The notes under the pieces were generated by a model. That model saw nothing but the letters and a program-made list of their open reading frames with translations. It was not told the DNA's origin and did not search any database. Below, piece after piece: positions 1 through 64,000 of a stretch of 64,000 bases of DNA; within the stretch, counting starts at the first letter, position 1, and each line of letters starts with the position of its first letter. This DNA comes from Primula veris. Lineage: Eukaryota; Streptophyta; Magnoliopsida; Ericales; Primulaceae. Position numbers and translations under genes: made by a program. Where the stretch lies: assembly GCA_963682055.1 (NCBI GenBank), contig OY821749.1, positions 18,426,631-18,490,630 of the forward strand. Direction: 5' to 3'.

Positions 1-220
1 TGTTAGTCCCGCCCTTAGCCTAGGCCATAGGTGGAGCTTAGGTGATTAGGCGGTTATTAAGCGGAATTACGCGTTAAATGACATATCTCTACCCGCCTTG
101 CCCCTTTTATAACATTGCACAATAAAGAACTAAACTACCAAATAACAAAGGATAATGAATAATTAATGAACCAAACTTGCCAAAACATAGAGCTAATCAA
201 ATATTTACTGCACTAAACAA

Positions 221-856
221 CTAAAACAACAAATAATATACTAGGAGATAAATGAACCAAACCTGGCATAAGCTACTAGGTCTCTCCCCCCAAAACTTAT
301 TATTAGAACCAAACAAGCCCCTAACCCCCCTTTCTCTCTCTACAAAACACTCTCTCTCTTCCACACTCCTCCCCCCTTCTTCCCTCTCTACAAAGTACTC
401 TCTCTCCTCCTCCTCCTCCTCCTCCTTGGCCCCGTCCCCCCTCCTCTCGGCCATAAACCCAAGCATCTCCTCCCTCTCCCCCACCTCTCTCTTAAGCTCC
501 TCGACCCTCTCCCTCATCTCTCCCTCCCTCTCCTCCAACTCCGCAACCCTCTCCCTCATCCCCTCGATCACTCCGACCAGTCTCCTCTCCTCAACCTGCC
601 ATGTGTGCCGGTGTCCAGCGAAGATCTCGACCACCCTCGCGTTGGCCTTTGAGTCCTCCTTCCGCCGTGACCGGAGCTCCCGGAGCTCCTCCTCCACGTC
701 AAGGAGGCGATTGTAGAGGTCGCGGTTACGGGATTGCAAGGCGGGGACGAGCGACGTGGCGCGGGTAGGGAGGAGGCCGAGGAAGACGGCAAAACTTACG
801 CCGATGTACGTGCGGAGGAGCTTCTCTGTACCACCGTCTTCTCCTTCCCCCGCCAT
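221..856 (-). CDS. Membrane-anchored coiled-coil protein, function unknown
   Basis: The frame reads 211 residues from an ATG at 856. Residues about 12-30 form a hydrophobic stretch that could be a signal anchor. Residues about 40-125 are a strongly heptad-like, Glu/Arg-rich coiled coil, and an acidic Glu run follows near residue 145. The last 13 residues are hydrophobic and read like intron translation. A CAG|GTTTGG donor lies in frame at 263/262, so the first exon may end at 263 (198 codons) and the gene may continue off the left edge; a single-exon gene is the alternative. A decayed relative lies at 5490-5715 on the same strand. The window is GC-rich here compared with its AT-rich surroundings, as expected for coding DNA. 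I do not recognise the family. Confidence 0.6.
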   Translation of the reverse strand: MAGEGEDGGTEKLLRTYIGVSFAVFLGLLPTRATSLVPALQSRNRDLYNRLLDVEEELRELRSRRKEDSKANARVVEIFAGHRHTWQVEERRLVGVIEGMRERVAELEEREGEMRERVEELKREVGEREEMLGFMAERRGDGAKEEEEEEEREYFVEREEGGRSVEERECFVERERGVRGLFGSNNKFWGERPSSLCQVWFIYLLVYYLLF

Positions 857-858
857 TG

Positions 859-917
859 TTATATACGTATGTATATGTATATATATGTATGTATATATAT
901 AGAGAGAGAGAGAGAGT
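859..917. repeat. TA/GT and GA microsatellite upstream of the coiled-coil gene
   Basis: Alternating TATA/TGTA steps run into a (GA)n tract just 5' of the minus-strand start codon, probably within the promoter or 5' UTR of that gene. Confidence 0.8.
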
Positions 918-2208
918 GTTTGTTTAGAGCTGCAGTGTGCACACTGTTTTGGGAAAATGAGAGTTTAGAGCAAATGCATACTTATAATTAAAATATATTT
1001 ATACTAAAAATATTTTACTTATAATTAAAATAATAATAAAAAATTTATTAATTTTTTTTATCCTTTCTTATTTATTTGTAATTTTCACATATAAATTAAT
1101 AAAATAATAAAAACAAAGATGAGTTCTATAATTTTGATAGAGAAATTGATAAAAAAACTGATAATTTGTATAAAGCAAAACGTTTACTTATAAGTTGTAA
1201 AAGTGTACCTTTTACTTTAAATACGATAAAACTTGTAAGTTATTTAATGTGATTGTTCTGGTAAATTAATTTGGATTGAAAAAAATTGATAGAAGTATAT
1301 TAAAATATAGTAATATTTATGTATGATAATAAATTTAATAGATAAGCTGAAAAATATATAAAGTTAAACTGTTATCCTAAAAATATAAAAGTGATGCTAA
1401 TTAAACTAAATATGAGAAAAAAGGTAAGACAACTCGCATGTTCTTAGTGTGTTTTTGTTTTTGGTAAATTGCAAATAGTATTTAAGGCCCGATTGCAACT
1501 CGTACGCATGCTCTTACGGGATTGCAAATAGTATTTACCCTAAGAGCTATTTGCAACTATTTGGGGAATGGGGAAATAAGACCGGATTTTTTTTCATTTT
1601 TGCTTACTATGTGTTTTTTGTTTCAAATTATTAGTGCTTTGAAAGTAGCCCATAGTCCATTTTGGTTTTGCAAATAACTCTATGGCCATTTTTAAAATGG
1701 GAAAAAAATGTTTATTATATTGTACTTTTATCAATTTGGCACACAACATTTAAATTTTGTCAATATGGTCTCTCATTTATCAATTTTCGTCCAATTAAGG
1801 GTACAACAGCAAAAATCGATAAAATCGCACTCATTATATTTCATATTTGGAGATCTATTTTTGATGAATGTTAGCGCAATTATACTCACTATGTGATAGC
1901 TGAAAGAATGTGACTACAATTTTGTTATTTTTAAACAACAGGATACTAAATTGCTAGGTTGAGACTCAAATTAATAAAAAAATAAAAATTGAGTATCGAA
2001 TCGATAAAAGTTAATAGTATATGATGCTAAACATATTTTTTCCCTTTTTAAAATGGTAGTAGCTTTTACTTCTCTATTTGCAAAATTCCTTATGGGCATA
2101 GTTTACCTGTTTTTATATTTTACTTTTATCTCAATTCCGTTTTCCACTCTCTACTACTAATAATTCTTTTTAGTATCTTTTATATCAACGATTTCACAAT
2201 ACACACCA
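918..2208. other. AT-rich intergenic stretch, no gene seen
   Basis: No open frame of convincing composition or recognised family. The short frames at 1662-1896 are low-complexity AT translation. Confidence 0.6.
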
Positions 2209-2655
2209 TGTTGTTAGGGGTTAAATGAAAGGATGATGTGTCAGTAACATTACTGCCAACTCATCCATTTCTATTAAGTCATTATAGTCACTTCCACGTC
2301 ACCATTTCATCTATCAATTAATGATAGTGTACACAAGTGTCATATTGTTAAAGTAGAATGTACTAAAAACGAATTATTGGTTGAACTTGACACTAGCATC
2401 ATATGATAGCAATCAATGATATTGTGGATAAATTTTGGAAGGATCTAGTGGCGATTTCGGATCCTTGGATTATTTTTATGTTAGCCGTCGATTGTGGTCG
2501 GACACTATTATAAATAGAGGTCATTTCTTTCATTTGTAATCACACCAAAAATAAAAAAAAAATTGATATAAAGTTCATTTTCTTTTTATATCGTTGTCAT
2601 TTTATTTTTGCGTGAGTATCCTTTTGAGTGTTCGCTCGTACACTTTCCAACAACA
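2209..2655 (+). mobile_element. Solo-LTR-like segment (447 bp)
   Basis: The segment starts TGTTGTT and ends AACAACA, a perfect 7-bp inverted end with the TG...CA form of LTRs. A TATA box (TATAAATA, 2509-2516) with A-rich poly(A)-signal-like sequence after it fits an LTR promoter/R region. No primer-binding site or internal domain follows, and the flanking 5-mers (CACCA, TCGAA) do not match, so a target-site duplication is not visible. An LTR relic is the best reading, not a certain one. Confidence 0.4.
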
Positions 2656-3767
2656 TCGAATAAGAAATACACACATTTAGACAATCCGTATCTCGATTAA
2701 TAACATGGAGTAATTCATCTTTTAGCATAGCATCCAATAAGGATGATAGTTTAGTTTTATCACTGACGAAAGTCGTTATCCAAACCCAATTTTGGGTCAT
2801 TGCTGGATCTATTACTACCAATGAAACCTATGACATCACAATTCTTAATTATATCTCAAGAATGTGAAAGATTTTGCATAATTATATCTCAACAATGTGA
2901 AAAATTTTGCATAACAACTAGAACCGTTGTATATCCATTAATTGTCACTGGCATTGCATTATTAAAGTGTGTTCATAAAAAAAAAATCAATTTTTTCATA
3001 TAAAAAAATAAAAAATTGGGAAAGTTTCAGGCCGATACTCATTTTAAAACCTTATTGAGTTTCGGACACTCTTGTGAAAATATAAACTCTTAGACCTTTA
3101 TTGACAATAACACATCACGCTAGACAAGCGCGTGTTGGCTGGCGTATTCATTTTCACACAAAATTCAGAATTTTAACACTATTAACAATCCTTGTGATTT
3201 GGAAAATTAAGAGAAAAGACCTACAAATTGGTAAATGTGAAATATTAAATGCAAAATAAATCAAATAAAGTGGAATTTTTTTAAAAATAAATAAATAAGT
3301 TAACAATGAAAATGCGAAAAAAATATATCTTGTTAAGCCCGAATACTTTCGCTAGGGACGTATGTCTATTTTTGAGATAAAATATTTTCCACATCATCAC
3401 AATAACAAGTGCAAAAATCTGTGGTCCACAACTCTTCTCTCTTGATCTCTTTTAAAATATATATGTCGTTAAACATTTTGGCGAAAAAGTCGTTGCTTTT
3501 GCCACCTTTTTCCAACCAGGTTTGGTAACGATATAAAGAGGTCAAAAAGTCAAGTTCATTAGATTGTGCCCCTGAGTTGTTCAAACGTTCCCACACAAAA
3601 AAACATTTAAAACGAAAAGAATATTAATATCGGTTACCGGGATTGATTTGCATCGGTGAATGGAGAAACCATCAATTGGTTGTCCTCCTCCTCAAGTCTG
3701 AGGGAGCAACATAAAAACCGCAATAAAAGTGACAGCGCTAATAAAATCCGATTTGTGTTTTCATTGG

Positions 3768-3818
3768 TTCTCATCAAATAAGGTTTCTCATCAAATAAGG
3801 TTTCTCATCAAATAAGGT
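3768..3818. repeat. 17-bp tandem repeat, three copies
   Basis: The unit TTCTCATCAAATAAGGT recurs three times without change apart from the borders. Confidence 0.85.
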
Positions 3819-4558
3819 CGTTAAAGCTACAACAATGTAGTTGGATGGGTCATTGTCCATTGAAGTGACTATATAGAATCAACTCACATGTCTTCACACA
3901 ACCTTCTCGTGTTAATATTATACAAATTTGAAGCAACAGTTGATTCTTTCGTGTACGCACATCGCGAATTGACAAAATTTGGCACTGGTCCCTATCTAAT
4001 AAATTATTTACACTCGTTTCTAAAACTTGTAACCTCTCACCAATTCCAATCAACAAGTGGATCAAAGGAATTATCGAATTGTGTTAAATTTGTCTTAATA
4101 GTCAAAATATGCTTGTCACACAAATGTGTTATCACTACAACTCAAAGTGTAAATGATTGAGCGACAATATGTTGAGAATAACATCATTCGTAGTTCTTGC
4201 TGCCATTTGATTAAATTTGTCTCATCTAGTTTCCAGTGTTGATGCTATGGCAATGCCCCTTATCAACAACAGAAGCATACTAAAACCCATTTTTCAGCTA
4301 TATTATATTAATTACATTTCAATTCCCAATTTTAATATTTTAATCACCGAGAAGAAACAAAACTCAAATGTCAAGATAACATTCTTACACCAACAAGTTA
4401 TCTTTGAATATAATTTACTTTAGATTATCATAACTAATTCAACAAACTAGAAGCACCTCCTTTTTTGAACTAACCTTAAATTCCAACATGTCTTCCTTAA
4501 CTTTGTTATGATGGATGCAATGGCTAATAAGAATGCAAATATAGGTCCCAGGTAAGCT

Positions 4559-4713
4559 ACTCAGAGTGAGTAAAAAGAATGGATAAATTTAACAATTTGT
4601 ACAATGAATGTTGTAAAAGTAATAGATGTAAATATTACTCTGAGTGAGTAAAAAGAATGGATAAATTTAACAATTTGTACAATATGTTGTAAAAGTAATA
4701 GATGTAAATATTA
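4559..4713. repeat. Tandem duplication of a ~78-bp unit
   Basis: Two adjacent copies (about 4559-4635 and 4636-4713) share the motif GAGTGAGTAAAAAGAATGG and the rest of the unit; copy two lacks a 2-bp GA. The near identity points to a recent duplication. Confidence 0.85.
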
Positions 4714-5290
4714 AAGACATAACAATTGAACACAAGATATAACGTGTTTAGCGTCTCAACACTTTGGGGTGAGCCCTCGTCCAAGGAAAAGATCATTGCA
4801 TTTTAAAATTTATGAAAAGAGGAATTTGCAAATTATATTAGAAGTGTTTTTTTGGACACATGTAACTCCGCTTCCCAGTAAGTTACAACAAAGTGCGAAA
4901 ATGATATGTTAAATGGTATGTCTCACACCATTATTTATGAATGGCAACATTATGTGTCATCACACAATTTTTCATTGATTTACAACACTTTTTCTTGATG
5001 ACCATATATAACCCGAGTCTCCTCGTGATGGATTAGCATAAACAATTTCATCCCAATAATATGCACTACTCTTTTTAATATTGTTGTTGAGAGAACTTTA
5101 GTAAATAAGCCAGTCGCGTTATCCATTGATCGCGAGTGTATTTTATACATATAAATTGGCAGTACTTTCTCAATGTAATTAAAATTGTTGATAAAGATGC
5201 ATTATTATATCGGACTATTGGAAATGCATGGTTATGTCAGACTATTAAAATGTATGGTTTTATGGTCCATTAGCTAGCGTCTTCCCTCAC

Positions 5291-5500
5291 GATAGGATTA
5301 GCTTTAGAGCTCAAGGTAGGATTAGCGTTTAAGTTCAAGGTAGGGTTAACATTTGAACTCGAAGTAGGTTAGCATTTCAACTCAAGATAGGGTTAGCATT
5401 TGAGCTCAAGATAGAGTTAGTGTTAGAGCTCAAGGAAGGGTTAGCGTTTGAGCTCAAGGTAGGTTAAACGTCTGTGTTAAGGTGAAGGTTTGAGCTTAAA
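5291..5500. repeat. ~24-bp minisatellite, 8-9 degenerate copies
   Basis: Units of the form GGTTAGCGTTTGAGCTCAAG follow one another with a few substitutions each. The array abuts the decayed coiled-coil gene copy to its right. Confidence 0.85.
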
Positions 5501-5715
5501 GCCTCATTTTCCTAGAGCTCCTTCATTGTCTCTAAACTTCTCGATATCTCCGAGAAGTTACTTTTTCTCTTGCTGCCATGGGTGGCGGCACTATGTGAAT
5601 ATATCGGCGACATTGGTGTTACCGTTTGAGTCTTCTTTTGCTGTGACGCTCACGGAGGCCCCTCTCCGTGTCGAGGAGCCTAGAACATAGGTCAGGGAAG
5701 AGGCTAATGAATGAG
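5490..5715 (-). pseudogene. Decayed relative of the 221-856 coiled-coil gene
   Basis: The plus strand at 5600-5700 aligns by eye with the plus strand at about 620-720 (the CGACC...GTTTGAGTC...TGTGACG...CGGAG...GTCGAGGAG order is kept), and a run of leucine/serine-rich pyrimidine tracts precedes it as in the first copy. The minus-strand frame is broken and no start codon is retained. It is most likely an old dispersed or tandem duplicate that has decayed. Confidence 0.55.
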
Positions 5716-7029
5716 AAAATAATCATCTAGTATATAATTTGAGACTTAATTATCAAAAACTCATTGTTAAAATATATTTAAACTTTAAGAACATATTCTA
5801 CATGATGCTACCTTTTTTTACTTTTTGTTTTTATTTTTGATACCCACTGATGCTAAGTTGATATGTACCAAATTTTAAGTAAAAGTTGATAATGTGAGTT
5901 TTTGAATATTAAGTTTGTTTTTATGTATTAATCAATAATTCTCCCCACAAGGAATATTGCAAAGCTGACTTCGCGTCATGTGCACACAAGCTTTTGTATG
6001 CAGGAGCGGAGCCATTAACATTTTAGGTTGCACAAATCAAAATGTTAGTTTACGAGGTTGCGAGACTCATCGTTTCTAATTTTTTTAAAAATCTTTCAAT
6101 AGAATAAATTACATTTTCGTAAATCGTAGGGTGCATTTTTACCATCTGTCTATATGTTCTCCTTGGGCCGACATTGTTGAACATATATAGAGAGATTTAT
6201 GTTGGAGAAAATGTACGTCGGTGAATTTAATCCTAATGGAAATTGGGAAAAAAAAAATATTTGTGTATTTAAAGCCAATTTAAAGTTTACCGTCATACAT
6301 TGCATTTATTTCTGAACGGTTGTAATATTTCGGTATGTTTACATATAAAACCCAAGAGCTGGGATTTCAACAGTTACCACCCCTTCAAATAAAAGGTTGT
6401 GCCATTTGGTAAAAGATATACTGGGTCCTGTATATAGACCCATTTTATTTCGAGAAATAAATCACATTTTCATAAACCAAATTTCTGTCAAAGTCAAAAT
6501 TCATACAAAAACTATTTCTGTTTAGAGGGTGCAATATCAACCCTGGTTCGCGGTACGATTGATTTGTGGCTTACTATTGATTGCGAGACATCGTTGTATC
6601 CTGGAAAACTTACGTTAATGCAAACCCGGAAGTCGTTGGGGGACGAATAAGTTTTAAGGAAAGAATTTCGACTCAACTCGATGTGTATTTAATTACTACC
6701 ATAACTTTGGTAATAAGTTTTTTCTTACATTATTTTATCATTGTCATTGCATAATTGTTTGTTAATTTTCAGCATGTTTATACCAATCCCTGATATAAAA
6801 TATAATATCCAACAATCTTAAAACTTATTTTTTGCTGTAAAATTTGGTATAAAAAAGTTGGGTGATGTTATACAAACAACTTGCACACTCGTTAGTTAAT
6901 GAAATATATATTTAACCCTCCAAATATACATAAAATACAATCTATAATTTGATAAACCATAATATAAATATTCAACATAATAAAAATTCAACCTACTAAA
7001 AACTCAAATAAAAATATAGTAGAACCCTA

Positions 7030-7222
7030 CACTACAAAATAATGTTTGATTTAATGAGAGTCAAAAGCTGTAACAAGTCTGTTGCTAATTTAAAAAGCTG
7101 TCACAAATCTGTCGCAAATTGACTAAACTGTCACAAAACCGTCACAAAAACCGTCGCTAATAAGATCGTAACAAAAAATACCGTCACTAATCATGTCGCT
7201 ATTTAGATATTTTTTTATAGTG
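7030..7222. mobile_element. CACTA-type MITE (193 bp)
   Basis: The element begins CACTACAAAA and ends TTTTTTATAGTG, the reverse complement of CACTATAAAAAA, and is flanked by CTA on both sides (7027-7029 and 7223-7225). A CACTA terminus plus a 3-bp duplication is diagnostic of the CACTA superfamily. Inside are repeated GTCACAAA/GTCGC motifs. It has no coding capacity. Confidence 0.8.
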
Positions 7223-7288
7223 CTAGTTGAGTCTATCCTAAATTTAAATATTAATTAAAAATAAGAAAAATGATTAAATCTACTATTA

Positions 7289-7290
<2 letters not shown>

Positions 7291-7336
<46 letters not shown>
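7291..7336. repeat. (TA)n microsatellite
   Basis: Uninterrupted TA dinucleotides. Confidence 0.95.
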
Positions 7337-7337
<1 letters not shown>

Positions 7338-7844
7338 CTCACATACTACGTGCATGCATATTTGGAATGATAAAAATGTATTTTTAAATAAAAATATATT
7401 ATTATAAATATAAAAAAGTATGCAATACATATAAAAAGTGTGATAGACGGCGAAAAAGTTGTCTGAATATATTTTTTCAAAAAAAATTCCACTGAGAATG
7501 GATTGAATTGTTAATGATACTACACTACGTATGATATATAATTAATATGATGACATGATCAGCGGATATAAATGACATATGATAAATATCTCAAGGCCCA
7601 ACTTGTGTTTAAATACACAAATATTTATTTGTTTTTCCTAATTTTCATTTGAACCAATTTAAATTCACCAACGTACATTTTCTCCAACAATTTTTCAGTG
7701 AGAAAGAGTCTCGGAGAGAGCTGTTTCGGAAAGTAATATGTGGTTGTTTATATACAAACATTTAAAGTAAAATTTGAACTAATACCACCTGCACCAAACA
7801 TTAACGGAACTAATACATGTTTATGTCACAAAGTTAGTATATTT

Positions 7845-8005
7845 GAAACTATGTTCTCACAATGTAGCTGCTAAATGTAACCAAAACATGCAATTCACAA
7901 AGTTAATATTGAAACTATGTTCTCACAATGTAGGTGCTAAATGTAACGAAAACATGCAATTCACAAAGTTAATATTGAAACTATGTTCTCACAATGTGCT
8001 TTTAT
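7845..8005. repeat. 66-bp tandem repeat, about 2.4 copies
   Basis: GAAACTATGTTCTCACAATG recurs at 7845, 7911 and 7977 with a constant 66-bp step. The open frame across it (7843-8139) exists only because the unit length is a multiple of three, so I do not call it a gene. Confidence 0.85.
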
Positions 8006-8269
8006 GTCACAAAGGAATAAAACCAAACATTTACACTTTTTTTAAAGTCCAAATGACCAACCATATGCGTATACGCATAAACCAAAGAGAAATAAGAGCA
8101 CACTCATTTACAGCACAGCTTCTTTTTCCATTTCTTTAGATTCTAATATTGACGCACATTTGATGCAATGTCCATATGACCATATTTTCCGAACACCACT
8201 ACACCAACACTTCTTTAAATGCCACACGAGACTTGGATCACATGTTTCTGAAAGCGAAACGAAAAAAAA

Positions 8270-15230
<6,961 letters not shown>

Positions 15231-15305
15231 GTAACGACTCTAGTAATAATAGTAGTGGAAATAGTGACTTGTCGTATTTTTCTAACGTGACATGCTTGGC
15301 TGCGA

Positions 15306-15312
15306 ATTTATA
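15306..15312 (-). promoter_or_regulatory. Putative TATA box of the DUR3 gene
   Basis: On the minus strand the sequence reads CCTATAAATTCG, about 76 nt before the start codon, a usual distance for a short 5' UTR. Nothing else in the upstream region was recognised as a defined nitrogen-response site. Confidence 0.45.
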
Positions 15313-15635
15313 GGAGATTTTTTGGTTAAACTAATCTCGAGTCAAACAAGAAATTATAATTGGTAGCCGTTGGATGAGTTTGTTTGGAATCTCTAGGGTG
15401 CCAATGATTTAGATCGAATTTTTATATGATTGTATATTATGCACTAGAATCTTTTTATTTTGTGCGGGACATAATTTTTTAGAACACTATTTTTGTTAGT
15501 ACTTTCATTCGTTTCAATATAAATTAAACATAATTTGCTTAAAAAAATTTATATTTGGAATTACACAACCCTTAAAAATAAAGAGTAGTTATATCTATAA
15601 AATCACGCACTCCTTGTACAAGGTATTACTATATA

Positions 15636-15869
15636 TTCTGTCCGTCACTAAATAAGTATCTATTATGAAAATACGTGCAACTTTAATCATAAATTTTTCA
15701 TATGTAGATTGTGAAAAAAAATTCTTTTAAAAGTCAATCACATAGTTTATAGCTAGTACTATACGATGGAAATTTTAGATTTTTCATTTCGAAAATTTAG
15801 ATATGAAAATTTTAATGATCAAGATTGCACGTATATTCACAGTGAACACTTATTTAGAGACGGAGAAAG
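15636..15869. mobile_element. Stowaway-like MITE 1
   Basis: Inverted ends TTCTGTCCGTCACTAAATAAG and CTTTCTCCGTCTCTAAATAAG (as reverse complement), flanked by TA. The CTCCGTC...TAAATAAG ends and TA duplication fit Tc1/mariner-type Stowaway MITEs. Confidence 0.7.
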
Positions 15870-16025
15870 TAGATTTTTATTAGAAAAAACATACACTCCA
15901 AATCCAAATTTATCTCATGTGGAGTGAACTCGTAGATGTTTTGGGACGGTATTTACTATTTATTTATAAAGATTATTGAAACACTAAATCAAATGTGCAT
16001 ATACAAATGGGAAGGTTACAAGTTA

Positions 16026-16255
16026 CTTCATTCGTTCATATTTGATTATTCATTACGAAACTATGTATAATTTTTATCGGTTAATAACTTGTATTAAAAT
16101 TGTCCAAATTAAAATTTCAAAAGTTGATTATATAGTTCAAATGTTAGATTGATTAGATTTAAAAAAAATTAATTTCGACAATTTTGATATAAGTTAAAAG
16201 CCGATCAAAATTACACGTATTTTCGTAATAGAAAATTAAGTGGCAAGAGAGGAAG
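16026..16255. mobile_element. Stowaway-like MITE 2
   Basis: Imperfect inverted ends (CTTCATTCGTTCATATTTGA... against CTTCCTCTCTTGCCACTTAA...) bounded by TA, similar size to MITE 1 and similar inner motifs (TACGAAA, ACGTGTAAT). Confidence 0.55.
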
Positions 16256-16556
16256 TAGAACATTAACGCACAGTACTTAGATTGACCCCCTTAAACATGT
16301 TCTACAATAGCATTATCTAGAATTCTTATGTTTTTTTCAGAAAATAATAATTAGACAGGCAACTCGCTTTCTTTTGTAATCACGTATTAACGTAATTACT
16401 TGAGAAAACGGGTGATTATATTCTTTTGACTTTTAGTAACTTCCAAAGTCAATGCTCCATGTCCCAGTTGAAAGCTCAATAATTGGATTGGGATATATTT
16501 GCCTTGATACTTGAGATATATTGGGGGTAACACTTATCGGTCCATATACGTCTTTA

Positions 16557-16810
16557 CTCCCTCAGTTCGATTTTATTGGACACTATGATGAGTAACAAAA
16601 ATTAAAGAAATACTATAATTAAATTGTTTTTTGTTTTAAATTAACTTTTTTGTACTTGTTTATTATTCTATCTTTTTATGATATATTTGATAGAAGGATA
16701 AAAGGTGGAAAGTAATAAAACAAATTGTTTCTATTTTAATAAAGTGTCCCAATAAATTGAGACATCCAACAAAAAATAAATAATATCCCAATAAATTAGG
16801 AAGGGGGAGA
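16557..16810. mobile_element. Stowaway-like MITE 3
   Basis: Begins CTCCCTCAGTTCGATTTTAT after a TA, and the opposite side carries TGTCCCAATAAATTGAGAC and CCCAATAAATTAGGAAGGGG in inverse sense. The right border is uncertain because the end motif is present twice. Confidence 0.5.
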
Positions 16811-18759
16811 ATTATTTTAGTATATCCCAACTTTATTCTACTTGATTTTGTTCAACATACATATTTTTGTCATATCTATCAAAGATAACAAGGCAGAGGC
16901 AAATCTAAGAATAGTTTATGCGGTTGTCAAAATCTAATAAACTTAAATGTAAAAAAATGAGTAGTATCATATAATCGTTTTTAAAATATTTTAGAGAAAA
17001 TATATTCCCAAAAATTAAAAAATTATAATTTTCGGAATTATGTAAGGTGTCGTCTCCCCAATGCTATATACCTGTCTTTTGAAGAAGGGGAAACCAGAGT
17101 TGTTATGTGAATTGTGACACAATGATTGCCACAATTACAAGGGAAAACGATACAACAAGTCAGTGAAGTAACGGAACGGTTGACTTAATTCTTTCCATCA
17201 TACATGGTAATAAAAAATATGCTATATTACTATTGTAGTGATATACGGAGAAAACTGGTTGGTACAACTGTTTGAGACCCTACTATAGCACGTTCACCAT
17301 CAGTATTCGATCTCTGTTGCCTGTAAAGCATGGTGTAAAGTGAAGGTTATTAATTATCCAAAAAAAAAACATATACAGGATAGTAAGATCATATCAATAG
17401 CCGTGATACCGTGATCCATAAAAAATCAAAACTACGACACTAATAAACATTGTATAAAAATCACATATCTGCTAATTGATAAGATTGGGAATGCCCAACT
17501 CTTCGCATGGATTTTAGCTTGTTGGCATTAAGCGTAGTACTTCTGCTCGAGAAACCAGAGAAAGATTAGACGAGACTAAAAATTGTATATATAGGTGCAT
17601 TCTTGATAACTTGCTGAATACGTACAGAAGTGTACTTCAGCCTATAAAGTTACTACATCAGTTATTAGATTCATTATCATTTCAAAAAAAAAAAAAAAAA
17701 AACTATTAGATTCATTAGATATTAATGACTTAAAGTACATAAAAATTCTTGCACCAGTTCCACACATTGGATAATGGATACTGAACTTCAGGGGCTGGGG
17801 TTTTGTTTCAATAACTAGTCAGGCTACTTATTTGTTACAAAGTCTAGATTTTATCAGGTTTGAAATAGAATGTTGTTGGCCGCTCTTATCGGTCATTGTC
17901 AACAATGACACCATAATACGATAAATTAAAATTATTTGCCCAATGCATATTATAGAAGTGCAAGGAGATAGACGAAAACCCAAAGAGACAAATACTATCG
18001 TAGGTGTATTTCTAAAGTCTAAACTAACATCATTTTCAACTAATAGAAGTAGCGTAAGAGAAATAAGAAGTTGAATCTCAGAAGTCGATCGAGCTAATTA
18101 TGGAAACATGTAATTCAAGTGGTTCAAATTTTGGTTTTAAAATTCCAGGTCAACTTCCGAAAATAAGCAACTCTAAAGTCAATTCTCTTTACAGCCAATG
18201 AAAAACAAAACTGTTCGGCAAGTTACTCAGGTTGGTGTCATTCTACGAAATAATTCTGCTCCAATTTTTTTGGGGGAAGGTTTTCGGATAATATTTTTAT
18301 TGAATCCAAATGGCCCGTAACATTTGTCATCAAAATAAGGCCGTTACCACTTTAAAAGCAAAAATTAAAGTCCGGCCCGAAGAAACAAAATCTGCCGAAG
18401 ATTCATATTTAAGAAAAATGTCATTTTTCAAAGTTTTTTTTAATTTTTGGACCACTACATAAATCCCTTCCGATTCTATTTTCCAATCACTTATAACAGT
18501 CACGCTCCTCTCTCTACAACATCATTGTCTCACGTTTACTCGTCGCACTCATAGTTCTCACAGCCTTCGCTTCATAGCTGATCCGTCACAGATTCGTCGG
18601 AGTCAACGTCTGAACTATCATCGCTCCTCCGCTATTAAGGACATATAATTTGTTTTAATGTGTTTTTTTAATAGTTTTTCATTAATAATACTTTCATAAT
18701 TACCTTAAGTTAATTAAAGATATAATTTTAGTAAATCAATTGTGTTATGATATAAATGG

Positions 18760-18763
<4 letters not shown>
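16811..18763. other. Gene-free AT-rich stretch
   Basis: No convincing reading frame, RNA gene or recognised repeat on either strand. An A-run occurs near 17684-17701. Confidence 0.5.

Positions 18764-18808
<45 letters not shown>
18764..18808. repeat. (TA)n microsatellite
   Basis: Uninterrupted TA dinucleotides. Confidence 0.95.
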
Positions 18809-18811
<3 letters not shown>

Positions 18812-19663
18812 TCGAACTTGAATTTGCCAAGTAATTTCATGTTTTTACACAATGGCAGGAGTCTCGAACAAACCGTAAACTAATACATCATATGTCCTAA
18901 AATAACTGTCAATTTTCATCTTGCGAATAACTTAGAGGTTGAATGAATGAATTTACTCATGTATAATAAATTTTAATACGTATTATGTTTTTTTTTTTTG
19001 TTTCTTTCCTGTAACATGGTACATTTATCAGTTATATAATGAAAATTATATATTTTCATCTTAATAATAAAAGGGTTGTAAAGTATAGTCTGGCATTATT
19101 ATACGACACTGTAGTAGTATTCAAATGAATGTATCTTTTGGGTGGACCACACGCAAACTTTCTCAACTTGCTCCCCAAGAAAGAAACTCCACCTCTGGTT
19201 AAAATTAGCAAAAAATCTCCATCTAATTAAATGCAGAACCACAATAATTACCTAAATACCCACAATTACGGAGTACAAAGAAAGCATTTTAATTTCGACT
19301 TTGACCCCCTCCGATTTCTCATTGAGTCATCGAACTGAGTATTTGTACAGTCAAATTATATTCAATACAGTAACATAATTAGAAGACTTTTTTTGACTAT
19401 ATTAGAAAATTCAAATACAAATACTCCATATTACAATAACTGAATAACATAACATATTTAAGTATTTACAATCAATAGATAAGTAAATAATTTTAATTTT
19501 GTAGTCAAACGTAATCTAAGATTTAAGGTCATGCAATGTAGTATGACACATTTGATTAATGGGTAGCTAAATGTTATATATTGTCGTTTGTGTTTGTAAC
19601 GAGGTCCGACCGTGGTTAAAGAGTGCATTGCGACTGCCCCTCCCTCAAAAACCAAATGGCATA

Positions 19664-20142
19664 AAAATTTCATCTATTATAATTGAATTGTATATCAGTT
19701 TTTATGTAAAACAAAAATCAATTTATTTAATATATTTTTCGATAACTATAGTAAAAGAAGTTAAATGTTTATTTTTTGATTTTCACCATTTGAAAACAAA
19801 TTTTATTTTCCAATTTGACGCACAAAAATTTCATCTATTATAATTGAAGTGTATATCAGTTTTTATGTAAAACAAAAATCAATTTATTTAATATATTTTT
19901 CGATAACTATAGTAAAAGGAGTTAAACGTTTCTTTTTTGATTTTCGCCATTTGAAAACAAATTTTATTTTTCAATTCGACGCACAAAAAATTCATCTATT
20001 ATAATTGAAGTGTATATCAGTTTTTATGTAAAACAAAAATCAATTTATTTAATATATTTTTCGATAACTATAGTAAAAGGAGTTAAATGTTTCTTTTTTG
20101 ATTTTCGCCATTTGAAAACAAATTTTCTTTTTCAATTCGACT
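19664..20142. repeat. 161-bp tandem repeat, three copies
   Basis: TTTCATCTATTATAATTGAA starts at 19668, 19829 and 19990, a constant 161-bp step, and the whole unit to CAATTCGAC is kept with few changes. It is about 0.6 kb upstream of the alternative oxidase start codon. The 19571-19843 frame is only part of this array. Confidence 0.9.
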
Positions 20143-20549
20143 TGGTCTACCAAAATATGATGATCCAAACCAATAAAAATTAAATAGAAGATTTAGAACA
20201 TGCCTAATATTAATTCAAAATAAAATAATGAAAGAAAATACTTTTATCTGGATCCACTATCTAGAATCTGTACCGCTGAATATTTTTCCACGCACTAAAA
20301 TCCCTGGTACAAGCTCTTTTTGTCTTTGTAATCACATTGTTAGTTACCACATTGTTTCCACATTGTTTCAAATACCATAAAGAAAAATATTATCCTTTAA
20401 GGGTATTTTCGTCATTACGCCAGTTCTTTAGAATAAACACAAACATTAAATTTGGCAGTAAAATCTCCACGTCAGCAGAATCTAGAACCGACTTACCATC
20501 CTAACCGTCCACCCTTAACCACGGTTAACACCAAACTAAAATACAGTAA

Positions 20550-20560
20550 TATAATATAAA
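20550..20560 (+). promoter_or_regulatory. Putative TATA region of the alternative oxidase gene
   Basis: TATAATATAAA lies about 155 nt before the start codon, followed by a purine-rich leader (CAAGAGAGAGAAAACAC) that looks like a 5' UTR. Confidence 0.4.
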
Positions 20561-20715
20561 CCTCTCGTTCGTTAAACCCTCCCAACAAACAAGAGAGAGA
20601 AAACACACAAAAAACACCTATATAACATAAATTAACCGCCCTTTTGTAAAAAAACAAAAACAAAATAACAAATATCCTCTAAACGCATATTCTGTGGTTT
20701 CTGTATAAACCGGAG

Positions 20716-23700
20716 ATGATGAGCCGCACTGTTCTCCGATCGGCGGTGGCCAACCGCCTTTTTTCCGCTCCCACTGCTGTTACCGGAACGTTCCGGAACG
20801 TGGAGGAGATGACGTGGCAGGGATTTTTGGTTAGAAACTGCAGCACGGTGACGATCGATGCGAAGAGGGAGAAGCAAGAAGAGGGAGGATCGGCTACTGC
20901 TGGAGGTGGAAACGGAGGTGGTGAAAAGGCGGTGATAAGTTATTGGGGGATTTCGCCGAGGAAGGTTGTTAAGGAGGATGGTACTGAGTGGAAGTGGAAC
21001 TCTTTTAAGGTCTGTTATTTTTTTATTCTATTTTATAGTTTTATAAAACAATTGAATTTTTGGATTGTTTTAAGGGAAACTTGACGTTTAGTACATAGGA
21101 AATTAACTAGGAGACAGTCAAGAGCTCAGAGGCTCGGTCACTATTTTATACTATAAAATATATGAAACAGTAAGTTTTTTTGTGTGTGTATTTTGATTCA
21201 TTCCTTAAAAATGAGCGTTTCATTCCTGGATTTGTGATTTTTGTTTAAGAATCGGTATATATTAATGTAGTGATGAGCATTGACGATAACGACAAAGAGG
21301 AAAAATATGCGGCATAATTGATAATATGTACTAAATCTTAAAATATATTATTTTATCCCTGGTTTTGTTGTAAGTGTAGTTACGAGTATGAGAAACGGAA
21401 GCGGAAAATGAGACGTGAAACAAAATTGTGATAGACGACGAAAATAAAAGAAATCAGAAATTTGCATGTAAAAATAACGGACTGCAAAACGAGAAACGTG
21501 AAAAGCAGGAACGAGATGTGGTTTTAAGGAATAACTAGTTTCTTCTAGTTTGAAAACAATTTGTATTTAGATGTGGTCCAGCGATGTATTTAAATGAATG
21601 CTTACTTTTGGGCTGTTAATGTATTTTCTTTCAATATAATGTTCCTGGATTCGAGATTACTAAGGGGGATGGTAGCATGTGACACTGGAGCATTTTTAGG
21701 GTGAGAGATTGTGTGTTCTATTTTTTTTAACTAAAGAAATGAATGAATTTTGGATTGTTTCTAAGGGTATTTTTTTTTCCTATGAGATGAAAATTAATTC
21801 TATTTGGTTCTTGTACTTAGGTTTATAAATTGAGGAAAATTACACAATTGATGATGAAAATTATTTATATAGTTAGATATGGTGTCATCAATCATGATAT
21901 TATACCGTAGCGATGGAGCCAGCATTACTAAATGGTGGGTTAAGAAATATGAAATGTTATTTTGTGGGGTGACGAAACATATTGTTTCTGAAATATTTTA
22001 AGAATTCTGTTTGAGAAAGTACCATTTGTAAATTTCGGGGTTGCCGTAAACCCTTGTCCCTTAAGGGCTCTGCCATAGCAGAAGTAGAGAAATAATCTGG
22101 GGAGAAACTATGTAGTGATAGAAGGAAAATGATATGATGATTTAGAAATTTTTACTTTCCCCTTGTATGATAAATACGGTAATCAACCTGTCTGCTATTT
22201 TTTTAGTTGAGTTAATTAGTCGTTTTGTGATTATTTTTATTGGTATGGTGAGGAATCACAAATTCACAATAGCGATAGCATAAGCAGAGAAATTATCAGC
22301 GGAGAAACTAGATGGGATGGCTAGACAAGGAGAAGGAATCCATCCTTGATTTAGGAATTTTTATTTCCACCTAGTAGTTTAGCCAATTCTCCAGTAGTAG
22401 CAGTTATCTCCTATAAAAGTGGAAGTTTTCACTTATTGAGTATACATGGAACTATGAGGAAGGAATCCACCCTTGTACAGTCTAGACTTCATATTCTTCT
22501 GTTTGTTCCCTTAGAAATGATATGAAACTAGGCAATTCTGTCATATAATGTAGCGCTTTAAAATTGAGACCAAATGCATCAGTTTTCAAAATTTTGGGGT
22601 TATTAGGTTTCAGATTTAACTACTCCTTTTGAGGATAAGTAGAATCCTCATGCAAACTACGGCAACCATTGGTATAACTGACCTCCAATTATGTGACAAG
22701 CCAGTTTTTAAATGTATTAATTGAAATGAATGCAGCCATGGGAGACTTACAAGTCGGATTTAACGATTGATCTGAAGAAGCACCATGCCCCGATAACCTT
22801 CTTGGACAAGGTTGCTTACTACACTGTGAAAGCTATGAGGCTTCCTACCGATATCTTCTTTCAGGTAAATGGCAGATTTGTTATTAGTAATTTCACTATA
22901 TATATCTGGATTTTACGGAAGTGGGTTCACATTTTGTATGATTATTATAACATACCGAATTCATTTGTTTTCTACTGGGATATGCACTTCAGTTTTTGAG
23001 AATTTTCAACTAGAATCTGTACTATACCATTATCTTTGGACGTTGTTCACATTTTTCTACGAAATTAATATTATGCCATACATGATTTTTCGATTTCTGT
23101 GCTTTTAAGATCACCACTCATGTTATGCGTTAAGCACCAATGCCAACATCTATCTTGCTGTGTAGGAGTACATTAAATCCATGCTTTAGAAAGCTTATGT
23201 AGGAGAGGAAACTATCATAGTTCATAAGATCTTTAAGACTTTAAGTAGGCTGCAAATATGCAACTTGAGTTTTCCATGGAAGATAATGCACCTTAAAATT
23301 TACCACTAAGTAAGCGTATCTGCAGTTTGGTTGTTAAGTTTCTGCAATGAATTTGTGCCTGAACATTTTTGCAGTTATAAAGAAGGCCATATGGAATAAT
23401 GTTGGAGACCCTTGCGTCTGCTTCTGGATGTGCCACATGTTGTCAGTGATTGTAATTACAGAACCAAAATTAAACAAATCTGTTCCTCGGAAATGACTAT
23501 TGCGCCCAATAGTTGCACCGAAAGTGGCCCAGAAGGGTTGGTTTTTTTTATCATTAAAATTAAGTATATGTTATTCCTCTCCGTAATTAGGGAGAACTGA
23601 TTTGCAACTATCGAAATTACTCAACTGGTCGCTCATCTCCGTATTAAAATTGTATTTTAGTCTTCTCAGTAATTAGGGAGGGTCGAACGGTTTTCAGTGC

Positions 23701-24095
23701 AACTGTTATATGCATCTATCACTGCTTGGTTATTTCCATAGAAGATTGATTCTTCTTTCCCCCCCTCTTTTTCATTTTGTTTGTTCTGATGTATTGCATT
23801 TGGAACATAATCTGTTTAAACTTTGAAACCAACAGAGGCGATACGGATGCCGAGCAATGATGCTGGAGACAGTGGCGGCAGTACCAGGCATGGTTGGCGG
23901 CATGCTCCTTCACTGCAAGTCCCTCCGCCGCTTCGAGCACAGTGGTGGCTGGATCAAAGCCCTCCTAGAAGAAGCTGAGAATGAGCGTATGCATCTCATG
24001 ACATTCATGGAGGTCTCCAAACCCCGTTGGTATGAACGTGCCCTCGTAATCACTGTTCAGGTACTATTCTTTACGCTTGTTTCATAATGAGTTGC

Positions 24096-24126
<31 letters not shown>

Positions 24127-25253
24127 CATAATGAGTTGCTTTAAAAACGTTCTAATGAAAATTGTTTTTTCTCCAGTCTCTTAAAAATCCTTTTTTTTTA
24201 GAGAATTTTATGATTAAAAATGTTTTTTTTAAAATGAAAATTCAGTTTTGAGAAAAGTTGGGTTCTTGAAAATAGTAGCTTATTAACATGACCTTTTTTA
24301 TATAAAAAAACACTATAGTTTCCTAATGTTATCAATAGAACTTATAAGCATCAAGAAATGCTTGTTATTCAGGCCATCTCGGAGAATCCAGCTTAATAAT
24401 CTTAAAGTATGTAACCATACGAAGCCTATTTGTATAAGTCTAGGTGTGACCCGTTACAACCTTACAAACCTGGTTACAGATCAATAAATGAAATTTTTTC
24501 TTCTATGACCGAGCCTTGTATTCACCATGCAGGGTGTCTTCTTCAACGCCTACTTTGCTGCCTACCTGGCGTCCCCAAAGCTGGCCCACCGCATTGTTGG
24601 GTACCTTGAGGAAGAGGCGATTCATTCGTACTCGGAGTTTTTGAAGGAGCTGGATGAGGGTAGGATAGAGAATGTGCCTGCCCCTGAGATTGCGAAAGAC
24701 TACTGGCAACTGGCAGCAGATGCTACGCTACGTGATGTGGTGATGGTGATTAGGGCTGACGAGGCTCATCACCGTGATGTTAATCACTTTGCATCGGTAA
24801 TGATTTTATTTTGGTATTTTTATTTATGAATTTAAAATGAAAATGATAAAAAAAATTCACATTAACATTTTAAGATCAATAAGACTTGTTTAATTGAAGC
24901 TTTTAAGCAAATAACTCGGACATTTTGAAGCTCTGTAAATAGCAGGGTTCATCTAGCTTAAAGCTTCCGTTTATTAAGGCCAAAACAAAGAAAGCTCGGC
25001 TTTTAAGTTAGACCAACCAAATGCATATTAAGCGAACAAAGAAGAATAGCTGAGCTTGTAAGCTGTAGCCAAACTTGGCCTAAAACTGTAAAATCATTTA
25101 GTGGTGTGTGATTAAATATTTAAATGTCTATTTAGTATCGTGTTTATGATCTTGCTGTAATCGTAATTTCGGATGATTGTTTTTTATTTGCAGGATATTC
25201 ATTTTCAAGGACACGAGCTAAAAGATGCGCCAGCACCCATTGGATATCATTGA
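20716..25253 (+). CDS. AOX1: Mitochondrial alternative oxidase (AOX1-type), Ser-I form, 5 exons
   Basis: Exons 20716-21009, 22736-22864, 23836-24060, 24533-24796 and 25194-25253 join to 972 nt, 323 residues. The ubiquinol oxidase bypasses complexes III and IV in the inner mitochondrial membrane. The N terminus is Arg/Ser-rich without acids at first, as in a transit peptide; ATG at 20716 and 20719 are both possible starts. Di-iron ligands are visible: Glu152 (MMLETV), Glu191 and His194 (NERMHLMT), Glu242 (LEEEAIHSY), Glu293 and His296 (RADEAHH). The C terminus APAPIGYH is canonical. The regulatory first cysteine is a serine (S96 in KWNSFK) while the second cysteine (C146 in RRYGCRA) is kept. 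Exon sizes 129 and 60 fit the usual four-exon layout; the usual 489-bp exon is split into 225+264 by an extra intron. Which AOX1 paralogue this is cannot be told. Confidence 0.95.
24083..24143. repeat. (AC)n microsatellite between two 17-bp direct repeats, in AOX intron 3
   Basis: CATAATGAGTTGCTTTA occurs at 24083 and again at 24127, with the AC tract between. This lies in the extra intron that splits the conserved oxidase exon. Confidence 0.85.
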
Positions 25254-25406
25254 AGCATCACATCAAAACCTTGGTTCATATAATGGTCTTGTATGGTAGC
25301 ACTAGAAAACTATACTTATTCGTTGGACGTGGAAAAATATGTTTTTTCAATGTTTAGTTTTAACTATGTCAATGCTGTTTGGTGATGAGTGTAAAAGTTA
25401 CTTATA

Positions 25407-25412
25407 AATAAA
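25407..25412 (+). terminator. Putative poly(A) signal of the AOX gene
   Basis: AATAAA about 150 nt after the stop codon, in a T-rich context suitable for a plant 3' end. Confidence 0.45.
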
Positions 25413-25439
25413 AATATTGCTTGGCATTAGTGTTTCAAT

Positions 25440-26100
25440 CAATAGTTACCTTTTCAAATATCTATATGTTGCTTGTCTTTTATGTTTTGGCCTTGTCGGG
25501 TAAGGGAACTTAAATGTATTTTTGTCTAATGAGCACCCAAATTAAATATTGTATGGTTAAAATGTATAATCATTTGGATTACTGATTTAGAAAAGAAAAC
25601 TATACTCGCTTTTATTGGTAAATAATTTTATATTTTTTTCCAATAACTAAAATTTTCAATAATAATGCACTCTATTTTTCACCACTCTCGATTTAGTATT
25701 CATAATTTCTAAAAACAAGCCAACAAATGCTTATTAAATATAATAAGTATACTTTCTAATTCTGAAAAAATAGTACTTTTATACTTGATAGTTCTTCAGT
25801 GGCCATTCTTTGGTCGCAACGAGTTCCATTCCAACATCAGAATGAAATTCTTAGGAAGTGATTTTTTGCTAATCTCCTTTGCTTTAAACAAATACAGTAA
25901 CTAGTTTGTTTATTATCTTAATATTCATAATTTTATAATACATCATATCGTGTGTAGTAAATTCGGATGCGCATTTTTTTTGTTATGTTATCCTTTTTTT
26001 TTTAAGTAGATTTCTTTTTGCTAAATAAAAGAAAAGGTAGTTAACGATTTTAGCAGGGTTTTAAATTGCGTAAATTAAATTAGCGGAAAATCCTAACGGA
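25440..26100. other. Short AT-rich spacer between AOX and RUS1, RUS1 promoter
   Basis: No gene seen. A (GA)n tract directly precedes the RUS1 start codon (26098-26113), probably in its 5' UTR. Confidence 0.5.
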
Positions 26101-26113
26101 GAGAGAGAGAGAG

Positions 26114-29100
26114 ATGGCCGGCGCTTACTTAACCCTATCGCCGCCGCGTTTCCTCCTCCGCCCTCTCTCACCTCCGTCTATCTCCGCCCTACCTCTCCGC
26201 CTCAACCTCCGCTGCAACTCCTTCTCTCTCCTCACTAACTCCCCTCCCACTCTCTCTCTCCACCACAACGGAGGCGATCACAACAATAAGAACAACTCCG
26301 GCGGAAACTCCGGAGGCGGAGGACGATGGAGCAACTCCGGTTCCGACGATGATTTTCCTATCGAAGATACTTTACATAAACAGTTATTGTTAGTTATTGT
26401 ATCTATATGTTCTGCCTTAGGATTGTTTCAGTTAGCTTTGGCTCTAGCTAAAACTAACTCTATTAAACAAAATGAAAATGAAAATGGGAACGGAAATGAG
26501 TTAAGTGCGGTTTGGGAAGTGAGTGGGGGGAGGTGGGTTAAGCTCATCGCCGATCACTTGAATGATAGTTTTGTAGTTTCTAGTGGGGACGCGAGTTTGT
26601 TAGAGGAAAATGTGTCGTTGAGATTGGTTTCGGAAATATGGGTGAAATGTAGGGGTTTGTTTGCACGGTTGATGCTTCCGGAAGGGTATCCGGAGAGCGT
26701 TACGAGTGATTACTTGGAGTATTCACTTTGGAGGGGAGTTCAGGGTGTCGCTGCTCAGATTAGCGGAGTTCTCGCCACCCAGGTGTTTGTTGACTCGAAT
26801 ATTTTTATGGGTTTTGTTTGGTTGTTTTGTCTCTAATTGTAATAAACGAATAAAGTTACCCTAGTGTTTGTTATTTTGATTATAAGGTTCGGTTTATGTG
26901 GAGTTCTCGCCACTCAGGTACTTGCTGACTCGAATTTGTTTGGTTGTTTTTTCTCTAATTGTTATAAAGGAATAAAATGACCCAGGGACGCAACCAAGAA
27001 CTTTAAAGGGGAGGAGCTGAAATGTTAATTTTTATCAATGTTTTAAATAGCGTTATCGCTACCGTAGCGTTTTTTCGAGAGAAACGCTAAAAGCGCAAAT
27101 AGCGTTGCTACATAGCGCTTTGCGGTGTATTTTTTTTTGCCTAAATACATATAAATATAGCATTAAATTCAAAACATTTAATAAAAATTAACTAAATATA
27201 TATAAAAAATTGTAACTAATAATCACAAAATGATTATATTTGAGATGCCAAAGTATTTACTTTGTTTGCAAGAGTTTTGGGGTTTGATTCTCTTTAAGCT
27301 CCAATAATTTCATTAAAATTTTGACCAAAAATAAATAAAAAAAAATATTTTTTTTTATTTAGACTGCACCCGCTATAGCGTAAATAGCGTCCGCTATAGC
27401 GTAAATAGCGTTCCTATAGCGCGAATTTAGCGTTTTTTCATCCAAATAGCGTTTTAGCGTTGCGTTTTTCTTTCAAAAACCACTATATCGCACAACGTTG
27501 TGCAACGTTGCGAGCTTTTTAAAACAATGATTTTTATAGATATCAAAATAAATAACAATTTATTTTTTCTGTTTAAAAAAAAAAATAATCAAAATGAGGC
27601 TGTAGACTCCGACTGTCTCTACTTAGTTCCTTCCCTGAAATTAGCCTAGGGTTTGTTTCATTGTAGCTTTTGCTTTTTATTATTATTTTGCTTATAAGAT
27701 TCACCTTTTGTGGAGTTCTCGCCACTTACGTACTTGTCGTAATGAATCTTCTAAGGGTTTGGTTTAGTTTGGTTGTTTTTTCCTATTTATTACCTCGTTG
27801 ATAAAAAAAAGTAAGGGAGGTTATCATAGGTTTTGTTTCATTGGGTGGCTTTTAAGCTCAATTTATTTGCTATATTGCTTATCACTGTTTTAAAATATTT
27901 GCTTCGAAGTGAAAAAGCTCCATTCGAAGCTTAAAAATCATGTTTTCTTGTTTTTACGCTGATAAAGCTTGCGCGTTTTATACGCTCTTGCAAAAACGCT
28001 TTAGCTACATATTCTCTTTAATGGAATATTGTTGTTTATAAGCTTAGGTTTTTTGGTGTACTGAAAGTTTTAAACTGGGCGAGTTTTTTTTTCCACTCAA
28101 CCTCAAATGATTTAAAGCTTATTTTAAAAAATGCAGTGAAGTCCCGATAGGAAAACGAGTTTTTTAAATTTGTACATGTTTTGTTAAAACCTTCACAAGA
28201 ACCAGATTTTGATTTTTTATGGGAGATTATCCGGTATCCCCTATAACTCCGTATATGAATAATTGATCCAGATCCTAAAGTCAGAAATGCTTTCGAATAA
28301 GAACTCTTTCAGAAAGCTAGCATCGTAAAGCTCAATTGAGACATGGTACAGTAGGCGCTGGATTGATATTGTTGTGCTTATGCAAAAAACAACCAAAGGA
28401 AATAAATAACTTAATATGTATGATATACACGGGGAAAAGAGCATGATTGTTTTCGAAATCAATCTGGACTAGGTGCACAATATGGTCAGTAGTGAATGCT
28501 TTGACTCAAATCTAACCATGAAAACTTTATTAAAAAAAACATTACATTATCGATGCTTTGCCTCAAACCTCACTAAAGTTGTGTCATTTATCTTCACTAA
28601 GAATAAGTTGTTCATTTCATGCAGTCTTTGCTTTATGCTGTTGGATTGGGTAAAGGGGCGATACCTACAGCAGCGGCTATAAATTGGGTACTCAAAGATG
28701 GAATTGGGTATGTGAGCAAAATCTTTTTGTCAAAATTTGGTCGGCATTTTGATGTCAATCCAAAAGGCTGGAGATTATTTGCGGATTTGTTGGAAAATGC
28801 TGCTTTTGGAATGGAGATCTTAACTCCTGCTTTTCCTCATCTGTTTGTTCCCATTGGAGCTATTGCTGGAGCTGGACGGTCAGCCGCTGCATTAATCCAG
28901 GCGAGTTTTATTAGTTTCTTCTTAGAATAAAATAAAATGTAAAAGAAAATCATTTTATTTGGTTCCTATGATTTTGCCTTTTGTCATGGATGTTTAACGT
29001 TAACTGAACCAATTAAAGTGTTGTTTAATACTGATTATTGCGACCATGTTAAAGAATTGTTTTCACTTGAGCCATACTTTATGTATGCATTTCGCTCACT

Positions 29101-32100
29101 TGGGTTGTAATGACTTAATTACCCCCTTTTATCTGATCATTTCGGACCAAAACTGCTGTGTATTCATGTCTCATACCTGGTTCAGAAAGAAGTCAGTGCT
29201 AATTTGAAACCCCTTAAAAAGACTGGACACATTTCTTGCAGAGTATGGTTATATTACTGATAAGAACATTTTTTCTTGTTCAATATGTGCCATGAGAACT
29301 GACTACACAGCTCTTATGTTTTTATAACATCTTTTTTAAAAGCAATTTAAGATTTCCGGTTTTTAAAGCAGCAGGTCCGGAATTTAAAAGGAGGCCTTTA
29401 TAGGAAAATTATACGTAGTTTATATTGTAGATTTAGTATTCAAAAATAAATAAAAAATGGTTTACCTCAAATATGTACAGTACTCTGTTTTGTTTGTGTG
29501 TGAGTCATGATAATAAGTGCACTGAGGTAACTATTGGGTGCAGTGAGCTCTTGTGAAATATACTTGTATTGTTGTATGGCCCTCTATTGTTTTCTAATTA
29601 GCCTATTTCTTATTTCTTGAACTTACCTTGCTCTAACAGGCTGCTACAAGGAGCTGTTTCTATGCCGGCTTTGCAGCACAGAGGAATTTTGCAGAGGTAG
29701 TTTAACTCAGGGAAAAATATCACTTTTGTACTTCAAACTATTGGCTTTTAACAATTAGTACACCAAGCTAATAAGTTTACAAATTAGACACCAATCTATA
29801 CAAAATATAGCAATTACGCAGGAGCGCCAGAAGTTCAATGCAAAAGCAATAGCTATGTACTAATTGTTCGAATACTATGCTGTACTAAGACCCAATTTGC
29901 TTACTTTAGACAATTATTTCACAAATACTATACAAAATTAATCTCACTCCGTATAAAACTTGTTAATTTTGATTAGTTGGTGTACTGATTGTTCTATTTT
30001 GTGTAGATTAATTTATTAATTGTGAATTTTGATAAGATTGTGTAGTAATCGTTTGATTATCCCTAAATTGTGAACTTCATTAGCACTCTGTACTAATTGT
30101 TAAAAGATGGTAGGTGTACAAGTTACATATATTTTCTTTAACATGCCACGGAGCACGATTTCCTCTTACCGACTAGTGGTTTTTGCCTCAGTAGTGAAAG
30201 AAAACTTATTGTGATGCCATTTCCTTGCTATGGTTATTCAATGTTTCTTAGTTTCTATTTAATGTCAGGTTATTGCAAAAGGTGAAGCGCAGGGAATGGT
30301 AAGTAAATCTATTGGAATAATGATCGGGATAGCATTGGCCAATTACATACATACCTCGACACCCCTTGCTCTTGTTACTTTTGGTGTTGTAACTGGGATA
30401 CACATGTTCTGCAACTTAAAGTCATATCAAGCCATACAATTGAGGACTTTGAATCCATACCGTGCAAGTAATTTCTCTTAACTTTTTCTATATTTACTTG
30501 AATATTGTGACTGGGCTTTCTTATCTAATTGTATTGCTTGTTATTGATTTTAAAACTTGCTCATAAGAAAAGTGCACAAATATTATTTGCAACTTAGACG
30601 TCATGAATTAGTTCCATATTGAGAGGTTTTGTAGATTATACAATGGGATTAGATTTGAATATATGATCTGTTTATGGAACCAAATGGGAGTAAGCAAATT
30701 GCATGTTGAATCATGTATGCCATTGATGTCAAATTGCCATAATTTTTTTTTATGACCTGAACAATTTGAACGGTGAAATATGGTTCTTGTATTTTATTGC
30801 TATAACAAAATTGTGAACATTTCAGTATTATTTTTGGGTAGTGCAATTAAATTAAAAGTCTCTCATGCTCATAGACAAAGCAAGACTTTGTGCATGATCA
30901 CATGGTTCTCCTTATTTTAAGTTGTTTTAACTAGACAATATTTTATTAATGCACACGAACTTTCGCCTTGGCTCAGTTGCAGAAAAAGACAAATTTTCAA
31001 TAGGTATATATAGCGGTCTTCCTTTTTTCATAAATCGACGCTTTCTTATACTGGTTAATTGCTAGCAAGTAGTAATTAACCCTTGGCAAATACTGCAAAT
31101 ACTGTCCGAGTCGTGTCATGTTATGCATGTTTAACTGGCTCTGATTATTGTAACTTAAAGAGAATTTTTTTTCTGGCTGATTGCACTGCTTTGGATGTCT
31201 AAATTACAGATGATCATCATAGTCCTACTGCTTTTAGTTTGTTGTGTCGAATGAGATGGTGTCTTGCTCTCTTTCTCTTTCTACCCAAACATGTATTTTT
31301 AAATGTTTTCAACAGGTCTAGTCTTCAGTGAATATTTGCTCAGTGGTTTAGTTCCTTCCGTCAAAGAAGTTAATGACGTGGAACCTTTTTTTCCAGCTTT
31401 ACCACTGTCTATCCTGAGTTCTGCTGGCAGAGTAAGTTTAATTTCTCCTATTTTATGAGAACTCAAGATCGTATCGTCAACATATATTTATATGCTTTCA
31501 TTAGGTGCATCTATTCTAGTTTGAAAAACTTTAATAGTTTGGCCACCCATTTTCCCTATCATATTTTTCTGAACGCATTAAATGGTGTTTCCTAATGACT
31601 CGTTGTCCTTTGCTAAGACGGAAAAAAAGTGTTTAAATTGGTCTAGGAGTTTTAGCCAATGTTTTAAAAATCGTGCTATATAGTGCTATATAGCGCGAAA
31701 TAGCGCTTTTTGGGAAAAAAACGCAATGAAAAACCACTATTTGGCTGGAATTGCGCTAAAATCGCTCTATAGTGGACCAAAAGCGCAAAAAGCGTGAAAT
31801 TCTGGACCAAAAGCGTAAATAGCGAGTTAGGAAAAAAAACAGCGGATCTAAATAATTAATATATATTGTGTAATTTTCACAAAAGTGTGTGCATTCCAGA
31901 TGATTGAGACAATGCTGTAATTTCCAGCAGACCCAAGTTCAAAACTCACCAACAACAAAAAAAAAATTCGATTTTTTTTTATTACTATTTAATATAACTA
32001 TACATTTCTTTTTTTATTATTATATATTCTAAAGTTTAGTGCATATTTAGGCAAAAAAAAAAATACACCGCAAAGCGCTATTAGCGCTTTTAGCGTTTCT

Positions 32101-33611
32101 CTCGAAAAAACGCTACGCTAGCGATACGCTATTTAAAACATTGGTTTTAGCTGGAGGTTGCCTTCTCTTCTTTTTAATTAACTCTGTTTTGCTTTTTTTT
32201 TTTTTAGCCTGTGTTGTGTGTTCAGGCTATGAGTCACTGTTATATCTCAAGTAATTATTCATATTTCTCCTAGAACAAATTTATGTGCTTGTTGACCATC
32301 TTATAAGTAACAAGTGGTGTATAAAATGAACTATAACAAAAGCGAAGTAGGATCCCAAATAAGTAGGATACCAATAACAATTAAGCCAACGTCCACAAAC
32401 ACGCTTCTTCCGACTCTACAGTCTAATCTACTAAAGTTTAGTTATGACAGAAAGTTTGGGTATATTGTTACCCGTATTTTTTACCTGTTTCTCAGGGACA
32501 ATCAGAAAATCTCTCCTCAGAGGCCAAAAATGCAGCTGCTAGTATTGACGGGCGGTTGAAATTGGGCTCTAAACTATCGGATGTTGTTGAAAGTGAAGAT
32601 GACGTTGTTGCTCTATTTGACCTATACAGAAATGAGGGCTACATTCTGACCGAGCATGAGGGAAAATACTGTGTACGTTATATCAATTCTGTGTTCTTTT
32701 CTGTTATTCTTTTCTGTTCTGTTTTTCCTCCATTAATGAGTATCGCATGTATTTTCTCCGGATGCTCTTCATTCCCGAAAAAAATCTGCAGTGACGAGTC
32801 TGTTGCGGACAAATTGGGTAGGTTCAGTTTTGGTTCCAAGAGGGATGAAATTAGTATTCGTCAGTTCTGTTCCTTGTCCAACATTTCTTGGAACCTTACC
32901 CTACCCGAAACTGTTAAAAAACCTACCTATAACGGATCTTGCACGATGCGTTTTCAGTTTGAAAAAGCCAAGTCAGCAATTTAGTACACGTGCCTTTATT
33001 GTGTTAGTTTGGGTTGTAGTCTTTTTATGTATGAGATGTCATTGTCTCTATTCTCAAATCTGAAGAGTTGCTTGATTATCAATCTAGGCGGGCCTTTCCT
33101 AATATAGAAAAGATGTTAGATGAAAGAGTTGGCTAGTTTCACTTCCTGACAGCGAATGCGATAATGTTAAGCACCAAGAGTTAGATTAAATAGAAAAACA
33201 ATTCTGAAAGCGCATAAATGAATCAAAAAGCGAAACTTTAAGTTATTAGTATGTTTTCCCCCCCTTTGGTTTTATACTTTTCTCTAGTTTCAAGATGATT
33301 TTGGTTTTTCTTACTCCTTTTGTATCTGACTGCAGGTAATACTGAAAGAAAATTCCTTGCCAAGAGACATGCTGAAGTCTCTATTTCATGTTAATTATCT
33401 ATATTGGCTAGAGAAAAATGCTGGGATTGAAACCAGAGGTCCTTTACATGATTGCAGCTCAGGAGGCAAGCTTCGAATGTCTCTCGAGTATGTAAAGAGA
33501 GAATTTAACCATGTGAAGAGCGATGGGGAGCTGACAGGTTGGGTGACGGATTCTCTTATTGCAAGACCTTTGCCCAATAGAATACGACCTGGTGGTGATT
33601 TTGCTTTGTAG
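26114..33611 (+). CDS. RUS1: ROOT UV-B SENSITIVE 1-type DUF647 protein, complete, 7 exons
   Basis: Exons 26114-26782, 28625-28900, 29640-29696, 30269-30467, 31316-31431, 32496-32672 and 33336-33611 join to 1770 nt, 589 residues. Family knowledge: RUS proteins (DUF647) act with RUS2 in early seedling growth, low-fluence UV-B response and auxin transport; the biochemical role is unsettled. Residues 1-80 are Ser/Arg-rich with few acids at the start, like a plastid transit peptide, followed by a Gly/Asn-rich linker. A hydrophobic segment lies at about 88-112. The DUF647 core starts with [20 protein letters not shown] (188-207) and runs through [54 protein letters not shown] and [17 protein letters not shown]. 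Near-colinear similarity to Arabidopsis RUS1 (about 600 residues) as remembered, including the C-terminal [12 protein letters not shown], supports the subtype. Intron 2 has a GC donor; introns 1 and 5 hold hAT MITEs. Confidence 0.94.
27036..27529. mobile_element. hAT MITE copy A in RUS1 intron 1
   Basis: Ends CAATGTTTTAAA and TTTAAAACAATG form a 12-bp inverted terminus with one mismatch, and both flanks carry ATTTTTAT (27028-27035 and 27530-27537). The 8-bp duplication and CA...TG ends fit the hAT superfamily. The body is rich in TAGCG/CGCTA motifs and shares long stretches with copy B in opposite orientation. Confidence 0.85.
31657..32143. mobile_element. hAT MITE copy B in RUS1 intron 5, inverted relative to copy A
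   Basis: Starts CAATGTTTTAAA and ends TTTAAAACATTG, flanked by a perfect 8-bp duplication GTTTTAGC (31649-31656 and 32144-32151). The reverse complement of its right end reads through ATAGCGTATCGCTAGCGTAG, matching the left end of copy A. Confidence 0.88.
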
Positions 33612-33944
33612 TTTGACACTTAGTGGTAGGTGTAACGCTATATAAAGTATAAACTGAAAATTTTGCACATAATGGGTAACAGTGATTTGCTTTTGAGAGG
33701 TTAGGTATTTGATGGTAGGACACTAGGAGTAATGCTATAGAAACTGAAAGGCAGTGAGACTCTTTAGAGAAGCAATACATATGTAGTCCAATTTATATTT
33801 ATAGTATGTGGTACTATGCTATGCTTACTTTAAATAATAGTACATTTAAAAACTGGGGTTCACTTACTTCCATGACGCCATTTCTCTTTAGGTCTACTTT
33901 GCCACTTCAATTTTTTGCCTTTCCTGTTAAATTCCGGAACCTAG
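33612..33944. other. RUS1 3' UTR and spacer
   Basis: AT-rich sequence after the RUS1 stop with a repeated CTATATAAAGTATAAAC-type motif at 33640 and near 33958. No gene seen. Confidence 0.4.
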
Positions 33945-34136
33945 CATTGTGAATACAGTATAAAGTATAAACCAATTTACCTGTGATCCAGTTTGCTTTT
34001 TCATAAGCATTTTTTAATTATAATAACGTGTTTGCCGAAATCGATTAGGTTTTTCAGGACTAAAAAACTAAAACCAATCTATTTAGCCAAACCCATTTGT
34101 GTACACTTAGGCACTTGTGGGTTTGATTGGATTAGT

Positions 34137-34345
34137 ATTACCTGTGCAGACCACTCGCGAGCCTTCTACAGATTCTGGGCTTGTTAAGCATCTCAAGGGC
34201 ATTTTATTAGCCGCTTCTGTTCTGTTTTCGACAAACTTTAAGCAGTCTATTTGCGAGATTGGCTGATGTGCCTTCTTGTAAAGAGCAGATAAATTACTTC
34301 TTGAAGCACATTTTCTCCCTATATTTTTGTATTAGACTCGATAAA
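34137..34345 (+). pseudogene. Frameshifted exon remnant, unit 1 copy
   Basis: Aligned with 38404-38643, the two copies share EPSTxSxLxKHLKxILLA and LADVPxxxEQIxYF when read in frame, but this copy needs a frame change at about 34255 and meets a stop at once in its own frame. The parent gene is not recognised. Confidence 0.45.
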
Positions 34346-35657
34346 AGATACAGATAGAAGCTACGGTTGAAAAATAGCAACGAAAAGAAATACATGCCAT
34401 TTTTCTTTCGTTGGTGCTAAACAGGCTGTCAATTTTATGCTTCGAAAGAAGGTGGGAGGAATTCATGTATTGAGGCAGACTTGCAAGCTTTATTTCCATA
34501 AGATATCATTTTTAGTGTAGTTTTAACCTCTTATTTTCATATGTTTTTATGTTTAATAGGCTGGTAATTTTTTTTAAAAAGGGGTGAAATACCTCACTTT
34601 TGATGTCGGTTTCTGATGCAGAATTTCAAACTAGCAGATACTCTTTATGTTCATGGAGGTGGCAAAGTTGATAAGTTAAAAGTATTGAGGTTTTTATGCT
34701 ATCACCTGGAGATGGTTTTGAGAAATTCTAAAGCCATATTCTACTACGAGATTTTTTTTACTCACTGCCAGGCCATTTTACTACGATATACTTTTATCTA
34801 ATTTAAACACACAAGATTGATTACATCCCTTAAGTAAGCCAAAATCTAATCTATATTGTTACTTGTACAAAATTGTTTCCCTCATTCATTAAATTCTCGT
34901 GATTCATATAATATTCGTAGTAAAAAAAATACTACTGTAAAGAGTAGTCTCAAGTGAAATGAATCAAAAATAGATTGTTTGTGGATAATTATTTGCAAGG
35001 GGAATGGATTACAAAAGTGTTATGTGGAACTAGCTATAATGGTTTCGAAGTAGCTATCTCGTCGACAAAATGCAACTGTGATGGTTCAAGCATTCAAATT
35101 CTGTGAGAAATTTCAGGAGTAAGTTGGTTTTGGTACATTTGTTTTTTTCTTGGAATGCTGATAATCAGATTATTGAATTAATCTTGAAAGGTAATGTGTG
35201 AAAACATTTGAAACAACGGCCAAGTAGTTTGAGGTTTAACTTTTACCTAAGCAGTTAGCATATATGATATATACACGACCATTGATAACTTCTATTGTTA
35301 CTTTTCGCCATCTTTCTTATTTTTAACGAGGAGATTAAATTCAATCTCTCGCCCCCTGATTTTACAAAAAATCTTTTCCGTGTTCATGCCAAGTAAAAAT
35401 CTCTTCTAACAAAGTAGTATTGCCTCTATTTACAATTAACAATTTTAGCAAGAAAATAGAATATGATTAACTGAGAATAAAGAAACAGAATATAACTAAT
35501 AAGATTAATACTATAAGAAAGATATTTTGAAAACAGCCGAAATATCATAATTAGGACATTTGTAGTTTCTCATTCCACTTTGAACTAGGAAACAATTACT
35601 TGATAATCAAGCTATTTATTCTACTCCTATCTCAAATAGGAAAACCCACACTTGTGC

Positions 35658-35665
35658 TATATACA
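35658..35665 (+). promoter_or_regulatory. Putative TATA box of small gene copy 1
   Basis: CTATATAC about 150 nt before the start codon, in a leader that is almost identical to that of copy 2 (41354-41364). Confidence 0.45.
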
Positions 35666-35809
35666 CATATACTCTTTCACGCACAACATATTACCCTCAT
35701 TTGAGTTCCATAAGAAAAAACAAGCTTTTAATACTACTCTCTTTCCAGTTCCAGATCCCCTACAGGCCACAAAATCTCCAATTATTGTTCTGAAAAACCC
35801 TCGAAAAAG

Positions 35810-36358
35810 ATGAATGAAGAAGAGAGTATCCGACTTATTCTCCACTGTTACAAAATAAACCCGTATTTTGACGACTCCGATTTGTACTACAACGGCCTTT
35901 GTGATTCTACTGAGTTTTTAGACCACAGGCCAGATAAGTCTTATAAGGAGGCTTTCGCAGATTTAATTATATCGAGATGGAAGAAACAACAAGAACTATT
36001 AAAGGAGGCTGCTACCAAGAAACCTGAGGGTGCTATCAAGAAATCACCGGTTGTGGATTATATTCCTAGAAATAACATGTGTAACGATAATACGACATCA
36101 AAACAACCAGAGTTGATACCTTCGTCAAAGGAGGCACAGAAAACCAATATCTGTCTGACTTTCAAGCTCAACGGAAACAAAGTTCAATCTGTCCGAAGGA
36201 GCGATGATATTCCTGATGTATCACAAAATATTCTGTTGAAGAAAAGATCATACTTTGAAGATGAAGTCATTAGTATTCCAAAGAGGATAAAGATGTCTAA
36301 TGAGAAGCCTGTCATGAAGCACTTAACTAAATTACGATGTATCAGTAGTACTAGCTAG
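35810..36358 (+). CDS. Unrecognised 182-residue protein, tandem paralogue 1
   Basis: A single open exon of 182 residues. The N terminus (1-40) is acidic and aromatic, with IRLILHCYKINPYFDDSDLY. Residues about 43-75 (an amphipathic, Lys/Glu-rich segment including ISRWKKQQELLKEAA) are missing from paralogue 2. A Thr/Lys/Asn-rich middle with LTFKLNGNKVQSVRRSD follows, and near the C terminus two basic clusters (LKKRSYF and IPKRIKM, about 20 residues apart) could serve as a bipartite nuclear signal. No known domain was recognised. The 5' leader, start, frame and stop are all conserved with paralogue 2, which supports a true gene. Function is unknown; a lineage-specific nuclear protein is a guess. 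Confidence 0.65.
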   Translation: MNEEESIRLILHCYKINPYFDDSDLYYNGLCDSTEFLDHRPDKSYKEAFADLIISRWKKQQELLKEAATKKPEGAIKKSPVVDYIPRNNMCNDNTTSKQPELIPSSKEAQKTNICLTFKLNGNKVQSVRRSDDIPDVSQNILLKKRSYFEDEVISIPKRIKMSNEKPVMKHLTKLRCISSTS

Positions 36359-36960
36359 AATGCTAATTTGCTAAGCATAAAAGAAACAATGAATCGATGC
36401 TGTAAAGAACAGTAGTATTGTCCTTGTGACTTAGGTTTTGTAGGATGTTCCCTTTGTTTTAATTAAATTGAAGTTTGGTATGCATAACTTACTGATGAGA
36501 GTTTTAGAGGTGGAATTCTGAAGATTTAGAGAATACCCTTGGGCTTACTTTGTTGATTATCATTGTACGTGCAAGCCTTTGATTGTTTACTTATATAAAT
36601 GCATATTTTGTAGACGATTTTACCTATTTGAGTTCACTATCTACAGACCGGAGTTTCCCGATACTTGCTTGAATCTCGGTAACACGTTAGTTCTAAAAGT
36701 AGTTATATTAATCCTATTTTTTGACTTCAGATTCATGGCTGTCAATTTAATCTAAAATGTGAGTATTTCATAACACTTGAACACAATAAAGATAGAGCGA
36801 GTTTAGATTGTGCTATTAGCACATTAGCTACCTGCTCGATCATGTAAACCGAGTGGAAAGCATCAAATTTTATGCCTCGAAAATATACTTACTAGGATGT
36901 ATGATTATGATTGTAAGAAAGTTAACCAAATTTTAGTTGTCAGAATTAGCAAGATATGCA

Positions 36961-37846
36961 TAAAAGAGAAAAAAATAATAATTAACATAATCATACTCTA
37001 AATCTATTAATTAACAAAAATATACACTCAAAAATTACATTATCAAAAAGATACATTCAATTAATAATTAATAAAAAAACAAAAATCTCATTCGCTCCTA
37101 ATCTCTTTCCCCTCTCTCTACTCCTCTCACTGTCTTTTCAAATTTTCTTTTTCACTTCTCCCTCCCTCCGATCCAGTGATATAATCTAAATTTTTATATA
37201 TTCTTATCGCTCTCTCCCATCTCTCATCTTTCATCACTCTTTCCGATCTCTCTTTCTTATGTACTCTATTTTTCCGATCTTTTTCTCATTCTCGCTCTCT
37301 CTCTCCGATCTCTCCTTTCGGTGGAGATTGAGACAAATACATCCGGTGGAGTGGACGGCGATGGTGTAGAGCGAGATTAAAAACTCGAGTTTGATATCGA
37401 CGGAAATTCGGTTGTCGAAATAGAGGCCCACGACGACGACGTGTTAATTCAAAATCGGAGTACGGACAAGAGTTGGATTTGTTAACTAGTGTATAGTGTA
37501 TGAATTACATGAATTAATGGTATGAAATTGAAAATTATGGATATGAATTATGTAAGTAAGTATATAAATTCTGTAAATTGGGGTATGAACTTTGAAAAGA
37601 ATTGTGAACTCTACGAATTAGGATATCAGATTTTGAAATACGAGTATAAACTTTTGGAATAACGGTATAAAAATATACAAATTAGGGTATGAACTTTTGA
37701 AATAAGGGTATGAACTTTTGGAATAAAGGTATGAAATATACAAATTAGGATATGAATTTTTGGGTATATTTTTGTTAATTAAAAACTTTTGGGTATTTTT
37801 TGTTAATTTAGTTTAAAAAGTAATATGTTTTATCCAAAATAAAAAG
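36961..37846. mobile_element. Transposon insertion in unit 1 with an empty site in unit 2 (886 bp)
   Basis: Both flanks carry GATATGCA (36953-36960 and 37847-37854), extending to 9 bp with one mismatch. Unit 2 reads straight through at about 44045 (CAGGATATGAATATGGAGAG), which is the unoccupied site. Inverted inner motifs TTAACAAAAATATAC occur near 37015 and 37766. The centre is a pyrimidine-rich CTCTC/CGATCTC block and a run of TATGAACTTTTG-type repeats. An 8-9 bp duplication suits hAT or Mutator-like elements; no transposase is present. Confidence 0.7.
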
Positions 37847-37991
37847 GATATGCACATGGAGAGTCTGAACTACAGTTTCAGTCTTTACAACAACAAAAAA
37901 GTAGTTTTTTGTGTGTTGCATTTGGATAATACAAAGCAGAAATATCCACAATATGTTTGATTAATGGTTTTTATGTTTTTCCAAAATAGTA

Positions 37992-38227
37992 CTCTATTCA
38001 TCCCAAATTATAAAAAACACTAGAAATACGTGCAATTTTACGATACAAAACTGGTGTACTTTAAATGTCCGAATTGTAAATTTTGAAAAATATACATATA
38101 ATTTAGCATGTTAATTAACTATGTGATTAACTTTTAAAATTTAAAATTCCGACATTTAAATAATACAAAATTTGTATTGCAAAATTGCACGAATCCTTAT
38201 TTTTACGTATAAATCGGTAGGGAGGAC
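37992..38227. mobile_element. Stowaway-like MITE 4 between the duplicated units
   Basis: Flanked by TA, with CTCTATTCATCCCAAATTAT at one end and GTCCTCCCTACCGATTTATA (reverse complement) at the other; inner mirrored motifs CGTGCAATTTT and TCCGAATT/AATTCCGA. Confidence 0.5.
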
Positions 38228-38403
38228 TATGAGAATACAATTTTGTATTTTGATCTCATAACGATGTGTCAGAGAAAATAAACCAATTCACCTGTGATCG
38301 GTTTGCTTTTCCATATGCATCTTTTTAATAATTATAATGTGTTTGCCGAAATTAATTAGGTCATTTAAGACTACAAAATTACACCTGAGAGTAAAGTGTT
38401 GTA

Positions 38404-38643
38404 TTTTTTGCTGCAGATTGTGAACTGGTGCAGTACATTGACGAGCCTTCCACAAAATCTGAGCTTGATAAGCATCTCAAAAGCATTTTACTAGCCACCT
38501 TTATTCTGTTTTGGACAAGCGTTAAGCATCTAATTATGAAATTGGCTGATGTGCCCTTCTTTGAAGAGCAAATAAAATATTTTCGAAACACATTTTCTCC
38601 CTTTATTTTCATAGTAGGCTCAATAAAACATACCGAAGAGTAA
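38404..38643 (+). pseudogene. Open exon-like remnant, unit 2 copy
   Basis: After a TTTTGCTGCAG acceptor-like site at 38416 the frame reads ELVQYIDEPSTKSELDKHLK and continues open to a stop at 38641-38643. The unit 1 counterpart is frameshifted. It may be an exon of a lost gene; no donor or partner exon was found and the family is not recognised. Confidence 0.4.
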
Positions 38644-40581
38644 AAGTAATGGAAGAAATACATCATACATATCATTTATCTTTCGTTGGTGCTAAACATA
38701 CTGTCAATTTTGCTTGCCAAAAACTGTCAAATTTTCGCTCTAAAAGAAGCCGGGAGAATTCCACATAATTTAAGGCAAACTTGCAAGTTTTATATCCATA
38801 AGATATCATTTTGCGTGTAGGTTTTACCTCTTATGTTTATATTTTTTTATGCTTAATATCAGGGACGGAGCTAAAATTTCACTTGAACGGAAGCACAAAA
38901 TAATAAATATATATCTTATTTTTTAGATATGATAAACGTTTTTATGAATGATAGTATGCATTTTTGATTAATTGTATTGTACAACCTATGACATATTTTT
39001 TTCATGTTGCATTTTAATTAATTCAGATCATGTACATTATTTATATGAAGTACACTAATGAACTAGAAGATTAACGGTTTTAAAATTCAATATTTCTAAA
39101 CTTTTTTGAGAAACTATAAATGATTTTTAGAAAAATTATTCGATTATTAGAATATAAAACAAAAAAAAAGGTCTTATTACTTTGATAAAAATGGTCTCAT
39201 ATTGAAATCAATGAAATGTATGGATGAATAGTTTTGAGTAGGGTGATTTAATCTTTTGGAAGCCAAAAAAATAAAATTCGGCCAAAAAGATTACACTATC
39301 AGTTAAAGAGGTTCGAACCCAGTAGCAAAAAAAAAAAAAAACAATAGAAATTCTTTACTCACCCCCTGAGCACTAAGCTACCCAAGTATATGATATATTA
39401 CTACCTATATAGCTAGTAGTATAGTATAAAAAATTGGTGAAATACCTCAGTTCCCATGTCGGTCAATCTCAGATGCAAATATATGATTTACGTGGGGTGC
39501 CAAAATTCACATCAATTACTAAATTAAGTGAAATAACAAAATAAGTGGTGTCAAATCATCGTTTTTAATGTATTTTATTGAAAATACATAGTGAAAATTT
39601 TAAAAAAACATAATTTTCGGAATTATGGAAGGGTATCGTCGCATCCGAGAATATGCACTTAGCTTCCTCCGTTGACAAGTAAAGTTGAAACTCAAAGTTA
39701 GGAGGTTTTTATGGTTTTCACCGATACTCATGTAATTTATGTTAAGATTGATTACTGCTTCCTCTTAAATAAGCCAAAATCTGATATAGATGGCCTACTT
39801 TAACAAAATTGATTTTTCCCCATTCATTATATTCCTGTGACTAGAGACGAAACCAAAAAATTTAAATGCCAGAGGCTAATATTATATACTATGATTTTTT
39901 TCATACTCTATATGAGTTTTATCTATTATACGAGGGGCTGAAAATGTTAAGTTGTTATGATTTGAATGACATAGAAAAAATCACTTTATTTTTATCATAT
40001 AATCTTCTTAGTAAGAAAATAAAAATGTAAAGCGTATTCGACAGTGGAAAAAATAAATCAACAAATAGATTGATGGGTGGATAATTATTTCAGGGGAAGG
40101 GATTACAAAGTGTGTTTTGTGGAACTTGCTAATATGTTCTTGAAGTATAGCTATTTCATCATCAAAATGCAACTATGAAGGTTCAAGCATTCGAATTTTG
40201 TGCAAAATTTCCGGAGTTATTTTGTTTTTTGGTACATTTTTTCTATCTGAATGTTGATTAGCAGGTTACTGAATTACTTTTAAAGGTGATGTGTGAAAAC
40301 ATGCCAAAACACCGGCAAAGTAGTTTAAGGTTTAGCTAATACCTAAGCGGTTAACACATACGATCGTTAATAACTGGTTATCTATTGATACTTTTCGCCA
40401 TACTTTTTTATTTTAAACCGGGAGATTATATATATTCAAATCTCTGGACCTCTTATGTATAAAGAAGTTTCTCTGTTTTCATGTTAAGTATAAATTTCTT
40501 CTAAAACAGTAGTATTGCCTCTATTTACAATTAACAATTCCCAAGTATCCCTGTAGGTTTAGCTAGAAAAAAGAATATGAA

Positions 40582-41171
40582 TACAGTAAAAACTCTATAC
40601 AGTCATAAGTTCGGTATCAGAAAAAAATATTACTATATAGAGGTTATTCTTAAATAGCTATGTATAATTTTATTTAAATATATATTTTGTATAATATAAG
40701 ATATATGTATACCAATTTTACTAAATAACACAAATATTTAAGAGACAGGTACATATTTTTAATCTAACTAGATAAACACGTGATGACATGAATTAAAGAA
40801 GGTGAAAAATCATGATATAATAAATTCATAAATTTTATTTTTAAAAAAATGAAGTACAAAATTACATAGAAAATCGAGTATATGTACATAGAGAAGTGAA
40901 AATTCATCTAAATTTTATTTAATGTTTTATTTACATATATAAACACTATGTATAATTTAGTATAGAAACCCGTCTTAAAAAATTACATATATATAATTTT
41001 ACAAATTTATGTTATTTATCACTATATAGAGGTATATTTTATTAAAACTGGAGCTTAAGAAAAATGAAATATTACAATGTGTAGTCTATTTCTATTTATA
41101 ACTGGTTCCGAGTTGAGACGGATAATTTTTTTTATACGAAGTTTAATACTATAGAGGACTATTCTACTGTA
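40582..41171. mobile_element. TIR element with TACAGTA ends, present only in unit 2
   Basis: Begins TACAGTAAAAACTCTATA and ends in the inverse form (TATAGAGGACTATTCTACTGTA). Unit 1 lacks the block at the matching place. Non-coding. A clean duplication of the target was not seen. Confidence 0.55.
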
Positions 41172-41353
41172 GCGAAGAAACAGAATATCACTAAGATTAA
41201 TATTTAATACTATAAGAAAGATATGTTGAAAATCAAACAGCTGGAATATGGGACAATTGTAGTTTCTCATTCTTGTATCTGAACTAGGAAACAATTACTT
41301 GACAATCAAGTTAATCCTACTCCTATCTCAAATAGGAAAACCCCGTGCATGTG

Positions 41354-41364
41354 CTATATATATA
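41354..41364 (+). promoter_or_regulatory. Putative TATA box of small gene copy 2
   Basis: CTATATATATA about 150 nt before the start codon, followed by the same leader as in copy 1 (TTTCACGCACA, CCACAAAATCTCC). Confidence 0.45.
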
Positions 41365-41513
41365 CCCTTTCACGCACATCTCTTAACATATATTATCCTC
41401 TCACTCGAGTTCCATAAGAAAAATCAAGCTTTTAATTATTACCCTCTTTCCAGTTTCAGATTCCCTACAGGCCACAAAATCTCCAGTTTTTGTTCTGAAA
41501 ACCCTCGAAAAAG

Positions 41514-41984
41514 ATGAAGAAAGAAGAGAGTGCCCGACTTATTCTAGACTGGTACAAAGAAAACCCATATTCCGACGACTCTGATTTCTACTGCAATGGC
41601 TTTTGTGATTCTACCGAGTTTTTGGACCACAAGCCTGAGGCTGCTATCAAGAAACCACCGCAATCGGATTATATTCCTAGAAATAGCATGTGTAACGATA
41701 ATACAACAGCGAAGCAACCAGAGATGATACCTTCATCAAAGGAGGCACAGAAAACCAATATCCGTCTCACTTTCAAGCTCAATGGAAACAAAGTTCAATC
41801 TGTTCGAAGGAGCGATAATATTGCTGCTGCATCACAAAATATTCAGTTCAAGAAAAGATCATACTTTGAAGATGAAATCATTAGTATTCCGAAAAGGAAG
41901 AAGATGTCTAATGATCAGAAGCCTCTGGTGAAGCACTACACTAAATTAAAATGTATTAGTAGTACTAGACTGCTAATTAGCTAA
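41514..41984 (+). CDS. Unrecognised 156-residue protein, tandem paralogue 2
   Basis: A single open exon of 156 residues. It shares the acidic N terminus (ARLILDWYKENPYSDDSDFY), the DYIPRN and SSKEAQKTN blocks, LTFKLNGNKVQSVRRSD and the basic clusters (FKKRSYF, IPKRKKM) with paralogue 1. It lacks a segment of about 32 residues after FLDHKPE, removed in frame. Four extra residues at the C terminus come from a shifted stop. Keeping the frame despite the deletion and many substitutions argues for coding function, but no family is recognised. Confidence 0.63.
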   Translation: MKKEESARLILDWYKENPYSDDSDFYCNGFCDSTEFLDHKPEAAIKKPPQSDYIPRNSMCNDNTTAKQPEMIPSSKEAQKTNIRLTFKLNGNKVQSVRRSDNIAAASQNIQFKKRSYFEDEIISIPKRKKMSNDQKPLVKHYTKLKCISSTRLLIS

Positions 41985-42916
41985 ACATATATATATATAT
42001 ATATATATGTAAGGGTTGGTTCCATTAGAGTGGATGAAACAGAGAAACAATGAATCGATGATGTAGAATGTTCCCTTTGTTCTAATTATATTGAAGTTTC
42101 GGTTCTCTAACTAATTGATGCCAGTTTTAGAGTTGGAATTCTGTAGATTTAGAGAATACTCTTATGCTTACCTTGTTGATTATGATTGTATATGCAAGCT
42201 TATTCAGATTGTTTACTTATATATATGCTTATTTTGTCGACGATTTTGCCTGTTGGAGTTCAGTAGCTACAGGCTGTAGTTTCCCAATTATTGCTTGGGT
42301 CTCGGTAATACATTAGTTTTAAAAGTAGTTAATATTAATCCTAATTTTTGACTTCAGATTCACGGGTGTTGATTTAATCTAAAATTTGAAAGTATTTCCG
42401 AACACTTGAACACAAGAAACACAAAGCGAGTTTAGATTGTGATATTAACATATTTGCTACCTGCTCAATCATGTAAACCGAGTAGGGATGGACAGTAAGG
42501 AGAATCTACTCTATGAGTTTCATTAACCCTGTCATAACCATTGATACATATTATGCTATTTATATAATTTCCAATGCAATATTTTAAAGTCTACTTTGAT
42601 TAATAAGGAGGTATCGAGTCAGCCACTTTTTCTTTCTCTTAAATAAATGAGGCAATTGTTTTTGTTGCGGCTTTGTTGCAACTGGTCATCACAAAACAAA
42701 TGAACTTATCATATCATTGAGTAATCTCTTATCTAGTTAGTATATAGAGGACAATGACGATTTTCGTATTTTGAAATTATGCTAAAAAAGTAAACCATGA
42801 TCTGTCAATCTTGCAGGATGAATAGCGAAACAGTGTGTACGGTAAAGAAAAAAACAAATCTAGGAAGGGCTAAGCATCTGAACCTTGTCTCTCTGATCTC
42901 TCTTTAAACATATGTC

Positions 42917-43475
42917 GTGTTTTAAAAATCGCACTTTAAAACGTTAAAAACTCGATAAAACTGTTTGTTAAAATAAGATGTCTACGCTTTTTCGTTTTTT
43001 GGCTGGTAAAAAGTATTGCGTTTTTATCACGCTTTTTGCGCTTTTATTATGCTTTTTACGTTTTTCAGGACTTGTAGTATTTTTATTATTATTATTTGTT
43101 CAAAAAACTACGAAAACGACGCTGATTTAGGGTTAACAATTTCAAAAAAAAACATAATTCCTAACAAATTTTACCACATGTGCTAGTGATACTTAACCGC
43201 TCATTTTGACGAACTACAATATTTAAAAATTTGAAGTACTAAAAGACGTAAATCTGTATTTTTTTTTCTATTTGTGAAATATTTCAATTTTTCTTATATA
43301 GAAAAATGTTAAATGATGTTTTCAAAATATATATTAAACATCTATATTTTTTTAGATATTTCTAACATGTATATTTTTATACTATAAAAAGTTTACGCTT
43401 CAAATCTACACTTTTAGCGCTTTAAGCATATCTCTTGTAAAAACGATTTGATCAACTTAACGCTTTTTAAAACAC
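42917..43475. mobile_element. Divergent hAT-MITE relative in unit 2
   Basis: Perfect 12-bp inverted ends GTGTTTTAAAAA/TTTTTAAAACAC and a body rich in CGCTTTTT/TAGCG motifs recall copies A and B. The third copy (about 44940) appears to be an unoccupied site, but the 8-bp flanks do not match. Confidence 0.55.
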
Positions 43476-43739
43476 ACTGTCAGGTAAGTAACCCATTTAG
43501 AAGAAGGCAGACAGTGATTATTAATCAAAGTACCTGTGATTTTGACAGAAAGCCGAAAACTAATTTAAACACCTTTCAAGTTTTCTCATCTTTTTCACTT
43601 GAAGTTTGCATCAACTTTACAAGTTGTGAGCACCTAAGGAGGCAAAATATTCGAAAGCCATACATTGATTTTATGCCACCATTTGCCCTTCTTAATGATA
43701 TATATAATATATGCATATGGAACTAAATGATAAATGCAA

Positions 43740-43910
43740 TTTCAATAGCCGATCCTTAGTACTACAGATAACACAAAGGAAATACGTCAACTTTTTGACT
43801 GATTATAGGCTGTTAATCAAAGGCGCCGTGAGACTGATTATAGACACTTGCCTTTGTTTGTAGTTCTCACAAGTTACCAACAATAATCTCCACAAGAACT
43901 AGAGATCCAC
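43740..43910 (-). pseudogene. Decayed copy of the last exon of the WAT1-related gene
   Basis: The plus strand here (GTTAATCAAAGGC...CTTGCCTTTGTTTGTAGTT...CAAGTTACCAACAATAAT) aligns with 45220-45330, the complement of exon 7 of the intact gene. The frame is broken. It shows that the duplicated block once included the 3' end of the WAT1-related gene. Confidence 0.65.
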
Positions 43911-44219
43911 GTATATGCTATGTTTTAACATGTAAGATCAGAGGAAAGCATCAAATTTTATTTCCCAAATATATACTTACATATTAGGATGTATGCTTAT
44001 GATCGTAAGAAAGTTAAATAAAAAATTGGATGTAAGAATCAGCAGGATATGAATATGGAGAGTCAGAACTATCAGTTTCGGTATTTACAACAAAAAAAGT
44101 GGCTTTTCTTTTTTTGCATTTGGATAATACAAGGCAAAATGTCCACGAAATGTTTGACAAATGGCTTACATACAGCAATCATGTTGAAGCTTAGATTGTA
44201 TAAATGATAATAGTTTGAA

Positions 44220-45150
44220 GGGTGGAAAACACCAGATTTTGAATTGACCCCGTTTTTATGGGATGCTTACCTTATTAATTGTAATTGTGTATGCTAGCCT
44301 AACTCATATTTGTTGAGTTTTATATACATGCATGTTTTGTCGATAATGTGGGTACATGAGTTCAGTAGTTTCAGTATCGATTTTGCCGATATGCTTGTGT
44401 CTGGATAATACATAGTTCAAGAAGTAGCTAGATTGATCACATCTTACTCCTGTAGATTCACCAATTGTTGATTTAATCTTGCTAGTTAAACTATGTGAAA
44501 AGACTCGAACAAGGAACATAGGTCGAGGTTTGGATATTACTCTTATCATGTGTTCATTGCTCAATTATGTGAATCGGGTAGGGAATCATTGTATTGTAAT
44601 ATTAAGGAGAGTAATTATAGACCGTCATTATCATTGGGAATCTGTAATTTCAGTCATTTCTTGTACAATCTTTTTATGCGTCAACGAGGGTATCAGTCGC
44701 CACTTTCTGTTATATACTCTCCTGCAATACTTCTAAATTTATGGGGCAACTGTTGTTGTTGCGACTGATTTTTAGATAAACAGGAGCAATCATTGATTTT
44801 CTTTTGTAGAATTTAAACTAAAAAAACGAGCATGATTTCCCAATCTTGCTAAATGTACAGCAAAGCAGTATATCATTTACGGAATATTAACAGTTGTAGA
44901 ATTCTAAAACATCCTGCGCTCGTCGGATCTCTAATCTCTCGTAGAACATGTCTTGGATGTGTAATTTCAACAAAAAAGTAGATGCACTTTAGACAGAAAG
45001 CCAAAACTATATTGAACACCTTAAAGTTTTCTGATATATTCTCATTCTAGCGCCCAACAAGTGCAATCTTCAAAAACAGTATATGGATTGTATGCCCCCA
45101 TATGCTTCTCTCCACAATATTATAGCGGGTGATGCTAAATGATATCTATA
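44220..45150. repeat. Third, partial copy of the duplicated flank
   Basis: Landmarks of the small gene's 3' flank return in the same order as at 42150-43740: GATGCTTACCTTATTAATTG, TTTTGTCGATAATG, TGTTGATTTAATCT, AATCGGGTAGGGA, GCAACTGTTGTTGTTGCG and GACAGAAAGCC. No copy of the small gene itself is seen. It runs directly into the 3' end of the intact WAT1-related gene, which is probably the ancestral neighbour. Confidence 0.65.
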
Positions 45151-45154
45151 AGTT

Positions 45155-48100
45155 TTAATCGACAACCTTTTGTCCAGACGAGCCAGAGAAAATATTTCCA
45201 AATTTGTTGATTGGTGATTGAGAGTTGATCAAAGGCTCAGCGGCACGAGTTATATGAGGGATACTCCCAAGAGCTGCTTGTCTTTGCCTGTAGTTTGCCC
45301 AAGTCACCAAATATAGCCCCGCGATTATCAAAAATCCTCCCACAATGCTGTTTCAAAATGCAAAACCAGAGGGGAAACATTTAACAAAGCATAATTTTTT
45401 TAATTGCCCCGTTAGTGTTTAAGCTGTGTTTGGTAAAAATTCTAAGAAATGCAATCTGATTTTAAATATAAAAACCCCAGGAGGATATGCACGCCTGTTT
45501 TGTTTGGGAATCTGTTTCTAGGGAATAACTAGAAGATTTCCACATTTAAGAATGTACATCAAGTTATTTTCATACCCCATAATTTTACAGTAAAAAGACA
45601 CCAAGAATAAAATGAAATTGGCATAGGTTTTAGAGTTCTGAGTTCCAAAGCTACTGAAATAAGAACCAGAAAAAAAACTGGAAATGTTGAGATAAGAACA
45701 AAATGCCCCCCTGCTATTTGCAATGTTTCTAAAACGTACCAGGAAATAAAACTCAAAATTTCTGGTTCCAAATGAATTATATATCTTTTCTAAAAGTGAA
45801 TTTCCAATCAACCCAACAATAGTTTTGTCATGACTATACCAATCGGGTTAATTTATAAACTCAGGTGCTAACTGAAACTTAAATGTTGATAGCTTACCTT
45901 CCCAAATAAATAGGGCTTCCAAGGAAGATTCTTGAGAGAAAGGCAGATGCAGCGGGTTGAAGAGGGTTATAAAGAGCGACCAAAGCAGGTCCCAATATTT
46001 TATTAGACCATGTCAGCAGTCCATAATTAAGAGCAGATGCAACAATTCCCTGAAACAGCCGGCACATACATATATTATTGAAAAACCAAAGTTTCCATTT
46101 TCCAATGATTAATACTCACGCTGTATCATATTCAGTAGCCATTACAGGAAATAATTTTTTTTAGAGGGGACATCAATTGTTACATTGTCTCCTTGATAAC
46201 AGACTCATCTCCCTAGATAGTTTATTTATTACCTTTCATGAACCAAGGAGTAACAATTATGAACACTTAGGAAAAGTAGAACCTAGACATCTATTGTAAA
46301 AGTGGAGAGACTATAATGTAATCAATAAGTTTTTAATTTCATCATGAGCTATTGCACGTACATGTTTCATTTGGGGCTGTTGTACACGTTTTATTTAAGG
46401 CAACTGTGTATATATATGTACTTGACCTTTCCTCTGATAACCACAACTAATTAGTAATTACTGAACACTATTATACAAATTTTAGTGCTGATTCTCGGGA
46501 ATCCAAGCTATTCACGGAATAATTGAACCCGGCATTTGAAAGAAACGGTTGCTCAATTACAGTATTGATTTCAAAATTGAAGTTTTCTTCTGTAATAGCA
46601 TTTATACTAATCTCTAATGTGATAAACGAACCAGATTTGGTAAATCATATGGTAAAAAGAAGGGACTTACAGCATAAAGTACTGCAAAAAGCTCTGATTG
46701 GGTTAAACTCCAGTCTGTTGATTCATCAGTCATAAAAAAAGCTGTGACTACCATAAAAAGAACACCGAAGAAATATGAATACGCTGTCACTGATAGGCTG
46801 GCAGGGTACTTTGCAAGAACTGGAGCCTGTAAAGGTAATTTACGCAATGAGGCAAAAAGAGGAGCAAAGGGACAGTCATTCTTTTTCAGTACATTCAAAC
46901 AGAACAAGGTAATGGATAAAAGATTAAAACAAATACGAAAAAGTGGAAATAAAACGATCATTTCTGCTACTGATGGGTGATATATGAACAAAATTGTAGA
47001 CAGAAGAAATGATTAGACACTTTAGTTCAAACCGACTTAATACAGTAGATTCTCAATATCATTCAAAGTAATAACTAAAGAATTTAAAGATCCTCTTATG
47101 GCCAATAAAAAGAGATCCTCTGCAAATCTGCATATACTTTTTTAAGTACTAACATATATTTTAAAGAATATTCAGCAGAATCCATCTTTAACCCACTTTG
47201 ATTTTTTTTGATATCAAAGTGAAAGTTCAAACACCATGTTTAAGACAATAGAGTTTTCTTCTTCTTCTTTCTTTATTGCCAGAAGATCATTAAGATAAAT
47301 GAGTAGCATATCATCCATAGAAACTAAGGACACACTAAGGATAAACCATTCTTGTTGGCAAAAATATTTAAGTGTTCACTTATTTAGCTGCCAATTTCTC
47401 CTGTACTCTAGTATATGTACTAAGGATATGTTCATAAAGTATGGGGAAAACATCCCAACTGGCAAGATTACAATATCTTTCTTATTTCAAGATTACACCT
47501 CCGAACTCGCATACATCATCTAGGACATTGACGGGTCTTATAATCTCTCACGTTAAAGATTCCTGCAGTATGGTCTCATTTTAAGCTAGACAAGATATGC
47601 TACAGTTATTTCACATAATGGAAGCTTTTAAAAACGTCATGCAAAGGATATGCAAACAATAATTGTACAGATCGATACCAAAGCAATATATAGTCAGCAT
47701 GGTAATGATAAATGTCATAACTGCTACATCATATTTAACCAACAATTTCGTTGTTAACCTTCCTAAAGAAAAAAAATATATTTTTGCTGCAAAAATATCA
47801 TGACATTGATTCTTACCTGAATGGCTAAATAAGCTGCCATGCACATAGTGTTTCCAATTAAGCACAACACACCAATGTGCCAGTTGTCAAGTCCAAACCC
47901 TATGAAACTAGACAACAACCAACCTGCAGGTTCTGGTTGACCCTTCGCACTTATTTCAACATTTTGTGCAAAATCTGTATATCCAAAAAGGGCTGGGCCT
48001 CTAAATAAAACCATTAATATGGCTCCGAAAACACACACGAGAGTACCACCAACCTTAACCTGGCCTTCAGTTTTGAGCAAGTTCACTCTTTCTGTACTGG

Positions 48101-50485
48101 ACACGAATAAGATTTACATATCATATTAAACAAAAGAAACTATGGTAAGACATTCTTGAGCAAATAAGTTATAATCGAAATTAAAAGAAATGCTTTAGCT
48201 ACCCGTAAAATATTCCAACCCCATCAAATTAAAAGAAATGCTTTAGAAAGACATTCTTGAGAAAAATAGTTATTGTTACTTGTGCCACATTAAAAGTGTC
48301 GAGTGTATTCCAATGAAAAAGTATGGCTACAATGCATGGTAAGATTTATTGGAGGGGTCTACCATTATTGAATATCTAATTTTGGTACAAGCATACATGT
48401 ATTATGTAAATAAGGAAAACAAAAAAGAACCAGAATGTTTAAAAAGAAGAAAATCAGTAAACTGACCCCATCATTACGGCCAATATAAAGGTGAAGACTG
48501 GGATTGCAGGTTGTATAGCTGCAGCATAAGTTGGATTCGTATATCCAAGACCTAGAAGAAATAAAAGCTGGTTCCCAAATATCCTGTACGGACATATGAA
48601 AATAAGCCATTCAAATAGAGTAAATCCAGAAGAAAAAGAACAATTACAGAATTACTTATACCTAAAACCTAAAAATGCTTATAACTTCTACTCACCCAGT
48701 TAACCCGAGAAAGACAAATGACATGAGGAGTTGTCGAGTCATAGGTGGTCTAGTTCTTCTGCAAGCACAAAATATAAATTGTATCAAACAAATGCTATTT
48801 TACGGAATTCTCAGTCATAAATACGAGCTCAAACAAGCTGGCGCCAGCATCACAACTTAACTACTGCTCATTCTCATTAGTTTAAAGGTAAATATTGATC
48901 AAGAAGCAAACCAAAGCAAAGAATAAAATATGAGGAGCAATATCTTAAACCCACTGATTAGAGTTAACCTACAAAAACCCCAGTCTGAGCTTTTGTTAGC
49001 ACTAAATAAATCCATTTTAAATACAATAATGTAGCCTAGTTTCCTGCATTAAGTCCATAATCACAAACATTATAAAGAACCAATCATTACTTACCACACC
49101 AAAATTACGGTTTTTCTTTTTATCAATCCGATGTAAGGAATTCAGATCAGGCCCCAAGTTCAACCGTTACTTAAAATGACCTCAATATCTAACATCTAGC
49201 TATTAATGTATGATTCTCACAACAATAAGACACGATAAATTTTCAGTTTATCTATCAGATATAAATTAAAATGAATCTGATCCAGATTCAAAGACTTATA
49301 AGCAAATGAAAGCCACTAATATTCAGCCTTTTCTTCAATCCAAAGTAACCAATTTGTCACTCAAATAAAGAAAACCACAGACATTTAAGAAAGATTCTAG
49401 ATTAATTCTTCTACCAAAAATTACAAAAATAAGTAAATAATATGTATAGCATCTCAAATTTCACATTTCCATTTAAAAACTCTAGATACAACTATACAAA
49501 ACACGTAAAAGAATTACCCTAGTTTCTCTCAAGGAAGGATCCTTTAATGTGCAAGGGGGGTCAGTGCCTCCCCGGTCTGTAGAAAGAATTAAAACATATA
49601 ATTTTTTTTTCCGTTTTTTCAAGTATATGTATATGTTACCTGTTTAGATATATAATATTTAATGTAAATAATATTAAAACTTATGCCACTAGACTAGTGG
49701 ATAGTTCTTTGTTTTAGGTACTACATGTCCTCAGCTCAAATCTTTTTACTTCCCGTCTATTTTCTTTTAAAACATTATATTATTAATACAAAAGGAAATC
49801 CATTACTTTTACTCTTTCGATCTTTTACTATCTCTATTCCGGTGGACCTCTATACACAAAATGCATATTATAAAATTATCTCAAAGCTTTGTATAATTGT
49901 GCTCTCCTTCATTTGGACCCGGGGTCCTTTCTAAAAAAAACACAAAAATATAAGCAGTATATATAACTATCACAAGAAATTAGTAACAAAAAAGGAAATT
50001 GTTTATCACGAGAGTGCATAAAGAAATGCTGAGTATGTGTTCACGATGTTAGGATTTGCTATACAGAGAGGATAAAAGTGGTGCAATTTGTTGTCTAAAC
50101 GGAGCTTTTTGACCAAAAAAGGTAATGCCAAACGGACCCATAGATAGATAGATAAAGGAAGAGAGAATGATATATAAATAAATAAATATACATAATCAAG
50201 AATTAGTGACATTCACATCAAAACCAAAGCAAAAATGTTTAAACATAGATATAGATACAGAGAGAGGGGGGGATACTGTTCACGGAAGAAGGCGAAAGGA
50301 GTGAGAATGAAGAGAGCGAGTAAGTCACGGTACAAACAAAACACCAATTGGTTTACTCCGACGTTGAGCGCCACCTTTGTGATAACGTGGTATCCTCCGT
50401 AACACATCTGAACCACCACCATCGCCGCCTGTGCCCTTGCCACTTCTCCTCCTCCTCCTCCTCCGTTACCGTTCATCGCCATCAC
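45155..50485 (-). CDS. WAT1-related (UMAMIT/EamA) transporter, complete, 7 exons
   Basis: Exons in transcription order: 50485-50277, 48758-48696, 48583-48467, 48096-47817, 46826-46671, 46049-45898 and 45347-45155, joined to 1170 nt, 389 residues. It has two EamA repeats with about ten membrane segments. It matches, as remembered, the At4g19185/At5g45370 subgroup of WAT1-related proteins: [20 protein letters not shown] in exon 1, [20 protein letters not shown] in exon 3, [20 protein letters not shown] and the [18 protein letters not shown] loop in exon 4, [20 protein letters not shown] and [16 protein letters not shown] in exon 6. UMAMIT members move amino acids or auxin across plasma or vacuolar membranes; the cargo of this subgroup is not established. 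Start: ATG at 50485 or the third-codon ATG at 50479. All introns are GT-AG. Confidence 0.94.
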
Positions 50486-50489
50486 TTAT

Positions 50490-51049
50490 TTTTATTTTCT
50501 CTCCCCCCACCCACTCCCACTTTAATTATCTCTCTCTCTCTCTCTCTTTATTTTTTTTATTTATTATTTATGTACGGACTAGTATCTCTTTTTTTTTTTT
50601 TTTGAGGAATCCTTGGTAATCTATCTGTTATTCTATTTCTATTTGTATGGTACAGAATGCTCGCTCGGTCCACTGTTTCCGTATGTGTCTGTACCAGACC
50701 CTTTTTTTAATTTATTAATAAAAAAATATGATAAAAATACTATAATATATTCAAATATTACAATGAATGCATTATAAAAATTGACAATAATAATTATTTA
50801 CCGAAATATAAGAAGCATACTTAAAAAAAAAAAAAAGGGACGGAGGTAGCGTATTAGTTAGTGATGGGTAGTACACGACATGATTTGCTTTTAATTTAAG
50901 TTTTGCTAAAAACATGTTGACATGAACTTTTTAATTTAATGTCTTGCGTTTACTTTTGTGGGATATATACAAGCTAAAGTCTAAACAACGGTGCTAGTCT
51001 GTCATTTCTTTAAACAATTGTGTATATCGGTTTGCAAATTGGAAAAAAT
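50490..51049. other. Upstream region of the WAT1-related gene
   Basis: Contains a (CT)n tract at 50530-50547 on the plus strand, a T-run near 50588-50603 and AT-rich sequence. It probably holds the promoter; no site is clear enough to name. Confidence 0.4.
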
Positions 51050-51455
51050 ATGGTCATAGAACTAAAATGAAATTATTTAATGTTTGAAGAGATTATATGA
51101 ACGCCAATTTATATATTAACTTACAATTTTTTTTTCCATAAACGCTCCAAATCAAGATTTGATTAATACAAATCTCCACGGTTTCACGACGAAAACATAA
51201 CTATGCGTCTTGTTTTTTTTTTTCCGAAATGTATAATGACATGTTTTGAAAATTATGGTAAAATTTAAAAATTTAAAATATGTCATTATACATCTCGAAA
51301 AAAAAAAATAAGACGCATATTTGTGTTACCGTCGTGAAATCATAGAGATTTGCATTAATCAAATCTTGATTTGGAGCGTTTTTACAAAAAAGTATCAAAC
51401 TTGATGTATAAGTTGATGTGCATATAAAATCATTTTTAATGTTTAGGCCACACTT
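51050..51455. mobile_element. Foldback element with ~190-bp arms
   Basis: Sequence about 51050-51240 returns as an inverted copy at about 51277-51455. The inner arms are nearly perfect (GCTCCAAATCAAGATTTGAT, TGCGTCTT, GTATAATGACAT) around a short AT-rich loop, and the outer arms are more diverged. A transcript would form a long hairpin. No target duplication was identified. A MITE or a hairpin small-RNA locus are both possible. Confidence 0.75.
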
Positions 51456-51559
51456 CCGAAACATATTTACGGATGAAGTGTTTTTTAAACAAGATTGTTT
51501 TAGTTTTTGTCCGAGTATATAAACTCTACACAATAAAAAAAAATTATATTGAATCAGCT

Positions 51560-52640
51560 CTCTATGTCTCTAGAGTCACATTTGAAAAGTTGCTATGATT
51601 GGCGACGAGCATCGCCGATCTACGGTCGATGATTTCTATATGTGACGATCCACAATCGTCCACCATCATTCTCATCGGAGATGTAGTCCTGGCGATGGGC
51701 TCGTCACTTTCTCTCTCGTTTTGTCTATATGGCCTTCCTATCTTCATTGAAGAGAGATCTGGCGAGCCTGATTTTCTTCCCAAGCTCGGCTTAATCAATT
51801 CGCGTCGGCTCCGATCTTCCGCGGTATCCGGAGTAGTTTACGTCGGCTATTGTGATGAGGTGGCCTTCGTGCCTGCGCAAGAAACAAACAGGGGCCCGGG
51901 GTTGGTACCAGGTTTTCCCTCTCCAACGATCAAGTCAGTATTGGTGTTAACTGAAAGTAGGAATATAATTAAGGATGAGGGACCGGGCCGGTTACAGGTC
52001 GTTGTATCGAGTGGTACAGATAGTGTTCAGGGGGTCCGGGTTGTTTAAGCTTTATCTCTCCTCTCTGTCTTTGTGTCTCTCCCTCTAAGTGGTATTAGTG
52101 GGGGTATTTATAGTGTGATCAGAGGCGTATTAGCCCTTGGATCACTGTACTGTAAGATGTTAATCCAACGGCGTCAGGTCATTTATGACTCTGACAAGGG
52201 TACTGTGCTCTTCCGGGGCCCACAGGGAGGTGACCTGTGATTGGGCCACGTCGATGAAACGCCAGGAGGGTCCCCTAGGGGAGCAGCAGCGTTAATTGGG
52301 GAAGCGTACTCGACACGCTTCTTTGGGCCGGCCTAGCTTCACCCCGTTTGGTAATGAGCCGGGGTGGTGAGACATCCACTATATAGGGCCCCGGTTTGTT
52401 CGTTTCCGTGGTGATATCGGTCCGGACGAGGGGACACTGACATTCCCTCGCCAAGATCTATCTCCATCCAATCTCTCTCTTTGACTATTTAATGACGGAG
52501 CGACGAATAACGGTGCAATGAACGGTGTCGACTCCGTCGCTTTCTTTACCTCACCTTCTAAATCTCTCCCTCGATGACAATTACTAGTTGGAATGAAAGA
52601 GAAACGGACTGCAGGCTCATGGCGGAGAGTGGTGGCGGAG
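51560..52640. other. GC-richer island with a 149-codon frame of doubtful meaning
   Basis: From about 51,560 to 52,640 the base composition is clearly richer in G+C than the neighbours, with phrases such as GGGCCCCGG and CCGGGCCGG. An open frame runs 51599-52048 (plus) but its protein shows no known domain and mixed character. A GTATTTATAGTG near 52110 could be a TATA region. The island looks like an inserted repeat or LTR piece; matching ends and a target duplication were not found. Confidence 0.4.
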
Positions 52641-54814
52641 GGGTAAATAGTTTGGTTATATTACAAAATTGGTCCACTAGTTTTATCAGACTTGACGAGA
52701 GAGACAATTGACTGGTATTGTAATATCCAATAATTTGGTAATATTACATAATTAGTTCACTATGTTTTAAAAGTCAAAATTACTGTCCCTTCATCTGAAT
52801 CTATCAAGTGCATAATGTTTACATCGCGTATAACAAACAAAAACACACAAAAATGATTCAAATTACATCAAACCGCTTGTAAATATTTTTAAATGACCAT
52901 AAGCTGTCATTGGTGTTGAATTCACAACCTTACTTGGCTAATACCACCCCAACGTGGTATTACAAAGGACCCTTTTTAGTGGGATTTGAAGCCAATCCGG
53001 CACTAATTGTCGTAACGCCAATATGGGCACCAAACGTAGTATTAGTATGTGCACTTTACTAATAGTTCAATCCGGACACTAATTTCACGCATAAACAAGG
53101 TCTAAGGTTAGAATTAAGCCTTGATTTATATGAATTATTTATTTCACAACAAGGAGTACGGGAACATTGGAGACAGATTTTCTTTGGTGGGACCATCATT
53201 CTTGATATGACGAAGAACCAATGTTCAACTGTAAATTAGAGCTATATGGTTCATTAACTAAAGTTTCTTTTATTTTACATATATATAGAGAGGGATAGCA
53301 AAAGATTAAAGTGTCATCTAAAACATTGAGTTTATTTTGATAAATTAGAACAATTAATTTCAACAGTTAGAATCAATGGTCAAGATTGCGATGAAGTTTT
53401 AGTGTTGAAATAGACGTGTGTTGATACTTCCCCAAATATAAATGTATAAATATTTTTCGCTTTCTATTTCTTGGTAACGTCCTTTTTAAATTCGCTAACC
53501 ACCAAAAAATGTCATTGTACCGACCTTTCACAGGAAATGGCATTGAATTCGTTTACGTGAAATGATTTTCATGTATGAAGTACAAAGGAAAGCGAGTCCC
53601 GACCAACAAGATACCGGAGTTGCCTAATTGGGGCGGTAAAGTGAGTGCCAACGCTAAACATGACCTAACAGGTCATACAATACCATTTTTTGGTAATAAT
53701 TATAAGCCAACGCAATAAAGACAGTTGCCCATTTCTTCATGTTGCTTGCTAGCTTGCTTTTGTAACTAAGTTAGGAATAATATCAATATCTCACAAGTTC
53801 CTGAGACAACGAAATTTCGATTAACGTCTGGTAGAATTCGGTGGCACATCACTTTCAAACGAGTGAATACTAGTAATAAAAAAGAATACAAGTTTTGATG
53901 ACAATACATTGTGTTTTGTTTACTACTATGACAATCGTTACTAACTATACATGCACCTTAAGTTCAACGCGATATATACAACTCCATATAATATCATTAC
54001 CAATAAAATGTGACGATAGCAATATATTATATATGCCTTGTTACTATTAGTGTGACTACAGTGGACGTGGCCAAATTAACAACTCAATAACAACAATTTA
54101 TGTTGCCAACTTAATCATATTCAGTATAAGAAGAGATTCAGTACAACAGGAGATTAGTAACATGACGGTTTTTGCTATCCTGGCATTTTCTAGTTATAGT
54201 CTATCAAGCCAAGAACTCAGGATCCTCAAAATATAATCACTGCACATGATACTACTTCAACAAATAATGATCAGATGGTTAATTGAATGGTCAAATTATA
54301 CTTTTATACTGGGGCACCGGAGTAAGTTCCGGTGTGAACTTCTACATTGATGCTTGATGGCTCGACTGCCTCACAAAAAAATGACTGAAATCATATTAGA
54401 ATCAATAAATGGGGAAAAACCTAGCGGTCGTACGTCCAACGAGTCGCCAGGACACTGATGAGTACCCGTTGATATCTGTAGTATCAACAATGGATAAACA
54501 AGTTGACTGAAAATTGGATGAGAACAGTAGGAACTTTTTGAAGGATGGAATGATAAAATAGAAAACTTTGGAGTATGGACGAGACTCGAGAGGTTAAACA
54601 ATTAATTTGATAACTTCTTTATTAAAAGTTAAAATGTAAAACATACTCGTTTACCAATGATAGAAAAGTTCCCAAAAATATGATATAGATATATATAGAG
54701 AGAGAGTAGAACGTCGGGTGAAGGAAAGCATTTGCAGTCATACTAAGAGAGACTGCAGAGTTTTCTCATATAGATGTGATAGGAGTTAGACAAATAGGAG
54801 AAGTAAGTCTTGAT
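52641..54814. other. Gene-free AT-rich stretch
   Basis: No convincing coding region, RNA gene or structured repeat on either strand. Confidence 0.5.
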
Positions 54815-54950
54815 TCTTGAAACAAGGAGAATACCAGCTGCTAATTGATACCGACGTAATTGAGTGCCACCTCGGTGATGACGTGGTAGCCTTTGTAGCA
54901 GAGTTGCACGACTCACAATCTCTCCCTGTGCCTTTAGACGTGCATCTCCT
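54815..54950 (-). pseudogene. Decayed copy of WAT1-related exon 1
   Basis: The plus strand reads TACCGACGTAATTGAGTGCCACC and GATGACGTGGTAGCCTTTGTA, which align with TCCGACGTTGAGCGCCACC and GATAACGTGGTATCCTCCGTA in the complement of the intact exon 1 (about 50360-50405). The frame (KVALN...GYHVITK region) is broken. No further exons follow. Confidence 0.7.
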
Positions 54951-56360
54951 CCCTCGGACCGCTAATACTCACGTCAACATCAATTTTCAGAAGGATAGAC
55001 TTCATACACTTCGCTCCCTCATGTTCTTCTCTATCTATATATATACTCCCGTACCAAAATAATTGTTTACTTTCATTATAATATACCAATATATTCAAGA
55101 ATAGAAACACAAGATATAGGACGTAAGGAGTATGTATATCTATGAACGTTCTAGCCACTAAGTAGTAGCATGGAATTTCAATATAATACATATGCCAATG
55201 CCCTAGAAATTAATTTATCAGTGTTTAAGCTTTAATATACAAAGAAAATTGACCTGCGAAGCTTATATATATTTCGAGACACCCAAGGAATATCATAGTA
55301 AAAAACTAAAAATAATTTGGCCAGAAAAACAACAACTGAAAATAGTGATGGTCCGTTTTTTAATCGCTCGCTAGTTCAAATTAACGAAATCAATATAGAA
55401 GATCATGACGATGAGTTGTTGTACTAACTAATGATGAGTTATGGTTCTGTACGTTGTCTAGAAATCATCCAAGCGGGCATAAAACCACTGATATCTCATG
55501 ACATCTCAGTCTTAAAAAATTGTTTCGCGAATTGTCTTATAATTAGTTTGAACAGAACTCTCTTGTTTGACACTGAATGCAACTAACTCGACACAAGGAA
55601 AGGGATCCAGTCGAAATATTGATATATACGGAGTTTACACGATGACCATGCTAGTCTTTTATCTTTTAAATTAGATATCGTTAATGTTGCATGTGAAAAA
55701 TGGGGACGATATATCATTATTTCTTTCATAGTTTCATAAGGTCCATTTCTGTTATTATTTTTCTTGGAGAATTTGCACCAAAACTTGAAACGAACATATG
55801 TGATACTACAATAAAGTTACAATTATAGTGTGGATCACGTCACATGTATACTTGAGAAAAGATCAACAAACGATTACTCTACACGCATAATATGACAATC
55901 TACACGCATATTATATAACAATCAACACGCATAATATAATTACTTACTCTAGAATTTGTTTGGAAATCTATATAAACCAAATATTTTTCCCATCTTGTTA
56001 CTATTTTTTCATTTACATCAGGCCATCAAAATGCTATAGCTAGGATGGAAGGGCAAGGAAAAAGAATTCCCAAACATAGGCAAAGTATAACCAATTCTAG
56101 CTAAAATTCTTCTTTCCATTAATGATAAACCATATAAATCATGACACCCATGGACACAGGGTCGACCACCCCCAGCCCTTTAGCTAGGTGTTGACAGACC
56201 GACAGGTGCCCGATATATGATTTTTTTTTTTTTACGGTTTTAAGGTGATGAAACATGTGAGGTGACAAAATTTTAACGGAACTGGTAAGTGCAAAAATAT
56301 TAGGACCGCCCCTGTATGGGTGATATCATCATAATAATATCGCATGCTAGGTGTGTAAAT
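54951..56360. other. Gene-free stretch between two exon-1 copies
   Basis: AT-rich. Exons 2-7 of a WAT1-related gene were looked for on the minus strand and not found. Confidence 0.5.
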
Positions 56361-56588
56361 TTAACTAGTAAAAACTAACCTTTCACGGAGGAAAGCGACC
56401 GGAGCGAGGATGAAGAAGGCGATAACGTCACGGTAAACACAGAAGACGAGATGGTTAGCACCGGCGTTGAGAGCCACCTTGGTGATGACGTGGTACCCTC
56501 CGTTGAACATCTGTACCATTATCAATGCCACATGTGCTTTCCATATTTGTCCTCCTCCTCCATCTAGATAATAATCAATTGCTTTCAT
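56361..56588 (-). pseudogene. Orphan WAT1-related first exon with an intact frame
   Basis: The minus frame from 56588 reads 75 residues, including KAHVALIMVQMFNGGYHVIT and VALNAGANHLVFCVYRDVIA, clearly homologous to exon 1 of the 45155-50485 gene and, like it, ending after an Arg-Glu at an AG|GTTAGT donor (about 56381/56380). The ORF then stops five codons into the would-be intron. Exons 2-7 are not present before the decayed copy at 54.8 kb, so a full transporter cannot be made from this place. A two-helix peptide could be made if it is transcribed. Most likely it is the remaining head of a truncated tandem duplicate. Confidence 0.75.
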
Positions 56589-56589
56589 T

Positions 56590-57530
56590 TCTTTTCTTAA
56601 GAAAAGTTAATTTCTTCCTCCCCCTCCCTGGCCTGTAATGAATATTCAGGAATAACCAGAATTTTACAAGGAAGAGGTAATGATGATTTTTGTTTTGTTT
56701 TCGGTGGAAGGTGATCCTAGTTATTCACAAGCCAACAAATTAGGAAAACGAAATTTTATCTTGGATAATGTTGAAGTTTAGTAAAATTAGGTGGCACAGT
56801 TATAATATTAAGTTACAGCTTTCTAATTATAAAAACTAAGGTAATATTAATGGACGTGCAGTACCTTTTTAACCTAAATCATCGGTTCACAACTTACACG
56901 ACAAATTTGTGTTTAAATATAGTTTGCACATATGCTTCAGTTTATACAATATGCAATATTAACCACTCCATAAACAATGTCTTTTATCCGTATCATTTTT
57001 AAAAGTAAATTTGAGAACAAAGGATTTTCCTGTATCTCCTTTTTACTAAAAATAAAGATGGTTAACGTTTTTAAATTCAATACCTAACACGATATTAATT
57101 TAATGGGGAAATTATCAATAACTACAATTATAAAAACTTAATTATTAGAAAAACAGCATTGGAAACACCTTTAAGATTTAGTACAAACGGACTAAAATAT
57201 ACCCAAAATATGTGCATCAAGTGTCTGGCACAAGTGTGGCGCAAAGGCCATTTTGGTTGTGTATCAAATTCCTCCATTTAGTTTATTATACTTGTTATGA
57301 CGTTTTATATGATATGGGGTTGTCTCGATTATTAAATTTATGAGTATTGACGGAGCTTGTCCTGTTTTAATTAGTTGGTTAGTTTGGATTAATTGTGGAC
57401 GTAATGGTTGCCTTTGAAATTTATGACATGATTGGTCCGTTTAGTTGGGCTTTATTAGTGTGCTGGTACCCCGATCGACCTTTCTTTGATTCAGTCTGTT
57501 TTGGGTTCTCTAAGACCTTCTGTCTTTTTT
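56590..57530. other. Gene-free AT-rich stretch
   Basis: No gene or clear repeat recognised. Confidence 0.45.
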
Positions 57531-57535
57531 GATCT

Positions 57536-58755
57536 TGTTGGCCCGTGTGCTAACCTTAGAGGGGGGTGAATAAGGTTTATGGCGATTTTCGCCTAATTAA
57601 AATTCTAAGCAACTAACACCCAACTAATGCAATTCTAAGCTTAAGCGTTATAACAAGAGTTAAAGAATTGCTAGAATTACTTAACGCAAACAAGAAAATA
57701 AACAATAAAATAAGTTGCGTAAAGTAAAAGTAAGGGAAAGGAATTGACACCGCGATTTATAGAGGTTCGGCAAACGCGCCTACGTCCTCTCCTCGATACT
57801 ACCGAGTATTTCACTAAAAATGTTCTTGCGGATATTACAAATCCTATTGAGCTCAATCGACCGATTGGCTCACCCTCTACCCGGGGTTCCTACTCTTGAT
57901 ACAAGTACAAGAGAACACGTCTACGAGTCTACGACTCCCCCTCAATTTATGAGTACCCGAATAAAAAACCTAGAGCTTTTAAGCTTCACTTGCTTACAAA
58001 GCCTCTACCCGTTCACTCGCTCACAATTGAGTTTATAAAACACTCGATACAAATTTAGTTACAAAAATGTAACTTCGCTCACGATTCTAATTGCTTCTTA
58101 AAAAGCTAATTGGTGAGTTGTTGATGATGATCGAGCTTGAATCTCATTTTCTTTAATTTCCCTCTTTCTCGAATATATTCACCAAAATGGTGATTTTAGG
58201 GTTTTTATGAGAGAGGTTGAAGGATGTTAATAGATATTGTAAAAAATGGTGATTTAGGAGAGAGATTGGGGTGGTTTATATAACAGCAAAGTCTGTTTTT
58301 CTGGGTTATGACCGTTGAAGATATAACAGCTCTTTTCCAGAATAAGCTGATAAGCTGTTTTCGAAAACTGCAGAAAACGATCGGTCGTTTTCTACAGTCG
58401 ATCGGTCGTTTTACAGAAAACGATCGGTCGTTTTCTGAAAACGATCGGTCGTTTTTATACTGGACTCACTGGAAGAAATTGGATAAAAAACGATCGGTCG
58501 TTTTTGTCCAGTCGATCGGTCGACTGTAATCCTGGTCCCGTAAATCTTCGAATGCTCATAACTCCTTCGTTTTAGCTCCGATTTTGGTTCCGCTTGAACC
58601 TATGGCTTCGTTATCGAATGCTCTATCATTTAAAGACCTGAAATATACGTTTTCTATTTTTGGACAAGACAAGAGTTATATCATCGAAATCGTAAAATCA
58701 TTAAACGCATAATCAAAGTAATAATCAAAATCATTATTGAACTCCATGTTCAACA
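57536..58755. mobile_element. LTR-like element (1,220 bp) with a near-matching 5-bp flank duplication
   Basis: Starts TGTTGGCC and ends TGTTCAACA, giving TGTTG...CAACA ends. Flanks are GATCT (57531-57535) and GATCC (58756-58760), four of five matching. The left part holds the phrase AGAGGGGGGTGAATAAGGTT and a GAGGTTCGG...CCTACGTCC block that I know only as a widespread plant repeat type. No protein is encoded. A solo LTR or non-autonomous retroelement fits best. Confidence 0.6.
58378..58522. repeat. Six copies of CGATCGGTCG inside the LTR-like element
   Basis: The 10-mer occurs at 58378, 58399, 58421, 58442, 58491 and 58513, mostly followed by TTTT and preceded by AAAA or AGT. Confidence 0.9.
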
Positions 58756-58760
58756 GATCC

Positions 58761-59690
58761 GATATTCGATTGACGTTCTTGACAATATTTCAGTGCTTCT
58801 TTTTCTTTTTCGATAGTTAAGACATTTTATTTCGTTATATTACGTTTTTTTTTTAATGTATTTTGAACAATTTGCAGGATAGATTATCATAGGGGGTTTT
58901 ATGAGTTATCGGGCTTCTGGTTGGTTTTTGTGACTTTGTATTATTCTATTTTACTTTGTCGCTTGGAGTTTATTCCAGACGTACTGAACTCTCTATTTTC
59001 GCCTGTTATGTTAATAATAATAAACATGTTAAAAAAAACAAGTGTTTGGCACAATGGCCCTTGTTCACATCTCCACCAATATCGCATTGTAGTTAAACAA
59101 TATCCCAAATAATTAGGTTTTATCTTTATCTTTTTTTTCTCTATCTCCTTAATTATTTCTCCTCTTCACTCCAAACATGTGCCTAGAAAACTGAGGTCTA
59201 ACCTCACTAATGTAACTTGGTTGATCATCGGAATTAATTTCAGTAATATTGGCTATTGAATTATCTTCCCTTCCATTCAAGCTTTGCACAATCATTCTTG
59301 AAGTGATCTTTCTGATTGCAGAAATAATACTTGAAATGTTTCGGTGTATCACCACTGCTTCATCTCTTATCGAATGTTCTCCTTCTTATCATCAGACCGG
59401 CCGCCTGATCATCATAACAAGAAGGCATTAACATCCTTCACAACGATATTGTATATACTCCACATAGAACATTCTCAAAAAAGAATGTTTATACGATGAA
59501 GGTATATAACAACAAAACAAGATCAAGCTATCTTAATCATCAATCTTTATATCCATAAAAATTACCATGTTTTAACTTATTTACGTGACTTGCGGTTGTT
59601 GGATCTCTTATTTATCGCTGTATAGCCTTTTAAAAATAGATCAAATCAAGGGCTTTAAATCAATAATAAGGAGACAATATTTTCATAAAC
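58761..59690. other. Gene-free stretch
   Basis: No gene recognised. Short frames of about 60 codons on both strands near 59150-59430 overlap each other and carry no family signal. Confidence 0.45.
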
Positions 59691-59699
59691 GATGAGTTT

Positions 59700-60480
59700 C
59701 CTTTAATTTAATTTGCAGTCCTTTCATTCTTAATTAATTAGTGCTCTACTTGTGCGGTCACATTAAGTTTTATTGTCATTAACCATTGTCCATTTTCTCT
59801 TCTCAGTGTTACCAGTTTATTGGAGTATGGTCGTGAAAAAGAAATAAGTATCACATATTAATAGTAATGGATAACACATGTTCACTTAAAAGTAACCTGA
59901 CAGTTTAGTGCTCTAATTGTGAGATCAAATTTTTGTTGTCTGTAACCATCGGATTCGGCCATCGTTTCTGTCTTCTTATGAACCAAATTATCCAGTATAT
60001 TTCATTGATGAAGGAAAAAAAGTATTTCAATAATAAACTATCATTATTAAATTCAATCCTGCAGACTAGTGCTCTAAATTATGATCAGGTTATTTAATTG
60101 GTAATTAATAATTGGCCATCATTTCTGCCTTGTTAGTAAATTATTGGAGCATCTATTAATGTAGTGAAAAGGTGAAAACTTATTTCAATATAATCATTAT
60201 CCATTAGATTTAATCTAATAGTTCTAACTTTTAAGTGCTCTTATATAATCTTGATCAGATTCTATATATAAGTGGTCACTGAACATGCATCTACAATCAT
60301 ATTTGTCTTGTTAAATGGTTTATTGAGGCATAGATTCAATGACAAAAGGGATAACATATTTCAATACTCAATAGATGATCATTAACAATTAAATCTACTA
60401 GATGTTCCAGTTGTAAATTTGTGCCATCGATTTGATTACTTTTTTTTTGTAATCAAACACATCTTAGTTCTTACTACTTT
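59700..60480. repeat. Degenerate ~165-bp tandem repeat, 4-5 copies
   Basis: The marker AGTGCTCTA and its variants begin at 59740, 59907, 60068, 60234 and 60400, steps of 167, 161, 166 and 166 bp. Secondary markers (AACCATxGxCCAT..TTTCT, TTATTTCAATA) repeat in step. The copies are strongly diverged. Confidence 0.75.
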
Positions 60481-60556
60481 AATAGGGTATAGTGCAGTGT
60501 TCTTCTAATTAGTGTTCATCTGGAATTTTTTTAGTAAGTTTCAAAATAATTTCCTA

Positions 60557-60559
<3 letters not shown>

Positions 60560-60632
<73 letters not shown>
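60560..60632. repeat. (TA)n microsatellite, about 36 repeats
   Basis: Long uninterrupted TA tract, the longest in the window. Confidence 0.95.
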
Positions 60633-60635
<3 letters not shown>

Positions 60636-60985
60636 AATATATATTCTTCTAAATCTCCTTAAAAAAAGTAATGCGTGGATATGATGTTTATAGTTTTTGT
60701 GAAGGGTATGGCAAGATACTTAATAGTATCTTGAACATCGACTACATGAGTAGTACGTTTCACATAAAAACGGACCCCAAAAAAACATGGAGTTTGCTAA
60801 TTCCTGCCATTGATATACTCGTATAATTTGGATATACACTATGTTGAGTCTTGTCTTGCCTTGCATAGATGAATGTGCATGATGAGTTTAATTATCCTCA
60901 AAATCGTGTATGAAGTATGAACTGTTAGAAACTAAATAAGTGCAGAAAAAGAGAGAAAAAAACGTTTTACTGAAAATATGATACT

Positions 60986-61686
60986 ATGATGCAGTTTTGG
61001 GTTCGTATGACTCGTGGTCGTGGCTGTTAAAACGTCCATCAGCGGTGAATAATTTTGAACATATGATGAGAATCGCAGACGGGAGAAAGATAGTTGTATT
61101 TTTGGACTATGATGGGACCCTCTTGAATATTGTAGACAACCCTGATAAAGCATTTATGACTAAAAAGATGCAAGCAGCAGTAAGTGAGGTGGCATGCCAT
61201 TTTCCGACTGCAATTATAAGTGGGAGAAGTCGTGATAAGGGAATACTTGGTTCAGCGCTTGCATTGACATTGATGATGTGGGGTGTCAGAGCTAGAGGGG
61301 CGCTTTATGTTTCGGTTTTCAGTCCTTTGATGTTAATTCTAGTTGCAATCCTTGCCTCGTTATTGACACATGAGAAGTTGCACGTTGGAAGCGTGATAGG
61401 AGGTGGAATCATTATTTGCGGCTTATATGTTTGTCTCTGGGGCATGGGTAAAGAGATGAAAAACCCGTCTGCATATAAAACAATGGAGGAATTTTCAGCA
61501 GATTCACATGTTTTTCAGGAAAAACTCGAAAACCCAAACTTATCTATGAAAGAATCCATGAATGGTTTAGCAGAAGTATAGATTGTGGTTCCTCCAGAAA
61601 GAAGATAAATGTATTATGTTACATATTGTCTTTGTAATTATTAAGAGAAAGCATACGTACATAAATGTGTATGATTCATCTAAAAA
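60986..61686 (+). mobile_element. Chimeric retrocopy insertion with poly(A) and 13-bp target-site duplication
   Basis: The inserted block is flanked by a perfect direct repeat AAAATATGATACT (60973-60985 and 61687-61699). It ends in an A-run (61682-61690, shared with the duplication) after a 3' UTR of about 100 nt, and it carries no intron. These are the marks of LINE-machinery reverse transcription of a polyadenylated, spliced RNA. The target begins with A's, matching priming of a poly(A) tail on a T-rich nick. The left end starts inside a phosphatase coding region, so the copy is 5'-truncated. Confidence 0.85.
60997..61581 (+). CDS. Fusion frame: trehalose-6-phosphate phosphatase fragment joined to WAT1/UMAMIT C terminus
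   Basis: One open frame runs from 60982 to the TAG at 61579-61581; I start the entry at a TTG (60997), but the first in-frame ATG is at 61063, giving 172 residues. Upstream codons (60997-61239) match trehalose-6-phosphate phosphatase: GSYDSW, KRPSAV, the HAD motif I VVFLDYDGTL (nucleophile Asp at 61105) and CHFPTAIISGRSRDK. From 61240 the frame becomes the end of a WAT1-related transporter: GILGSALALTLMMWGVRARG, FSPLMLILVAILASLL, HEKLHVGSVIGG and CGLYVCLWGMGKEMK, then a polar tail. HAD motifs II-IV are missing, so phosphatase activity is not expected. About three membrane segments remain. Whether it is expressed is unknown; an unselected retropseudogene young enough to lack stops is the plain alternative. 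Confidence 0.7.
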   Translation: MGSYDSWSWLLKRPSAVNNFEHMMRIADGRKIVVFLDYDGTLLNIVDNPDKAFMTKKMQAAVSEVACHFPTAIISGRSRDKGILGSALALTLMMWGVRARGALYVSVFSPLMLILVAILASLLTHEKLHVGSVIGGGIIICGLYVCLWGMGKEMKNPSAYKTMEEFSADSHVFQEKLENPNLSMKESMNGLAEV

Positions 61687-61699
61687 AAAATATGATACT

Positions 61700-64000
61700 G
61701 AACACCCTTTCTTAGTGCCGAAAATTCTGTATTAAAAATGTCAGCAAGAATTTATAAGTTTTTTAGAATATTTCCTCATGGTTAATTTAAAAAAGAAAAA
61801 GAAAATACGATACTATGGACCTATGGTCATCCAAGAGAAAGGGAAACTTATAAAGCTTAAAAACCCAAGGTACTTCAGAGTTAAAAATAATTACTAAGAA
61901 GCATGCTAATATGACAAATACATGTAATACCAACTTGAAATTAGTAAAACCCCAACTTGAAAAAGTAATATACCACAACACAATGTACTGTTATGAATTA
62001 CTCCAATGACTTGTACATTTCTATTTGTAAATATTGTATGTCTGTAACTTCCCAAAATCAAGAGGTACAAGCTGTGAGCATTTTGAGCCACCGGGCATAG
62101 AATCCAAGCAATTCATGAATCACGAGGCTATTAAAACTAGTCAAAAAGAAAAGGGCATATGTGATTATTAAGTTAAGATTTAGGCACTAGTGGGAATAAA
62201 ATTTAAAAATTCCCCCTATATCTTGATAGATAAAAAAAAGAATACAAGTTGAGGTTAGGAAAAGAAATCCATCAAACGAACTATGCACCAACTTGTCTCC
62301 ACCAGTCAATATCTTCAAATTTCTGTCTTGGTGCTCTTCAAACAAATATTTAAACATAGTATAAACTAAAAATATTATAATATACGATATTCTAGCATAA
62401 AAAATCTGGAATCTTATTGATGGGTTCGTCTTTAATCATTTTATCGCTATCTAAAATAATAGTAAGAGATTAAAAGGTAGGGAGAAGAGATCAGGTGGAA
62501 TACTAACTGGGGAGAGACTTTAATTAGTACTTTACCTTAGCATCTAACTACAACTTTTACATTAATAAACTATGCTACATATTAATAAATATAAAGAGAA
62601 AATAATGGGTATCTCCGATTTCGGCGATAAGCAAATGTTGAAAACTACAATAAGAAAAGAAGATCCTTAGAAATATTAAAATAGAAGAGCATATCGGCCA
62701 GGAATATATAGTTGATTAGTTACATATATACTCACCAACCTTTTTATTGATACTGATAACACATTGAAAAAAATGTCTTTTGTTCAAAAATAAAATAAAA
62801 TACTCATATCATTAATAAAAGCAAACATATCTCAAAGGGTATCATTTGACCAGGTAGAACTTTTGCTCCATTTTCAACCGCTAGGTTGTAGCGAGTATTT
62901 TGCCCGAACGGACCTGAGATTGTGATAATCATGTCCGTACTAACAAAGAAGGAACAAGGGCAAAACTTAATCTCAAACATAAAAGTTAATCACAACAAAA
63001 CACTTAATGAAACTATTATGAATAAAAATCACCTTAATGCAATCATTTTGGAGTAATATACTAGTACTATTCTCAAGTCTCAAAATCCTTATGGAGATAT
63101 CGTCAATAAAGATGCAAACCAAAAAAGTGTTCTACCAAAATAACTACATGAAGAAGTGTTATTTTCATATATTCTAAACAGCAAGTCTTTTTTCAACAGT
63201 TGTTAAAGAAATAAGGGAAAAGAAAAAAGCTAAAAAAAATCCTTTTTTCTTTTTCTTTCTTTTTCATCATCATTATGAATAGTGACTCGAAGTAATAAGG
63301 ATATCTCTATTAAAGTAGTGCCACTCTAGTGATGTTCTATCAAAAAAAGAGAAATAATATTTGAAAAGATAGGGTAATAGATGGAGCTTTATTCTCGTAG
63401 ACTTGCCTTTCACCTTTATGCGTACTACATTTTGTGGATGCTTTTTCACATGGGTTTGTTCAAGCACACTGCACATCTAACTAATTATTAAACACAGCAA
63501 TCTTCATCACCACCACACACATGAAAACACAAACAAAAGAGTAGTACATAGATATATAGATATATAAACTCAAGATTAATTTATATGTACTCTATTTAGA
63601 AACTTATTTCTGTAAACACGACTAGAAGATTGGTGTTGTTCCTTAAGTTCTACACTGATTGGCGATTCTGCAATCGAATTTAGAAACTTTAAACAGTCGA
63701 GTTTTACTGCAGGATGCTAAGTGAAGGTGAAAGAGCAAAGAATTGAAAGATGTATCCATCATAATTCCAAGACATGAAAGTACAACCAGAAAAACATGTC
63801 AAAATGGAGATCAAGATGGACAAATATAAAATGCACAAAGTATACTTATGATAAGATGATGCAATTAGTTAAAGGCCAACCAAACATCCTTATAATTAAG
63901 TAATTAGCGTGAGTAGGAAGCACTATCATGACCTTTTGATCAATTCAGTAGTTCTAAGTGCCCCTGATTTCAATATAAATCTATAAAGCAAACTATCGGG
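61700..64000. other. Gene-free AT-rich right end
   Basis: No convincing coding frame, RNA gene or structured repeat on either strand up to the edge. A gene could begin beyond the edge. Confidence 0.45.

Follow-up and report, generated by a model that had tools for sequence, protein, structure and literature searches.

A 64,000-nt stretch of the Primula veris genome (the window; C10:18426631-18490630, C10 being its contig in an assembly of 436.5 Mb and 34 contigs) carries at positions 60986-61686 an intron-less gene copy in which part of a trehalose-6-phosphate phosphatase (TPP) gene is fused in frame to part of a UMAMIT/WAT1 transporter gene, with a flanking 13-bp duplication and a terminal A-run. 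This copy is probably the 3' end of a chimeric RNA, 5'-truncated inside TPP exon a and inserted with L1-type hallmarks, and we consider it rather likely that two further loci, on contigs C12 and C7, keep pieces of the same RNA or of its relatives. As to how such an RNA arose, we favor, with moderate confidence, a mosaic DNA locus that was transcribed, spliced and retroposed, which fits the joints between the parts better than template switching between mRNAs.

A TPP part and a UMAMIT part are joined exon to exon in one open frame

An earlier, sequence-only reading of the window had described a perfect 13-bp flanking duplication, a terminal A-run and one uninterrupted frame, all of which we recovered (Table 1). 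The frame is open from 60982 to 61581 (199 amino acids), continues across the TPP/UMAMIT joint and has its first in-frame ATG at codon 28, which leaves 172 codons. The assignment of the two halves to their families was likewise borne out: Pfam places Trehalose_PPase at residues 40-86 (E 3.1e-10; positions 1-49 of 235 in the profile) and EamA at residues 87-151 (E 5.2e-8; positions 69-133 of 135), both above the cut-off. A 6-bp tandem duplication of TCGTGG at 61012-61023 is found neither in the TPP parent on contig C6 nor in the sister copy on C12.

The parent of the TPP part is a gene on the minus strand of C6 (C6:28942352-28943292) or a close relative of that gene. Its exons a, b and c lie at 5294-5194, 5004-4864 and 4433-4362 of the piece that was read (L008), with GT donors and AG acceptors; exon b is bounded by cag/TTAAAA and AAAAAG/gtagta, and exon c ends in CGTGATACG/gtact (slashes mark exon edges). 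Against C6 there are 10 mismatches over 248 bases in the window copy and 9 over 299 in the C12 copy, and the TPP changes that can be polarized comprise eight private to C10, five to C12 and two to C6. The best named TPP matches came from Camellia, Actinidia and Bertholletia and were 69-80% identical across some 40% of the query.

The switch between families had been placed at 61239/61240, and the exon structure of the parent and relatives agrees: the TPP sequence runs up to the final base of exon c, at the parent's donor, and the UMAMIT sequence begins at an exon start that reads ag/GGAAT in four relatives (on C1, on C6, at C4:4495934 and at position 46049 of the window). A frame-damaged relative on C8 has aag/GGAAT at the equivalent place; in C4:10380049 and C4:196690 the exon start lies outside the matched stretch. 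Two TPP introns, judged against the parent, and one UMAMIT intron, judged against the relatives, have been lost from the window copy. The latter, which follows YLG-S in the intact WAT1-related gene of the window (HVG-S in the copy), had been read as showing that a spliced transporter RNA was used, and its absence here relative to those genes supports that reading.

A search of the same genome for both parents, as had been suggested, succeeded for TPP and yielded no close parent for UMAMIT. The candidate-limited DNA search with the UMAMIT half gave two matches, the C10 and C12 copies, and a protein search returned 22 locations; leaving aside the copies, the top three reached 53-62%. C8:24409641 was considered as the UMAMIT parent and rejected as distant and frame-damaged. 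Named relatives of this half were two Macadamia proteins (50 and 59%, from a word-limited search) and a Telopea protein (61%). The minus strand of the window holds additional matches to WAT1-related exons (45296-46049, 50261-50422 and 56379-56525), about 4.5-16 kb from the retrocopy and not close to its UMAMIT half.

Two other origins raised by the earlier reading, parents adjacent in the genome and the same fusion with introns at another locus, found no counterpart. Apart from a 1-kb gap, the ~55 kb to either side of the TPP gene on C6 contained no match with E < 0.1 to UMAMIT, to the sulfate transporter (SULTR) or to the phosphoethanolamine methyltransferase (PEAMT) discussed below, and adjacent parents were rejected on finding only short matches there (E 0.10-0.31). 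Own-genome DNA searches, in which the best candidates were scored, detected no intron-bearing TPP-UMAMIT fusion. No TPP-UMAMIT fusion protein occurred, by the Pfam column, among the 120 matches listed of 242, and term searches of open-licence PMC papers turned up none on a TPP/WAT1-related chimeric gene or on co-retroposition making chimeric plant retrocopies.

The window copy has L1-type hallmarks and adjoins a probable earlier insert

The target-site duplications of target-primed (L1-type) retrocopies measure ~7-20 bp. The 13-mer that flanks the window copy starts with AAAA, and a 13-base match has a chance of p ~9e-8 per position pair given the base composition, or ~1.5e-4 with 41 x 41 offsets. 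The tail is short, nine A, of which four are common with the duplication. The nick site reads ACTG/AAAA, so that the AAAA of the canonical TT/AAAA is present and the TT is absent.

The reading of this duplication is complicated by the sequence downstream, designated X, since 9 of the 13 duplicated bases also occur in its relative on C5. The identity between X and C5 includes the bases TATGATACT before GAACACC, and in the window X has an A-rich run on its 3' side that the C5 relative lacks. After this second A-rich run stands a third copy of the 13-mer, with 12 of 13 bases. Compared with 801 bases of C5, the 5' flank gave no match besides X, the window AT repeat and short low-score ones. X is probably an earlier small retro-insert adjoining the window copy, and the three copies of the target motif suggest repeated insertion at one nick site. 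The simplest account would be two insertions at that site, in which X came first, its 5' end joined to the target motif by microhomology, and was followed by the chimeric retrocopy, which duplicated the 13-mer. Alternatively, one event may have sufficed if it included a jump from one RNA to another, in which case the identity of the repeats would be partly due to chance.

Table 1. Features of the window retrocopy and its downstream flank, joints of the C12 copy, and matches obtained with the C12 query
Feature	Position	Strand	Detail or evidence
13-bp target-site duplication, 5' copy	60973..60985	+	AAAATATGATACT
Two bases between duplication and first TPP-aligned base, perhaps untemplated	60986..60987	+	
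TPP exon a, 3' part, 5'-truncated	60988..61026	+	29/30 bases to C6 exon a in first block; three-way alignment
TPP exon b, with DYDGT motif	61027..61167	+	138/142 to C6, including one exon a base
TPP exon c, end at exact donor position of parent	61168..61239	+	C6 alignment
UMAMIT/WAT1 exon, start at exact acceptor position of related genes	61240..61391	+	Exon starts of relatives
Final UMAMIT coding exon and stop codon; intron after HVG-S gone	61392..61581	+	Relatives
3' UTR and A-run (61682-61690) of retroposed transcript	61582..61690	+	
13-bp duplication, 3' copy	61687..61699	+	AAAATATGATACT; its AAAA overlaps the A-run
Sequence X, probable earlier retro-insert	61690..61783	+	97.9% over 94 bases to C5:25388590-25388683
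A-rich run after X, continuing into AAAA of third motif	61789..61801	+	
Third target-motif copy	61802..61814	+	AAAATACGATACT; 17-mer 61801-61817 is 16/17 to 60972-60988
RVT_3 to PEAMT joint	C12 240/241		Donor GTGAAA/GTATGG (read in one C6 array copy of 10) to acceptor CTCAG/GACAAACCC; exact on both sides
PEAMT splice	C12 394/395		Normal
PEAMT exon end	C12 433/434		Then TTCAT, first five bases of next PEAMT exon
PEAMT to SULTR break	C12 438/439		Intra-exon, ~96 bases past SULTR exon start (read from sequence)
SULTR splices	C12 459/460 and 593-595		Normal
Break inside SULTR exon	C12 635/636		Then 18 unassigned bases
TPP exon a start	C12 653/654		One base differing
TPP a/b, b/c and c/UMAMIT joints	C12		Exact
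Query matches, C12 itself and window			2
Query matches, TPP exons	C6		3
Query matches, PEAMT exons	C3		4 (two tandem genes)
Query matches, SULTR			5 (two are neighboring C11 exons)
Query match on C7	Query 73-390		1
Query matches, RVT_3 array and C4	Query 73/74-241		11 (10 in C6:32.67-32.86 Mb array, 1 on C4)
Query matches with start 59-73 and end 138-200			15

A second copy on C12 and a third locus on C7 reveal further sources

A second intron-less copy with the same TPP/UMAMIT joint lies at C12:5443742-5444179 (minus strand) and is 91% identical to the window copy. In an alignment of 440 bases the two copies differ at 24. A 14-bp deletion breaks its frame and its UMAMIT similarity ends at GGGGCAT, whereas the window copy continues to the stop codon, 3' UTR and A-run, so neither copy, as they stand, would be the source of the other. 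On the same strand, 5' of TPP, C12 carries spliced pieces of an RNase-H-type (RVT_3) element, of PEAMT and of SULTR. The earlier reading was right to describe the window locus as a fused TPP-UMAMIT retrocopy, but its count of two unrelated mRNAs is too low, as C12 shows at least five sources.

A genome search with 1301 C12 bases gave 41 matches (Table 1), and intron-bearing parents were found for TPP on C6, PEAMT on C3 and SULTR on C11. PEAMT was named via the solved-structure sequences 5wp4 and 5wp5, and SULTR via 9u9f, more distant transporters and Pfam Sulfate_transp. Those PEAMT, SULTR and TPP introns that were looked at are absent from C12. Two cross-gene joints run from exon to exon (RVT_3/PEAMT and TPP/UMAMIT), and two lie inside exons (PEAMT-SULTR and SULTR-18 nt-TPP). 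Allowing up to 3-4 mismatches, we could not place the 18 bases that precede TPP in either the 9-kb TPP locus or the adjoining 10 kb on its upstream side.

A third chimeric locus, at C7:12991880-12993100, consists of RVT_3/PEAMT and then different sequence. C7 and C12 have in common both the RVT_3/PEAMT joint and a 2-bp PEAMT deletion, which does not occur in the PEAMT gene used for comparison, one of a tandem pair, and from this we infer that they came from one already degenerate source. C12 therefore overlaps the window copy through TPP/UMAMIT and C7 through RVT_3/PEAMT. Since the C12 copy has no clear flanking duplication or A-tail, the view that C12 and C7 are probably retrocopies rests on intron loss. 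An 11-mer pair flanking the C12 copy (L007 6319 and 3833) was not convincing as a duplication. An LTR element around it was rejected as well, there being no bracketing direct repeat >60 bp within ~15 kb on each side, nor in 10 kb; this search would miss a larger element, and two short AT-rich pairs (I10 and I11) are inverted rather than direct. Just downstream of the copy is a palindromic, MITE-like stretch (L007:4003-4452 on C12) between repeats GAAGAAATTAGG, recognized by eye, and a MULE transposase frame and L1-type LINE remnants occur within ~15 kb (L030:6974-8665 and L031:5064-7932).

The joints favor splicing of a proposed mosaic locus over template switching

The mixture of exact exon-exon and intra-exon joints led us to propose a mosaic locus whose transcript was spliced and retroposed. 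In such a locus, RVT_3 (LINE-type RNase H), PEAMT, SULTR, TPP and UMAMIT pieces would have adjoined in one orientation with their introns kept. Where the DNA breakpoints fell in introns, cis-splicing would make exact exon-exon joints (RVT_3/PEAMT and TPP/UMAMIT), and where they fell in exons, the joints would stay inside exons (PEAMT-SULTR and SULTR-18 nt-TPP). The resulting long, chimeric, spliced and polyadenylated RNA would then have served as a template for L1-type (target-primed) reverse transcription and insertion, and the window copy would represent its 3' end. Candidate-limited searches of the assembly found no intron-bearing source locus. The absence of both this locus and a close UMAMIT gene could be explained if a UMAMIT gene with the mosaic insert in an intron had been lost or was unassembled. 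With regard to capture by a DNA transposon, the candidate-limited searches found no intron-bearing mosaic locus, and the C12 and C10 copies are intron-less.

The RVT_3 piece bears on the nature of the mobilizing element. The piece occurs in many copies and represents the end of a frame for an RNase H-like (RVT_3) domain, matched at E 2.3e-10 in a C6 array copy (one stop written as X); in plant LINEs of the L1 type, ORF2 ends with such a domain. The array, at C6:32669072-32855857, holds ten copies of the piece ~11-43 kb apart, one of which was read. The piece in the chimera resembles those of the array at 87-89%, which is too low to single out its parent. As a special case of the mosaic-locus explanation, a LINE with RVT_3 as its 3' end might have been transcribed past that end into mosaic or genic DNA lying downstream, the read-through RNA being spliced and copied by the LINE's machinery, with the window copy as a 5'-truncated, LINE-less 3' transduction. 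We regard this version as tentative. Besides the RVT_3 match itself, it is favored by the position of the piece, which leads the chimera in both C7 and C12 with different 5' ends, by an A-run soon after the stop in a dispersed copy (one of 15, the one read), and by the LINE remnants ~10-12 kb from the C12 copy, which contain DUF4283 and an Exo_endo_phos match below the cut-off. However, no RT domain attached to the piece was seen in 600, 500 and 400 upstream bases, which look largely non-coding, and RVT_3 could be merely another captured fragment. A broader form, possible but doubtful, is that an L1-type element acted as a repeated exon trap, in which read-through RNA from the RNase H end gained exons from four or more host genes by splicing and underwent retroposition on three or more occasions (C7, C10 and C12), yielding a small retroposon family of host exons with at least one in-frame fusion.

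Template switching, in which reverse transcriptase passed from UMAMIT mRNA to TPP, SULTR, PEAMT and RVT_3 RNA and produced one chimeric cDNA, similar to Bs1 but without LTRs, appears unlikely. The two intra-exon cross-gene joints count against the mosaic-locus explanation insofar as they are also expected from template switching, which may have produced these two, and Bs1 shows that a plant retroelement can capture several genes (PMC13317346). Nevertheless, the joints TPP/UMAMIT and RVT_3/PEAMT coincide exactly with exon edges on either side, a precision that a random switch would reach at one joint in about 1 of 10,000 cases (a rough estimate from approximate exon numbers), and no direct repeat pair >60 bp brackets C12 within ~15 kb on each side. 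The sequence-only reading had offered template switching or the copying of a chimeric transcript; the second fits, and the first fits less well because the joint unites an exon end with an exon start and is identical at C12. Trans-splicing of separate TPP and UMAMIT pre-mRNAs followed by retroposition would also give an exact exon-exon joint between genes not found near each other, but it would need several events per RNA and leaves the intra-exon joints of C12 unexplained, which makes it very improbable.

The open frame is unlikely to be functional

The window frame is very unlikely to represent an expressed fusion gene under selection. Its 199 codons are open, and the substitution rates that had been proposed as a check gave dN 0.037 and dS 0.108 between C10 and C12 (145 codons) and dN 0.026 and dS 0.060 between C10 and the C6 TPP gene (82 codons), but these values rest on few changes and include the evolution of C6 and of the source. 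By our estimate, a frame could stay open by chance through this small number of changes; moreover, the C12 frame is broken by its deletion, and the first ATG of the window frame comes late. The TPP part has the DYDGT motif and lacks most of the phosphatase profile, and the UMAMIT part, which covers a portion of one EamA unit, is the end of a transporter. Judged by its sequence, a function of the 199-amino-acid frame thus seems unlikely, and we provisionally take the frame to be open by chance.

Relation to known chimeric transcripts and retrocopies

Most of the well-known retroposed chimeras are from animals, and among plant retroelements gene capture is best documented for LTR elements, of which maize Bs1 is one. 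The window retrocopy is a variant on the co-retroposition of PIPSL, the chimeric splicing of Tgm-Express1, and Bs1. PIPSL is a hominoid co-retroposed gene whose parents are linked in tandem, and both it and the window copy are one retrocopy from a single RNA joining two genes, as PIPSL is presented in that account (PMC2773790), although the RNA is here deduced from its copies. In contrast to PIPSL, no gene for any other part was found within ~55 kb of the C6 TPP gene (PEAMT is on C3 and SULTR on C11), and there are at least five sources and a second fusion copy. In soybean, Tgm-Express1 is a transposon with five gene fragments in an F3H intron that gives rise to spliced chimeric RNAs, and its unrelated gene fragments are likewise spliced at canonical sites (PMC1947982). 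There the DNA element is known and the available text of the report describes no retrocopy, whereas here only intron-less copies were found and the DNA mosaic is a proposal.

An A-run, a target-site duplication and lost introns also characterize L1-like retrocopies of dicots, among them one in cassava with a 13-bp duplication containing one mismatch (PMC4838847). As far as that description extends, they have single-gene parents and TTAAAA in the best case, in contrast with ACTGAAAA here. Bs1 resembles the present chimera in that pieces of several host genes are carried together by a retroelement, according to the portion of the literature on it that is available (PMC13317346). It differs in that no direct repeat was found to bracket C12 within 15 kb and the window copy has L1-type hallmarks. 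The exact joints, the intra-exon joints, the intron loss, the 13-bp duplication and the sister copies, all within one genome, allow an order of events (DNA mosaic, splicing and L1-type copying) to be proposed and tested. How a chimeric RNA turns into a heritable fused frame can thereby be tested in a plant.
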